The notes beneath the pieces are model-generated. The model worked only from the letters and a program-made list of their open reading frames with translations. It did no database searches and was not told the origin of the DNA. A stretch of DNA of 64,000 nt from positions 1 to 64,000 of the forward strand of contig DASXEJ010000026.1 in assembly GCA_036490175.1 (NCBI GenBank). Reading direction: 5' to 3'. Origin of the DNA: Pirellulales bacterium. Lineage in GTDB: Bacteria > Planctomycetota > Planctomycetia > Pirellulales > JACPPG01. A program made the translations under genes and the position numbers. This document shows, piece by piece, positions 1 through 64,000 of this stretch. Numbering within the stretch: the first letter of the stretch is position 1; the number at the start of each line of letters is the position of its first letter.

Positions 1-304
1 GTGGCTACGCGACACAGATTCCGGCGGCAAAAATGCAAACCAATTTGTGGTTGTTGCCACCAGGGCCCTATTTCCCGACAAGGAATCTTAAAGAAAAGTT
101 AAATTTTACTACCGTCGATCAAAATCGGCGGTGGCAAGCTCCCCTCCTGAGCCCGCCAGGAAATGGTGCCGATCCCATCGATGAATGCTGCCAAGGCGGG
201 TGGGGCGCCGCGGAGCAATTTGCGGCAAGAGAGAGCGCAGCCTCGCGCGATGCTCCAGTCGAGGAATTACCCAGGGCGCGCTAGGGGCCACTCTTACACC
301 GCGT
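1..304. other. Non-coding flank, no gene recognised
   Basis: This is the downstream flank of the anti-sigma gene. The possible reading frames are short, overlap one another on both strands, and show no ribosome binding site or recognisable protein. I see no tRNA, terminator or repeat in it. Confidence 0.5.
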
Positions 305-1270
305 CTAGCGGGTGAGATCGACTTGCACAGGAATGGGAGGGATCGAGCTATTGCAGATCGACGAGTCGTTCTCGCCGCGGCCGGCTCCCTTGGTGCCAAA
401 GTCGTTGACGTAGATGTGGTCGCCGTTTTCTATCAGGCGGGGAATCACGATGAACACCACCCGTCCGCTCTGGCACAGAACGTTCTGACCGCGCGGGCCA
501 TGATTCGAACTGCCGTCGGGTCCTAGTTCGGCGACCGCGTCGGCCATGACCGCAAAGTATTCTCGACCGCAAGCCCGCGTCGCGACGTATCGTTTGTTTT
601 CGATGTGGCCGGGGTGATAGCCGTAGCTGCCCCCCATGGTTCGATGCCAGATCTGCAGCGTAACCGCATTCGCGCTACGCAATTGTACGACCGTGGGTAT
701 GCGGAAGTCTTGTTGATTCGCGAGCGAGGACTCGGGGCAAACCACGCTCGACGGCGTGCCGATCATGCCCGCCTGTTGCAGGGTGGGGGCATAGCTGCCC
801 GCGGCGGCCAACGGCCCCGAGGCGGGTACGAACGGCAAGCAGCCATAGGTTTGGCCGTACTGAGTCAGCGCCATGCCCAGCAAGCGGAGCTTGTCCTGAC
901 AGGCAGTCAGCCGGGCGCCGGCCCGACTGTTCTGAATCGCCGGAAACACGAGCATCGAAGCAACGAGAAAGATGCCGGCGGCCACCGCATAGTCCGGAAT
1001 GCGCCAGGCGCCGGCGCTACTGGCCGTCTGACCGAGGCTGCTCCAGCCGGCGTGAGCCCGCACGAATCGAAAGGTCCGCGACCCCAGGCCAGGCGGTGGA
1101 TCGAGCTCGCGTTCTTCCTCTTCGGCGTCCTCGTCTAGGATACCGAGTGAAGCCCGCAGCTGTTCAAGCTCGCGGCGCAATTCAGGATCGTGGTCCAGTG
1201 CCGCCTCGACCGAGGCAAGCTCCGAAGGTTCCAACGCTCCCAGCAGATAGCCCAGCAGTTGCTCGCGCAT
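305..1270 (-). CDS. Membrane anti-sigma factor with DUF1559-like outer domain
   Basis: This 321-residue protein probably holds the preceding ECF sigma factor inactive at the membrane. Residues 1-45 (MREQLLGYLLGALEPSE...) look like the helical cytoplasmic domain of planctomycete anti-sigma factors, but the usual His-Cys-Cys zinc motif is absent. A single membrane segment lies at about 93-111. The outer part resembles the DUF1559 pseudopilin family: ACQDKLRLLGMAL at 123-135 and DGSSNHGPRGQNVL at 252-265 match its start and its SNH...G.NVL end. It starts 5 bases after the sigma stop codon, so the two are one operon. The pairing and membrane topology are clear; that the DUF1559-like part is a sensor is inference. 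There is no prepilin cleavage motif, so it is not itself a pilin. Confidence 0.75.
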   Translation of the reverse strand: MREQLLGYLLGALEPSELASVEAALDHDPELRRELEQLRASLGILDEDAEEEERELDPPPGLGSRTFRFVRAHAGWSSLGQTASSAGAWRIPDYAVAAGIFLVASMLVFPAIQNSRAGARLTACQDKLRLLGMALTQYGQTYGCLPFVPASGPLAAAGSYAPTLQQAGMIGTPSSVVCPESSLANQQDFRIPTVVQLRSANAVTLQIWHRTMGGSYGYHPGHIENKRYVATRACGREYFAVMADAVAELGPDGSSNHGPRGQNVLCQSGRVVFIVIPRLIENGDHIYVNDFGTKGAGRGENDSSICNSSIPPIPVQVDLTR

Positions 1271-1275
1271 CGCTC

Positions 1276-1938
1276 TCAGCGATCTCCGCTCGATTGGGCG
1301 CTATTCCAAGCTTCGTTCAACTTGGTTATCGCGGTGTGCAGCCGACTCTTTACCGTGCCGACGGGCACCTTCAAGACTTCGGCTGCTTCACGATACTTTA
1401 GGCCCTGATAGTAAACCAGCGTTATTGCGCCTTTTAAGGCTTCCGGAAGCCCCCCGACCGAATCACGAATCCAACGCCGACGCTCTTCGGCGTCGGCTTC
1501 CTTCACCGGCCCCGCCTCACGGCTGACCAGCAACTCGGACAGCGAACCCAGGTCTTCCTCGGACTCACCCTTCTGGCGGCGGTCCAAGCTGACCATCCGA
1601 TGTCTTTTGTTTCTACGTTGCGCGTCGATGGCTTGGTTCGTGGCAATTGTGTACAGCCAGGGGCGAAATTTTCGCCCGGCCTCGAATTGGCCGCATTTCA
1701 GATGGACTTGCAAAAATGTCCCCTGAAAAGCGTCCTCTGCCATCGCCGCGTCCCCCAGGTAGCGGCGCAGGTAGCTGTATAGCTCGCGCTCGTACCGGTG
1801 GACCAGGGTCCCAAATACCTGGGGATCTCCCTGGCTGCAATAGCGGTCCAACAGGTCCTCGTCGCTCCATTGCGCGAGAACCGACGGCGCCGCCACGGGC
1901 TTTTGTGACTTTCGGTCGGTCTGCAATGCTTTGTTCAT
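1276..1938 (-). CDS. ECF-type RNA polymerase sigma factor
   Basis: A 220-residue ECF sigma factor that would redirect RNA polymerase in response to a signal gated by the membrane anti-sigma factor encoded next. Region 2 spans about residues 41-108 (FGTLVHRYERELYSYLRR, then FRPWLYTIATNQAID) and region 4 about 155-210 (YREAAEVLKVPVGTVKSRLH, a helix-turn-helix). Region 3 is absent, as expected for ECF factors. The first 25 residues are a polar extension. The ATG is the first start in frame; no strong Shine-Dalgarno precedes it. The family is certain, the regulon unknown. Confidence 0.9.
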   Translation of the reverse strand: MNKALQTDRKSQKPVAAPSVLAQWSDEDLLDRYCSQGDPQVFGTLVHRYERELYSYLRRYLGDAAMAEDAFQGTFLQVHLKCGQFEAGRKFRPWLYTIATNQAIDAQRRNKRHRMVSLDRRQKGESEEDLGSLSELLVSREAGPVKEADAEERRRWIRDSVGGLPEALKGAITLVYYQGLKYREAAEVLKVPVGTVKSRLHTAITKLNEAWNSAQSSGDR

Positions 1939-2701
1939 AATTCTGCTCGCACTCTCAGGAGCCGTCTGGCCCCTACTAAACGTTCATTCTACCAAAAAGA
2001 TTCGCTGCGCTGGTTTTTCGGATTCTGGCGGTAATTCTTGCTTGGATGCCAAAGTGGCATTCACTGCATTCCTACCGCTTCTCTGACCCGTACATTTGCA
2101 AACCCTGTGCCCCATGCCAGGGCCACTTGTCGGAATCCCTCGCGGACCTCGTTCAAAGCGATGTAACCAATTGTTATTAAACATATTAAGACTTTTCATC
2201 TGAAGCAGAATCGATTTCCGATAGCACCGCCGGCGGGGTCAGGATTTGTCTCGCGGCTTACAACTCTCGGCCCCCAGTGTTTGATCTTGCGGCACGTGGG
2301 TGTACGGATCTGGCCGCGGGCTGGGTCGAAAGATCCACGACTAGAATGTATTCTGTAAGTCATTATAAATTAGATAGTTATGTTCTATTAATCGAACGAT
2401 GTAGGCACCTTTTTTTGGCCGGTTTTTATTAGCCAAATGCCCCGAATTAGTTAGGGCTGTGTCTCGCTCTGAGTCAATCTGACGACACAATTGAAGGGAC
2501 TGGACAGCGCCCTGGTGCCAAGCCGTCAGTTTACTAACCATAACGGGGGGTGTGTGCTAACTTTGTTCGCCGCCCGACGCCACCGGCGAGCCCTGGGGGA
2601 CGAGGTACTTTTGCCGAGATTCTGAAGCATGCGAATCGACCCCGCTGCGAGCTCGTTTTCGCTAGACTGTGCTCGAGCTGATGAGAAAAAAGGAGACGCC
2701 G
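1939..2701. other. Long non-coding divergent spacer with AT-rich island
   Basis: This 763-base spacer separates the divergent ECF sigma gene and the DUF6786-like gene. No reading frame has a ribosome binding site or recognisable product. Bases 2341-2400 are strikingly AT-rich for this genome, and TTTGGC at 2414-2419 pairs with GCCAAA at 2432-2437. Both promoters presumably lie here. I cannot place them with confidence. Confidence 0.5.
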
Positions 2702-3976
2702 ATGCGATCCCGTTCAAGCAACTCCCTTTTCGTGGCGATTTTGCTGGCGGCGTTGCTTACGCCATCGGTCGCGCCGCAAGCGAAAGCACAGAAGGCCGCA
2801 GCCATGCCCCAGACCTATGCCGAGGCCAAGGACTTTCTCACGCGTCATACTCGCGTCATCGAGCTCAAGGGAGAAGGAGACGCCCTGATTGCCGTCTGCC
2901 CCGATTTTCAAGGGCGGATCATGACGTCGACCTGTGCCGGACCGCAGGGCGCGAGCCAGGGCTGGGTCAATTACGACTTCATCACGGCCGGCAAGCATAG
3001 TCCTGCGTTCAACAACTACGGCGGCGAGGATCGCTTCTGGCTCGGGCCCGAGGGGGGGCAATTCGGCCTCTTCTTTCAACTGGCAATGAAACAGGTCGTG
3101 CAAAACTGGTACACGCCCGCGGAACTTAACACGGGCGCCTTCCGTGTCGAGTCGCAGGACGCCGGCAGTTGTCGCCTGACGCGTCATGTACGCGTAACGA
3201 ATGCTTCGGCCGCCTCGTTCGATCTGGATGTCGTGCGCGAGCTGCGTACGTTGCCGATCAAACGTTTTGGCGAACTCTTCGGTGACACGGCCGCCAGCCA
3301 GGCGCGCAACCACGATGCGCATTACGTCGGCTTCGAAAGCGTCAACTCCGCTACCAACTTCGGACCCACGGCCTGGGAGATGGAATCGGGGTTGGTATCG
3401 CTCTGGTCGCTCGGGCAATTTCCCGCTGGCGAACAGACCGTAATCGTCGTGCCCTACAAACCGGGCAGCGAGCAGGAACTTGGGCCGGTCGTGCAGTCGG
3501 ATTACTTCGGCTCTGTTCCGTCGGACCGATTACAGGTCGCGCCTGCCGTGGTGTTGTTTCGCGCCGATGGACAATTTCGGGCCAAGCTTGGCGTCTCGGC
3601 CAAACGGGTTCGACCCTTTGCCGGATCGGTCGACTTGCGCACAGGCGTGCTGACACTTGTTCACTTCAGCCTGCCCAAAGACCCGGCGGCCGATTATTAC
3701 GTGAACAACACGTGGGAGATATTGCAGAAGAAGGCCTACGCCGGCGACGTCTTCAACACCTACAACGACGGACCGTCCGAGCCAGGGGCAAAGGCCCTGG
3801 GCAGCTTTTACGAACTGGAAACGCTGTCGCCGACGAGGCCCTTGCCCAAGGGAGGAAAGCTCTCGCATGACCATCGCACATTCCACATCCAGGCCACGCC
3901 GGCGTTGCTGACGAAGTTGGTCAAAGAGACGCTCGGCGTCGAGATTGAAGACCTCCGCAAGTTCCTCGGCAAGTAG
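2702..3976 (+). CDS. Secreted DUF6786-like protein
   Basis: A 424-residue exported protein. Residues 1-30 form a signal peptide (basic start, hydrophobic LFVAILLAALLTPSVAP, then AKAQ). The mature part carries GRIMTSTCAG and NNYGGEDRFWLGPEGGQFGL, which I recall from the DUF6786 family of Bacteroidota and planctomycetes, probably a galactose-mutarotase-like beta-sandwich. Its substrate is unknown. The ATG at 2702 is chosen because AAGGAG lies 6 bases upstream and a signal peptide follows directly; earlier in-frame starts at 2669 and 2681 lack both. The family assignment is from memory of the motif. Confidence 0.65.
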   Translation: MRSRSSNSLFVAILLAALLTPSVAPQAKAQKAAAMPQTYAEAKDFLTRHTRVIELKGEGDALIAVCPDFQGRIMTSTCAGPQGASQGWVNYDFITAGKHSPAFNNYGGEDRFWLGPEGGQFGLFFQLAMKQVVQNWYTPAELNTGAFRVESQDAGSCRLTRHVRVTNASAASFDLDVVRELRTLPIKRFGELFGDTAASQARNHDAHYVGFESVNSATNFGPTAWEMESGLVSLWSLGQFPAGEQTVIVVPYKPGSEQELGPVVQSDYFGSVPSDRLQVAPAVVLFRADGQFRAKLGVSAKRVRPFAGSVDLRTGVLTLVHFSLPKDPAADYYVNNTWEILQKKAYAGDVFNTYNDGPSEPGAKALGSFYELETLSPTRPLPKGGKLSHDHRTFHIQATPALLTKLVKETLGVEIEDLRKFLGK

Positions 3977-4030
3977 CCGCGCAGGCGGGCGCAGCAGGCT
4001 TTTGGAATCGCACAGGCAGGTGGACAGACG

Positions 4031-4720
4031 ATGCTTTCACGCGTGCTGGAACCCGAGGTGATGGAGTCGCCGGCCGAGGCGATCGATTACGATCGCATGG
4101 ATCATGCGGCGGTGAACCAGGTGTTTGTCGACGATCTCTTGGCTTCGGCCCCCGAAATTCTCTCGGCTGAAGAGCGCAGTCTGGATGTGCTCGACATCGG
4201 CACCGGCACGGCGCAAATCCCCATCGCGCTATGTCGTCGCACAACAGCCTTGCGTGTCATGGCCATCGACTTGGCCGTGGCCATGCTGCACGTCGGTCGG
4301 GGGAACGTCGAGGTGGCGGGCCTGATGGATTGCATTCGGCTCGACCGCATCGATGCCAAGCAGTTGCCCTATGAAGAGGGGCGCTTCGCGATCGTGATAT
4401 CAAACAGTATCGTGCACCACATTCCCGATCCGCGCGACGTGCTGCGCGAAGCAGTGCGCGTGTTGACTCCCGGCGGGCTGATCTTCGTGCGCGATTTGTT
4501 GCGGCCCGCCGACGATCGCGAGGTCGAGCACCTGGTGGCGGCCTACGCTGCCGGAGCAAACGACCACCAGCGGCAATTATTCGATCAATCTCTGCGGGCC
4601 GCCCTGAGCCTGGACGAAGTGCGCGATTTGGCCGTGGCCGCGAGTCTGCCGCCTGGAACCGTCGCCCAGACCAGTGATCGGCACTGGACGCTGGCGTGGC
4701 GCAAAACCGCTGCGCAATAA
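4031..4720 (+). CDS. Class I SAM-dependent methyltransferase
   Basis: A 229-residue methyltransferase of the Methyltransf_11 type. Motif I is VLDIGTGTAQIP (residues 53-64). The acidic residue that binds the adenosine ribose is in VMAIDLAVAML. The post-motifs are VISNSIVHHIPDP (122-134) and LTPGGLIFVRDLLRP. It is small and lacks a separate substrate domain, so a small-molecule substrate is likely, but nothing in the sequence tells which. It lies 54 bases after the DUF6786-like gene and may be cotranscribed with it. Confidence 0.85.
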   Translation: MLSRVLEPEVMESPAEAIDYDRMDHAAVNQVFVDDLLASAPEILSAEERSLDVLDIGTGTAQIPIALCRRTTALRVMAIDLAVAMLHVGRGNVEVAGLMDCIRLDRIDAKQLPYEEGRFAIVISNSIVHHIPDPRDVLREAVRVLTPGGLIFVRDLLRPADDREVEHLVAAYAAGANDHQRQLFDQSLRAALSLDEVRDLAVAASLPPGTVAQTSDRHWTLAWRKTAAQ

Positions 4721-4730
4721 GCGTTTTTTT
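4708..4730 (+). terminator. Weak intrinsic terminator candidate
   Basis: CGCT and AGCG (4708-4711 and 4720-4723) can pair around the methyltransferase stop codon and are followed directly by seven T. The stem is short. The position between two convergent genes is right for a terminator. Confidence 0.3.
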
Positions 4731-4739
4731 GTGGGGCCG

Positions 4740-5519
4740 CTACGGCGCGGCGGTCAATTTGAATCGCAGCTCGTTCGGTTCTCCTGGTGTGGCGGCCAAG
4801 GCCGCGCGACTGGCGTAGTGACGTACCGGCACCCGGCGGGTCGTCATAGTCCAGGTCAAGCGGTCGACCGTCAGCGGCCAGGGCCGGACCGTGAAGTGCG
4901 TCGAATCTCTTGGCTCGAAGACAACTTCCGTTCCGTCGGGCGTCGCAAACAATTCTGGTTCGCTGCGCGGCGCGGCGCAGAGCCACAGACTCAAACGATC
5001 GAAGAACTGCAAATACGCCAGGGCCTGATCGACCATCCTGCGCGTGCGTACTGAGGGGTTCTCGCGCTGCCACTGCATGAACCAGATTTCGCGCTGTTCC
5101 GACTGCTCGTTGAGGAACTCGCGGCTGAGCTGAAACTGCCGCGGATCGACGCTCCATCGCGGCGCGGCCTGCTGCAAGAGCGCATTGAAATGGGCACTCA
5201 CCACATGAGCTGCCAAGGGTCCCTGCTCGGCCGCCAAATCGATCGAGCGGCGCCAGATCGTGGTGGCCGCTTCGAGCGGCATCTCGACAAAGCTCAGCGG
5301 CCGGCCCGAGACCGGATCGACGTCCGGGGCCGAGTCCCATTCGGCCCAGCCATCGTCGTGCAGGCCGATGGCCTCGATCAGCTCGTCATGCGGCTCGATC
5401 TTGGCCAATGTCGGCGCCGCCCACGTTTCGGCCAGTCCACCAGAAAGCCATGCGTGCTCGATCTGCGGCACGAGTACCCAGGACTCGAACGAGTCGTTTC
5501 TTTCCAGACGTCGCAGCAT
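4740..5519 (-). CDS. DUF3891 family protein
   Basis: A 259-residue protein resembling DUF3891: an all-helical N-terminal half with conserved His and Asp residues (QIEHAWLSG near residue 20, GLHDDGWAEWD at 52-62) that recall HD-type metal-binding proteins. The C-terminal half is beta-rich (VRPWPLTVDRLTWTMTTRRV). No signal peptide is present, so it is probably cytoplasmic. The function of the family is unknown; a metal-dependent hydrolase is a guess from the His/Asp pattern. It converges on the methyltransferase gene with a 19-base gap. Confidence 0.65.
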   Translation of the reverse strand: MLRRLERNDSFESWVLVPQIEHAWLSGGLAETWAAPTLAKIEPHDELIEAIGLHDDGWAEWDSAPDVDPVSGRPLSFVEMPLEAATTIWRRSIDLAAEQGPLAAHVVSAHFNALLQQAAPRWSVDPRQFQLSREFLNEQSEQREIWFMQWQRENPSVRTRRMVDQALAYLQFFDRLSLWLCAAPRSEPELFATPDGTEVVFEPRDSTHFTVRPWPLTVDRLTWTMTTRRVPVRHYASRAALAATPGEPNELRFKLTAAP

Positions 5520-5622
5520 GCGGCCAATTCTCCCTCTGGCCCGATTATATCCGGACTGGGGAGCGCGGAAGGGGCCGGCACTGTTGCGTGCGACAGCGCC
5601 GCCTGGCGGACACTTGTGATTG

Positions 5623-7011
5623 TTATTTTCGCGCGGGGGCGACCGTCGGCTGGGCTGCCATTTCGGTCTTGGCGTCGATAAATCGCAGCGTGGCCAACAT
5701 CGACGAGTCGCTAGCGCCGAAGCGCTCGACGAGGTCCGCTTCCATCGTGAAGGCCAGCACCACTTGCTGGCCGCGCGCGTCGGCGACCAGGTAGTAGTTC
5801 CATTGGATCGGCAAGGTTTCGACCTCGCCGGATGCTACTACACGGCAGGTGTTATGCCCCGCGGAATTCTCCGACTCGCTGGCCGAAATGAACTGCTTGA
5901 AATGCTTGCCCAAGGACTGCTGCACGTCCTCCTGAAACTTGGCCAGCGTAAAACGCTTTCCTTCCGGACCAGCCGCCAACGCCGAGACATTGCACTGGGC
6001 CACCAGCTCGCCACGATCCACCAGGCGTAGTGCCGCGGTCTTGCCCGCCTCGCTGACAACGTGCCAGGCGCGATCGTGCAGGAATTGGAACCGTCCCTCG
6101 GGCGAACTGTATTCCAGCAACAATTGCTCCGGCCCTGGGTCGAGGCTGAAATCCGCCAACACCTCGTCGGCGAGCGCTGGACAGGCGCTGGCCGGGGCAA
6201 TTTTCATTTGCAGGCGGGCCGTCACGTCGACCCCGGGAGCCACATGCCCAATCGCGCGTTTCTCCTTGACCAGCAGTGCAAACCAAGTGACGCGATTCTG
6301 CTGCAGGTCGAATTTGTAGCGCCCCTTGAGTTCGATTTCAGTCGAGACTCCGTCGATCGCACCGTGCACCGTGCCGGCCAACTCCAACTGAGCCCCGGTA
6401 TCGGTAACTTCCTTGAACGTGGTCGAGACCTCACTCTGTCCAATCGCGTCGAGGTTCAGTAGCGCCGCCAACAGATCGTCGCTGTGTTGCCACTTGTCGC
6501 CTGGTGCCACCGGCTCGTTCGGCAACAATTGCTCGACGAGCAAGCTGCAGGCCGGGATCGTGATGAGATCCAGCTCCTCTTGCGTCAGTGGTCCCGAGGG
6601 GCTGAACAACGTCAGTTGCCGCTCTCCGGTGGCCAAAGCCACCAGCCGTCGGTCGTCGCGAAGACGGGCTTTGGTGGTGCCCTTGTCGATCTTGATCACC
6701 GCGTCGCAGCGACGGTATTGGCGCACGCCGCGCGTCTCGCCGGCGGCCTTGCCCGCTGCCCCGAGCTTCTCGTCATAGACCAAGGTGCCGACGACGCTGG
6801 TTTTCAGATGGTGCGTTTTCTTGTCTTTCTCGTCCTGCAATGTGAGCTCGCCGCCGACCTCGAGCAGAACCTCAACTTGCGAGACCTCGCCCGTCTGGCG
6901 CCCCGTGGCGAGCGAGTATTCCTTGGCATCAACCCGATCGACGGCGGTCGACATCACGGCCAGCAGCGTCAGGAGGATCGACGTCCGCGACTTGCAGCTC
7001 TTTCCCAGCAT
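5623..7011 (-). CDS. Secreted protein of unknown function
   Basis: A 462-residue exported protein that I do not recognise. A signal peptide covers about residues 1-29 (KSCKSRTSILLTLLAVMSTA, then VDA). The rest is predicted beta-rich and soluble, with alternating strands such as STEIELKGRYKFDL and RVTWFALLVKEKRAIG, and no membrane segment, cysteine motif or enzyme signature. The C-terminal part (VLAFTMEADLVERF, MLATLRFIDAK) resembles the end of PsbP- or DUF1795-like lipid-binding folds, but this is weak. The ATG at 7011 is chosen over a TTG two codons upstream because AAGGGA sits about 9 bases before it. Confidence 0.6.
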   Translation of the reverse strand: MLGKSCKSRTSILLTLLAVMSTAVDRVDAKEYSLATGRQTGEVSQVEVLLEVGGELTLQDEKDKKTHHLKTSVVGTLVYDEKLGAAGKAAGETRGVRQYRRCDAVIKIDKGTTKARLRDDRRLVALATGERQLTLFSPSGPLTQEELDLITIPACSLLVEQLLPNEPVAPGDKWQHSDDLLAALLNLDAIGQSEVSTTFKEVTDTGAQLELAGTVHGAIDGVSTEIELKGRYKFDLQQNRVTWFALLVKEKRAIGHVAPGVDVTARLQMKIAPASACPALADEVLADFSLDPGPEQLLLEYSSPEGRFQFLHDRAWHVVSEAGKTAALRLVDRGELVAQCNVSALAAGPEGKRFTLAKFQEDVQQSLGKHFKQFISASESENSAGHNTCRVVASGEVETLPIQWNYYLVADARGQQVVLAFTMEADLVERFGASDSSMLATLRFIDAKTEMAAQPTVAPARK

Positions 7012-7017
7012 CTCCAA

Positions 7018-7693
7018 ATCCCTTGATCTATGAGAGAGGTACTATTTCATCGTGGGGCAGCGCAACCGTACGAATCGCTAAATCGACGTGCGGCCGGCAG
7101 GTAGTTCAAGCCAAATATTCGGAACATCCTGCTGGCATCGACGGTGCCTAGCTGGTGTGCTATCGCCTGCCGCATAAGAGAGCGAATCCAGGGGCTTTTT
7201 CGGGTTCTACCCCTTGCGGGCGGTGGGGCACCTGCGTAGCTGCAAGCACGGTCTTGTAGGGGCTCTTATGGCGGTACAGGGTGGGAGCAGCGCGGTTCCT
7301 GGATCGCCCGAACGGAAAAACCGCGTACGGCACGACTTATGCTGAACATCGCGAGTCATTCGCTGATGTGCCAAAGTGTCGTCTCGGAAATAAACCGGCC
7401 CGGCTCGCGAACTTTTCATAGTCCACTGGACACTTTGTTACGTAGGACTATTAAATGATGCGGTTCGAGTTGCCGATTGACGGCCGTTTGTACGCCAAGA
7501 ATTGAATTTTTTGCGAAAAAAAGGAGCGGCCGGTGTAAGAGTTTGCTATCAGGCCGGTACTTGCTTTCTGGAGGTGCGTGCTGGGGACCATGACTGCCCC
7601 TGGCAATGCACCATGGAGATATACAGGAGAGACTTTGTCGGGCGCAGGAGCCGCAGGGAACACCGACAGGGCGTATAGGAGAGTGAGGGCGTC
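7018..7693. other. Spacer with sigma-gene promoter region, no gene
   Basis: This 676-base spacer lies between the divergent secreted-protein and sigma-factor genes. Its right part is AT-richer (7435-7520) and holds a promoter candidate. No coding frame with a binding site was seen; reading frames here are short or antisense extensions from the sigma gene. Confidence 0.5.
7427..7454 (+). promoter_or_regulatory. Promoter candidate of the multi-HTH sigma gene
   Basis: TGGACA (7427-7432) and TATTAA (7449-7454) are spaced 16 bases apart, close to the housekeeping consensus. This would give an untranslated leader of about 230 bases. Confidence 0.35.
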
Positions 7694-9361
7694 ATGCACA
7701 GCGATTATCTCAGCCCTGCCATCCGTGAACTTCGTGATCAACAGGTCCGTTTCGCCCCGCGCGAGCGTAAGCTGGCGCAGGTCGACCGTGCGGAGAAGCT
7801 CTTGCCAGAGCTCGATCCTAAGCGGACCTATACTTACGAATACCTGTGCTACCGTGTGACCGATTTCCGCCCGGAGTCGTATCCGGACGTGCGCCTCTCG
7901 GGTCGGCATGCCAAGCACGATTTGCGTCTGTTCATCGAGGACGTTTCGGACGCGGCCGACGTGCCGGTCGAAGCGGCCGCCGAGCCGGTGTTGACCGTCA
8001 GCGAGTTGAGCAAACGCTTCCAGGTCTCGACGAAGACAATTTCCCGCTGGCGCCGCCAGGGGCTGGTTAGCCGCCGCTTCTTGTTCCACGGGCGCAAGCG
8101 AGTCGGGTTCTTGAAGAGCTCGGTCGATCGTTTCGTGGCCGGGAATGAAGAGCGCGTCCGCCGTGGTAGCAACTTCAGCCAGCTGACGGCCGAGGAGCGC
8201 GCCGCGATCATCGTCAAGGCACGCCGTTTGGCTCAAGCCGGTGGCTGCCCCGCCGAGGTGACTCGTCGCCTGGCCGAGAGCATGGGTCGTAGCGTGGAGA
8301 CGATTCGCTACACGCTCAAGCAATTCGACCAAGAGCACCCCGATGCGGCGGTGTTTCCCGAGTCGACCGGCCCGTTGGACGACGGGGCCAAGAAGAAGAT
8401 CTATCAACAGTACCGCCGCGGCGTGTCGGTCGAGGCTTTGGCCACGTCCCACTGCCGTACCAAGACCAGCATCTATCGTGTCATCAATGAGATGCGGGCC
8501 GCGCGGATCATGGAATTGCCGTTGGACTACATCGATAGCCCGATGTTTGCCAAGGCCAATGCCGAGCGGATCGTCCTGGGGCCCGCCCCGGATGGTCCTC
8601 CCGCGCCCAAGAAGCCGCGGTTGCCCAGCGGGCTGCCAACCTATTTGGCCAGTCTGTACGAAGTGCCGCTGCTGACACGCGAGCAAGAGGTCCACTTGTT
8701 CCGCAAGTTGAATTATCTGAAGTACCGGGCCTCGAAGCTGCGGGCCACGCTGGATCCGCAGCAAGCACGCAGCACGGTCATGGATCAGATCGAGCGGAGC
8801 TATGAAGACGCGGTGGCCACGAAGAACCAGATCGTGCGCGCCAATTTGCGTTTGGTGGTCTCGATCGCCAAGCGGCACGTAGGCTCGGGCGATAACTTCT
8901 TCGAGCTGGTGAGCGACGGCAACATGTCGCTGATCCGGGCTGCCGAGAAGTTCGATTTCGGACGGGGAAACAAGTTCAGCACGTACGCCAGCTGGGCGAT
9001 CATGAAGAACTTTGCCCGAACGATTCCGGACGAGTTGCGTCACCGGGACCGCTATCGGACCAGTACCAGCGAGATGTTTTCGGCGACCGAGGACGGGCGA
9101 AGCGACCAATTCGCCCAAGAAAGTGCCCAGAATCTGCGAGAAAACCAGATTGGCAAGATTTTGGAGCGACTTGACGAACGCGAGCAAAAGATTATCATTA
9201 GCCGGTTCGGGCTTTCGCGCGGCCATGAACCCCTGACCTTGAAAGAGGTTGGGGCTGAGATGGGCGTGACCAAGGAGCGGATTCGTCAGATCGAAGCCCG
9301 CGCCTTGGACAAGCTGCGTCGCGCTGCGGAAGAGGAAAAGATCGAGGTTCCTGGGCTGTAA
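7694..9361 (+). CDS. Sigma-70 family factor with three N-terminal HTH segments
   Basis: A 555-residue RNA polymerase sigma factor. Residues 312-345 resemble region 1.2 (LPTYLASLYEVPLLTREQE), 377-445 region 2 (ANLRLVVSIAKRH, FSTYASWAIMKNFARTIP) and 485-545 region 4 (LTLKEVGAEMGVTKERIRQI). Almost no sequence is left between regions 2 and 4, so region 3 appears to be missing. In front are three helix-turn-helix-like segments: 102-146 (VSELSKRFQVSTKTISRWRR, excisionase or MerR-like), about 164-210 (VTRRLAESMGRSVETIRYTL) and about 235-268 (SVEALATSHCRTKTSIYRVI). Residues 40-85 are unlike anything I know. AGGAG at 7677-7681 supports the ATG. It is isolated from other genes, with no anti-sigma partner nearby, and is not a typical RpoD. 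The promoters it reads are unknown. Confidence 0.85.
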   Translation: MHSDYLSPAIRELRDQQVRFAPRERKLAQVDRAEKLLPELDPKRTYTYEYLCYRVTDFRPESYPDVRLSGRHAKHDLRLFIEDVSDAADVPVEAAAEPVLTVSELSKRFQVSTKTISRWRRQGLVSRRFLFHGRKRVGFLKSSVDRFVAGNEERVRRGSNFSQLTAEERAAIIVKARRLAQAGGCPAEVTRRLAESMGRSVETIRYTLKQFDQEHPDAAVFPESTGPLDDGAKKKIYQQYRRGVSVEALATSHCRTKTSIYRVINEMRAARIMELPLDYIDSPMFAKANAERIVLGPAPDGPPAPKKPRLPSGLPTYLASLYEVPLLTREQEVHLFRKLNYLKYRASKLRATLDPQQARSTVMDQIERSYEDAVATKNQIVRANLRLVVSIAKRHVGSGDNFFELVSDGNMSLIRAAEKFDFGRGNKFSTYASWAIMKNFARTIPDELRHRDRYRTSTSEMFSATEDGRSDQFAQESAQNLRENQIGKILERLDEREQKIIISRFGLSRGHEPLTLKEVGAEMGVTKERIRQIEARALDKLRRAAEEEKIEVPGL

Positions 9362-9426
9362 TAGCCTGCGGCCTCGATCGTGGATTGGTCGATAATTCCG
9401 CTGAAAGTTTGGTCAGGTTTTTTTTC

Positions 9427-9459
9427 ACACGCCGCTGGGGCTCGTCCCCTGCGGCGTGT
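9427..9459 (+). terminator. Strong hairpin, likely terminator of the sigma gene
   Basis: ACACGCCGCTGGGG pairs with CCCCTGCGGCGTGT across a 5-base loop, with one internal T-T mismatch. Only three T follow, while eight T precede it at 9418-9425, so it is not a textbook intrinsic terminator for either strand. Confidence 0.45.
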
Positions 9460-9653
9460 TTCGTGGCGCCGCAAGATAGCGGATCCAACTCGAAAGGACG
9501 GTAGCAGCAGCCTGTCAGGGAAAGTTGGTCGCGGCCGGCAATCTGGCGCGCGGAGGCTGTTGGTACTTCTTGGCAGGCGACGATTCTTCGTCGCAATCGC
9601 TCGGCTTTGGCACGCTGGTGAATCGTGTGCCGCCGAATTTCAGAGACGAGATA

Positions 9654-9681
9654 TTGCAGGCGTAGTGAAGATCACTATATT
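9654..9681 (+). promoter_or_regulatory. Promoter candidate of the tRNA-tuf operon
   Basis: TTGCAG (9654-9659) and TATATT (9676-9681, one base from the -10 consensus) are 16 bases apart, about 30 bases before the first tRNA gene. Confidence 0.4.
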
Positions 9682-9710
9682 TGATAGTTTTCGTATGGCG
9701 AGTCACGCAG

Positions 9711-9783
9711 GCTAGCGTAGCTCAACTGGCAGAGCAGCTGATTTGTAATCAGCAGGTTGTGGGTTCAAGTCCCTCCGCTAGCT
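9711..9783 (+). tRNA. tRNA-Thr (UGU)
   Basis: A complete cloverleaf: the acceptor stem is GCTAGCG/CGCTAGC, the anticodon loop TTTGTAA reads UGU, and the T-arm GTGGG TTCAAGT CCCTC pairs with a G-T. The discriminator is T and CCA is not encoded. It is the first of four tRNA genes upstream of tuf. Confidence 0.95.
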
Positions 9784-9861
9784 TCGTAGAGAGGTTCTGC
9801 GGCGGTGACCGGAGGGGTGGCCCCTTTGATGGAGTATTACGGCGTTTAACGACCAGCCGGC

Positions 9862-9943
9862 GGGGGGTTTCCCGAGTGGTCAAAGGGGTCAGACTGTAAA
9901 TCTGATGGCATTGCCTTCGCAGGTTCGAATCCTGCACCCCCCA
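9862..9943 (+). tRNA. tRNA-Tyr (GUA)
   Basis: A class II tRNA with a long variable arm. The acceptor stem is GGGGGGT/ACCCCCC, the anticodon loop CTGTAAA reads GUA, and the T-arm is GCAGG TTCGAAT CCTGC. CCA is not encoded. Confidence 0.95.
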
Positions 9944-10162
9944 TTGCCCGACGTCTGCGTGTAACGCATTGATATGCAGGTGTTTGTTGGGCTAGTGAGT
10001 GCAGTTTTGTGGTCGCGGTAGTGCTACCAGAGCGGCAGTATTGGCAGAGTGGCAGAACGCAAGAGTGACGGGCCGAGTGTGGATCGCGGCGGAGGTTGGT
10101 CTCGACGCCTGCGGATTCGCAGCTCGGGGTCGAGTCGGACGAAAGTCTGCAGCAAGTAAGGT

Positions 10163-10233
10163 GCGGGTGTAGCTCAATGGTAGAGCAATAGCCTTCCAAG
10201 CTGAAGACGAGGGTTCGATTCCCTTCACCCGCT
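10163..10233 (+). tRNA. tRNA-Gly (UCC)
   Basis: A 71-base cloverleaf with acceptor stem GCGGGTG/CACCCGC and anticodon loop CTTCCAA (UCC). The T-arm is GAGGG TTCGATT CCCTT. CCA is not encoded. Confidence 0.95.
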
Positions 10234-10441
10234 TGGATTTTTTTGTCGGTGTCGTGTAGCGGTCCCCGGTTCGATCAAGTCGAGCCGCAGCGGACGGAAA
10301 GACGCAGGAATAAAGCAAACCAAGAGTTGAAATGGTCGGAGGGTTGGCGGGCTTGTGGTACGGGTCCGTTGTCCTTGGCGTGTCCACAGGTCGTAGCCAG
10401 GCGCCGCAGCGTACGAAGGCCGTCGCAGGCGGCCGGCGGAG

Positions 10442-10514
<73 letters not shown>

Positions 10515-10583
10515 CTTGTTCAATAAACGCTCAATCGTACTTCGAGAGACAAAGCAAGCCGAAATAAGGGAGATTGGATCGCA

Positions 10584-11783
<1,200 letters not shown>

Positions 11784-11870
11784 TGAAAACTTGCGGCACG
11801 ATCGAGAGCAGGAATGTCGGCAGAGCGGTTCTGTTGGCAGCTCGGCAGTGTCGGTAGATAGGGACCCCTT

Positions 11871-11946
11871 AGGGGCGTAGCTCAACTGGCAGAGCGCTGG
11901 TCTCCAAAACCAGAGGTTGCGAGTTCGATTCCCGCCGCCCCTGCCA
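11871..11946 (+). tRNA. tRNA-Trp (CCA)
   Basis: The acceptor stem is AGGGGCG/CGCCCCT with discriminator G, and the anticodon loop CTCCAAA reads CCA. The 3' CCA appears to be encoded, unlike in the four tRNA genes upstream of tuf. It lies between tuf and secE, a common bacterial arrangement. Confidence 0.95.
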
Positions 11947-11966
11947 TGATTGCCGCGACGGAAAGC

Positions 11967-11998
11967 GGTCCAAGGCTCCCCTGCCGGGAGCGTGGACC
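11967..11998 (+). other. Two-part hairpin between tRNA-Trp and secE
   Basis: GGTCCA and GCTCCC (5' arm) pair with GGGAGC and TGGACC (3' arm) around the loop CTGCC, a 12-pair stem with a small asymmetric bulge. Few T follow. It could be an attenuator or an RNA processing site that separates the tRNA from the secE message. Confidence 0.45.
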
Positions 11999-12218
11999 TT
12001 CTCCGCCGCAACTGAGACGCGTTGTGAGGTGATTTTGAAATGCAGGTTTCGGCCCTGGCGGGTACGGGCTGGAAGGCAGACTGGTTGGCTGGCCTGCGCG
12101 GCTGGCCCCGTTGCTGGAGCACGAAGCTCACCCTCGGGGAGTGAAGGTCACGCCAGGCAGTTTCGCTGTCCTGTATGGCCAACGCCCTGAAAGACTGTCG
12201 CGCTTGGGTAGTCGTTCC

Positions 12219-12767
12219 ATGATGAAAGAGGCAAATACAACAGTCGGCGCCATGTGGCGTGATCTGTTCAGTCTGGGCTTCTACAAGCGGAGCCAAGGCC
12301 GGATCGCGCGACAAGTCACGGCTATCGTGTTGGCGCTGGTGGTGGCGTTGGCCGCGTTGTCGTTGTGGGACTACCTGGGCGGCAAGGTACTGCCGTTTAC
12401 GAACTTGATTTTGGTCGAAGCTCCCGCCGGTCAGCAGGCCACGCCGGAGCAGTTGGAATTGATTAGCAGTCGCAAGGCGATTTTCGATTCGGTCAACGGA
12501 TATGCACACTATGTGATTCCGATGATCGTGTTGTTTGGTGGTTTTTGGCTGGCCTTTCGGGCCGTCAACATCCCGCGGTTTGCCGACTTTTTGATCGCTG
12601 TCGAAGCGGAGATGAACAAGGTTTCGTGGCCGTCACGAACCGAGATGTTCCGCAGTACGATCGTCGTGATTGTGACGATTTTTGGCCTGGCGTTCGTGCT
12701 GTTTGGCTACGACTTGATTTGGCGGACGTTGCTCGATTTGATCGGTGTACTCCCCAGTAGTTTGTAA
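12219..12767 (+). CDS. secE: Preprotein translocase subunit SecE
   Basis: SecE (182 residues) clamps SecY in the inner-membrane translocon. There are three predicted membrane segments at about 33-51, 96-116 and 146-167, like the three-span E. coli form rather than the short one-span form. The family signature AEMNKVSWPSRTEM lies at 130-143, just before the last span. A 45-residue loop separates spans 1 and 2. The start is uncertain: ATG codons stand at 12219 and 12222 with no strong Shine-Dalgarno, and the open frame runs further upstream into unconserved sequence. The position before nusG confirms the identity. Confidence 0.93.
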   Translation: MMKEANTTVGAMWRDLFSLGFYKRSQGRIARQVTAIVLALVVALAALSLWDYLGGKVLPFTNLILVEAPAGQQATPEQLELISSRKAIFDSVNGYAHYVIPMIVLFGGFWLAFRAVNIPRFADFLIAVEAEMNKVSWPSRTEMFRSTIVVIVTIFGLAFVLFGYDLIWRTLLDLIGVLPSSL

Positions 12768-12840
12768 TTCCGTGGGTTGCCGAGAAGTGGCGCCGGCCTC
12801 GGGCCGAGCCGATCACACAGGTTTGGTGGTGGTGGACGAA

Positions 12841-13602
12841 ATGAACTTACCAGTCGATGAGCCGATGGCAGCAGGGGGCGATACGCCGGCCGACTTGACG
12901 GCCGATAGTTCGCAGCCGCCCGTGCTGCCCGAGGCCCCGGCCGTACCGCAAAGGGCCGAACTCAAGGCCAGTCACGAGCCGACGGCGCCGGATTCAATGT
13001 CCGACGCGTCCGGTGATGACGACCGGCCCGCGGCGGCTCCGATCGAAGAGACTCCGCCCGAGCCGACTGGGGATCGTCACTGGTACATCCTGAAGGTGCA
13101 AAGCAACCGCGAAGATTCGATTCGCGACGCGCTCGAGCGACGGATCAAGATCGCCGGACTGCAAGGCTTCTTCGGCGAGATTATCGTCCCCACCGAAACA
13201 GTCACCGAATTCAAGGCGGGCAAGAAACGCGTCGTCAAGCGCAAGCTGTATCCCGGCTACATCGTCGTCAACATGGAGATCACCGAAGACTCCTGGTTCC
13301 TGGTGCGCGAGACGCCAGGTATTGGCGATTTCACCGGTTCCGGCGGCAAGCCCAGTCCGATGCTGGCCAGCGAAGTCGGCCGCATCGTGGCTAAGTCGGA
13401 AGAGAAGACCGACGAGGCACCCAAGCTGAAGATTAGCTGCAAGCATGGGGACCGCGTAAAAATCAACGAAGGGACGTTTGAAAACTTCGAGGGAGACGTC
13501 GACACCATCGACGAGCAGAACGGCCGCGTGACGGTGATGATCAACATTTTTGGACGTTCCACTCCCGTCGAGTTGGAATACTGGCAGATCGAGGCATTGT
13601 AG
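12841..13602 (+). CDS. nusG: Transcription termination/antitermination factor NusG
   Basis: NusG (253 residues) binds RNA polymerase and links transcription to Rho or the ribosome. The NGN domain begins at about residue 79 (RHWYILKVQSNREDS) and continues through KRKLYPGYIVVNM. The C-terminal KOW domain covers about 199-253 (HGDRVKINEGTFENFEGDV). The first 78 residues are an acidic, Pro- and Ala-rich extension missing from the 181-residue E. coli protein. ATG at 12841 follows a G-rich stretch. A frame opening at 12745 would overlap secE and is less likely. Confidence 0.95.
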   Translation: MNLPVDEPMAAGGDTPADLTADSSQPPVLPEAPAVPQRAELKASHEPTAPDSMSDASGDDDRPAAAPIEETPPEPTGDRHWYILKVQSNREDSIRDALERRIKIAGLQGFFGEIIVPTETVTEFKAGKKRVVKRKLYPGYIVVNMEITEDSWFLVRETPGIGDFTGSGGKPSPMLASEVGRIVAKSEEKTDEAPKLKISCKHGDRVKINEGTFENFEGDVDTIDEQNGRVTVMINIFGRSTPVELEYWQIEAL

Positions 13603-13701
13603 AAATTGCACCGCGTCAGAAGTCGTCCGCGGGCGGCAGCAGCCTGGTCCCGCGACGGTCGCGAACACGAGTCACCATTTTTTACTGGGTAAGCAGGCGT
13701 C

Positions 13702-14127
13702 ATGGCGAAGCAGCTTGTGGCACAAGTCAAGTTTCAGGTTCCCGGTGGGCAAGCCACGCCTGCTCCCCCGGTCGGCACTTCGTTGGGCCGCTTCGGCGTG
13801 AACCTGGGGCAATTCGTGATGCAGTTCAACGAGCGCACACGCGACGCCGGCGGCATGCCGATCCCCGTCGTGGTGACGGTCTACAACGACCGCAGCTTCG
13901 AGTTCATCATCAAGAGTCCGCCGGCCGCCGCGCTATTGAAGCAGGCAGCTCAGATCGCCAAGGGGTCGGGCGTGCCAAACAAGGATAAAGTCGGCAAGGT
14001 AACTGCGGCACAAGTGGCCGAGATCGTCAAGACGAAGATGGCGGACCTTAACGCCCGCGATGTCGAACATGCCAAGCGGATGGTCGAGGGGACCGCGCGG
14101 AGTATGGGGATCACGATCGAGGGTTAG
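13702..14127 (+). CDS. rplK: 50S ribosomal protein L11
   Basis: L11 (141 residues) forms the GTPase-associated centre with 23S rRNA. The family start ([18 protein letters not shown]), the Pro-rich loop and the C-terminal RNA-binding end ([20 protein letters not shown]) are intact, at the usual length. It heads the classical rplK-rplA-rplJ-rplL run. Confidence 0.98.
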
Positions 14128-14196
14128 TCGCTCGGGGCGGACCAGTGACGGCAATAGCAATACGACAGCAAAACACTTAAGCACTCGCGGATCACG

Positions 14197-14877
14197 ATGC
14201 CAAAAGAAACTAAAAGAATGAAGGCCGCTCTGGCCAAGGTGCCGAGCCAAGAAACGGTGCCGCTGGCCGAAGCGGTGAACGTGTTGAAGCAATTCAACAC
14301 CACGAAGTTCGACCAGTCCGTCGAAGTCGCCGTGCGGTTGGGCATCGACGCCAAGCAGGCCGATCAGCTGGTGCGCGGATCGATCGTGCTGCCGCACGGC
14401 ATCGGCAAATCGCTACGCGTCGTGGTGTTCGCCAAGGGTGATCTGGCCGAGCAAGCCAAGACGGCGGGCGCGGCCGAAGTCGGCGCCGAGGAGTTGGCCA
14501 AGAAGATCAAGGACGGTTGGACGGAGTTCGACGTGTGCATCGCCGCTCCCGACATGATGGGCCTGGTGGGCCCGTTGGGACGCGTGTTGGGCCCCCGCGG
14601 CCTGATGCCGTCGCCCCGTGCCGGCACCGTCACGCAAGAGATCGCCAAGACCGTCAAAGAGTACAAGGCTGGCAAGGTGGAGTTCCGCAACGACGCGGCG
14701 GGCATCGTGCATGCCGTGGCCGGCAAGCTGAGCTTCGACGCCAAGCAACTGATCGAAAATATTCAGGCCTTTATCGATCACATTCAGGCCCTCAAGCCGC
14801 ACGGCGTGAAGGGGCATTACGTTAAGGGGATTTCGATCAGCGCGACGATGAGCCCCGGTATCCGCATCGCGGCTTAG
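14197..14877 (+). CDS. rplA: 50S ribosomal protein L1
   Basis: L1 (226 residues) builds the L1 stalk that moves E-site tRNA. Diagnostic parts are [33 protein letters not shown] and [20 protein letters not shown]. The length is normal. In many bacteria L1 represses the rplKA message; no such site could be shown here. Confidence 0.98.
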
Positions 14878-14892
14878 TGGTCTGGCGCAGAT

Positions 14893-14935
14893 ACAGCGTG
14901 TAAGTAAACAGCGTGTAAGCAAAAACAGCGTGTAA
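14893..14935 (+). repeat. Three-copy 11-base direct repeat after rplA
   Basis: ACAGCGTGTAA occurs at 14893-14903, 14908-14918 and 14925-14935, perfect in all three copies with periods of 15 and 17. It lies between rplA and rplJ. Confidence 0.85.
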
Positions 14936-14974
14936 AAAACGAATTGCGTCTAGCGAATCGCGAGCAAGTGAGTC

Positions 14975-15547
14975 ATGAGCAAGTACGTCAAGAATCTGCT
15001 GTCGGACGACCTGAAGCAGCGTTGGCAAGGTGTCGAGAGCCTGCTGCTGGTGACGGTGACCGGCATCAACGCCAATAACACCAGCGCCCTTCGCAAGCGG
15101 CTGCGCGACAAAAACATTCACCTGACGATGGTGAAGAACAGCATGGCCCGCCGGGCTGCCGAGGGGACGCCGTTGGCGGCCGCCTTTACCAGCACCGAGG
15201 GCTCGCTGGCCGCGGTGTGGGGAGGTGAGGACATCGTCGCGCTCGCCAAGGATGTGATCAAGGTCGCCGAGGATAAGCAGTTCGCCCCGTTCGCCCCCCG
15301 TGGGGGCGTGATGGAAGGGGTGGCACTGACTCCGGACCAGGTCTTCGCGGTCAGCAAATGGCCCAGCCGGCAAGAGCAGCTCAGCATTTTGGTAGGCCAG
15401 ATTCTTTCGCCGGGGGCGAACCTGGTCAGCCAGCTCACCAGCGTGGGCGGAGCCCTGGCCAGTCAGATCAAGCAGAAATCCGAGGGAGCCGACGAGGCTG
15501 GTGCAGCCGATGCCGAGCCCGCCGCTGAGGCGGCCCCCGCCACTTAG
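14975..15547 (+). CDS. rplJ: 50S ribosomal protein L10
   Basis: L10 (190 residues) anchors the L7/L12 stalk. The N-terminal rRNA-binding half contains LRKRLRDKNIHLTMVKNSMA and the conserved FAPRGGVMEG region. The C-terminal helix that binds L12 dimers is followed by an acidic Ala/Glu-rich tail. The ATG follows the triple repeat by about 40 bases. It is paired with rplL downstream as usual. Confidence 0.97.
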   Translation: MSKYVKNLLSDDLKQRWQGVESLLLVTVTGINANNTSALRKRLRDKNIHLTMVKNSMARRAAEGTPLAAAFTSTEGSLAAVWGGEDIVALAKDVIKVAEDKQFAPFAPRGGVMEGVALTPDQVFAVSKWPSRQEQLSILVGQILSPGANLVSQLTSVGGALASQIKQKSEGADEAGAADAEPAAEAAPAT

Positions 15548-15686
15548 TACACAGATTTTATTTGCCCGCCGGAGTTCACCGCGAGCTCCGCATTGATAAC
15601 AGCCCATTGCCCGTTAACTGTCGCGTGTCCGGAATCCCCGACGTAGGCCCACCGGCGCGCCAAAGTGTGAAAGGATCGAATTAGTC

Positions 15687-16091
15687 ATGACTGAAGCGAC
15701 TCTGGAATACTCCTCCACGACCAAAGAGTTGGGGGACAAGATCGTCGGACTAACGCTCAAGCAAGCCAAGGAATTGAGCGATTACTTGGAAAACAACTAT
15801 GGCATCAAGCCCGCAGCAGGCGGCGCCGTAATGATGGCAGCCCCGGCCGACGGCGGTGGCGCAGCGGCGGCGGTCGAGAAGACCGAGTTCGACGTGGTGC
15901 TGGAAGGCTTCGGCGAGCAGAAGATCGGCGTGATCAAGGTCGTGCGTGCCGCGACTGGTCTCGGTTTGAAAGAGGCCAAGGATCTTGTCGAAGGGGTTCC
16001 CAGCAAGGTCAAGGAAGGCATCTCGAAGGAAGACGCCGAGAAGCTGAAGAAGGAACTCGAAGACGCCGGCGCGAAGGTCGCGATCAAGTAA
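15687..16091 (+). CDS. rplL: 50S ribosomal protein L7/L12
   Basis: L7/L12 (134 residues) recruits translation GTPases. The N-terminal dimerisation helices, an Ala/Gly-rich hinge ([19 protein letters not shown]) and the C-terminal domain ([35 protein letters not shown]) are all present. The N-terminal domain is a little longer than in E. coli. Confidence 0.98.
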
Positions 16092-16208
16092 CGATTCCGA
16101 TGACCAAGGGAGTGTGCCCGCACGCGAGTGAGCTTGCAAGGCGGGCCGCGGTAGTTTGACCTTTGCAATCCGTCCCCGAAAAGTTGGCGGACGATCGACG
16201 CGGTTCCC

Positions 16209-16226
16209 GCTGCGCGCTAGCGCAGC
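16209..16226. other. Perfect hairpin in the rplL-rpoB spacer
   Basis: GCTGCGC and GCGCAGC pair perfectly across the loop GCTA. No T tract follows. E. coli has an attenuator and an RNase III site in the same spacer, so a role in tuning rpoBC expression is plausible but unproven. Confidence 0.45.
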
Positions 16227-16298
16227 CGCCGCGGACTGCTACGTCCGATATACGATTCGCTGACAAACGCCTGACGCAACGTAGGAGCACGATTCCCT

Positions 16299-20009
<3,711 letters not shown>

Positions 20010-20130
20010 GAATTGTATTTGCCGGTCAGCCCGCACGACCGGCCCGTTTCGCGACCCGCACAGGTGCTTTGACGGACTGAAACGTCGAGCACTCAGACAT
20101 ACCAGCAACGATCACCGCGCAGTCTAGTTT

Positions 20131-20160
20131 ATCGCAGACTAGATCATCGCAGACTCGATC
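20131..20160 (+). repeat. 15-base tandem duplication before rpoC
   Basis: Two adjacent 15-base units, each ATCGCAGACT plus five bases, match at 14 of 15 positions. They lie in the rpoB-rpoC spacer, about 20 bases upstream of the rpoC ribosome binding site. Confidence 0.85.
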
Positions 20161-20192
20161 ACCCGTCCGGTGACCCGACAAGGAGCCATCAA

Positions 20193-23100
20193 GTGAGTAC
20201 TGGCGAAAGCTCTTACGATCGGATAAACGATTACGCCTCGGTCAAGATCAGCCTGGCCCGGCCGCACGACATTCGCAGCTGGTCGTTCGGCGAGGTGAAG
20301 AAGCCCGAAACGATCAACTACCGCACCTACCGCCCGGAAAAGGACGGTCTGTTTTGCGAGCGCATCTTTGGCCCGGAAAAGGACTGGGAATGCGCCTGCG
20401 GCAAGTATCGCGGCATGAAGTACAAGGGCATGATCTGCGACCGCTGCGGCGTCAAGGTCACGCACAGCCGCGTGCGCCGCAAGCGCATGGGGCACATCGA
20501 GCTGGCGGCCCCGGTCGCCCACATCTGGTTCTTCAAGGCTATGCCGAGCCGGCTGGGCAACCTGCTGGACATGAAGACCACCAGCATGGAAAAGGTCATC
20601 TATTTCCAGGACTACGTGGTCGTCGATCCCAAGGACACGCCGCTGAAAAAGCAGCAGCTGTTGACTGAGGAAGAGTATCGCGCCGCCCGCGAGACCTACG
20701 GTGAGGGCTCGTTTGACGCCGACATGGGTGCCGAAGCGGTCCGTAAGCTGCTGGTCAGCCTGGACCTGGTGCAATTGTCAGTCGATCTGCGCAAGAACCT
20801 GGCCGAGACCGGTTCCAAGCAAAAGCAGAAAGACCTGATCAACCGCTTGAAGATCGTGGAGTCGATCCGCGACAGCGACAACAAGCCCGAGTGGATGATC
20901 CTGGATGTGATTCCGGTTATTCCGCCGGACCTGCGTCCGCTGGTGCTGTTGGACTCGGGCAATTTCGCCACCAGCGATCTGAACGATCTCTACCGCCGCA
21001 TCATCAACCGCAACAACCGGTTGAAGAAGCTTGTCGACCTGAATGCTCCGGAAGTGATCATTCGCAACGAAAAACGCATGTTGCAGCAATCGGTCGACGC
21101 CTTGTTCGACAACAACCGCTGCAAGCGCCCCGTGCTGGGTTCCAGCAACCGGCCGCTGAAGTCGCTCACCGACATGATCAAGGGGAAGCAAGGGCGCTTC
21201 CGCGAGAACCTGTTGGGCAAGCGCGTCGATTACTCGGCACGCAGCGTGATCGTGGTCGGTCCGGCCCTGCGTTTGCACCAGTGCGGCTTGCCGAAGAAGA
21301 TCGCCCTGGAATTGTTCCAGCCGTTCATCATCCGACGGCTGAAAGAGCTGGGGCACGCCGACACGATCAAAAGCGCCAAGAAGATGCTGGAGCGCAAGGA
21401 CGACGAGGTGTGGGATATCCTCGAAGAGGTTATCCGCAACCACCCCGTACTGTTGAATCGTGCTCCGACGTTGCACCGCATCGGCATTCAGGCTTTCGAG
21501 CCGACGCTGGTCGAAGGTAACGCCATCAAGCTGCACCCGTTGGTCTGCCGCGGCTTCAACGCCGACTTCGATGGCGATCAGATGGCCGTACATTTGCCGC
21601 TGTCGATCGAGGCTCAGGTAGAAGCGCACACGTTGATGATGTCGACCAACAACATCTTCAGCCCCGCCAACGGCGCGCCGATCATCAGCCCGTCGCAGGA
21701 CGTGGTGATGGGTTGCTATTACATCACCATGCCGTTGCCCGAATGCAAAGGGGACGGCATGCAGTTCAGCTCGTTCCCCGAGGTGCATTTGGCTTACTCG
21801 TTGGGCAAGGTCGGCACGCACGCGCGGATCAAGGTCAAGCTGCCTCCCACGCGTAGTCTGAAGACCGAAGCCGATCAAGAGAGCCAGCCGGGCGCCATCA
21901 TCGAGACCACGGTCGGTCGCGTGATGTTCAACGACGTGCTGCCGGACCGCATGCCGTTCTACAACATCCCCATGCGTTCCAGCGAGTTGGCCAAGGTTAT
22001 TTCGGATTGCTACGCCATCCTGGGACGGCGGGCTACGATCGACTTGTTGGACGACATGAATCGGACGGGCTTCCGCGCCAGCACCATGAGCGGCCTGTCC
22101 TTCGCCACCGACGATCTGATCACCCCGCCGACCAAGAGCAAGATCATCGGCGACGCCGAGAAGACCGTCCTCAAGTTTCAGAAGCTCTATCAACGCGGCG
22201 TGATCACCGAGGTCGAGCGTTACAACCAGGTGCTGGATGCCTGGACGCACGCTCGCGAGCGAATCACGACCGAGATGATGGCCGAGCTAGAGAACGACCA
22301 TCGCAAGGCGGGCTACGTCAACCCGATCTACTTGATGGCGCACTCCGGTGCCCGCGGTGGTGTCGAGCAGATTCGCCAGCTGGCCGGCATGCGTGGTTTG
22401 ATGGCCAAGCCGTCGGGTCAGATTATCGAGACGCCGATCAAGGCCAACTTCCGCGAAGGTCTGACCGTGCTGGAATATTTCAGCTCGACGCACGGTGCCC
22501 GCAAGGGGTTGGCCGATACGGCCCTGAAGACGGCCGACAGCGGTTACTTGACCCGCAAGCTGGCCGACGTGGCGCAGAACGTCGTGGTGACGATGCACAA
22601 TTGCGGCACCACGCAAGGCATCACCAAGGGCGTGATTTATCGCGGCGAGAAGGTCGAAGTGCGGTTGGCGGATTCGATTCGCGGCCGTGTCAGCCGTGCC
22701 AATATCGTCAACCCCATCACGGACGAAGTGCTAGTCCGCGAAGACGATTTGATCACGCTCGATATCGCGCGGCGCATCGAGGACCTCGGTCTGGAAAAGA
22801 TTCAGGTCCGCAGCCCGATGACTTGCGACGCGGCTCTCGGCGTGTGCCGGCTGTGCTACGGCATGGATCTTTCGACCAGTTCCATGGTCGAGGAAGGGAT
22901 GGCCGTGGGAATCATCGCCGCCCAAAGCATCGGCGAGCCGGGCACCCAGCTCACCATGCGTACGTTCCACATCGGTGGTACGGCCGCTCGCGCGGTGGAA
23001 GAGAGCGAGATCCGCGCCAAGAAGCAGGGTATCGCCAAGTTCACCCGCCTGAAGGTGGTCCGCAACGACGAAGGTCAGCAAGTCGTGTTGACCCGCAACG

Positions 23101-24557
23101 GCGAAATCTCGTTGATGGACCCCAAGGGTCGCGAGTTGGAGAAGTACGAGATTCCCGCCGGTGCCAACCTGCTGGTCGACGACAATCAAGAGGTCATGCC
23201 CGGTGTCGTCCTCTGTCAGTGGGATCCGCACAGCATCCCGATTCTGGCCGAGGTCGGTGGTAAGGTTCGCTACGAAGACGTCATCGACGGCGAGACGATG
23301 CGGCTCGAGCGCGATCCCAGTGGTCACCAACGCAAGATGATCATCGAGCACAAGGGAGACCTGCATCCGCAAGTCGTGCTGGAAGATAGCAGCGGCAAGA
23401 TTCTCGACTTCTACTATCTGCCCGAAAAGGCCCATATCGAAGTCAACGAGGGGGACCAGATCTCGGCCGGTACGCTGCTGGCCAAGACGCCCCGCGAGGT
23501 GTCCGGTACGCAGGACATCACCGGCGGTCTGCCGCGCGTGACCGAGATCTTCGAGGCTCGCAAGCCCAAGGATCCCGCGGTCATTGCCGAAGTCGACGGT
23601 ACGGTGGAGCTGTTGGGCGAAAAGCGTCGCGGCAAGCGCACGATCATCGTCCGCAGCGAAAGCGGCATCGAGCGCGAACACCTTGTCTCGCACGGTAAGC
23701 ACTTGCGTGTCCATGCCAGCGACTTTGTGCGTGCCGGCGAGGCATTGGTCGACGGTCCGCTTGTGCCGCACGATATTTTGCGGATCTCGGGCGAAGAGGC
23801 CGTGCAGCATTACCTGGTCCGCGAGATTCAGAACGTCTATCGCAGCCAACGCGTCGATATCGACGACAAGCACATCGAGATCATCGTCGCCCAGATGCTC
23901 CGCAAGGTCCGCATCGAAAGCGTCGGCGATACCGGCTTGTTGCCGGGCAGCGTGATGGACCGCTTCGAGTTCCGCGGAGTGAACCAGAACCTGACCAGCT
24001 GCGTCAAGATTTCGGAAAAGGGAGACAGCGACTTCGCCCCCGGTTCGATCGTGCCGAAAGACGCGCTCGAACAGGTCAACGCGCAGATCGAGGCACTGGG
24101 TGGCGACCCCGCTAAGGGAACCCGCCCCAAGCCCGCCACGGCCAGCACGCAATTGTTGGGCATTACGAAGGCGGCCGTGCAAAGTGCCAGCTTCATTTCC
24201 GCTGCCAGTTTCCAGGAAACCACGAAGGTGCTCACCGAGGCGGCCTTGGCCGGCAAGATCGACCGCTTGGTGGGGTTGAAGGAAAACGTTATTTTGGGCC
24301 ACTTGGTTCCGGCCGGTACCGGCTTCCACACCTACCAAGAGTCGGAAGTTCGCATCCGGCCCGAGGCGCTGGAAGCGCTGGCGGCGGAGAAGGATCGTAC
24401 CCTGGCCCGCAGCTTCCCGCTTTTGGAAGGGGTGGAAGACGGCAACGGTGCTTCGAGCGCCGAGACGGCTCGCAAGGACGCTGCCCAAAGTGCCCCGGCT
24501 GGCAGCCTGGACGCTTTGCTAGGGGGTGGTTCGCACGAGCCGAAATCAGAAGAGTAA
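20193..24557 (+). CDS. rpoC: RNA polymerase subunit beta prime
   Basis: The beta-prime subunit (1454 residues) carries the catalytic magnesium loop NADFDGDQM (456-464). Zinc site 1 has Cys67, 69, 82 and 85, and zinc site 2 has Cys804, 878, 885 and 888. The trigger-loop region ([16 protein letters not shown]) and the bridge helix ([19 protein letters not shown]) are complete. GTG at 20193 is the start, with AAGGAG about 8 bases upstream. The C-terminus carries a tail of some 50 residues, rich in Ala, Ser and Glu, that E. coli lacks. Confidence 0.98.
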
Positions 24558-24620
24558 GACGTCCAACCGTCGGCAAGACGTAATTCGTCTTGTCGCCCGG
24601 CTACCGAAAAGCAGTTTGCC

Positions 24621-24648
24621 TTGACAGGTGCCTTGGATCGGGTAGCCT
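24621..24648 (+). promoter_or_regulatory. Promoter candidate of the str operon
   Basis: A perfect -35 box TTGACA (24621-24626) is followed after 16 bases by TAGCCT (24643-24648), a weak -10. It lies about 110 bases before rpsL. Confidence 0.45.
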
Positions 24649-24758
24649 AAGCGGTTCGCCTTAAAGTGATCGTGTTCGCTGCGTAAATGCAGCTTTGTCA
24701 GTACAAAAGACGACCTCGGGGCACCCGCAACGGGCGCCGCCTTGACCAGAGAAATTGC

Positions 24759-25127
24759 ATGCCAACGATCAATCAGCTTGTAAAGCGTGGGCGCCGCCAG
24801 CCGCGCAAGTTCAGCAAGTCGCCGGTTTTGGACCGCTGTCCGCAAAAGCGCGGCGTGTGCTTGCAGGTCAAGACGATGACTCCCAAGAAGCCGAACTCGG
24901 CTTTGCGGAAGATCGCCCGCGTGCGGTTGTCCAATGGCAAAGAGGTCACGGTCTACATTCCGGGCGAAGGACACAGCCTGCAGGAACACTCGATCGTGCT
25001 CGTCCGCGGTGGTCGCGTCCGCGATCTACCGGGTGTGCGCTATCACGTGGTTCGCGGGGCGCTCGATACCTTGGGCGTGACGGGCCGCAAGCAATCGCGG
25101 AGCCTGTACGGGGCCAAGAAGGGTTAG
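24759..25127 (+). CDS. rpsL: 30S ribosomal protein S12
   Basis: S12 (122 residues) monitors codon-anticodon pairing in the decoding centre. [11 protein letters not shown] (41-51) keeps Lys43, but [11 protein letters not shown] has Arg at position 88, where E. coli has Lys. In E. coli and mycobacteria the Lys-to-Arg change at this residue gives streptomycin resistance. The ATG at 24759 gives the conserved start [11 protein letters not shown]; the frame extends 24 codons upstream without homology. Normal length. Confidence 0.97.
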
Positions 25128-25144
25128 TCGGGCAGGGTTAGTCG
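25121..25144 (+). repeat. 10-base duplication of the rpsL stop region
   Basis: GGGTTAGTCG occurs at 25121-25130, containing the TAG stop codon, and again perfectly at 25135-25144. Confidence 0.85.
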
Positions 25145-25237
25145 AGTGTTGCCTGTGTTGTTGCGGACGGTGCCTCGCACAGTCGCCGTCCTTTAGAAAT
25201 CATCCTTACATCGAATCGTTGTGACGGAAGCATTGTC

Positions 25238-25708
<471 letters not shown>

Positions 25709-25887
25709 TTCGAGCTACATTGTCTGCGCCGTGCTGGGGCGGATCGCCCTGGTGCGGCGTTGTTTTTGCGCTGACATCATCGCGCTAGTGCCGTCTGTGT
25801 CGCAGCCCGCAGCCTTCGTCGGCGGACCTGTCGTCAGGCAAGCAGCGACACGCTGACGCACCTTCGCGGCCTTTCACGCTACAAGCC

Positions 25888-27954
25888 ATGGCGCGCCAAC
25901 TTTCCAGCCTTCGCAATATCGGCATCATTGCCCACATCGACGCGGGCAAGACCACGCTTACAGAGCGGATGCTGTTCTACAGCGGAACGACGCACCGCAT
26001 GGGTGACGTCGACCGGGGGAACACGGTCACCGACTTCGATCCCGAGGAGCAGGAACGCGGCATCACGATCCAGGCCGCCTGCGTCACCTTTCGCTGGAAA
26101 GGAGTCGTCGTCAACCTGATCGACACGCCCGGGCATGTCGATTTCACAGCCGAGGTCGAGCGCAGCCTGCGCGTGCTGGACGGCGGCGTGGTGGTGTTCA
26201 GCGCCCGCGAAGGGGTCGAAGCCCAAAGCGAGACCGTGTGGCGCCAGGCCGACCGTTACAAGGTGCCGCGCATCGCCTTCATCAACAAGATGGATCGCGA
26301 GGGGGCCGACTTTTTTGGCACCTTCGAAGAGATTCGCAAACGGCTGGAAGGCCATCCGCTGGCGATTCAGATTCCGATCGGCGTCGGCCCGCCCCACTTG
26401 CCCGAGGCTTTTCGCGGCGTGATCGACCTGGTGCGCATGAAAATGCTCACGTTCACCAAGGAAAGCCAGGGTTCAGAGCAGGTCGAGAACGAGATCCCCG
26501 CCGAGCATCTGGCCGAGGCCGAATTGTGGCGTGGTCAGATGCTCGATCAACTGTTCGACTATTCGAACGAACTGGGTGAATTGCTGCTGGCCGAGGAAGA
26601 TGTGCCGGCGGAATTGATTCAGAGCGTGATTCGCTCGGCCACGATTCACAGTTTTGTGGTGCCCGTGCTGTGCGGCTCGGCGCTCGATCATACCGGCGTG
26701 CAGCCGGTGCTGGACGCGGTCGCCAGCTATTTGCCCAGCCCCGCGGATAAGCCGGCGGTCGAAGGCACGGATCCGCAAAAGCCCGACATCAAGCTCATCC
26801 GCAAGCCCGCGACCGACGAGCCGTTTTGCGGGCTCGTGTTCAAGATTCAGGCCGACAAGCACGGCGACTTGCACTACGTCCGCATCTACTCGGGCCTGCT
26901 CAAGGGAAACACGCGGGCGTCGAATCCGCGCACCGACAAAAAAGAGAACATCAGCCAGCTGTGGCACATCCAGGCGGATCGCCGCGAGCAGGTCGAAAGC
27001 GTCGAAGCCGGCGACATCGTCGGCATCATTGGGCTGCGCAACTCGGTGACCGGTGATACGCTGTGCGATCCCAAGCATCCGATCCTGCTCGAGGCTATTG
27101 CCTTCCCCGAGACCGTCATCTCGATGGCGATCGAGCCCGAAAGCTCGGCCGAGCGCAAGAAGCTGGCCGACGCACTGGACATGCTCAAGCGGCAGGACCC
27201 CACGTTCCGCGCGCAAGAGAGCCAGGAAACGGGGCAAACCCTGATCAGCGGCATGGGCGAGTTGCACCTGGAAGTGATCAAGCACCGCTTGCTCCGCGAT
27301 TTCAAGCTTAATGTGCGGGTTCACAAGCCACGGGTAAGCTACCGCGAGACCGTGCAGAAGGCCGTCGAGATCACCGGCGAATGCCATCAGCAGGTGGGCG
27401 GGCAGTCGCTGTTCGCCAAGGTGCGGGTCCGGCTCGAGCCGAACGAACTCGACCATCCCGTGGTCACCATCGGTAAGGCCGATACGATTCCGCCGCAGTA
27501 CCTGGCCGCGGTCATGGAGGTGCTGACGCAACAGGCCGAAGGGGGCGGTTCGCTCGGCTTCCCGTTGATGAAGGTCAAGATCACGGTTCTGGGGGGCGAA
27601 GTCCACGAGACGGACTCCAACGAGCTGGCATTCCGGCGGGCCGCGGCCGACGCCTTTCACAAGTCGTTGCAGGCCGCGGGGATCGTCCTGCTGGAGCCGA
27701 TCATGAAGATCGAGATCGTACTCCCCGAGGAATACATGGGGGATTTCGTGGCGGATCTGCAGCAACGACGGGCCATCATCACCGATACGCACGCGCGCGG
27801 CCGCAACACGGTCATCGAAGCCGAAGCCCCCTTGGCGACGTTGTTTGGTTACTCGGGAGCCATGCGGGGGTTGAGCCAGGGGCGGGCCTCGGCATCGATC
27901 TCGCCGGCCCATTATGGACCCGCACCACCCGAGGTGGCCGAAGGGTTTATGTAG
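25888..27954 (+). CDS. fusA: Elongation factor G, EFG2/spdEFG2-like
   Basis: A 688-residue translational GTPase with all five EF-G domains. G1 is AHIDAGKT (15-22), switch I contains QERGITIQ, G3 is DTPGHVDF and G4 is NKMD. The domain IV tip keeps the His equivalent to E. coli His583 (GGEVHETDSNELAF). Switch I and the following strands (GDVDRGNTVTDF, CVTFRWKGVVVNLID) look more like mitochondrial EFG2 and the spdEFG2 class than like the canonical EF-G of E. coli (GEVHDGAATMDW, with a longer insert). It stands in the str operon, where canonical EF-G is expected. Family certain, subfamily by eye. Confidence 0.93.
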   Translation: MARQLSSLRNIGIIAHIDAGKTTLTERMLFYSGTTHRMGDVDRGNTVTDFDPEEQERGITIQAACVTFRWKGVVVNLIDTPGHVDFTAEVERSLRVLDGGVVVFSAREGVEAQSETVWRQADRYKVPRIAFINKMDREGADFFGTFEEIRKRLEGHPLAIQIPIGVGPPHLPEAFRGVIDLVRMKMLTFTKESQGSEQVENEIPAEHLAEAELWRGQMLDQLFDYSNELGELLLAEEDVPAELIQSVIRSATIHSFVVPVLCGSALDHTGVQPVLDAVASYLPSPADKPAVEGTDPQKPDIKLIRKPATDEPFCGLVFKIQADKHGDLHYVRIYSGLLKGNTRASNPRTDKKENISQLWHIQADRREQVESVEAGDIVGIIGLRNSVTGDTLCDPKHPILLEAIAFPETVISMAIEPESSAERKKLADALDMLKRQDPTFRAQESQETGQTLISGMGELHLEVIKHRLLRDFKLNVRVHKPRVSYRETVQKAVEITGECHQQVGGQSLFAKVRVRLEPNELDHPVVTIGKADTIPPQYLAAVMEVLTQQAEGGGSLGFPLMKVKITVLGGEVHETDSNELAFRRAAADAFHKSLQAAGIVLLEPIMKIEIVLPEEYMGDFVADLQQRRAIITDTHARGRNTVIEAEAPLATLFGYSGAMRGLSQGRASASISPAHYGPAPPEVAEGFM

Positions 27955-28047
27955 GCCAGCAGCACGCCGGAATCGGCATCCCCGGTACCAGCGCTTGAGA
28001 GCGTTAAAGTGCCTCGCGCCGGGGCCGAAAAGTAAATTAACGGGGCG

Positions 28048-28076
28048 TTGACATGATTCCCAGGAAACCTTAGGAT
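28048..28076 (+). promoter_or_regulatory. Near-consensus promoter of the S10 cluster
   Basis: TTGACA (28048-28053, perfect -35) is followed after exactly 17 bases by TAGGAT (28071-28076, four of six). It lies about 90 bases before rpsJ and would start a transcript separate from the str cluster. Confidence 0.65.
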
Positions 28077-28166
28077 TTGCGGTTCGCCCCTCGCGGGGGA
28101 GAGTTCGCTACGGCGTATCTAGCTGGTGTTTGGCAACTCGGCGCACCGTTGGTTGAGGAGAGTTCA

Positions 28167-28496
28167 GTGGCTGGTCATTCCAATGAGACGATTCGCATCC
28201 GCATGGAAGCGTATGACCATTCCGTTCTCGATCAAAGTGCTGCCGATATCGTCGACACCGCAAAGCGCACCGGCTCGGAAGTTCACGGGCCGATCCCGCT
28301 GCCGACACGCATCGAGCGATACACAGTTTTGTCCGGTCCGCACATCGACAAGAAGGCGCGTCAACAGTTCGAGATTCGAACTCACAAGCGTCTGATCGAC
28401 ATTGTGCAATCGACCGCCAAGACGATCGAAGCGCTCAATAAGTTGAGCCTGCCCGCGGGAGTCGATATTAAGATCAAAGCTTCCAGCCGCCACTAA
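28167..28496 (+). CDS. rpsJ: 30S ribosomal protein S10
   Basis: S10 (109 residues) binds the 30S head and doubles as NusE in antitermination. It shows [32 protein letters not shown] and [20 protein letters not shown]. The start is GTG at 28167, with GAGGAG 6 bases upstream; the frame extends further upstream without homology. It heads the S10 cluster downstream of the promoter. Confidence 0.97.
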
Positions 28497-28717
28497 TAGC
28501 CCCTGGGCTTTGTGGTTCTGCTGGAAGAGTGGTTTTGTAAGTTGTTTCACTACTTCGTTTGCCTTTCCCGTGGTTGGGGGCGGCGGCTCTTGGCGAAGGG
28601 TGTTTGAAACGTATAGGGCACAGAAGAGTTACTTGTATGCACCGGATGCTGGGTGGGTAAACCGCGGCCGCTTTGGCTGCTAGTTCCTGCCGGCGACCTG
28701 ACGACAAGGCGAATGTG

Positions 28718-29401
28718 ATGGCCAAAGGATTACTCGGCCGCAAGGTCGGGATGACGCAGATATTTGACGAATCCGGGAAAGTGATCCCGGTGACGGTGAT
28801 TCAGGCCGGCCCCTGCCGCGTTCTGCAGATCCGCACGTCCGACCGCGACGGCTACGAGGCCGTGCAGGTTGGCTTTGGCAATAAGCCTCGTCGTTTGGCC
28901 AGCCGCAGCCAGCGTGGTCATGTTGCTCGACTCGACAGTAAGCGTTCTAAGCGGCTCTCTGCCGCGGGCGTCGAGTTGCCTGCCAAGCCCGATTGTGAAC
29001 CCTCGCAATTCGTGCGCGAGTTCCGCGGGGCTACCGAATACACCGTTGGGCAAGAGCTGAAGGTCGAACTCTTCAGCGATGTCAAGGCTGTCGACGTGAC
29101 CGGCATCTCCAAGGGTCGTGGTACCGCGGGCGTCATGAAGCGCCACGGGTTCAGCGGCCAACGCGCCACGCACGGTGTGAAGAAGGTGCATCGTCACGCC
29201 GGATCAACCGGTTGCAATACGTTTCCGGCCCGCGTGTTCAAAGGTCGCCGCATGGCTGGCCGCTACGGTGCCGAGCGTAATACGGTCCGTAATCTGAAGG
29301 TCGTAAAGGTAGACTCCGAGAACGATTTGCTGCTCGTACGCGGCGCCATTCCCGGTCCCAATGGTGGCTACGTAATTGTAAAGCAAACTAACAAGCTCTA
29401 G
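28718..29401 (+). CDS. rplC: 50S ribosomal protein L3
   Basis: L3 (227 residues) reaches the peptidyl transferase centre. It begins MAKGLLGRKVGMTQIFDE, and the internal KRHGFSGQRATHGVKKVHR and PARVFKGRRMAGRYG are typical. The ATG at 28718 follows AAGGCG. Its TAG stop lies in a short duplicated segment. Confidence 0.98.
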   Translation: MAKGLLGRKVGMTQIFDESGKVIPVTVIQAGPCRVLQIRTSDRDGYEAVQVGFGNKPRRLASRSQRGHVARLDSKRSKRLSAAGVELPAKPDCEPSQFVREFRGATEYTVGQELKVELFSDVKAVDVTGISKGRGTAGVMKRHGFSGQRATHGVKKVHRHAGSTGCNTFPARVFKGRRMAGRYGAERNTVRNLKVVKVDSENDLLLVRGAIPGPNGGYVIVKQTNKL

Positions 29402-29423
29402 ATAACAACACGCTTTAGATAGC
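29395..29423 (+). repeat. 12-base duplication of the rplC stop region
   Basis: GCTCTAGATAAC (29395-29406, containing the stop codon) recurs as GCTTTAGATAGC (29412-29423), matching at 10 of 12 positions. Confidence 0.7.
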
Positions 29424-29506
29424 AGGGCCCCTGTCCGCGATGTGCGGGCAAGCGTGGTCGAAATCGCAAACCTCGCGACAAAAACGAAACAGCAAGAGCG
29501 CCAGCG

Positions 29507-30175
29507 ATGACACGCCTACCGGTATTCGACAAGACAGGCAAGGAGGTTGGCTCGTACGACATCGAGCCGACTGATCTGGCGCCGCGCATCAACAAGCAGT
29601 TGCTGCACGACGCGGTCGTGATGTATCAGGCGAACTTGCGTCAGGGGACGTTCAAGACTAAGTCTCGCGCCGAGGTGGCCGGTAGCACCAAGAAGATGTA
29701 TCGCCAGAAGGGGACGGGCAATGCCCGTGCCGGCGGTCGCCGCAGCGGCGTGCGTCGTGGTGGCGGTCACATCTTTGCCAAGCGGCCGCGCAGCTTTGCC
29801 TATCGCTTGCCGCGCAAGGCCGTGCAGTTGGCGACGCGGATGGCCGTGGCCTCGAAGATTCGCGACAATCAGCTGATCGTGATCGACGATCTGTCGTTTG
29901 CCGCACCCAAGACTAAGGACATGGCGGCGATTCTCAAGGCGCTCAAGTTCCCTGGTGGCAGCCTGTTGGTTACCACCGCGGCACGAGATGAAAACGTCTA
30001 CAAGAGTGCCCGTAATATTGCCGACGTGACGGTTTCTCCTGTCGCCGAGTTGAACGCGTTCAGCGTGCTGCTGCCGACCAGGATGTTGGTGACGCGGGCC
30101 GCGTTGGATGCGTTGCGCAAGCGAGCCGCCGAGCAAACCAGTCGGCCGGACGCCAAGGAGCCGAGTCATGCCTGA
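29507..30175 (+). CDS. rplD: 50S ribosomal protein L4
   Basis: L4 (222 residues) lines the exit tunnel. The extended loop TKKMYRQKGTGNARAGGRRS and the globular part (VASKIRDNQLIVIDDLSF) are intact. The last 8 bases overlap the start of rplW, which points to translational coupling. Its C-terminal 15 residues are a hydrophilic tail. Confidence 0.98.
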   Translation: MTRLPVFDKTGKEVGSYDIEPTDLAPRINKQLLHDAVVMYQANLRQGTFKTKSRAEVAGSTKKMYRQKGTGNARAGGRRSGVRRGGGHIFAKRPRSFAYRLPRKAVQLATRMAVASKIRDNQLIVIDDLSFAAPKTKDMAAILKALKFPGGSLLVTTAARDENVYKSARNIADVTVSPVAELNAFSVLLPTRMLVTRAALDALRKRAAEQTSRPDAKEPSHA

Positions 30176-30491
30176 GAATTCCGCTGCGACTGCCCCGGTT
30201 GAATCCGCTCTGCTCCAGCCACACCAGGTGATCCTGCGTCCGCTGGTGACCGAGAAGGGGATGCACCGCTCGACACGGTACAACGCCTATGCGTTCGAGA
30301 TCAGCCGGCTGGCCACGAAGGACGACGTCCGCCGTGCCGTCGAGCAGTTGTTCGACGTGAAGGTGGTTCGTGTCCACACGCAGAATCGCAAAGGGAAGCC
30401 GCGTCGCTCGAAGTTTCGCACCGGTCGTACCAAGGATTGGAAGAAAGCCATCGTCAAGTTGGATCCTGAGCACCGTATCGAGTTCTTCTAG
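30168..30491 (+). CDS. rplW: 50S ribosomal protein L23
   Basis: L23 (107 residues) sits at the tunnel exit and docks trigger factor and SRP. Landmarks are ILRPLVTEKGMH, YAFEISRLATKDDVRRAVEQ and VRVHTQNRKGKPRR. The ATG at 30168 has AAGGAG ending 7 bases upstream, inside rplD. The first 18 residues are an Ala/Pro-rich extension. Confidence 0.97.
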   Translation: MPENSAATAPVESALLQPHQVILRPLVTEKGMHRSTRYNAYAFEISRLATKDDVRRAVEQLFDVKVVRVHTQNRKGKPRRSKFRTGRTKDWKKAIVKLDPEHRIEFF

Positions 30492-30589
30492 TCCGCCGCG
30501 CTTGGTCATTGCTGTAGAGAATATTGCTTAAGACATCGTCGCCGCGGCTTGAGTGAGTTGCCGCCAAAACTAGTAGCGAAAGAATTGTC

Positions 30590-31447
30590 ATGGGCCTACG
30601 ACGTTACAAACCGACTACCGCCGGCCGCCGCGGAGCGTCGGTCAGCGATTTCGCCGAGTTGACGCCGGGCTACAAGCCCGAGAAGGGGCTCCTGCGTCCG
30701 AAGGTAAAAACCGGCGGTCGCAACAATCAGGGCAAGATCACGGCGCGGCATCGTGGTGGTGGGCACAAGCAGCAATATCGTTTGATCGACTTCCGTCGCA
30801 ACAAGGACGGCGTTCCGGCCGTCGTGCATTCCGTGCAGTACGATCCGAACCGCAGTGCCCGGATCGCGCTGTTGCACTATGTGGACGGCGAGAAGAGATA
30901 CATTTTGGCTCCCAACGGTCTGAAGGATGGCGATCGGGTGCAAAGCGGCCCTGACGCGCCGCCGGCCGTGGGCAACTGCTTGCCGATGCGGAACATTCCG
31001 CTCGGTATGACAATTCACAATATTGAGTTGCGTCCGGGCCGTGGCGGCACATTGTGCCGGTCGGCCGGCACCAGCGCCGTGCTGGCCGCCCGCGATGCCG
31101 ATTGGGTGCAGTTGACGCTCCCCAGTGGCGAAATCCGCCGTGTTCCGGCCGACTGCCGGGCCACGATCGGTGCCACGGGCAATGCGGATCATATGAACGT
31201 CGTGCTGGGCAAGGCTGGCCGCAAGCGCTGGATGGGGCGTCGCCCGCACGTGCGTGGCACGGCCATGAATCCAATCGACCATCCGCACGGCGGTGGTGAA
31301 GGGCGTACTAAGGGGGGCCGTCATCCGGTCAGCCCCGAAGGGAAGTCGGCCAAGGGTGGCCAGACGCGCAAGCCACGCAAGGCGTCGAACTCGGCCATCG
31401 TGCGTCGTCGCCGGTCGCGCCGTTACGGTCAGCTGAAGTTGTACTAA
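30590..31447 (+). CDS. rplB: 50S ribosomal protein L2
   Basis: L2 (285 residues) supports subunit joining and the peptidyl transferase centre. It has [20 protein letters not shown], the [20 protein letters not shown] loop with the conserved His, and a basic end ([18 protein letters not shown]). Length is close to the usual 275. Confidence 0.98.
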
Positions 31448-31528
31448 GGTCGCATTTGGGGTGGATGGCCGTCAGGCCAGTTGAATACAGAGTTCACATG
31501 CCCAGGCATTGGGTGGAGTGCAGAAGCG

Positions 31529-31819
31529 ATGGGAAGGTCACTAAAAAAAGGTCCGTTCGTCAACTCCAAGCTGTTCCAAAAGGTGGAGCGCATGGAGAGT
31601 TCGGGCGGCAAGCAGCCAATCAAGACGTGGGCCCGCGCCTGCACGATCGTGCCGGAGTTCGTCGGTCACACGTTCCTGGTACACAACGGCAAGCTGCACT
31701 TGAAGGTGTTCGTGACCGAAGACATGGTAGGGCACAAGCTCGGTGAGTTTTCTCCCACGCGCACGTTCCGCGGTCACGGCGGCAAGGGCAAGAAGTCGGC
31801 GGGTCCGGGGGCGGGTTAG
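31529..31819 (+). CDS. rpsS: 30S ribosomal protein S19
   Basis: S19 (96 residues) contacts the A-site finger from the 30S head. It begins [16 protein letters not shown] and contains [20 protein letters not shown] and [14 protein letters not shown]. The internal ATG at 31529 is the conserved start; the frame opens 16 codons earlier without homology. Confidence 0.97.
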
Positions 31820-31898
31820 TAAGTTAATTTCGAAGTTTCGCCTGTCGCCCCCGTCAGCGGCTCGCGCAACATGCCATAAGAGGATAGAGGACAGAACC

Positions 31899-32252
31899 AT
31901 GGCCTACGAGGCGACGCATCGATTCGCCCGCATCAGCGCCCGCAAGGTGCGGCCGATCGCGGACTTGATTCGCGGCAAGCACGCCGACGAGGCGTTGGAC
32001 ATTCTGAAGTACATGCCGCAACGCGGTGCGCGGATGTTGGAGAAGGTGTTGAAAAGCGCCTTGGGCAACGCCGAGGATCGCCGGGCGCCGAACGCACAGA
32101 ACCTGGTCGTTGTCGACTGTCGCGTCGACGGGGGCCCGATGTTCAAGCGTGTCCGGCCTCGTGCTCGCGGTATGGCCTTTATGGTCAAGCGACGGATGTC
32201 GCACATCCATATCAAGGTGGAAGACATTTACAGCGTCGCGGAAAAGGCATGA
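31899..32252 (+). CDS. rplV: 50S ribosomal protein L22
   Basis: L22 (117 residues) shapes the exit tunnel. YEATHRFARISARKVRPIAD, the loop around PRARGMAFMVKRRMSHIHIK and normal length identify it. The ATG at 31899 gives the conserved start. The much longer open frame that overlaps rpsS is spurious. Confidence 0.97.
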   Translation: MAYEATHRFARISARKVRPIADLIRGKHADEALDILKYMPQRGARMLEKVLKSALGNAEDRRAPNAQNLVVVDCRVDGGPMFKRVRPRARGMAFMVKRRMSHIHIKVEDIYSVAEKA

Positions 32253-32349
32253 GTATGCTGGCCGTGGTCCGCCCGCAGCGGATTCGGCCGGATAGCAGAT
32301 AGCAACGTTTTGATTGGTTCCTGGCGCCCAGCAGTAAGCACAAAAAAAT

Positions 32350-33048
32350 ATGGGACAGAAGGTCAATCCAGTCGGTTTTCGGACCGGCATCATGGTCGGC
32401 TGGAAGAGCCGTTGGTACGCGTCGAAGCGCGAGTTCAGCGAGCTGCTGGTCGAGGACCAGAAGCTGCGCAAATTCGTCAAAGAAAAGTACCGCTATGCGG
32501 GCCTGCCCAAGATCGAGATCGAGCGTACGCGTGACGAGGTCAAGGTAATTTTGTTCGCCGCCCGGCCGGGCATCATCATCGGTCGCAAGGGGCAAGAGGT
32601 CGAGCGTTTGCAGACCGAGTTGCAAGAGCTCGTGGGCCGGCGGATCAACATCAAGATCGAAGAAGTAGCGCGTCCGGAGATTCAAGCGCAGTTGGTCGCC
32701 GAGGATATCGCCGAGCAGCTCGCCAAGCGTGCCAGTTTCCGTCGCACCATGAAGCGTGCCATGGAACAAACGATGGACGCCGGCGCCAAGGGAATCAAGA
32801 TTCAGTTATCCGGTCGCCTGGGCGGCTCGGAAATGGCTCGTCAGGAAAAGCAGATCGTCGGTTCGATTCCGCTCTCTACGTTGCGGGCAAAGATCGACTA
32901 CGGCTTTACCGAGGCCAAGACCGCGCAAGGTAACATCGGGGTCCAGGTGTGGGTCAACCAGGGAATGTATCAAGAGGACGATAGCCATGGCGCTGATGCC
33001 CAAGAGGGTCAAGCACCGAAAAAGCCAAAGAGGACGTATAAAAGGTAA
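32350..33048 (+). CDS. rpsC: 30S ribosomal protein S3
   Basis: S3 (232 residues) forms part of the mRNA entry helicase. It shows MGQKVNPVGFRTGIMVGWKS, the KH domain (AARPGIIIGRKGQEVERLQ) and GAKGIKIQLSGRLGGSEMAR. The last 20 residues, after the conserved VWVNQG motif, are a polar tail encoded by bases that also encode the start of rplP. The binding site before the ATG is weak. Confidence 0.97.
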   Translation: MGQKVNPVGFRTGIMVGWKSRWYASKREFSELLVEDQKLRKFVKEKYRYAGLPKIEIERTRDEVKVILFAARPGIIIGRKGQEVERLQTELQELVGRRINIKIEEVARPEIQAQLVAEDIAEQLAKRASFRRTMKRAMEQTMDAGAKGIKIQLSGRLGGSEMARQEKQIVGSIPLSTLRAKIDYGFTEAKTAQGNIGVQVWVNQGMYQEDDSHGADAQEGQAPKKPKRTYKR

Positions 33049-33403
33049 CGCCACGCGTGGCAACCGAGTCGTCTTTGGCGACTTCGGCCTGCAGACCACG
33101 CAGGGTGGTTGGATTCCGGCGGCCACGCTGGAAGCCGGCCGCATCGCCGCGCAGCAATACCTGAGGACGGAAGGGCGACTGTACGTCCGTGCCTTTCCAC
33201 ATAAGCCGATCACGTCGATCCCGCTCGAAACCCGCATGGGTAAGGGTAAGGGGGAGCCGGAGTATTGGGCTGCCGTGGTGAAGCCGGGCAACATCCTCTA
33301 CGAGATTTCGGGTGTGACGGAAGAGGCGGCAAAGCTGTGCTTCCGCCGCTTGGCTCACAAGATGCCGGTGCGTGTGCGGTTATTGAAGCGGCGTCCCGTA
33401 TAG
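32987..33403 (+). CDS. rplP: 50S ribosomal protein L16
   Basis: L16 (138 residues) positions A-site tRNA. It begins MALMPKRVKHRKSQRGRIKG and contains GWIPAATLEAGRIAAQ and MGKGKGEPEYWAAVVKPG. The start lies 62 bases inside rpsC in another frame. AAGAGGA at 32970-32976 supports 32987, with a second ATG at 32996. The overlap is unusually long for neighbouring ribosomal genes. Confidence 0.96.
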   Translation: MALMPKRVKHRKSQRGRIKGNATRGNRVVFGDFGLQTTQGGWIPAATLEAGRIAAQQYLRTEGRLYVRAFPHKPITSIPLETRMGKGKGEPEYWAAVVKPGNILYEISGVTEEAAKLCFRRLAHKMPVRVRLLKRRPV

Positions 33404-33482
33404 CAAGGCTGAGTACGCCAGAAGAATCGCCAGAGAAATCAAAGTCTGTTTCGTTTGAGATCCGAGCTGACCGAGTATTGCC

Positions 33483-33695
33483 ATGACCAAGGCGACTGAA
33501 CTTCGAGAGATGAGCGACGAGCAGTTGGGTTTGACCCTCCGCGAAACGGCCGAGCATTTGTTTCGGCTGCGGATCAAGGCTCAGACCGAGCGTTTGGATG
33601 CGCCCAGCGAGTTGCGCAAGCATCGCCGTTTGATTGCCCGGCTCAAGACGATTCAGACCGAGCGAACGCGCGAGATTGCGACCGGCAAGAAGTAG
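33483..33695 (+). CDS. rpmC: 50S ribosomal protein L29
   Basis: L29 (70 residues) is a two-helix protein near the tunnel exit. LREMSDEQLGLTLRETAEHL and the basic second helix (LRKHRRLIARLKTIQTER) are typical. It lies between rplP and rpsQ, as expected. Confidence 0.95.
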   Translation: MTKATELREMSDEQLGLTLRETAEHLFRLRIKAQTERLDAPSELRKHRRLIARLKTIQTERTREIATGKK

Positions 33696-33786
33696 CCCGC
33701 AAGTTTTCCGCGTTCCCGACAGCCCGCGTGTTCCGTTAAGCCGTTTTTTTTAGATTCCGTAAGCCTGCAACCGAGGAATTGGACGG

Positions 33787-34092
33787 ATGCCGAAGAAGAC
33801 AGCCATTGGCATCGTGACGAGCGACAAGATGGCCAAGAGCCGGCGCGTGGAAATACCGCGGCTGGTCAAGCATGCCCGTTATGGCAAGTATCTGCGTCGT
33901 CGCACGGTGTGTCACGTTCACGACGAGCAGGAAGAGTCGTCGCTGGGTGACACGGTCGAGATCGTGGAGAGCCGCCCGTTGTCGCGCTTGAAGCGTTGGC
34001 AGTTGGTGCGTGTGGTGACCAAGAGCCAAGCGGTCGATATCGCGGCCATGCGGGCCGCCGCCAAGAACGACGCGCCGGAAGCAAGTGCCTAA
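33787..34092 (+). CDS. rpsQ: 30S ribosomal protein S17
   Basis: S17 (101 residues) is a primary 16S-binding protein. [38 protein letters not shown] and [19 protein letters not shown] mark the OB fold. A C-terminal extension of about 15 residues follows. AGGAATTGGACGG precedes the ATG. Confidence 0.96.
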
Positions 34093-34265
34093 CGGCCTGC
34101 GGATTTGCTCGGCGCGATGGCGGATTACGGACGTGCGGTTGAAGACAAGTCGAACAGAGTACAAGCAAGCTGCACAATCAGATTAGGCCGACAGGGCAGG
34201 TCAGGTCGACAGGTACGGCCGGTGCCCCTGGGCGAGAATTTGATCCAGTAGTAGGTGTGTGATCC

Positions 34266-34634
34266 ATGATCCAGATGCAAACGCGACTCAACGTGGCCGA
34301 CAACACCGGCGCCAAGGAGGTCACGTGCATCAAGGTGCTCGGTGGCTCGCGGCGACGAACGGCGGGCCTCGGCGACGTGGTGGTCTGCAGCGTCAAGAGT
34401 GTGATTGCCGGAAGTGATATTAAAAAAGGTTCCGTCGTCCGCGGTGTGATCGTGCGTTGCAAACAACCCACGCGCCGCACCGACGGCAGTTATGTGCGAT
34501 TCGACCGCAATGCTCTGGTGCTGATCGACAACGACAAGAATCCGCGTGGAACGCGTATCTTCGGTGCCGTGGCGCGGGAGCTGCGGGAGCGCAACTTCAT
34601 GAAAATCGTCAGCCTGGCGTCCGAGGTAGTGTGA
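34266..34634 (+). CDS. rplN: 50S ribosomal protein L14
   Basis: L14 (122 residues) bridges the subunits. [33 protein letters not shown] and [20 protein letters not shown] are the family marks. Full normal length. Its stop codon shares one base with the rplX start (TGATG). Confidence 0.98.
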
Positions 34635-34987
34635 TGCATATTCGCGTGGGTGACATGGTGGAAGTGATCACGGGCGACGGCCGTGGCCAGCAGTCGAAGG
34701 TACTGTCGGTCGATCCCAAGACCGGCAAGGCCGTGGTCGAGGGCGTCAATCGCGTTTACAAACACATGCGCCGCAGCCAGCGCAATCCGCAGGGGGGACG
34801 CCTCTCGAAAGAGATGCCGGTTCAGCTCTCGAATGTGCAGCTGGTTTGCCCGGCCTGTGGCAAGGCTTCCCGGACGGGCGCCCGTCGGGCCGCCGACGGC
34901 AGCAAAGAGCGTTTTTGCAAGAAGTGCGGTTCGGGCGCGGGTCAGATTGCTCCGTCGCCCAACAAGACTGCCAAGAGCAAGAAGTAG
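34634..34987 (+). CDS. rplX: 50S ribosomal protein L24
   Basis: L24 (117 residues) initiates 50S assembly. The KOW motif is at the N-terminus (HIRVGDMVEVITGDGRG), followed by VEGVNRVYKHMRRSQRNPQG. Cys72, Cys75, Cys95 and Cys98 form a probable zinc ribbon. It starts within the rplN stop codon, so it is translationally coupled. Confidence 0.97.
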   Translation: MHIRVGDMVEVITGDGRGQQSKVLSVDPKTGKAVVEGVNRVYKHMRRSQRNPQGGRLSKEMPVQLSNVQLVCPACGKASRTGARRAADGSKERFCKKCGSGAGQIAPSPNKTAKSKK

Positions 34988-35041
34988 TGGCGCCCGGTAG
35001 AAGTCGTAGTAGGTAGAGCGTAGGGGAGAGATTCGAAAATC

Positions 35042-35680
35042 ATGTGCGCCGCAAAGAAAAAATCTGCCGAGAAGACCGGGGACGAACGCCCAGCCGGACC
35101 CTCGACGCCGCCGCGCCTGCGCGAGCGCTACCACAAAGAGGTTCTACCGGCCTTGGCCGAGAAGCTCGGTCGTAAGAATGCGTTGTCGCTGCCGAAGCTG
35201 AAGAAGATCGTGGTCAACATGGGCGTCGGCGCCGCGATCAGCGAGAAGAAGTACATGGAAGAGGCCCTCCTGGCCATTACGCAGATCACCGGCCAAAAGC
35301 CGCTGGTCACGCGCAGCCGCCAGGCCGTGGCCGGTTTCCGTCTTCGCGAGAACATGGACATCGGCTGCAAGGTCACGTTGCGTGGCAACCGCATGTACGA
35401 GTTTCTCGATCGGTTGATTTCGCTGGCGTTGCCCCGCGTGAGAGATTTTCGCGGTTTGAGCCCCAAGGCGTTCGACGGCCATGGCAATTACAGCCTGGGC
35501 CTGCAAGAGCAGTTGGTGTTCCCGGAACTCAACCCCGACAAGTTCAGTCGCGTGCAAGGCATGAACGTCACGCTGGTGACGTCGACCAATAGCAATGACG
35601 AGGCCCGCGAGCTGTTGCGAGCGATGGGTCTGCCGTTCAAGCAGGAAGAGACACCCGATGGCCGTGTAGGTGCGGCCTGA
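35042..35680 (+). CDS. rplE: 50S ribosomal protein L5
   Basis: L5 (212 residues) binds 5S rRNA and the P-site tRNA. KKIVVNMGVGAAISEKK, ITGQKPLVTRSRQAVAGF and RGLSPKAFDGHGNYSLG are typical. A Lys/Pro-rich extension of about 25 residues precedes the usual LRERYHKEVLPAL start. GGGGAG precedes the ATG. Confidence 0.97.
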   Translation: MCAAKKKSAEKTGDERPAGPSTPPRLRERYHKEVLPALAEKLGRKNALSLPKLKKIVVNMGVGAAISEKKYMEEALLAITQITGQKPLVTRSRQAVAGFRLRENMDIGCKVTLRGNRMYEFLDRLISLALPRVRDFRGLSPKAFDGHGNYSLGLQEQLVFPELNPDKFSRVQGMNVTLVTSTNSNDEARELLRAMGLPFKQEETPDGRVGAA

Positions 35681-35780
35681 GTTTGCCGTCGCAGCGGTCG
35701 GCAACAAGACCGCGGCGCAGGCAAGTTGAACCACAGGCCCGCAAGCATTCAAAGAATCGTAAGAACGTACTGGAAGACGC

Positions 35781-35966
35781 ATGGCAAGCAAATCGAAGAT
35801 CGCAAAGGCGAATCGCACGCCGAAGTTCACGTCGCGGCGAGAGTCGCGTTGCAAGCTTTGCGGCCGACCGCGTGCGGTGTACCGCAAATTTGGCATCTGC
35901 CGGATATGTGTCCGGAAGTTGGCCGACCAGGGCTTGATACCCGGACTGAAGAAGGCGAGCTGGTAA
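35781..35966 (+). CDS. rpsN: 30S ribosomal protein S14, zinc-binding type
   Basis: This short S14 (61 residues, type Z) binds zinc through Cys24, Cys27, Cys40 and Cys43 ([21 protein letters not shown]). It lies between rplE and rpsH, the standard spc position. The zinc-free long form is not in this window. Confidence 0.97.
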
Positions 35967-35979
35967 GGATCCCCCGACT

Positions 35980-36375
35980 ATGATGACCGACCCTATCGCC
36001 GACATGTTAACCCGTATCCGCAACGCCGTGCGCGTGGAGCGGCCCGTGGTTGAGATGCCGCTGTCGAAGGTGAAACGCGGACTGGCCGAAGTCCTCAAGC
36101 GCGAGGGCTATATCTGGGACTGGGAAGAACTAGATGAAAAGCCGGGCAAGCAACTGCGGCTGCACCTGAAATATGGCCCCAACGGCGAGATGGTGATTCG
36201 CCATCTCAAGCGCGTGAGCAAACCGGGCCGCCGCATTTACAGCGGTGCGGATCGCCTGCGCCCGGTGCTGAACGGGCTGGGAATTTCGATTATCAGCACC
36301 AGCCGCGGCGTGGTCAGCGATCGCGAAGCGCGGCAGCGGAATCTGGGCGGAGAGGTTCTGTGCGAATTGTGGTAG
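35980..36375 (+). CDS. rpsH: 30S ribosomal protein S8
   Basis: S8 (131 residues) binds the 16S central domain. It begins [18 protein letters not shown] and ends with [20 protein letters not shown] and a typical CELW. Two adjacent ATG codons could serve as start; 35980 and 35983 cannot be separated. It lies 13 bases after rpsN. Confidence 0.97.
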
Positions 36376-36429
36376 CCGGTGGCCCGCAAACGGGCGAATA
36401 GGCACGAGACAGCATAAAGGCGTCAGACA

Positions 36430-36975
36430 ATGTCCCGGATTGGAAAAAAACCCGTCGCCGTACCGGCCGGCCTGAAGGTCGAGGTCGCGAAGCAGCGCAT
36501 CGCGGTCGAAGGCCCCTTAGGCAAGCTGGACTTGAATTTCCGGCCGGAAATTGGCGTCAGCTTCGACGACAAGGCACGCATCTTGCAAGTCACGCGCGAC
36601 AACGAGTCGCGCCAGTCGCGCGCTTTGCACGGGCTAACCCGGGCCATGATTCAAAACATGGTCGACGGCGTCACCAATGGGTACGAAAAGAAGCTGGAAA
36701 TCGTCGGCGTCGGTTACTTGGCCGCCTTGCAGGGTAACAACCTGCAACTGCGCGTCGGCTTTGCCAACGAAGTACACAAGCCGATTCCCGCCGGACTCAA
36801 GGTAACTTGCCCCGATCAGACCCATATCGTGATCAAGGGCGTCGACAAACAAAAGGTCGGCCAGTTTGCCGCCGAGGTCCGCTCCGTGCGGAAGCCAGAA
36901 CCCTACAAGGGCAAGGGTATTCGCTACGATGGCGAGGTTGTCCGTCGCAAGGCTGGTAAGGCTGTCACCAAGTAA
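36430..36975 (+). CDS. rplF: 50S ribosomal protein L6
   Basis: L6 (181 residues) lies near the sarcin-ricin loop. It has MSRIGKKPVAVPAGLKVEV, GLTRAMIQNMVDGVTNGYEK and the C-terminal KPEPYKGKGIRYDGEVVRRK. Normal length. Confidence 0.98.
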   Translation: MSRIGKKPVAVPAGLKVEVAKQRIAVEGPLGKLDLNFRPEIGVSFDDKARILQVTRDNESRQSRALHGLTRAMIQNMVDGVTNGYEKKLEIVGVGYLAALQGNNLQLRVGFANEVHKPIPAGLKVTCPDQTHIVIKGVDKQKVGQFAAEVRSVRKPEPYKGKGIRYDGEVVRRKAGKAVTK

Positions 36976-37020
36976 AGGCTGTAGGGAATTCAGAGACGCC
37001 ATCGCGTCAGGTCGTAGAGC

Positions 37021-37389
37021 ATGAACCACGAGAAAACAAATCGTTTGCAGCGTGACCGTCGCGGCTTCCGAGTGCGCAATCGCGTCAAAGCCGATTCGAC
37101 GCGCCCCCGGCTGTCGGTGTTCCGCAGCCACAAGCACGTCTACGCGCAAATCATCGACGATCACGACGGGCGCACCTTGGCGGCGGCCAGCACGGCCCAG
37201 AAGGATCTGGTCAGCGGTGTGAAGTACGGTGGCAACAAGGCCGCCGCACAAACCGTCGGGCGGGTCATCGCCGAACAGGCGCTGGCGGCCGGCATCAAGG
37301 ACGTCGCCTTCGATCGCCGCGAGTACCAATATCACGGGCGCGTCCAGGCATTGGCCGCGGCTGCGCGCGAGGCGGGCTTGAACTTCTAA
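37021..37389 (+). CDS. rplR: 50S ribosomal protein L18
   Basis: L18 (122 residues) binds 5S r[43 protein letters not shown] and the end [20 protein letters not shown] identify it. Its stop codon lies in the first unit of a three-copy repeat. Confidence 0.98.
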
Positions 37390-37430
37390 GATCGCGGTAA
37401 TTTCTAAGATCGCAACGGTTATAAGATCGC
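37384..37430 (+). repeat. Three-copy repeat including the rplR stop codon
   Basis: TTCTAAGATCGC occurs at 37384-37395 (its TAA is the rplR stop), at 37402-37413 (perfect) and at 37419-37430 with one change. The periods are 18 and 17 bases. Confidence 0.85.
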
Positions 37431-37522
37431 GACGGCGCGAGACGGAATTAGTTAACACACACGAGCGTTCCGCAGGCAAAGACGTCGGGTTCTGACCCAA
37501 CCCAACGCATCGGAGAGATAAA

Positions 37523-38017
37523 GTGTCCAACGCATCTGGCAACACGCGCGGCGGCGACCTGATCGAGAAAGTCGTGCAGATCCGTCGTTGTGCGGCAGTC
37601 GTCAAAGGCGGACGCCGTTTCAGCTTCGCGGCGATCGTCGTCGTGGGCGACGGCCGCAGCCGAGTCGGCTGGGGCTACGGCAAAGCCAACGAAGTTCCGC
37701 CCAGCGTCGAAAAAGCGACCAAGGACGGCACCCGGAAAATGGTTCAGGTGCCCGTCATCGACGGCACAATTCCCCACAAGGTGGAAGGCCGCTTCGGCGC
37801 CTCGCACGTGATCCTGGTGCCGGCCAGCGCAGGCACCGGTGTCATCGCCGGCAGCAGCGTCCGCGCCGTTTGCGAGGCGGCGGGCATCCACAACATTTTG
37901 ACGAAAAGCTTCGGCTCGACCAATCCATCCAATCTCGTGAAGGCCACGATTGTCGCGCTGACCAGCCTGCAATCGCGGCAAGACATCGAGCGTCTGCGGG
38001 GAGTGTCCCTCTCATGA
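37523..38017 (+). CDS. rpsE: 30S ribosomal protein S5
   Basis: S5 (164 residues) helps form the mRNA entry site. It contains EKVVQIRRCAAVVKGGRRFS, VVVGDGRSRVGWGYGKANEV and GTGVIAGSSVRAVCEAAG. The start is GTG at 37523 with GGAGAG about 7 bases upstream. Its last four bases overlap rplO (ATGA), leaving no room for rpmD between them. Confidence 0.97.
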   Translation: MSNASGNTRGGDLIEKVVQIRRCAAVVKGGRRFSFAAIVVVGDGRSRVGWGYGKANEVPPSVEKATKDGTRKMVQVPVIDGTIPHKVEGRFGASHVILVPASAGTGVIAGSSVRAVCEAAGIHNILTKSFGSTNPSNLVKATIVALTSLQSRQDIERLRGVSLS

Positions 38018-38520
38018 ATATCAACGAAGCCAATCGTGGCATTACCAAACACAAGAAGCTCAAGCGCGTCGGCCGCGGCCCCGGTTCGGGGCATGGCAAG
38101 ACCAGCGGCCGCGGTCACAAGGGACAGGGCCAGCTCGCTGGTTGGACCTCGCACCCGGCATTCGAGGGCGGACAGTTTCCCGTATCGCGTCGCGTTCCGA
38201 AGCGCGGTTTCAACAATCGCTTTGCCTTGATCGTGAAGGCGATCAACGTCAGCGAACTGGAACTGATCTTCAAGGCCGGCGACGAAGTCACGGTCGACAG
38301 TCTGCGCGGCACCGGCCTGGCCAACGGCCGGTTCGACGTGCTGAAGATTCTCGGCAACGGCGCGCTAACGAAAAAACTGAAAATTTCGGCCCATCGCTTC
38401 AGTCAGAACGCACTCGATAAAATTCAAAAAGCTGGCGGTCAGGCTATCGTGCTGCCCGGCAAGGCTCCGGTTGTGAAGGGGCAGCGCAAGAAAAAGGCCG
38501 CCGACAAGGGTGGCGCATAA
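38014..38520 (+). CDS. rplO: 50S ribosomal protein L15
   Basis: L15 (168 residues) is a late 50S assembly protein. KRVGRGPGSGHGKTSGRGHK, FEGGQFPVSRRVPKRGFNN and the globular C-terminal part are typical. It overlaps rpsE by four bases. A Lys-rich tail extends the end. Confidence 0.97.
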   Translation: MNINEANRGITKHKKLKRVGRGPGSGHGKTSGRGHKGQGQLAGWTSHPAFEGGQFPVSRRVPKRGFNNRFALIVKAINVSELELIFKAGDEVTVDSLRGTGLANGRFDVLKILGNGALTKKLKISAHRFSQNALDKIQKAGGQAIVLPGKAPVVKGQRKKKAADKGGA

Positions 38521-38678
38521 GCAGCGCCGTTCGGCTGTCACGCACGCCGCCTGTAGACTGAATTGGGCAGGCGCGGTAAGAGACTCGTTTTAGTCTGCAA
38601 CGTTCGAGTACCTGGCGTGGCCCTGATTCACTGCCCGTAAGAATCGCGGGCGGCATTGCAGGAAGGATGGAACGAGCC

Positions 38679-40043
38679 ATGTGGGAAAAACTTCGCGTCG
38701 TCTTCACGATCCCCGAGTTGCGCCAGAAAATTCTTCTGACGCTCTTGTTTCTGGCGATCTATCGTGTCGGTTGGTGGATCCCGCTGCCGATCGTCGATAA
38801 CACGAAAATGGCCGAATTCTTCGGCCAGCAGGGCGCCGGCGGATTTGGCACCATGCTCAAGCAGGTGGCCACGTTCAGTGCCACCCAGTTCGACCAGGCC
38901 ACGATCTTCGGGCTGGGCATCATGCCCTATATCTCGGCTTCGATTATCTTTCAGCTGCTCTCCAGCGTTTGGAAGCCACTGGAAGAGTTGAAGAAGGAAG
39001 GCGAGAGCGGCCAAAAGAAGATCAACGAATACACCCGTTACGCCACGGTCTTATTGTGTCTCGGGCAGAGTTGGTTCTACATCAAGTATCTGGTCACAAG
39101 CCAGTTCGTGCGGCCCGAGTTTCTCGTCGACGGCTCGCTCCCCCTCAGCTGGTACTTGGTGGCGGTGATGACGATGACCGCCGGCACCGTCTTCCTGATG
39201 TGGCTGGGTGAGCAAATCGACGAGTTCGGCATCGGCAACGGTATCAGCCTGTTGATCATGGCCGGCATTCTGGCACGCATGCCGGCAGCCGGTTTGGATC
39301 TGATGCGGCCCCTGGTGGAAAACGGCTTCAAGGGGCTGAGCCTTGGCGGCGGCGCCGATCAGATGGGGGTCGAGAAGTTGATCGTGCTGGTGGCCCTGTT
39401 TGTGGGCGTGATTTGCGGCGTGGTGTTTATCACCCAGGGACAGCGTCGCATTCCGACGCAGAGTGCCAAGCATGTGCGCGGCCGACGCGTTTATGGCGGC
39501 ACGCGGCAGTATCTGCCGCTACGCGTCAATCAGGCCGGCGTCATGCCGATTATTTTCGCCAGCAGCTTGCTAATGTTTCCGGGCTTGCTGTTCACCTGGC
39601 TGGCCAGCTTGCCGAAGGATCCGGGCGTGTTGCGCGATATCGCCAGCGCGTTCTATAACCATTCTTCATTCATGTACAATGTGATGTACGTGCTGTTGAT
39701 CTACTTCTTCTGTTACTTTTGGACCGCGATCTCGTTCAATCCCAAGGACGTGTCGGACAACCTGAAAAGTCACGGCACGTTCATTCCAGGTTATCGACCC
39801 GGCAAACGCACGGCCGATTACCTGGAAAAGGTGATGGTGCGGATCACGTACGTGGGGGCAGGCTTCTTGGCGATCGTGGCGATTTTGCCCACGATTGTCA
39901 CGAATACCGTCAATATCAACTATCAGCTGGCTAGTTTCTACGGAGGGACCGGTTTGTTGATCGCCGTAAGTGTGGCCTTCGATCTGGTGCAAAAGATTGA
40001 CAGCCACCTGGTGATGAGGAATTATCGGGGTTTGCTCGAGTAA
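38679..40043 (+). CDS. secY: Protein translocase channel SecY
   Basis: SecY (454 residues) is the protein-conducting channel and partners with the SecE encoded upstream. Ten membrane segments can be read. Landmarks are GIMPYISASIIFQLLSSVW, QRRIPTQSAKHVRGRR and LPLRVNQAGVMPIIFASSL. ATG at 38679 is preferred to 38667 because GGAAGGA is about 11 bases before it and would touch the earlier ATG. Confidence 0.97.
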   Translation: MWEKLRVVFTIPELRQKILLTLLFLAIYRVGWWIPLPIVDNTKMAEFFGQQGAGGFGTMLKQVATFSATQFDQATIFGLGIMPYISASIIFQLLSSVWKPLEELKKEGESGQKKINEYTRYATVLLCLGQSWFYIKYLVTSQFVRPEFLVDGSLPLSWYLVAVMTMTAGTVFLMWLGEQIDEFGIGNGISLLIMAGILARMPAAGLDLMRPLVENGFKGLSLGGGADQMGVEKLIVLVALFVGVICGVVFITQGQRRIPTQSAKHVRGRRVYGGTRQYLPLRVNQAGVMPIIFASSLLMFPGLLFTWLASLPKDPGVLRDIASAFYNHSSFMYNVMYVLLIYFFCYFWTAISFNPKDVSDNLKSHGTFIPGYRPGKRTADYLEKVMVRITYVGAGFLAIVAILPTIVTNTVNINYQLASFYGGTGLLIAVSVAFDLVQKIDSHLVMRNYRGLLE

Positions 40044-40103
40044 GCACCTTTGTTGGCAGCGGTACGCCTGCGGCCGAATTCGCCTTGGGGGGCGAGTGAC
40101 ACA

Positions 40104-40679
40104 ATGAGAATTGTCTTCATTGGGCCTCCTGGCGCTGGCAAGGGTACGCAAAGCGCGCGGCTGGTCAATTACCTGAAGATTCCTCATTTGTCGACTGGCG
40201 ACATGTTTCGCGAGGCGCGCGCACAGCAGTCCCCCATGGGACGAATCGCCGAGCAGTACATGTCCGAGGGCAAGCTCGTTCCCGATAAAATCGTCTTGGA
40301 CATGGTCAACGAACGCCTGAAGCGTCCCGACTGTGCCCACGGAATTCTGTTCGACGGATTTCCGCGAAATGTGTTTCAGGCCGAGGCGCTCGACCAGGCG
40401 CTCGCGCAATTGGGCGCGCCGCTGGATCTGGCCTTGGAGTTGCAGGTGGATGACAAGGAGCTATTGCGGCGGCTCGGCGGCCGCGGTCGCACGGATGATC
40501 GTCCGGGCGTGGTTTCGGCCCGACTGAATTCCTACTGGCAGCAAACGCGGCCGCTGTTGGAATACTATCGAGGTCGCGGAGTGTTGGAATCGATTGACGG
40601 GCTGGGAAGCATGGACGAAGTGTTCGCAAGAATTTCGGCAGCGATCGAGAAACGGCGTACCGAGCGTTCGGGCGTCTGA
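40104..40679 (+). CDS. adk: Adenylate kinase, short type
   Basis: Adenylate kinase (191 residues) makes 2 ADP from ATP and AMP. The P-loop is GPPGAGKGT (7-15), the AMP site includes STGDMFREA and the hinge FDGFPRN. The LID is reduced to about ten residues (GGRGRTDDRPG), so this is the short form without a zinc LID. It lies between secY and map, as in many bacteria. ATG at 40104 gives the conserved MRIVFIG start. Confidence 0.96.
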   Translation: MRIVFIGPPGAGKGTQSARLVNYLKIPHLSTGDMFREARAQQSPMGRIAEQYMSEGKLVPDKIVLDMVNERLKRPDCAHGILFDGFPRNVFQAEALDQALAQLGAPLDLALELQVDDKELLRRLGGRGRTDDRPGVVSARLNSYWQQTRPLLEYYRGRGVLESIDGLGSMDEVFARISAAIEKRRTERSGV

Positions 40680-40694
40680 GGGAGCGGTACTAGC

Positions 40695-41468
40695 GTGGTC
40701 ACTCTAAGGTCGTCGCGAGAAATCGCTCTGATGCGCAAGGCGGGGCTCGTCGTGTGGGAGGCCCACCAGGTCGCTGCCAGATTGGTCAAGCCGGGCGTTA
40801 CCACGGCCGAGATCGACGCCGCCGTCGAAAAGCTGTTTGACGAGAAGCACGCCGAGCCGTTGTTTCGCGGAGTGCCGGGAGTCGTCCCTTTTCCGGCAGT
40901 GACCTGCATCTCGGTCAACGAGGAAGTGGTGCATGGCATTCCCGGGCCGCGACGGCTCGAGGTGGGCGACTGCGTGAGTATCGATACGGGCTGTCGCGTG
41001 GATGGCTGGTGCGGCGATTCGGCGATCACCCATCCGGTCGGGCAGGTCGAGCCGCAGGTGGCCAAGCTGTTGGAAATTACCAAGGGTGTGTTGGACCTGG
41101 CCATTCAATTGATGGCCCACAAGCGTCTCTGGAGCGAGGTCGCCGGCGAGATGGAGACCTATGTTCGTGACGCCGGTTTTTCGGTGGTCGAGAGTTTTGT
41201 CGGGCACGGGATCGGACGCGAAATGCACGAAGATCCCCAGGTGCCCAATTTTGTCAGCAAACAACTGCGTCGCAGCGGCGACTTCGAGCTGCGGCCGGGT
41301 TTGGTGATCGCCATCGAGCCGATGGTCAATATCGGAACCAAACGCGTCAAAGGCATGCCTGACCACTGGACGCAGGTCACCCAGGATGGGATGCCGAGTG
41401 CTCATTTCGAGCACACGGTGGCCGTGACGGAAAATGGGCCCGTAGCCCTGACTGCGGGACCCTCCTAA
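40695..41468 (+). CDS. map: Methionine aminopeptidase, type I
   Basis: MAP (257 residues) removes the N-terminal Met from new proteins. The five metal ligands are Asp97, Asp108, His171, Glu208 and Glu239, and His80 corresponds to the conserved active-site His. The start is GTG, 15 bases after adk, in the same run. No N-terminal zinc extension is present. Confidence 0.96.
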
Positions 41469-41633
41469 CGCCGCCGGGGCGGTGTGGCTGGGTAAGGTCT
41501 AGCGACAAGACAGATCCGGGCGGCCAGCGTAACTCCTGGAGAAGCGGGCGGTAGTGGTCCCCGGGCAGAGATGAGACAGCGAGAGGGGGAGTACGGTTCG
41601 GAGGGCAGGGGCCAAAAACGAATTTTGGGGGCC

Positions 41634-41663
41634 TTGTCGCAAATGGGCGACGCGGTTTATACT
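41634..41663 (+). promoter_or_regulatory. Promoter of the rpmJ-rpoA-rplQ cluster
   Basis: TTGTCG (41634-41639) and TATACT (41658-41663, five of six) are 18 bases apart, in the 239-base gap between map and rpmJ. This suggests that the alpha cluster has its own promoter. Confidence 0.6.
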
Positions 41664-41707
41664 ACTTCACTTTCGATTTGCAATTCGGATGCCGTAAGGC
41701 AGTGCTT

Positions 41708-41821
41708 ATGAAAATTCGTGCCAGTATCAAGCGGATCTGCGAGAGCTGTAAGATTGTCCGCCGCCGCGGGGTGGTGTTCGTCGTGTGCAGCAATCCGCGA
41801 CATAAGCAGCGCCAGGGATAA
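41708..41821 (+). CDS. rpmJ: 50S ribosomal protein L36
   Basis: L36 (37 residues) begins [16 protein letters not shown]. Cys11, Cys14, Cys27 and His32 are the zinc ligands. The gene is very short and stands 106 bases before rpsM, its usual neighbour. infA, which often precedes it, is absent. Confidence 0.95.
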
Positions 41822-41927
41822 ACGTTCGGTTTCGCGGATCGCTCTCGTGCGGGCGTTTGCGGGTGACGTGTCCTGTGAGGACCGCCGCGCAGTCGTCCTT
41901 AGCTACTAGGTTTTGGAGTTAGAACTT

Positions 41928-42311
41928 ATGCCGCGCTTGCTCGGCGTTGATATCCCCAGCGATCGGCCCACGATCATCTCGCTGCAATACCTGTACGGCG
42001 TAGGCCGCAAGGTGGCCAGCGAGTTGTGCCACAAGGCCGGGGTCGATCCTCAGGTCCGGGCGCGCGAGCTGAACGAGGACGAAGTGGCGCGGATCGCGGC
42101 CCTGTTAGACAAAGACTACGTGGTCGAAGGCCAATTGCGTCGCCAGGTGGCGCAGAACATCTCGCGGTTGCGAGATATTTCCTGCTACCGCGGGATTCGC
42201 CATCGCCGCGGTCTGCCTGTTCGCGGCCAGCGCACGCGCACCAATGCACGCACGCGCAAGGGTCCCAAGAAGACCGTGGCCGGCAAGAAGGGCGTAAAGG
42301 ATCTGAAGTAA
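41928..42311 (+). CDS. rpsM: 30S ribosomal protein S13
   Basis: S13 (127 residues) contacts P-site tRNA and the 50S. It has MPRLLGVDIPSDRPTIISLQ, YLYGVGRKVASELC and the tail LPVRGQRTRTNARTRKGPKK. GGAG about 10 bases before ATG 41928 fits the conserved start. Confidence 0.97.
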   Translation: MPRLLGVDIPSDRPTIISLQYLYGVGRKVASELCHKAGVDPQVRARELNEDEVARIAALLDKDYVVEGQLRRQVAQNISRLRDISCYRGIRHRRGLPVRGQRTRTNARTRKGPKKTVAGKKGVKDLK

Positions 42312-42387
42312 TCGATCCGCGGCCGGCCGCGATTTGAAAAAAACATTTTACTGACCAACGACTACCGACTACTGATTGCCGACAGAC

Positions 42388-42768
42388 ATGGGAAAAAGCA
42401 AGCGACGGAAAGTGCGCCGCAATGTCACACTGGGAGTTGCCCACGTGCGCGCCACCTTCAACAACACCACGGTGACGATCACCGACAGCAAGGGGGACAC
42501 CCTCTGCTGGGCCAGCGCCGGTACCAGTGGCTTCAAGGGAAGCCGCAAGAGCACCCCGTTTGCCGGCCAGTGTGCGGCACAGCAAGCGGCCGAAAAGGCC
42601 TCGAAGTTCGGCGTCAAGGAAGTCGAGGTCAAGGTCAAGGGTCCCGGCAGCGGTCGCGAAAGCGCCGTCACCGCGTTGCAGGCCGCGGGACTGACCGTCA
42701 AGAGTATTGAAGACGTGACGCCGCTGCCGCACAACGGCTGCCGCCCACCCAAGAAGCGCCGCGTCTGA
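42388..42768 (+). CDS. rpsK: 30S ribosomal protein S11
   Basis: S11 (126 residues) lies on the 30S platform by the E-site m[37 protein letters not shown] and [12 protein letters not shown] are the family marks. Normal length. Confidence 0.98.
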
Positions 42769-42793
42769 TCGATCAACCACGCCGCAGATTTAG

Positions 42794-42825
42794 ATTTCAC
42801 GCGGTCTGAATTTCACGCCGTCAGA
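42794..42825 (+). repeat. 16-base tandem duplication before rpsD
   Basis: ATTTCACGCGGTCTGA (42794-42809) is directly followed by ATTTCACGCCGTCAGA (42810-42825), 14 of 16 identical. Confidence 0.8.
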
Positions 42826-42853
42826 AACCTTGTAGAAAGAATTTCGTCGATAT

Positions 42854-43480
42854 ATGGCTCGTCATACTGGACCTGTCTGCCGACTGTGCCGCCGCGAGGG
42901 GGTAAAGCTGTTTCTAAAGGGAACACGCTGCGATACGCCCAAGTGCGCCATCGAACGTCGTGGAACGCCCCCCGGCATGCAACCGGCACGCCGCGGCAAG
43001 ATGACCGACTACGGAACGCACCTTCGCGAAAAGCAAAAGGTCAAGCATTACTACGGCGTGCTAGAGCGCCAGTTCCGGCATTATTTTGGACAGGCCGAAC
43101 GCTCGCGGGGTAATACCGGCGATACGTTGATGAGCCTGCTCGAGCGCCGCTTGGACAACGTGGTACACCGTTTGGGATTCGGTTCCAGCCGCGCTCAGGC
43201 CCGCCAGCTGGTGGCCCACGGCCACATCACCGTGAACGGCCATCGCGTCGATATTCCCAGCTACCTGTGCAAACCTGGTGACGTGATTCGGGTCAAGAAC
43301 CGCAAGAAAAGTCTGCAAGCTGTGCAGGCCAACCTGGCGGAAATCAACCGCGACGTCCCCGATTTTCTCACCCGAGTGGATGGTGCCATGCCAGAGGGAC
43401 GCGTTAATCGCATTCCGGAGTCCGGCGACGTTTCCATCCCGGTGCAGACTCAACTGATCATCGAGTTGTGCTCGAAGTAA
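42854..43480 (+). CDS. rpsD: 30S ribosomal protein S4
   Basis: S4 (208 residues) nucleates the 16S 5' domain. A Cys9, Cys12, Cys26, Cys31 zinc site is at the N-terminus, followed by [20 protein letters not shown] and the S4 RNA-binding fold ([20 protein letters not shown]). Full length, with a weak binding site upstream. Confidence 0.98.
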
Positions 43481-43628
43481 GGGTGCGACCCGTCCTCGGT
43501 CCACTGCTGTCAGTGTCGCCGGAGACGTTATTACCTACCAAGTGTGTATCGAGGTCATTGCCGCCGGTAGAACGCTTCGGCCGGTTGCTTATGTTCCCTC
43601 AAGCCGCTGTTTTCCAGGGAGGCTTGTA

Positions 43629-44618
43629 ATGCGAATTCGTTGGCGCGGGTTCGAATTGCCCAGTGTCGTTACCTGCGATCATAAAACTCTCACGTCGACC
43701 TACGGCAAGTTCGTGGCAGAGCCGTTCGAGCGCGGCTTTGGTGTGACCGTGGGCAACAGCCTGCGCCGCATCTTGCTCTCCAGCTTGGAAGGCAGCTCCG
43801 TAACGCAGATCAAAATCCACGGCGCCCAGCACGAGTTCACAACTCTGCCCGGAGTCGTCGAGGACATGACGGACGTCGTGTTGAACGTCAAGTCGCTGGT
43901 CGTCAAAAACCACAGCGAGTCGACGCGCGTCATCCGCATCGAAAAGAATACCAAGGGCGTGGTCACCGGTGGCGACGTGCAAACCGATGACGCGGTCGAG
44001 GTCATCAACAAAGGGCAGGTCATCGCCACGCTGACCGACGACGTCCCCTTCGTGATGGAAATGGTCATCGAGAACGGTCGCGGCTACATCCCGGCCAGCG
44101 AGCACACGCCGCAAGTGCAAGAGATCGGCATCATCCCGGTCGACGCCGTGTACAGCCCGGTGGTGCGCGTCCGTTACGAGATCGAAGAAACCCGCGTGGG
44201 TCAGAAGACGAACTACGACAAGCTGACGATGGAGATCTGGACCAACGGTTCGGTCGGGCCCGAGATGGCACTGGTCGAAGCGGCCAAGATCTTGCGAAAG
44301 CACCTCAACCCGTTCATTCAATACAACGAGTTGGGTTCGTCGGTGCACGCCGAAGGGCGTTCCGGCGGCGGCAGCACGGATGCCGCTGTCGAATCAAAGT
44401 TGAGCATGAGCCTGGCCGAATTGAATCTCTCGGTGCGGGCCACCAACTGTTTGGAGTCGGAAAACATCCACACGGTCCGCGACCTGGTCGTGCGCACCGA
44501 GGATCAGTTGCTCGACGTCCGCAACTTCGGCGAAACCACGCTCAACGAAGTACGCGAAAAGCTCACCGAATTAGGACTGCGTCTGGGCATGCGTTTGCCG
44601 GCGTCGATGTCGATGTAA
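43629..44618 (+). CDS. rpoA: RNA polymerase subunit alpha
   Basis: Alpha (329 residues) dimerises to assemble RNA polymerase. The N-terminal domain has [20 protein letters not shown] and [19 protein letters not shown]. The C-terminal domain ([37 protein letters not shown]) can contact UP elements and activators. GGGAGG about 8 bases before ATG 43629 sets the start; the longer frame upstream is not conserved. Confidence 0.98.
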
Positions 44619-44682
44619 CGACGTCGCGAGAGTCCCGCAGTTAACCTTAGATTGCTTATTCCTACAGCCACGAAGTGCGACC

Positions 44683-45261
44683 ATGAGACACCGTAGAAAA
44701 GGCCGCGTGCTTGGCCGTTCACCCAGCCATCAACGTGCCCTGTTGCGCAATTTGGCCAGTGCGCTGATGCTGACCGAGCGCGACGCGGAATTAGACGACA
44801 ACAAGCCCAAGGTCCAAGGCCGGATCGTCACCACGCTGCAGAAGGCGAAGGAAGTTCGCCCACTGGTGGAGAAGTGCGTCACGATTGCCCGCCGGGCTCT
44901 GCCGCAACAGCAGGCGGCCAGCGAGTTCGCCACCACGGCGGCCCGCAATACGGCCGAGTGGCGCACCTGGCGCAAAAGTGATCGCTGGCACAAATGGAAT
45001 CAGGCCATCTCGCCCGTTGTTACGGCTCGCCGCCGGGCATTGGTTCTGCTGGGTGACAAGCAAGCGGTCAAAATCCTGTTCGAGACAATCGCGCCCCGTT
45101 TCACAGAGCGTGACGGCGGCTACACCCGCGTTCTACGTCTGGCCAAGCCACGGCTTGGTGACGCCGGTACGCGGGCCGTGCTAGAGTTCGTCGGCGTTCG
45201 CGATCGCGTGGCCCAGCGTGCTCCCGCACCGCAGATTGAATCGGCTCCTGCGAAGTCCTAA
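44683..45261 (+). CDS. rplQ: 50S ribosomal protein L17 with insert
   Basis: L17 (192 residues; about 127 in E. coli). It begins MRHRRKGRVLGRSPSHQRAL and the core continues in GGYTRVLRLAKPRLGDAGTR. Between the two lies an insert of about 40 residues (73-113), rich in Ala, Arg and Trp, and an Ala/Pro tail of about 20 residues follows. It closes the alpha cluster. Confidence 0.96.
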   Translation: MRHRRKGRVLGRSPSHQRALLRNLASALMLTERDAELDDNKPKVQGRIVTTLQKAKEVRPLVEKCVTIARRALPQQQAASEFATTAARNTAEWRTWRKSDRWHKWNQAISPVVTARRRALVLLGDKQAVKILFETIAPRFTERDGGYTRVLRLAKPRLGDAGTRAVLEFVGVRDRVAQRAPAPQIESAPAKS

Positions 45262-45365
45262 CGCAAGTAAACGGTCGTTGGACCGGTCATGGTGGGCTCG
45301 CGCCTAATCGACAGCAGTAGGTCGCTGCACGGATCGTAGGCTGGACTGTCACGGAGGGTACGGTC

Positions 45366-46037
45366 GTGGGCCGACTCGCTCGCCAACCGTCGGCCGATAC
45401 GCCGGCTTCTGACACGCAGCGACTGGGCACACCAACCAAAGGCACCGCGGCCACGACGGCCGGGCTCGATTTCACGCGTCACATGCGTTTGCTGTGCGAA
45501 GATATCGTACGGCGTCTGCCCGAGTTGCATCACATCAATCTCGATTTCGTGGCGATCCGCGTCTGCCAGACTCGCTCCCGCGCGCTATACGGCATTCATG
45601 CCAGCATGACGCCGCTACGGTTTCGCGACGGAGCACGGACGACGGTCCGTCGTGGTCGGCATTGGACCGTCCGGCCTGTGCGCGATGGCGCAGGTCGCGA
45701 GATGCTGTATCTGTTGAGCTTCTATCTTCCACGATTTTGCGACCAGCCCTGTGCCGAGAAACTGGCAACGATCGTCCACGAGCTATGGCACATCGGTCCG
45801 CGCTTCGACGGAGATCTGCGCCGACTGGCGGGCAGATGCTACGCCCACGGACATAGCGAGGCTGCGTATCATCGGCAAATGCGCGACCTGGCCCAGCGTT
45901 GGCTGGCGCTTAATCCCGCGGCCGACCTGTATGCCTTCCTCAGTCACGATTTTCGCGGGTTACGGGCGCAATACGGAGCGGTGTTCGGCACGACGATTCC
46001 CACACCTAAGCTGATTCTGCTTTCGAGTGTTGCCTGA
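45366..46037 (+). CDS. Putative zinc metallopeptidase
   Basis: A 223-residue protein with HELWH at 138-142 inside ATIVHELWHIGPRFDGDL, the zincin signature, and further His at 161, 163 and 169 that could give the third zinc ligand. It resembles small putative metallopeptidases I recall from phage and bacterial genomes. No signal peptide or membrane segment is present, so a cytoplasmic role is likely. The start is GTG at 45366, with a strong GGAGGG 7 bases upstream. It follows rplQ in the same direction after 104 bases. The substrate is unknown. Confidence 0.7.
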   Translation: MGRLARQPSADTPASDTQRLGTPTKGTAATTAGLDFTRHMRLLCEDIVRRLPELHHINLDFVAIRVCQTRSRALYGIHASMTPLRFRDGARTTVRRGRHWTVRPVRDGAGREMLYLLSFYLPRFCDQPCAEKLATIVHELWHIGPRFDGDLRRLAGRCYAHGHSEAAYHRQMRDLAQRWLALNPAADLYAFLSHDFRGLRAQYGAVFGTTIPTPKLILLSSVA

Positions 46038-46264
46038 CGCACCGTGGGGCGCGGCTGCTAGCATCCGTACCGGCCAGGCGCGTGCCGCGGTTGGAGTGCC
46101 AGGGCCGGCGCGGGATGCCCCGGATTGCCCAGTTTAAACTTCTGCGGGCGGGAGAGTTTCGAGAGCGGCGCAACCCGCGTTGACCCACGGGCCCCGTCCG
46201 ACTAGCCTGCCGCCCAACAAATCGCGATCGCCTTTCACTTCTCCTCGTTCACTGTGATTTTTCC

Positions 46265-47194
46265 ATGCGGCTTTCAGGCATGCCGCCGTTGCTGCGCGCG
46301 CTGCTAGGCATCTGCCTGGCGGTATTTTCGAGCGGTTGCGCGCGCGTGCATTCGATGCACAAATCGCCTCTGTCGCAACCCAGGATCGCGCGCGACAGCA
46401 TTGCGGTCGAGAAGTACTCCGTTCGCTTTCCTCATGGCGATCCGCAACTGGATCAAGAGATCTGGAGCGAGATCGACGAAGAATGCCTGCCGTCGGAAGT
46501 GCGCACGCGATTGGCCGCCAATGGGTTTCGCGCGGGCGTTGTCGGCGTTCACTTGCCGGTGGCGCTGGATACTGTATTGCGCGAAAAAGCCGCTGGTCCC
46601 CCTGCCAAGCCAGTGCGTCCCGCGGCCGTCGCTGCCGACGCCGAAGAGTCGATCGAGCCCGTGGCCGTCGATTTGTTGCACGAGCCCAGAGTTCGCCGCA
46701 GCTTGTGGCAGACCCGCGCCGGCCAATCCGGCCTGGTCGTGACAGCCGGCGAGCAGACACGCATTCCGCAGGTGCCGGTGCTGGTGCGCGGCGACGATGG
46801 TCGCGTGACCGGTCGCTCGTACGACAAGGTGATGGGGGCGCTCTCGATGAAGCTCTTCCCCGAGCCCGATGGTCGCGTGCGGCTCGAGATCGTGCCGCAA
46901 CTCGAGTATGGCGAGCCGCGCTCGCGATTCATCGCTCACGATGGCATGATCAAGCCTGACTATCGCCCGGAAACAATCGTCTTCCAGGATCTGCGCTTGG
47001 ACACGATCCTGTCGCCGGGGCAGACGCTGGTGATCGGCACGCGCGCCGAAAAGCCCGGCAGCCTGGGGCATCATTTCTTCACCGAGCAACGTTCCGCCGA
47101 GGCGCAAGAGCAAAAGCTGCTGCTCATTCGCTTGGCGCACGCGCCCGAGGAAGAACGCTATCGCGATTCGGAAATCCCGTCGGCGACTCCGTAG
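46265..47194 (+). CDS. Predicted lipoprotein of unknown function
   Basis: A 309-residue lipoprotein. The lipobox FSSGC places the acylated cysteine at residue 25 after a hydrophobic segment (LRALLGICLAVFSSG). The mature part is soluble and beta-rich (DGRVRLEIVPQLEYGEPRSR, PGQTLVIGTRAEKPGSLGHH). I do not recognise the family. The C-terminal half slightly recalls the beta modules of secretin-like outer-membrane proteins, but this is not firm. Confidence 0.65.
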   Translation: MRLSGMPPLLRALLGICLAVFSSGCARVHSMHKSPLSQPRIARDSIAVEKYSVRFPHGDPQLDQEIWSEIDEECLPSEVRTRLAANGFRAGVVGVHLPVALDTVLREKAAGPPAKPVRPAAVAADAEESIEPVAVDLLHEPRVRRSLWQTRAGQSGLVVTAGEQTRIPQVPVLVRGDDGRVTGRSYDKVMGALSMKLFPEPDGRVRLEIVPQLEYGEPRSRFIAHDGMIKPDYRPETIVFQDLRLDTILSPGQTLVIGTRAEKPGSLGHHFFTEQRSAEAQEQKLLLIRLAHAPEEERYRDSEIPSATP

Positions 47195-47267
47195 CCCATC
47201 TACAATCGTGGTTTAGCGGTGGTTTGCATCACGTGGTGCGCCACGATCACGGGCCTGAAAATGCCGT

Positions 47268-48263
47268 TCAAACGCGCACGCCGCCCAGCGCCGCGCGCAC
47301 AGCTTCCAACTGTCCGGCCGATCCAAGCACGTGATTCTTGTGCAGGATGAACCCGGCATATTCCGCCATGAACGGTTTGCCGGCCGTGCGCGGGTCGAAA
47401 TCCGTCGGCTTGTCGCGGAATGTCTCGCGGTACACGCCGCACCAGATCAACCGGCCGTCTGTATCGATGTTGACCTTGGTCACGCCGAGCTTGGCCGCCG
47501 GCAGGTAATCCTTTTCGGCAACACCGCTGGTGGCGGGCAGCTTGCCGCCGGCGGCATTGATGCGATCGACCCATTCCTTCGGCACGCTGCTCGAGCCGTG
47601 CATCACCAGCGGAAATCCAGGTAGCAGCTTTTGGATGGCCATGATGCGATCGAAGTGCAGCCCTTGGCTGCCGCTGAACTTATAGGCGCCGTGCGAAGTG
47701 CCGATCGCCACGGCCAACGAGTCGCATCCGCTGCGGGTAACGAACTCGACGGCCTGATCGGGATCCGTCAGGCAGGCATGATCGTCCGAGACGGCAATAT
47801 CTTCTTCGACCCCGCCCAGCATCCCCAACTCTGCCTCGACCGAGATACCGCGTTCGTGGGCTCGCTCGACCACGCGTCGCGTGATGGCGATGTTCTCGTC
47901 GAAGGTCTCGTGCGAGGCGTCGATCATGACCGAGGAATAGAAGCCGCTATCAATGCAGTCATAGGCGACCTCTTCGGTGCCGTGGTCGAGGTGTACGGCA
48001 AAGATCGCCTCGGGAAAAACATCCTCGGCCGTGCGGATCATCGCTTCCAGAAATCGCTTGTCGGTAAACGCTCTCGCTCCGCGCGAGATCTGGATGATGA
48101 ACGGAGCACTGGCAGCCGCATCGGTCGGCTCGTCGTTGGAGTTCTTCTTGCCCACGCATCCTCGAAACAGGCCGACGGTTTGTTCCAGGTTGTTGATGTT
48201 GTACGCTCCGACGGCGTACTTGCCGTAGGCCTGCTCAAACAGATCCTTGGTCGTGACAATCAT
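47268..48263 (-). CDS. fba: Class II fructose-bisphosphate aldolase
   Basis: A 331-residue class II aldolase that splits fructose 1,6-bisphosphate to DHAP and glyceraldehyde 3-phosphate, or a close paralogue acting on related ketose bisphosphates. The catalytic Asp93 and zinc His94 are in HLDHGTEE. Glu144, His191 (GTSHGAYKF) and His222 (MHGSSSVP) complete the metal site, and KVNIDTDGR binds phosphate. GGAG precedes the ATG. It runs against the neighbouring kds genes. Confidence 0.93.
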   Translation of the reverse strand: MIVTTKDLFEQAYGKYAVGAYNINNLEQTVGLFRGCVGKKNSNDEPTDAAASAPFIIQISRGARAFTDKRFLEAMIRTAEDVFPEAIFAVHLDHGTEEVAYDCIDSGFYSSVMIDASHETFDENIAITRRVVERAHERGISVEAELGMLGGVEEDIAVSDDHACLTDPDQAVEFVTRSGCDSLAVAIGTSHGAYKFSGSQGLHFDRIMAIQKLLPGFPLVMHGSSSVPKEWVDRINAAGGKLPATSGVAEKDYLPAAKLGVTKVNIDTDGRLIWCGVYRETFRDKPTDFDPRTAGKPFMAEYAGFILHKNHVLGSAGQLEAVRAALGGVRV

Positions 48264-48606
48264 GGGAATCTCCGTGGTTCGCGTTTCACGCTAGCAACTG
48301 TCTTCGGCACTGCGTTTTTATGCACTGCGATCTTGGGCTATGCGCGGCGCGATGGGCAGGCGTGCAGGCGGTGGGGGATTGCGATGAGGTTCCCATTCTA
48401 GCCAAGCAGCCGCCGGCGGGCCAGGAGTGTGGCACGGAGCAGGGGCCAGGCGATTTTCCGAAAAAAAGGTTGCCACAGGGTGCCACGCGGTTGCTGCGCT
48501 GGCAGTGCAGACACGCATCCAGAGGCTGCTTATCTTGCCGGAAAATCGCCCTCGGACTAGAATCGCCCGCCCCACTGTCCGAACCCGCTAGCACGGCCCG
48601 TCAAGG
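48264..48606. other. Divergent spacer between fba and kdsD
   Basis: This 343-base spacer must hold the promoters of fba and kdsD. No gene, clear promoter boxes or terminator were seen. Confidence 0.45.
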
Positions 48607-49635
48607 ATGACGTCGATGACCAGCGACGCCGCTCGCCGCCATGTCCCGTTGACCCCCTTCGAGCAGTTGCGCTACGCGCGCGACATCATCGAGTTGGAAT
48701 CGCAGGCGTTGGCCAAGATTGCCCATCGCCTGGGCGCCGAATTTTGCGATGCCACGCAGTTGTTGTACGAGTGCCGCGGCAGCGTCATCGTCAGCGGCAT
48801 CGGCAAGGCAGGCCTGATCGGCACCAAGATCTCGGCCACCTTAGCCTCGACCGGCACGCGCAGCATCTTCCTGCACCCGGCCGAAGCGGTTCACGGCGAT
48901 CTGGGGCGCATCCGCGCCGACGACGTCGTGCTCGTCTTATCGCAAAGCGGCGAAACCGAGGAAGTGGTTCGTTTGCTCCCGTCGCTAGTCCGGCTAGGCG
49001 TGCCGGTGGTCGCCGTTACGGGCCGTGCCAATAGCGCACTGGCGCGGGCCGCGACGGTGGTCCTGTCGCTGGGCCCGCTGCAAGAGGCTTGCCCACTGGG
49101 TATGGCCCCCAGCACTAGCACCACGGCCATGCTGGCCGTGGGTGATGCGTTGGCCTTGGTCACGATGCGCATGCACGGCTTCGACCACGAGGACTTTGCG
49201 CTAGTACATCCGGCCGGCGCGCTCGGGCGCAAACTTTCGCGCGTCGAAGAACGGATGCGCCCGCTGGCCGAATGCCGGGTCGCCCGCCAGTCGCAAGTCA
49301 TTCGCGAAGTCTTCGCCACGCTGGTACGGCCGGGCCGCCGCAGCGGCGCGATCATGCTCGTCGACGAAGCCGGCGCGCTGGCAGGCATCTTCACCGACAG
49401 CGATCTGGCCCGCCTGTTCGAGCAACGCCGCGATGGTGCGATCGACCGGCCGATTGCCGAAGTCATGACGCGCCATCCTTGTGCCGTGCCGGCCGGCGCC
49501 ATGCTAACCGACGCCGTGGCAATTTTGGCCGAACGGAAAATCAGCGAGCTCCCAGTGGTCAACTCACAGAACGCGCCCGTCGGCTTGATCGACATTACCG
49601 ACGTGTTGGCCATGATGCCCGACGAGGCGGCCTAG
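48607..49635 (+). CDS. kdsD: Arabinose-5-phosphate isomerase (KpsF/GutQ)
   Basis: A 342-residue sugar phosphate isomerase that turns ribulose 5-phosphate into arabinose 5-phosphate, the first step to Kdo. The SIS domain carries GIGKAG (64-69) and SQSGET (112-117). Two CBS domains fill residues 215-335 (GAIMLVDEAGALAGIFTDSD and ELPVVNSQNAPVGLIDITDV). This is the standard KdsD layout. It comes before kdsC, which supports a lipopolysaccharide role. Confidence 0.93.
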   Translation: MTSMTSDAARRHVPLTPFEQLRYARDIIELESQALAKIAHRLGAEFCDATQLLYECRGSVIVSGIGKAGLIGTKISATLASTGTRSIFLHPAEAVHGDLGRIRADDVVLVLSQSGETEEVVRLLPSLVRLGVPVVAVTGRANSALARAATVVLSLGPLQEACPLGMAPSTSTTAMLAVGDALALVTMRMHGFDHEDFALVHPAGALGRKLSRVEERMRPLAECRVARQSQVIREVFATLVRPGRRSGAIMLVDEAGALAGIFTDSDLARLFEQRRDGAIDRPIAEVMTRHPCAVPAGAMLTDAVAILAERKISELPVVNSQNAPVGLIDITDVLAMMPDEAA

Positions 49636-49917
49636 GTAGCGACTTTCAATATTCCTCTTTTCTCAGGGGGAGAGGTGATGCGAGGGCGAATTGTTAGGTG
49701 AGCGAGGGGTAAGGCTCCGTGCAACTCAACTCGTCGCAGGAATTCCTCACTGCCAGGCAGCAAGATCTTAATCGGCTCCTAACAATCGCGTAACGGCGGC
49801 CATCATGTTATCGCAAATAGGTTTTGCCCACCTGCCAGCTGCTACAATCGTCAGAGTTTTCCAGCCGTTTGAGGCCGAATCATTGATCATGAACTCGCGC
49901 AATATGCAGGTGCGTAG

Positions 49918-50439
49918 ATGACTGTAGCCAAACGCTGCCAGGCGATCGAACTGATTCTCGTCGATGTCGATGGTGTGCTGACCGACGGCAGCATCATCTT
50001 CAATAACGAGGGAATCGAGATCAAGCAGTTCCACATTCGCGATGGCCTGGGCATACGCCTGTGGCAGAAGGCCGGGGGACGCTTCGGCATCATCACGGGA
50101 CGCAATTCACACATCGTGAATCTGCGCGCGATGGAATTAGGAATTAGCATTGTGCGGCAAGGAAGCGAAGTGAAGATGACCGCCGTGCGTGAGATCCTGG
50201 CCGAATTGAACCTGACCGCCGAGCAGCTGTGCTACATGGGGGACGATCTGCCCGATCTGGCCACGCTGCGATTCGCCGGATTGGGTGTGGCGGTGGCGGA
50301 CGCTTGCGAGGAAGTACGGCAGGCTGCCGGCTTTGTGACGGCGGCCGCCGGCGGACGTGGCGCAGTGCGGGAAACGATCGAAATGATTCTCAAGGCCCAG
50401 CGGCGCTGGGACGAGCTGATCCAGTCATATGCCTCGTAG
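49918..50439 (+). CDS. kdsC: Kdo-8-phosphate phosphatase (KdsC)
   Basis: A 173-residue HAD phosphatase without a cap domain that removes the phosphate from 3-deoxy-D-manno-octulosonate 8-phosphate. The catalytic Asp16 and Asp18 are in LVDVDGVLTDG; IITGRNS and the metal-binding YMGDDLPDL complete the HAD motifs. The length fits tetrameric KdsC. It follows kdsD and overlaps the next gene by 11 bases. Confidence 0.93.
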   Translation: MTVAKRCQAIELILVDVDGVLTDGSIIFNNEGIEIKQFHIRDGLGIRLWQKAGGRFGIITGRNSHIVNLRAMELGISIVRQGSEVKMTAVREILAELNLTAEQLCYMGDDLPDLATLRFAGLGVAVADACEEVRQAAGFVTAAAGGRGAVRETIEMILKAQRRWDELIQSYAS

Positions 50440-53400
50440 CACGCCGGCAACGCAGGAGACGTCGAAGGGCGAGGAATCGCCCGCCGACCCGCTGCGCGAC
50501 CTGCAGGTCGAGCATACCGGGCTTCCCTGGAAGCGAATGATCGGCAGCTTCGTTCTGGTCTTGGGCGTGTACTGGACCTATGCGCTGGCGGTCGTGCCTT
50601 TTATCGAGCCGACGATCGTGCCGCACGCCGACTTCGGCGATAGCGCGCCGGGCGCCGTATCGGGCGAGAACGTCGTCAAGTTGCAGCATCAGGCACTGGC
50701 ACCGTGGTTTTCGCCGGGCGACTGGGAACTGACCTCGCCCAAGGTGTTCGAGTCGCCACGCGGCAAGCTCCTGGTGCGCACCTATGAGACGCTGCCCGAC
50801 GGACGCCTGCAAATCTGTCCCTGCACGATCATATTTCTGGCCGAGGGAGAAGCGGCCAGCCAAGAGGAGCGCAATCGGCGGGCCGTCATCCTGCAAGCGC
50901 CCGAGGGGGCGATCTTGCGGTTTGACACGCCGGTCGATCTAAAACAGGGAAAGATCGGCAAGCTTGTCGGCGGCACGATGATGGGGCCAATCAAAATTCG
51001 CAGCGATCAGCGTTTGCCCGGCCCGCAAGACGACTTGCTGATCACGACGCGCGACGCCGAGTTGATCGGCGATCGCATTGTGACCTCGCATCCCGTCGAC
51101 TTTCGCATGGGGCCGAACCAGGGGAATGGTCGCGACATGGAAATTCACCTGGCGCCCTCGACGACTTCCTCGCCTGGCTCGCCGGCGCCTGGCTTTGGCG
51201 GTGTGAACTCGCTGACGCTCAAGTACGACGTCCGCATGCGACTTTACCCGGGGCAGGCCGATATGTTTCCCAATCCGTCGGCTCCGCCAGCCGCCGCGGC
51301 CGCGCAAAGGCCCGCGGAAGATCCCCGCGCAGCACACGACAATCCGCCGGTCGACATCACCTGCGACGGTGCGTTTCAGTTCGACGTCACGCGCCACGCC
51401 GCTACGTTTCGCAAGCACGTCGACGTCATGCGTGCGAATCTTGAGGGACCGAGCGATCAAATGACGTGCGAGCTGCTATCGGTGTTTTTCGAGCCGGCCG
51501 GTAGCACGCCGGCCGCCACTCCCGGCGCCACGGCGCCCGTGGGCGGAACGTCGAAACTTGAGCCCAGCCGCATCGAAGCCGAAGGCGAGCCGGTCGTGAT
51601 TCGCTCCCCCTCGCGCGGTGTGCAGGCCCGCGGCACGCGCTTGGAGTACGACCTCAAGAAAAACGCCGGTGGCCTGCAAGGGCCCGGCTGGCTGAACGCG
51701 GTGCGCCCCGGCGATGCCCGCGCGCAGCCCGTCGAAGCAACGTGGCGCGACAGGATGAAATTCGGTCCCTTGGAAGGCGTACAATGTGCTGAACTAGAGG
51801 GGGACGCGCATGTGGAATCGAGGGGCGTAGGCCTTCTGAACGCGCAAACGATTCAGTTGTTCCTGGTCGAAGACCCCACGCCGCCGGCCAATCCCACGGA
51901 TCGCCGCCGCCTGGTCCCCGATCGTTTACAGGCGTATAAGCAGGTGCACTTTGATTCGCCCACGCTGTCGGGGGACGTTTCCCATTTGCAAGTGTGGATC
52001 AAGCGTCCTCCCCCCATGACACCCGCCGCGCAATTGGCGGCGCAGTCAGCGACGGCGCCGCCCGGTGCGCCGGCAGCCGGGCCCCCCTCGCCCTTCGGTG
52101 CCCCCGCCGGCGCCGGCCCGCAGACGGCGCCGCAACGACATCTCCACGTCGCCGGCAAGCTTTTGCAAGTCGAAGCGCTGATGGGCGAGAAGACGACCGA
52201 CGTCACGCGCATTCATATCGAACGCGACGTACGGCTGCGAGAAACGCAGTCAGCCGAGCCTGGCGCGCGGCCGATGACGGTGAAAGGGGACCAGCTCGAC
52301 GTCGATCAGCCGCTACCGAATCAAGCCGTGGTGCACGTGCTGGGAAAGCCGGCCCGCATCGAGGCCCGCGAGATGATGATCGAAGGTGCGGCGATCCATC
52401 TCGATCGCGCGCGGAATTACGCCTGGGTCGATGGTCAGGGCCTGATGACGGTTCTGATGCCTGCCGACCCAAAGATCCAGCCTCCGCCCCCCGCACGGCC
52501 GCTGAGGATCGAGTGGAAGGGGCGGATGGATTTCGACGGCCGCGATGCGACATTTTTCGATAGCGTCGTCACGCGTATGGAGCAGCAGAAAATAACCTCT
52601 GAGGGCGTCGCCACATTCGAGCAGCAGCGGCTGACAAGTGATTGGTTGCAAGCGGTGTTCGAGCCGCGTGTGCTGTTTGATCAAATGGATCCTCGCGCGC
52701 GGCCGCAAATCAGCCATGTGTTGTGCCGTGGAAACGTGTTTCTGGAACAACGCACGACCGCCGGCGAAAAACCTCTGTCTGTCGAGCGGCTTACCGCGGC
52801 GGATCTGCGTGCCGAGCCCGCCAGCGGCAATTTGCTCGCCAACGGCCCCGGTTGGGTACGCCGCGTATGGCTCGACACCGGCAACGGCATACGCGCGCCG
52901 GGAACGTCGGCCGCGGCCAAGCCGGCGGCGTCGCGCCCCCCAGGCAATCAGCTCGCCTATCTGGGCGTTTATTTTCAAGGCCAGCTGCTCGGCAATCAGA
53001 CACGCCAGACCATGGATTTTCGTGAGCGCGTGCGGACCGTCTACGGTCCGGTACCAGATTGGGACACGATTCTCGAGCCGGACGATCCGGACAAACTGGG
53101 CGACGGTGCCATCTTACTGACGAGTGATCGCTTGCAGGTCGAGCGCATGGCGCCCGAGCCAGGACACGAGCAGCCGTTCGAGTTGATTGCGACAGGGAGC
53201 GCCAAGATCGACGGGCGCGCAAATTTTGCACCCGGCGGTACGACGCCACAGGATCCGACTCGGCCACCGTCGAAGGGGCAGATGTTCTCCGCCAGCGCCG
53301 CGCGGGTCTCGTACGCGGCAACCAAGGACCTGCTGGTGATGGAAGGGGATGGCCGTAGCGATGCCCACCTGGCCCGACAGGTCCGCATCGGCGCGCCGTA

Positions 53401-53584
53401 CGACGAACAGACGGCTGGCAAGTTCTTGTTTTGGCCGTCGCTCAATAAGCTGCTGGTGCAAGATGCGCAGCAACTGAACATCCAAACCCTGGATAGCGGC
53501 ACTCCGAACCGACGCCCACCACCGCCGTCAGCGCGTGGCAACGGCAACCGGGCCGAGGCGCCGGTTACCAGCCCACGGCGGTAA
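50429..53584 (+). CDS. Giant membrane-anchored LptC/LptA-like protein
   Basis: This 1051-residue protein is a candidate lipopolysaccharide-transport bridge. One N-terminal membrane segment at about 36-56 (IGSFVLVLGVYWTYALAVVP) anchors it, as in LptC. The rest is periplasmic. Several stretches follow the LptA/OstA pattern of short strands with D-x-L or A-x-L and added G: 310-352 (CDGAFQFDVTRHAATFRKHV, then SVFFE), 382-420 (IEAEGEPVVIRSPSRGVQAR), 590-640 and 955-985 (SYAATKDLLVMEGDGR). Pro/Ala-rich linkers separate them. It starts 11 bases before the kdsC stop, in the order kdsD-kdsC-lptC-lptA known from proteobacteria. LptA is about 185 residues and LptC about 190. No lptB follows. The fold is my inference from pattern and context. 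Confidence 0.7.
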   Translation: MPRSTPATQETSKGEESPADPLRDLQVEHTGLPWKRMIGSFVLVLGVYWTYALAVVPFIEPTIVPHADFGDSAPGAVSGENVVKLQHQALAPWFSPGDWELTSPKVFESPRGKLLVRTYETLPDGRLQICPCTIIFLAEGEAASQEERNRRAVILQAPEGAILRFDTPVDLKQGKIGKLVGGTMMGPIKIRSDQRLPGPQDDLLITTRDAELIGDRIVTSHPVDFRMGPNQGNGRDMEIHLAPSTTSSPGSPAPGFGGVNSLTLKYDVRMRLYPGQADMFPNPSAPPAAAAAQRPAEDPRAAHDNPPVDITCDGAFQFDVTRHAATFRKHVDVMRANLEGPSDQMTCELLSVFFEPAGSTPAATPGATAPVGGTSKLEPSRIEAEGEPVVIRSPSRGVQARGTRLEYDLKKNAGGLQGPGWLNAVRPGDARAQPVEATWRDRMKFGPLEGVQCAELEGDAHVESRGVGLLNAQTIQLFLVEDPTPPANPTDRRRLVPDRLQAYKQVHFDSPTLSGDVSHLQVWIKRPPPMTPAAQLAAQSATAPPGAPAAGPPSPFGAPAGAGPQTAPQRHLHVAGKLLQVEALMGEKTTDVTRIHIERDVRLRETQSAEPGARPMTVKGDQLDVDQPLPNQAVVHVLGKPARIEAREMMIEGAAIHLDRARNYAWVDGQGLMTVLMPADPKIQPPPPARPLRIEWKGRMDFDGRDATFFDSVVTRMEQQKITSEGVATFEQQRLTSDWLQAVFEPRVLFDQMDPRARPQISHVLCRGNVFLEQRTTAGEKPLSVERLTAADLRAEPASGNLLANGPGWVRRVWLDTGNGIRAPGTSAAAKPAASRPPGNQLAYLGVYFQGQLLGNQTRQTMDFRERVRTVYGPVPDWDTILEPDDPDKLGDGAILLTSDRLQVERMAPEPGHEQPFELIATGSAKIDGRANFAPGGTTPQDPTRPPSKGQMFSASAARVSYAATKDLLVMEGDGRSDAHLARQVRIGAPYDEQTAGKFLFWPSLNKLLVQDAQQLNIQTLDSGTPNRRPPPPSARGNGNRAEAPVTSPRR

Positions 53585-53678
53585 AGACGCCGCACGTCGT
53601 ATCTTTAACGTCAAGCGAATGAATGACCCGGCCGGCCGCCGTCGCTTGCCCGTTGCTATGGCGATGTCGCCATTGCCA

Positions 53679-54518
53679 CTATGGCACCCGCAGCCGCTCT
53701 CGCTCGAATCGTTCCATCAGATAACCGATGGCTTGCGGAGCCATGTGGTTGTAGTAGGCCCAGGTATGGCCACCGGCTTCGGTTTGCATGTCGCAATCGT
53801 GGAAGATGCCGATGGCGGCCAACTTCGATCGCATCCGCTCGGTGCTTTCGTGCCAGCGGCGATCTGTAGGATCGCAACAGAACCAGATGTTGCGCGGCCA
53901 ATTCAGCGGATGGATGTGCAACGTCGCCGTGTCCTGGCGTATTTGCTCGGGCGAATCGTACATCTCGGCCAGCGTACCCGCTTCTTCTTCGTAGTAGCGC
54001 ACTTGATAGTCCACGGCCGGGGCCAATGCCGCGACCAGCGGGAACTTCTGCGGAAATTTGAACGAGAATCGCAGCGCCCCTTGGCCCCCCATGCTCGTCC
54101 CCAGAAGTGCCACCAGCGGTGGCGTCGTGCCCCACCGATCGCGGACGAAGGGCAGGACCGATTCCAGCACGTACTGCTGGGCCGAAACCGTCGGATCGAA
54201 CTCGCGGCAGATGCGATCGCTCCACCAACTTCGGCCGGTCTGTGGAGAAACGACCCGCAATCCGTGGCGAGCGAACAGCTGCGTGTAAACTGAATTTCCG
54301 CTCAGGCTCTGCAAGTGCACGCCGTGCAAATAGATCACGGTGTAGCCGTGCTCGTGCGGAGTGGGCGGCTCATAGAGCTCGGCCATATGTCCCGCGATCG
54401 GTGTACGCGTCCAGCCTGCTAATGTCTCGCTCACGCTGGCAATCGCTCCTGGCAGGGTATGCGGCGGCCTTTCCAGGCCTGTTACAGCCTCTCGGCGCAG
54501 TCTAGTCGGCATTGTCAT
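53679..54518 (-). CDS. Alpha/beta hydrolase, esterase family
   Basis: A 279-residue cytoplasmic hydrolase with the antigen-85/esterase-D-like fold. The nucleophile elbow is GTSMGGQGALR, with Ser142. YLHGVHLQS supplies the oxyanion region and AGGHTW places the likely catalytic His at 251. The substrate is not known; carboxyl esters or S-formylglutathione-like thioesters are possible. Two in-frame ATG codons (54518 and 54512) fit; neither has a good binding site. Confidence 0.8.
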   Translation of the reverse strand: MTMPTRLRREAVTGLERPPHTLPGAIASVSETLAGWTRTPIAGHMAELYEPPTPHEHGYTVIYLHGVHLQSLSGNSVYTQLFARHGLRVVSPQTGRSWWSDRICREFDPTVSAQQYVLESVLPFVRDRWGTTPPLVALLGTSMGGQGALRFSFKFPQKFPLVAALAPAVDYQVRYYEEEAGTLAEMYDSPEQIRQDTATLHIHPLNWPRNIWFCCDPTDRRWHESTERMRSKLAAIGIFHDCDMQTEAGGHTWAYYNHMAPQAIGYLMERFERERLRVP

Positions 54519-54683
54519 CAGCGGGTAGACGGCCGACGACGGTTCGGCAAGCCCACCGTGCCACCCAGAGGGCAACCTATGTTGCCGGAGGAAAAGGAAA
54601 CGGTTTCGTTCGCCGAGCCAGGTTCATAAGCCGCGGGCAACCATGTAGAATGGCTCCGCCGCGCGATATCCCCAGTCACTTCG

Positions 54684-55313
54684 GTGCCTGGCGTCACACT
54701 CCATCCCGAATTCACATCTCACCTCGGTGTTCTTTTGCGACAAATCCTCTCCGAACAGCAGTTGTCCGAAGGTGTGGGCCGGCTGGCCGACGAGCTGAAC
54801 GCCTACTACGAAGGGCGTCCGCTTACGATCGTCGGTGTGCTAACCGGCAGTGTTGTGCTGCTGGCCGACTTGATCCGCCTGCTCGAGATGCCACTGAGGA
54901 TCGGCCTGGTCCAGGCCACCAGTTATCGCGGCGCCACGACGCCTGGCGAATTGCAGCTGAACCTCGATCTGCTCCCGGAAATCACCGGGCGCAATGTTCT
55001 GATCGTGGACGATATTTTCGACACAGGCCATACGCTGGTGGCACTTCTTGAACAGTTTCATGCCCTGCGCCCCGCGCACCTGCGCTCGGCGGTGCTGCTG
55101 CGCAAGGCCGGTCGCGTCGAAGTTGCCACCCAGCCGGATCACGTGGCGTTCGAGATCCCCGACGAGTTCGTCGTAGGGTACGGCTTGGATTATGCCGACT
55201 TGTATCGCAACCTTCCGCACGTCGCGGCACTTGATCCGGCTGATTTGCTGGCGCACCACGCATCGGCCGATTCCACGGCGGAATCCAATTCGTCGCGTGG
55301 GACGGCCTCGTGA
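54684..55313 (+). CDS. hpt: Hypoxanthine phosphoribosyltransferase
   Basis: A 209-residue purine salvage enzyme that adds ribose phosphate from PRPP to hypoxanthine or guanine. The PRPP loop is VLIVDDIFDTGHTL (105-118). The first loop is GVLTGSV and the base-binding end contains VGYGLDYADLYRNLP. It is longer than usual by about 20 residues because of a hydrophilic C-terminal tail. The start is GTG at 54684; the binding site is not clear. Confidence 0.92.
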   Translation: MPGVTLHPEFTSHLGVLLRQILSEQQLSEGVGRLADELNAYYEGRPLTIVGVLTGSVVLLADLIRLLEMPLRIGLVQATSYRGATTPGELQLNLDLLPEITGRNVLIVDDIFDTGHTLVALLEQFHALRPAHLRSAVLLRKAGRVEVATQPDHVAFEIPDEFVVGYGLDYADLYRNLPHVAALDPADLLAHHASADSTAESNSSRGTAS

Positions 55314-55386
55314 CGCCGTACCCGTCCCGTTGAGATTGCGTCCTGCATGAGCGGCTCTCCGTGTTTTCTGGCATCGGCGGTACACC

Positions 55387-56487
55387 GTGACGCAGCGAAT
55401 TCTGCACATCATTCCCACGCTCGACCGCTCGGGTGCTGAGAAGCAGTTGACGCTGCTGGCCACGCGATTGGCCAAGGACCAGTTCGATGTGCATGTCTGC
55501 GCGCTGACGCGCGGCGGACCGCTATTGGCTCCGCTCACCGAGGCAGGCATTCCGGTCAAAGTGTTGGGTAAGTCCAGCAAGTTCGATCCGTCTGCCTTCT
55601 GGCGGCTCAAGCGGCATGTGCAGTCACTCGCTCCGCAGTTAGTGCAGACCTGGCTTTTTGCTGCCAATAGTTATGGTCGGGCCGCGGCGCTGGCGGCGGG
55701 CGTGCCTCAGATCGTGGCCAGCGAACGGTGTGTCGACCCTTGGAAAGTGTGGCACGAACTGACGATCGATCGCTGGTTGGCACGACGCACGGCGCGGATC
55801 ATTGTCAATAGCTCGGGTGTCCGCGACTTTTACGTCGGCCACGGCATCGACGAGGGCAAATTCGTCCTGATTCCTAATGGTATTACGCCGGTCCCGCCAA
55901 GCCCAGTTTCGCGCGCGGACTTGTTGGCCGAGTTGGGCTTGCCGGCCGAGGCGCGGTTAGTGGGCGCCGTGAATCGTCTCTGGCCGCAGAAGCGCGTTAA
56001 AGATTTGATTTGGGCGGCCGACCTGCTGAAGGTCATCCGAGCGGACGTGCATTTGCTGGTGATCGGCGAAGGTCCACACCGCGATCGGTTGTTGCGTTTT
56101 CGGCGGCAGGTTTGCATTGAGGACAAAGTTCACTTTCTGGGGCATCGCGACGACGTGCCACGGCTCATGCCCCACTTCGACGCCCTGTGGCTCGGCAGCG
56201 AATACGAGGGATTGCCCAACGTCGTCATGGAAGCGATGAGCCACGCCGTGCCGGTCGTAGCCACAGACATCGCAGGCAATCGCGACTTGGTTGTTGATGG
56301 CGAAACCGGCTTCCTGGTCCCCCTGGGCGATCGGGCCGGCTTCGCCCGCCGCACAAACAAGTTGCTCGAAGATCATGAATTGGCGCGCCGCCTGGGCGAG
56401 GCGGGACGCCGCCGCGTGTTGGACGAATTCAGCGTCGACAAGATGGTCGCGCGGCACGCGGATCTGTACCGCGAACTATTGTCCTAG
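55387..56487 (+). CDS. GT4-family glycosyltransferase
   Basis: A 366-residue GT-B glycosyltransferase. The N-terminal domain begins QRILHIIPTLDRSGAEKQL, and the C-terminal donor site has GSEYEGLPNVVMEAMSHAVP with the E-x7-E pattern, ending with a helix (MVARHADLYRELL). It probably acts on a lipid-linked or surface sugar. GTG is the start. It lies 73 bases after hpt and may share its message. The sugar cannot be told. Confidence 0.88.
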   Translation: MTQRILHIIPTLDRSGAEKQLTLLATRLAKDQFDVHVCALTRGGPLLAPLTEAGIPVKVLGKSSKFDPSAFWRLKRHVQSLAPQLVQTWLFAANSYGRAAALAAGVPQIVASERCVDPWKVWHELTIDRWLARRTARIIVNSSGVRDFYVGHGIDEGKFVLIPNGITPVPPSPVSRADLLAELGLPAEARLVGAVNRLWPQKRVKDLIWAADLLKVIRADVHLLVIGEGPHRDRLLRFRRQVCIEDKVHFLGHRDDVPRLMPHFDALWLGSEYEGLPNVVMEAMSHAVPVVATDIAGNRDLVVDGETGFLVPLGDRAGFARRTNKLLEDHELARRLGEAGRRRVLDEFSVDKMVARHADLYRELLS

Positions 56488-56543
56488 GGTGCGCAGTGCG
56501 CCAGCGGGGCGACACTCGTGGCGCTGCGAGCTGTTTGCTGGCT

Positions 56544-57839
56544 CTACGGACTGGCGATCCATGGACGGCCGCACGTGCTCTCGTTTAGTTGCTCAACGCT
56601 CGCGCGCGCGGCGTCCTGGCCGGTCCGCTCATCATTCGCGGCAGACCAGGCGATGATCGACGGATGGTGGGCGAGCCGCCTGCAGATAATCGGCGCCCAG
56701 GCCCGCGGCACCTGCTGCACGACCGCCACGTTAGCCCGATCGAGCGCTTTGTAGGACGCCTCGGGCAGAATCGCTCGCACGCCGATAATGGTGCCCGGCC
56801 GACTGAGCAAACCCTGCCAGACTTCCGCCTGTTCGTCGACAAAATCGAGCCACTCGAAATCGCCGGCACGAGCATAGACCAACATCGCGCGGCGCGGGTT
56901 TGCATCGTCTGCCTGCGGCGGCGCGGTCTCGACGACGGTTTGCCAGATCGCCGTGGCGCCGCGCAGCAACCGGACCTCGATCGGCGTCAGCACCGGCTCG
57001 TCGAGCATGTCGGGCCAGCTTGGCCAATCATCGGCCGGCGCCGTCAGAGCGAACGTCTCGCCGACGATGACTTCGGCAAACGCGACTTCGTACTCGCAGG
57101 CCGTCACGACGATCGACAACCGCTCCCCCGGCTTCTCGCTTTTGACTTCGCCGCGCACGCAGAGTTGCGTCGGCTCGCTCGGCTCGCAATAAATCGTCAG
57201 TCCCTCGACATGTGCGTCCGCGCGAATTTCCAAGCGCACGTCGCCGATAGGGCCTCCAGCAAGCCCCGCACGACCCGGACGGAGAGTCGTGTCGGACAGA
57301 CCGTCTAGCGAGCTCGTCGGTTGCGGGCTCTCCTCGCCCTGGCCAGTTTTCAATGGGTGAGGCGGACCGAGACGGACATCGGCCTGCAATTCGATCTCGA
57401 TTTCCAGCACGTTGCTCGGCGCGAGCAGGCTGGTAATGTCGCTTGCCGACGGCAGGGCATAGCCGTCGATCGTGCCCAGCTTGTGACCGTTGATCGCATA
57501 GTCGCCGCGAGCATCGACGCCATCGATCACCATCCACACACGCTCGGACGGATCCAAGTTCGTCGGCCGATTGAAGCGGCGGGTGTACCGCACCCGGCCA
57601 TAGAATCCCTGGCCTAACTCGGCGCCCCAATCGGCCGGCAGCTGCGCGCGGCCCGCCGCCGGCAGGCCCGGTGGTTGCGCTTTGGTCGATTCACCAGTGC
57701 GTGTGGGAGTAGCCGTGCGGAGCCTAGGGGCGGGCGAAGATGGGTCCGCCGGTTCGATCAAGGTGTCGGTAGCGGCGAAGCGCACCAGAGGCTCGAAGTC
57801 CCACGGTCCACGCAGCCGAATAACGTGCGGATAAGACAT
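56544..57839 (-). CDS. GH2-like protein, catalytic barrel missing
   Basis: A 431-residue protein with a glycoside-hydrolase-family-2-like jelly-roll at the N-terminus (LGQGFYGRVRYTRRFNRP, SASDITSLLAPSNVLEIEIE) and a beta-sandwich in the middle. Near the end HHPSIIAWSAANDE (391-404) resembles the GH2 motif HPSI..WS.GNE, but the acid Glu is Asp and the protein stops soon after, so the TIM barrel that would carry catalysis is largely absent. No signal peptide. It may bind a carbohydrate or be a relic. Confidence 0.65.
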   Translation of the reverse strand: MSYPHVIRLRGPWDFEPLVRFAATDTLIEPADPSSPAPRLRTATPTRTGESTKAQPPGLPAAGRAQLPADWGAELGQGFYGRVRYTRRFNRPTNLDPSERVWMVIDGVDARGDYAINGHKLGTIDGYALPSASDITSLLAPSNVLEIEIELQADVRLGPPHPLKTGQGEESPQPTSSLDGLSDTTLRPGRAGLAGGPIGDVRLEIRADAHVEGLTIYCEPSEPTQLCVRGEVKSEKPGERLSIVVTACEYEVAFAEVIVGETFALTAPADDWPSWPDMLDEPVLTPIEVRLLRGATAIWQTVVETAPPQADDANPRRAMLVYARAGDFEWLDFVDEQAEVWQGLLSRPGTIIGVRAILPEASYKALDRANVAVVQQVPRAWAPIICRRLAHHPSIIAWSAANDERTGQDAARASVEQLNESTCGRPWIASP

Positions 57840-58145
57840 GCCCTCAGTTTACCGCCCCGCGGCTAACTGCCCACTGGTGAGAAATCGGACGATTGCGATG
57901 TCCAATTTTTATTTTTGGGTGGCTGGGTCGAGCGACGCGAGCCCCCAGTTTGTCGCCAAAATCTGGGGGAGGCGAATACGCCGACCCCAGGCACCCATCG
58001 ACCTTACAATCTTCCTGCGGTGAGAGATTCCCCAGCACCTGCCGAACACTGGGCGCGGCTGGCTGTCCGCCGATTGGCGCAAGTAAGGGAATCTGCCCGG
58101 CGCTACTGAATCGCCTGCCATCCGCTACCGACCATCAGCATTTTG
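57840..58145. other. Spacer with a palindromic element, no gene
   Basis: No gene was seen between the GH2-like and prepilin-like genes. The notable content is the inverted-repeat element at 57917-57996. Confidence 0.5.
57917..57996. repeat. Nested inverted-repeat element
   Basis: Outer arms GGGTGGCTGGGTCG and CGACCCCAGGCACCC pair with one bulge and a mismatch, and inner arms CCCCCAG and CTGGGGG pair perfectly. The whole is about 80 bases. It looks like a REP- or MITE-type palindromic repeat or a structured RNA. No second copy was found in the window. Confidence 0.5.
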
Positions 58146-60380
58146 CTATTCGGAGACGAACTCCTGAATGATCGTCACTTCGCGGATTTGTTTGCTATCA
58201 GGATCGAAGCAGCGAATCTTGACCTGAATGCCGCGCAACGGAGCCGTATACGGCGGCGGCGCCTCGAGCTCGCCCGGGTCATCAACAACGCCATCAGCGT
58301 TATCGTCGACTCCATTGGTCCCTTGGTCGATGATGTTACGTCCGAGGCCGTCAACGTATGGGTTGCCGCTGATATCGGCGAAGTTCGCGCCGTCCTGATC
58401 GATCCCGTCGTGTTCGTAATACCACGAGCCCGTATCGTAAACCGCCGCCGCTGGGATGCGCACTCCATTGGTGTTGAGGAGATAGGCTAAGGTGATGTCA
58501 CGCTGAAAAGCGTCGAGCCGAGATCGCGGATCGCCGGGGCCGAAAAACGAATTGGCCGTCGAAGCGGTCGATGTCGAACCCCCTCCGTACACCGTCGGCA
58601 TCACCCCATATTGAAGGAAAAGGTTGAGCGCGGTCGCGTAGTTGGGATTGACTGAACTTAACGTGAAGGGGAACAAGGCGGGAACAGGTGTGGTGGCCTG
58701 GGTCCCGGTGGCGAGAAGTTGCAACGCTGGGCCGGGCAGCGACGTCACCGGATTCCCGGCCGCTGCGAAATACGAGACGATCGACGCATAATAATTCAGA
58801 TCAACATACGCCCCCTGCGATACAAGCGCGTAACTGAAATTGCCATTCTGCATCACGTAGTTGAAGACCGCTTGCGGATATCCCGGATCGCCTGGCGCAA
58901 ACGCTGCCGTGTTACTGTTGGCATCCGTCAGGGAAATTGTCCATGCCGTCGGGTCCCAAACCCGCACGTCGAACGACAGGACGTTCGTCAGCATGATGTC
59001 GTCCGCAAGCCGTGCGCTGAGTTGGCTGTTTTGCTGATTCGGAAAAAAGCTCAGCGTTCCCGTCAAAGGGTCAACAACGCCTGTGCTTGGGCTGGCGCTG
59101 TTCGGGGACATGGTGGCATTGAATGGCGGGTTGGGATTATCCCAGGCATCGAATAATTCGGGGGTACCTCCCGTCCCCGTCGAACCCAGGACGACCTGTT
59201 GCGCGAGCGGGTTTGTCAGGTCGACTGTGCCTGGCAGAAACCAAAATGGCGACGAGCATTCACTCAGCGTGGGTAGTCCCAGCCGGCCTGTCGTCAGCGT
59301 GCTGCCAACTAAAAGTGGGTTCGGGTAGCCATAGGGAGTGCTACTGTAAAAAATTCCCCAGCCGCGCATGTCGTGCGGCCAACCATAGGGAGAATTTGAC
59401 GGAGTGCCTCCACTGTAATTCACCACCATGGGACGATGGAACAAGCGATTTTCGCGACTCGTCAGGTCGCTTAGCGAGTTGGCCGTGATCGAGAACGACG
59501 GCGGTGCGGGACTGAGATCGAATGCAAGGCTTCCGGACACGGCGCCCGTTGCCCGGACCGATAAGTCGCACATTCCGTAGAAACTTCGTGGCTGAATATA
59601 GGTAGGCGTTGTGTAAAAAGGGGGTCCGCCGAGGTTGTTGGGCTGCGGGACAGCATTCAAGCCGTTGAGATCCGGCCGCACCAGCAACTGGCGGCGATAG
59701 AGCGTGGTACCGCGGATGAACCACGCCACTTCGGCAACTTGCGATTGAATGGTTGTATCAATGTTCCATAGCGCCGTGGGATCGTGGTACCGTCCATGGA
59801 AAGGTTCATCCTTGGCGCGGGTCGTGAAGAGCAGTATGTCGTCGTTGTCGCCAACGGTTGAGTCCGTGCTTGAGTTCCCCACCTCATCAAGCACAAACGT
59901 GGTATTGGCGCTTGTGCCATAGAGATAGTTCGGACTCACGCTGATGTTGTAAAAGGGAGACAGCCTTCCCGCCGGCCCGTCGATGACCTCGAAGTACCCC
60001 TCGCCATATTCAGGCCGGCGCGGGGGGAGCATCTGGGCGGTGACGCCGGACAGGTCGACTTGCAAACGGTTCTTGGCCGTGCGCAGTTGGTCGGTCATGT
60101 CCATCGTGGCGTGGCTATTCGACACGCCCGTGCCGATCGCGCCGAAGATCGTCACCACGATCCCCATCAGGATCAGCGTCACCACCATCGCCACCAGCAC
60201 TTCAATCAGCGTGAAGGCCGTTCGGAGCGGATTGTCTTCCGAAGATAACTCCGCAGGTGCGCCAAAAGTCGCCGTATCCGCACGATGCCGATCGCCCATT
60301 GCGGGCACACATGCCCGTCCATCGTGTGCGCGGCGGAGACCACAAACGACGAAATGAGTACGAAAAGCGGGCCGGTGCAT
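58146..60380 (-). CDS. Prepilin-like protein (GspJ/PulJ-type N-terminus)
   Basis: A 744-residue protein with a type IV pilin/pseudopilin N-terminus, FTLIEVLVAMVVTLILMGI. The Glu is at the +5 position after the cleavage site. Ala instead of Gly stands before the cleaved bond. The leader is about 55 residues, unusually long. The body is a large, Asn/Ser/Gly-rich beta protein with no further membrane span. The chosen ATG has GGAG 6 bases upstream; a GTG four codons before it and an ATG at 60299 are alternatives. No other secretion-pilus genes are near, so it is an orphan or fibre subunit. Confidence 0.7.
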   Translation of the reverse strand: MHRPAFRTHFVVCGLRRAHDGRACVPAMGDRHRADTATFGAPAELSSEDNPLRTAFTLIEVLVAMVVTLILMGIVVTIFGAIGTGVSNSHATMDMTDQLRTAKNRLQVDLSGVTAQMLPPRRPEYGEGYFEVIDGPAGRLSPFYNISVSPNYLYGTSANTTFVLDEVGNSSTDSTVGDNDDILLFTTRAKDEPFHGRYHDPTALWNIDTTIQSQVAEVAWFIRGTTLYRRQLLVRPDLNGLNAVPQPNNLGGPPFYTTPTYIQPRSFYGMCDLSVRATGAVSGSLAFDLSPAPPSFSITANSLSDLTSRENRLFHRPMVVNYSGGTPSNSPYGWPHDMRGWGIFYSSTPYGYPNPLLVGSTLTTGRLGLPTLSECSSPFWFLPGTVDLTNPLAQQVVLGSTGTGGTPELFDAWDNPNPPFNATMSPNSASPSTGVVDPLTGTLSFFPNQQNSQLSARLADDIMLTNVLSFDVRVWDPTAWTISLTDANSNTAAFAPGDPGYPQAVFNYVMQNGNFSYALVSQGAYVDLNYYASIVSYFAAAGNPVTSLPGPALQLLATGTQATTPVPALFPFTLSSVNPNYATALNLFLQYGVMPTVYGGGSTSTASTANSFFGPGDPRSRLDAFQRDITLAYLLNTNGVRIPAAAVYDTGSWYYEHDGIDQDGANFADISGNPYVDGLGRNIIDQGTNGVDDNADGVVDDPGELEAPPPYTAPLRGIQVKIRCFDPDSKQIREVTIIQEFVSE

Positions 60381-60564
60381 GCTCTGCTCCACGTGCGCTC
60401 GTGCGGCGCTCGAAATGAAACCTCTTGCCCGTCAGTCCGCTGGCCCGCGCTAACCGTGGGCAGGTCTCGCAGAGACAGAAAAGCGGTTCTGGCAACCGCG
60501 CCTCTGGAAGTGTCCCGACGTGAACCTACTTAACAATACTATTGCACTCCGGGCGGCGGTGCCT

Positions 60565-60598
60565 GTCAAGCGATCTGTGAATTGGGCATTTGCTTGAC
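60565..60598. promoter_or_regulatory. Inverted repeat overlapping a -35-like box
   Basis: GTCAAGC (60565-60571) and GCTTGAC (60592-60598) form a perfect 7-base inverted repeat, 20 bases apart, and the second arm contains a TTGACG -35-like box. This could be an operator before the TPR-redoxin gene; the matching -10 is weak. Confidence 0.25.
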
Positions 60599-60666
60599 GG
60601 CCCGATTTTGCGCGGCGATCATGCAGGTTCGCAATCGATTTGGACCTGCCTGGCGGAGAATTCTCA

Positions 60667-63216
60667 ATGCCGCGATTTGCCGGGGTTCCGTCCGTGTCTT
60701 TCCGCGTTTCTACCGAACCCGAACCCACCGCCGGACGTGCTTTTCGGGCAATCGTTCCGCTGGCGGCCATCATGCTTGTCGGGCTGGGCGCTACGATGGT
60801 GCTGGCCCAGCCGCCGGCCGAAAATACCGCGGCGCCGGTCGCGGCCGGCACCACTGCTACGGCTGCTACCGCTGCGACATCTCCTGCCGGACCGGCCGCC
60901 TTTCTGGCCGCCGCCGCCAAGGCCAAACAAGTGGGGCCGCTGCCGGGCCATTCCACTCACGGAGAAGCCTTTGACGATGGTCCGCGGCAAGCCGCCTATC
61001 AGATGGGGGGCACGGGCCGGGTGCACCTGCCCATCACGAGCGCGGTGGCTGGCGTTCAGCAGCTTTTTGACCAGGGGGTGGGCCAGTTGCACGGATTTTG
61101 GTACCTCGAAGCCGAACGTTCGTTCCGACAAGCCGCCACGCTCGACCCACAATGCGCGATGCCGTATTGGGGCATGGCGATGGCGAACACCAATAACGAG
61201 AAGCGCGCCAAGCACTTCATCGCGAAGGCTGTCGAGCGCAAGGCGCAGGCTAGCCCACGCGAGTCGCTGTGGATCGACGCGCTGGCGAATTACTATGCCG
61301 TGGCGGACAAGGACAAAGAGAAAGGCGACGACAACAAAAAAGACAACGCCAAAAAGGACAACGCCGACAACAAGACCCGCCGCCGCGATCTGGTTCGCGC
61401 GCTCGAGCAAATCGTGCAGGACTATCCTGACGAGCTGGAAGCAAAAGCCTTCTTGGCCGTGCAGATTTGGGAAAATGGCAGCAAGGGATTGCCGCTGAAC
61501 AGCCACCAGGCCGTCGACGCATTGCTCGCGCAGGTGTTTGCTGCCGAACCCATGCATCCGGCGCATCATTACCGCATTCACTTGTGGGACAAAGAGAAAC
61601 CGCTGCGGGCCATCGAATCGGCCGCGCGCTGCGGAGAGGCGGCGCCCTCGATCGCTCATATGTGGCACATGCCGGGGCATATCTACTCGGGCTTGCACCG
61701 TTATGCCGAGGCGGCCTGGCAGCAAGAAGCCTCGGCCCGCGTCGATCACGCCCACATGATTCGAGATCGTATTCTGCCGGATCAGATTCACAATTACGCG
61801 CACAACAACGAGTGGCTGATTCGCGATTGGGTTCACGTGGGCCGCGCCCACGATGCCGTGGCGCTGGCCAAGAACATGATCGAGCTGCCGCGCCATCCGG
61901 AATTCAACGTCTTGAAAAAGTCGAGCAGCTCGAAGTACGGCCGGGAACGGTTGTTTGACGCACTGTCGCGTTACGAGCTATGGACAGAGCTCGTGCAATT
62001 GGCCGATTCACCCTATTTAGAGCCCACCGATATCCCAGACGAGCAGGTCAAGCGGTTGCGGGCCTTGGGGGTCGCGCACGTCGCGCTCGAGAATGTTGTC
62101 GCCGCCAAGGAGCAAGTTGCGGCGCTCGAGGCGATGCTTGCCAAGGTCAAGGCCGAACAGCAAACGGCGGGCGAAGAAGCCGAGAAAAAAGCCCGCGACG
62201 AGAAAAAATCGGACGAGGACGTGACCAAGGCCAAGAACGACGCCATCGCCAAACGGGCCGACGACATCAAGGAGATCGAATCCGCGTTGGCTGAAATCGC
62301 CGGTCGCCAGAAGCTGGCCACCAAGGATTACGAGGGAGCGAAAGTCGAGCTGGCCAAAGTGGACGACCTCGACAACGCTTTTCAATCGCAGATGGCGCTG
62401 CTGACCGGCGACGCCCCCCGTGCCGAACAATTGGCACGCGAGGCCGTCGAACGGGCCGAGGGGGAGGCGTTGTCGCTGGCTAACTACGCCGACATTCTGT
62501 GGCGCGCGGGCAAGACCGCAGAGGCCAAGACTGAATTCGAGAAGCTGCGCGCGTTGAGCGCGCCATTCGATCTCGATGCGGGCCCGTTCAAGCGCTTGAG
62601 TCCCATCGCGCAGGACCTCGGCCTCGCCGAGGATTGGCGCGTGCCTGTGACCACGGCGGCCGACTTTGGCGCCCGTCCGCCGTTGGATAGTCTTGGCCCG
62701 CTGCGTTGGAGTCCGCGGCCGGCCGAGCCCTGGTCGCTGGCCGATGCCGAAGGGAAGCCCATCTCGTTACAGGACTATGCTGGCAAGCCGGTGATCGTCG
62801 TTTTCTATCTCGGCTTTGGCTGTTTGCACTGCGTCGAGCAGTTAAAGGTGATCGAGCCGATGACCGGGGACTTCGCCGCGGCCGGCATCTCGCTCTTGGC
62901 CATCAGCACCGAAACCGCCGATCAGTTGCGGGCAGGACTCGCCAAACGTACAGCAGCCGAGGGGACGCCAAAGCTGCCGATCATTGTTGATCCCGCGATG
63001 CAGGTTTTCCGTCAATATCGCGCTTACGACGATTTCGAAGGGGCGCCGTTGCACGCCACGTTCCTGATCGACGGGCAGGGCCTAGTCCGCTGGCAGGACG
63101 TCGGCCCCGAGCCTTTCATGGACATGAAGTTCCTGCTCGGCGAATCGCAACGGCTGCTCTCATTGCCTCAGCAGTGCCAGGGAAGCAAAACCATACTCAG
63201 TAAGCACGAGCCGTAG
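60667..63216 (+). CDS. TPR protein with C-terminal redoxin domain
   Basis: An 849-residue exported protein. A hydrophobic signal or anchor lies at about 29-48 (IVPLAAIMLVGLGATMVLAQ). TPR-like helical repeats follow (MWHMPGHIYSGLHRYAEAAW and neighbours), interrupted by a Lys/Asp-rich stretch near 215-239 and a charged coiled coil near 495-545. The C-terminus, from about 685, is an AhpC/TSA-type redoxin (GKPVIVVFYLGFGCLHCVEQ) with Cys719 and Cys722 in CLHC, followed by a peroxiredoxin-like strand order. GGAG about 8 bases before ATG 60667 sets the start. A periplasmic thiol-disulfide role is likely; the partners are unknown. Confidence 0.8.
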   Translation: MPRFAGVPSVSFRVSTEPEPTAGRAFRAIVPLAAIMLVGLGATMVLAQPPAENTAAPVAAGTTATAATAATSPAGPAAFLAAAAKAKQVGPLPGHSTHGEAFDDGPRQAAYQMGGTGRVHLPITSAVAGVQQLFDQGVGQLHGFWYLEAERSFRQAATLDPQCAMPYWGMAMANTNNEKRAKHFIAKAVERKAQASPRESLWIDALANYYAVADKDKEKGDDNKKDNAKKDNADNKTRRRDLVRALEQIVQDYPDELEAKAFLAVQIWENGSKGLPLNSHQAVDALLAQVFAAEPMHPAHHYRIHLWDKEKPLRAIESAARCGEAAPSIAHMWHMPGHIYSGLHRYAEAAWQQEASARVDHAHMIRDRILPDQIHNYAHNNEWLIRDWVHVGRAHDAVALAKNMIELPRHPEFNVLKKSSSSKYGRERLFDALSRYELWTELVQLADSPYLEPTDIPDEQVKRLRALGVAHVALENVVAAKEQVAALEAMLAKVKAEQQTAGEEAEKKARDEKKSDEDVTKAKNDAIAKRADDIKEIESALAEIAGRQKLATKDYEGAKVELAKVDDLDNAFQSQMALLTGDAPRAEQLAREAVERAEGEALSLANYADILWRAGKTAEAKTEFEKLRALSAPFDLDAGPFKRLSPIAQDLGLAEDWRVPVTTAADFGARPPLDSLGPLRWSPRPAEPWSLADAEGKPISLQDYAGKPVIVVFYLGFGCLHCVEQLKVIEPMTGDFAAAGISLLAISTETADQLRAGLAKRTAAEGTPKLPIIVDPAMQVFRQYRAYDDFEGAPLHATFLIDGQGLVRWQDVGPEPFMDMKFLLGESQRLLSLPQQCQGSKTILSKHEP

Positions 63217-63242
63217 CGGGCGCGATTGCTGTCCCTACTGCG

Positions 63243-64000
63243 CTACTTTTTCTCGGCCGCTGGCGGCTCGGCCAGCTTGGCTCCCTTTTTCAGGCAATAC
63301 AGCCGGGCTGCCGTGCGCAACAGCATCTTGTCGCCGACAATGGCCGGCGTCGCCATGCACATGTCGTCTTCGGCCAGGTCGTTGGTGCGCACGATCTCGA
63401 ACTCGCGCCCGGCCTTGATGACAAAGGTCTTGCCGTCTTCGTTCGCGCAAAAGATCTCGTCATTGTAGGCCCAGGGGCTTGATGTGAAGGCTTTGCCCTC
63501 GGGCAGACGTTGCTTGTCATAGATCATCTCGCCGGTCAGCGAGTCGAAACAACTGAGGAATCCACGATCCATCAGCACGTACAGCAATCCCTTGTAGATA
63601 ATCGACGTAGGATTGTACGGCGCGCCGTCTTTCTGGCACCACACGATGAAGTCGTTGCTCGTTTGGTCGTCGGCCAGGCTGATATCGCCTGAGGCTCCGG
63701 GCTTGATTGCCAACAGCGGCTTTTTCTTGTCCATCACATAGCCCGAGCTGACGTAAAGCAAACCGTCTTTGGCGTACGGCACCGCGATGGTGATCGAGGA
63801 CATGCCGCCAAACTCGTACAGCAAGTTGCCGTTGAGATCGTAAGAGCGCACCTTCTTGGTGCCAGGGGTAATGATCTCGGTGCGGAGATCGTTCTCCCAG
63901 ATGAACGGCGTCGCCCAATTGCTCTTCTCGTCACGCTCGACGCGCCATATCTGATCGCAGGTGGCGGCGTCGAGACAAGCCAGGTACGACTCTTCCTCGT
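63243..64000 (-). CDS. PQQ-like beta-propeller protein, partial
   Basis: Only the C-terminal 252 residues are in the window; the frame runs open to the edge, so the 5' end lies outside. Repeated strands such as YLACLDAATCDQIWRVE, LLYVSSGYVMDKKKPLLAI and SLTGEMIYDKQRLPEGKAF are typical of PQQ-like (PF13360) propellers in planctomycetes. No PQQ-binding residues can be judged. It converges on the TPR-redoxin gene with a 26-base gap. Confidence 0.85.
   Translation of the reverse strand, partial: EEESYLACLDAATCDQIWRVERDEKSNWATPFIWENDLRTEIITPGTKKVRSYDLNGNLLYEFGGMSSITIAVPYAKDGLLYVSSGYVMDKKKPLLAIKPGASGDISLADDQTSNDFIVWCQKDGAPYNPTSIIYKGLLYVLMDRGFLSCFDSLTGEMIYDKQRLPEGKAFTSSPWAYNDEIFCANEDGKTFVIKAGREFEIVRTNDLAEDDMCMATPAIVGDKMLLRTAARLYCLKKGAKLAEPPAAEKK

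Follow-up and report, generated by a model that had tools for sequence, protein, structure and literature searches.

In E. coli the genes of lipopolysaccharide (LPS) transport follow those of Kdo synthesis in the order kdsD-kdsC-lptC-lptA-lptB. In the window analysed here (the whole stretch of 64,000 nucleotides, positions 1 to 64,000 of the forward strand of contig DASXEJ010000026.1, Pirellulales bacterium GCA_036490175.1), kdsD and kdsC are followed by one very large gene, which occupies the same operon position as lptC-lptA. The question is whether its product, P0001, does the work of both proteins, as the preliminary description had proposed. We consider that P0001 is the periplasmic bridge of the LPS transport (Lpt) machine in the form of one polypeptide, with a probability of about 0.85. 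The features on which this reading is based are presented in Table 1.

Table 1. Features of the kdsD-kdsC-bridge locus (positions in the window) and of two Lpt partner genes elsewhere in the genome (contig:positions).
Feature	Position	Strand	Evidence
kdsD/kpsF-type arabinose-5-phosphate isomerase, 342 aa	48607..49635	+	TIGR00393, 265 bits (cut-off 203.7); order conserved upstream of the bridge gene
kdsC, Kdo-8-phosphate phosphatase, 173 aa	49918..50439	+	TIGR01670, 162 bits (cut-off 107); order conserved
Fused LptC-LptA(n) bridge protein P0001, 1051 aa	50429..53584	+	Conservation, HMMs, repeats, AlphaFold2, fold matches
Single N-terminal transmembrane anchor, residues 34-54	50528..50590	+	AlphaFold2 helix; hydropathy maximum at residue 41
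LptC-like domain, residues ~102-280	50732..51268	+	Fragment 30-305 folded alone, best matches LptC
First LptA-like block, residues 304-525, 14 strands	51338..52003	+	VIA matches; LptA sequences found by the family profile at E 5e-4
Second LptA-like block, residues 571-816, 14 strands	52139..52876	+	Internal profile repeats and model strands only
C-terminal LptA-like domain, residues 841-1018	52949..53482	+	LptA 2r1a_H match; sub-cut-off PF03968 at 944-976
Candidate LptD, 1194-aa ORF	L084:4390-7974	-	Sub-cut-off LptD_N match
Second LptF/G gene, in two pieces at contig ends	L087:2-493 and L088:6819-7553	-	

The open reading frame starts with an ATG and the 3' end of kdsC runs 11 bases into it, as the preliminary description had read the locus; both upstream genes score above the cut-offs of their models. 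The genes rpoB, rpoC, fusA, secY and rpoA are found at 16299-44618 of the window, and the operon therefore comes after the ribosomal/RNA polymerase region. Of the 148 Pirellulales genomes, 146 carry relatives of P0001 (E <= 1e-5), usually with an open frame of ~1000-1300 aa, so P0001 is no chance open reading frame. The nearest relatives (64-66% identity) have the identical start site and also keep the kdsC overlap. The order kdsD-kdsC-bridge was seen in 39 out of 40 Pirellulales neighbourhoods examined, the exception (L069) having < 1.5 kb of upstream sequence. A search of public loci with the single P0001 sequence returned no relatives and an alignment of the sub-family was required; with it, relatives were found in Pirellulales and in metagenome-assembled genomes of other Planctomycetes.

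Concerning the sequence models, the preliminary description had expected PF03968 and PF06835 to match several segments. P0001 itself passes neither cut-off; most members of its family match PF03968, and relatives in other Planctomycetota families pass the LptC and LptA cut-offs on one chain. P0001 scores 16.7 bits with PF03968, under the cut-off of 20.4 (E 0.0087, residues 944-976), and 11 bits with the LptC model TIGR04409 (cut-off 38); PF06835 gives no match, and a search of the PDB with the single sequence gave none either. Among the 41 family members (P0001 and 40 orthologues), PF03968 is matched by 34 (E <= 0.1, best 9.1e-10), the LptA equivalog TIGR03002 by 31 (best E ~1e-10) and TIGR04409 by 10. 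When the family profile was run against all PDB sequences only LptA chains were listed (best E 5.4e-4), and the profile of the C-terminal domain alone reached LptA only at E 0.5. Single-sequence hhalign comparison with the family profile gave a probability of 40% for E. coli LptA, at the C-terminal end, and 2.7% for E. coli LptC. Comparison of the profile with itself reveals internal repeats: 386-525 matches 639-780 (94% probability), and 276-415 matches both 835-968 (93%) and 687-802 (86%). The region between the two ends consists of repeats akin to the C-terminal LptA-like portion.

The AlphaFold2 model, built on 57 sequences (mean pLDDT 79, pTM 0.64), contains one helix followed by ~48 beta strands in series, interrupted by low-confidence Pro/Ala-rich stretches near residues 277-302, 546-565 and 821-837. 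The single LptC-type anchor and the beta blocks split by Pro/Ala linkers, which had been read from the sequence, thus reappear in the model; hydropathy over windows of 19 residues peaks at 2.1 and stays at or below 0.89 past residue 70. Foldseek and VIA-align searches both place LptD_N, LptA and LptC at the top, with an identity to LptA and LptC of 15-17% in the best structural alignments. Residues 30-305 folded alone are most similar to LptC (6mit_C: Z 14.9, 136 aa, 2.7 Å; 4b54_B: Z 14.8, 122/125 aa, 2.1 Å), with LptA second (12.4). In the first LptA-like block, residues 304-447 match LptA 7qs6 (Z 7.0) and residues 379-525 match LptC 9dor_C (Z 8.0), both by VIA. The C-terminal domain matches LptA 2r1a_H with Z 11.3, at 1.5 Å over 122/131 aa. 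Based on the fold matches of the two terminal regions, LptC lies at the N end and LptA at the C end, the sequence in which they follow each other in the bridge, and the beta domains in series that a structural check had been expected to give are there in the model. The hydrophobic alternation expected of a lipid groove was not significant along the strands of P0001 (combined z 1.2).

The diverged Pirellulales protein is tied to recognised LptC and LptA by linking forms in other Planctomycetota. In one family of the same class (f21, probably Planctomycetales) the gene after kdsD encodes a bridge of 988-1086 aa. Further Planctomycetota families have LptC-LptA fusions after kdsC, with lengths of 343, ~560-725 and ~1000-1100 aa; over all kdsC-linked forms the longest class spans ~1000-1200 aa. 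A 660-aa fusion beside kdsD-kdsC (L202) matches PF06835 at residues 46-192 (64.8 bits, cut-off 21), and in the same chain it passes TIGR04409 with 72.8 bits (cut-off 38) as well as TIGR03002 with 80.9 bits (cut-off 71.7); further fusions of other Planctomycetota families agree with this pattern, and some of the 660-aa forms also match PF13100. Across 195 Planctomycetota genomes there are 39 LptC matches, 38 of which lie in frames of 408-1751 aa. Since the 660-aa form passes both cut-offs and nearly all LptC matches are found in long frames, we conclude that the naturally fused LptC-LptA(n) bridge is typical of Planctomycetota, beyond one genome. The remaining match is a stand-alone LptC-sized protein of ~174 aa in a 178-aa frame, located after kdsC (G168, L271:6510-7031, minus strand), with an N-terminus that resembles a lipoprotein signal (LFSGC). 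Genome G177 has a minimal 343-aa LptC-LptA fusion after kdsC (L199:5933-6964, plus strand) and, on another contig, a separate LptA-like open reading frame of ~200 aa (207-aa frame; L270:6722-7312, minus strand); no other genome showed such a small stand-alone LptA-like protein, and the pair may represent an intermediate on the way to the fusion.

The genome of the window (7.58 Mb, 95.8% complete) also contains the partners that such a bridge would have. LptB is present (319.7 bits, cut-off 240), although it is not adjacent to the bridge gene as lptB is to lptA in E. coli; the gene (L085:6633-7454, minus strand) adjoins two unusual signal-peptidase-like open reading frames of 594 and 554 aa, recognised by eye. 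There is one full LptF/G gene in addition to the split one, and WaaA and LpxB are found as well. The candidate LptD has no match among solved structures. PF04453 (the LptD barrel) gave no match in this genome, which is not evidence of absence, given that the control matched only E. coli and Caulobacter. Looking for separate subunits, no stand-alone LptC was found with PF06835 and no stand-alone LptA with PF03968 above cut-off, as the fused reading had anticipated. Two sub-cut-off PF03968 matches are located in the candidate LptD and in an open frame of 8787 aa; the latter looks like a chance match. Pfam absence is weak evidence because Pfam also misses the LptC part of P0001, and the family profiles are better suited: the bridge family profile found no second copy in this genome, and the profile of the C-terminal LptA-like domain found no other match even at E <= 10. 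A separate LptA could be missed because of the incompleteness of the genome or because it is too divergent to detect.

We propose that the N-terminal helix would anchor P0001 in the inner membrane, and that the LptC-like domain would dock on the LptB2FG transporter, whose genes are present, and take Kdo-lipid A/LPS from it. The three further LptA-like blocks (~38 strands, about two to three LptA lengths) would extend the slide toward the outer membrane, where the C-terminal LptA-type domain may dock on the LptA-like domain of LptD and pass the lipid to it. LPS would thus be the substrate, and the single chain would reach LptD and cover the gap without further subunits. It is also possible, at rather less than even odds, that the protein is a fused LptC-LptA but an incomplete bridge, so that several copies or an unrecognised LptA-like protein would still be needed to reach LptD. 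With 48 strands at ~4.8 Å in two sheets, the beta part is estimated (not measured on the model) at only ~11-12 nm, approximately LptC plus two LptA, and G177 pairs its short fusion with a separate LptA-like protein; the searches of the window genome with Pfam and the C-terminal profile argue against such a helper, and the best LptA match of P0001 is its C-terminal domain, where docking on LptD is expected.

The nature of the cargo was considered separately. A bridge of the LptA/LptC fold could carry another lipid or polysaccharide, given that a shared fold proves no function and that P0001 has little sequence identity to either LptA or LptC; we regard this as unlikely, because the gene is linked to kdsD-kdsC (Kdo synthesis) across the order and in other classes, and because WaaA, LpxB, LptB and LptF/G are encoded in the same genome. 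That P0001 is a large unrelated beta-protein (e.g. TamB/AsmA-type or porin-like) which merely resembles LptA is very improbable, since its weak matches to OprD-family porins and OspA (Z 6-7) are clearly surpassed by LptA, LptC and LptD_N at the top of both fold searches, and the HMMs of LptA and LptC recognise family members and relatives, in some cases above cut-off.

Returning to the single-chain LptC-LptA(n) bridge, we found no description of it in the open-access literature searched. The preliminary description had suggested that it would, if real, be a new architecture for LPS transport; the architecture is phylum-wide and not a property of this genome alone. A gene survey of 2022 reported that the Lpt system of Planctomycetes is largely reduced (PMC8871954), and Speth et al., who argued for a planctomycete outer membrane, reported LptD, with LptC absent from the text (PMC3422733). 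A fused, diverged bridge gene beside kdsC fills this gap. As a wider proposal, which we hold tentatively and at slightly under even odds, each LPS transporter of the Planctomycetota would be served by one covalent LptC-LptA(n) chain whose length is fixed, where other bacteria use a row of LptA subunits that can be adjusted, and the length of the bridge (343, ~660 or ~1000-1200 aa) would track the periplasm width of the lineage. The family offers a natural test of whether bridge length matches periplasm width. For the Lpt machine it is not settled how many LptA subunits make up a bridge, and these proteins are a natural single-chain version of it.

Compared with known systems, P0001 shares with LptC of E. 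coli/Enterobacter (PF06835, TIGR04409; 3my2, 6mit) the single anchor, the beta-jellyroll and the gene position directly after kdsC, and LptC is the best structural match of residues 102-280; however, LptC is a bitopic protein of ~190 aa in its own right, whereas in P0001 it corresponds only to the first part of 1051 aa. LptA/LptH (PF03968, TIGR03002; 2r1a, 4uu4) superposes on the C-terminal domain, and its equivalog model is passed above cut-off by relatives of P0001. LptA is a separate soluble periplasmic protein of ~185 aa which joins head to tail, while the LptA-like blocks of P0001 are covalently joined in tandem behind LptC, within an anchored chain. The N-terminal domain of LptD (PF03968; 4q35, 5iv9) has the same fold and tops the Foldseek list, but LptD also has an outer-membrane barrel, which P0001 lacks; the separate 1194-aa open reading frame is the candidate for that role. 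Large OstA-like proteins occur in Bacteroidota, and OstA-like proteins (PF13100) contain LptA-type repeats, like the P0001 family.
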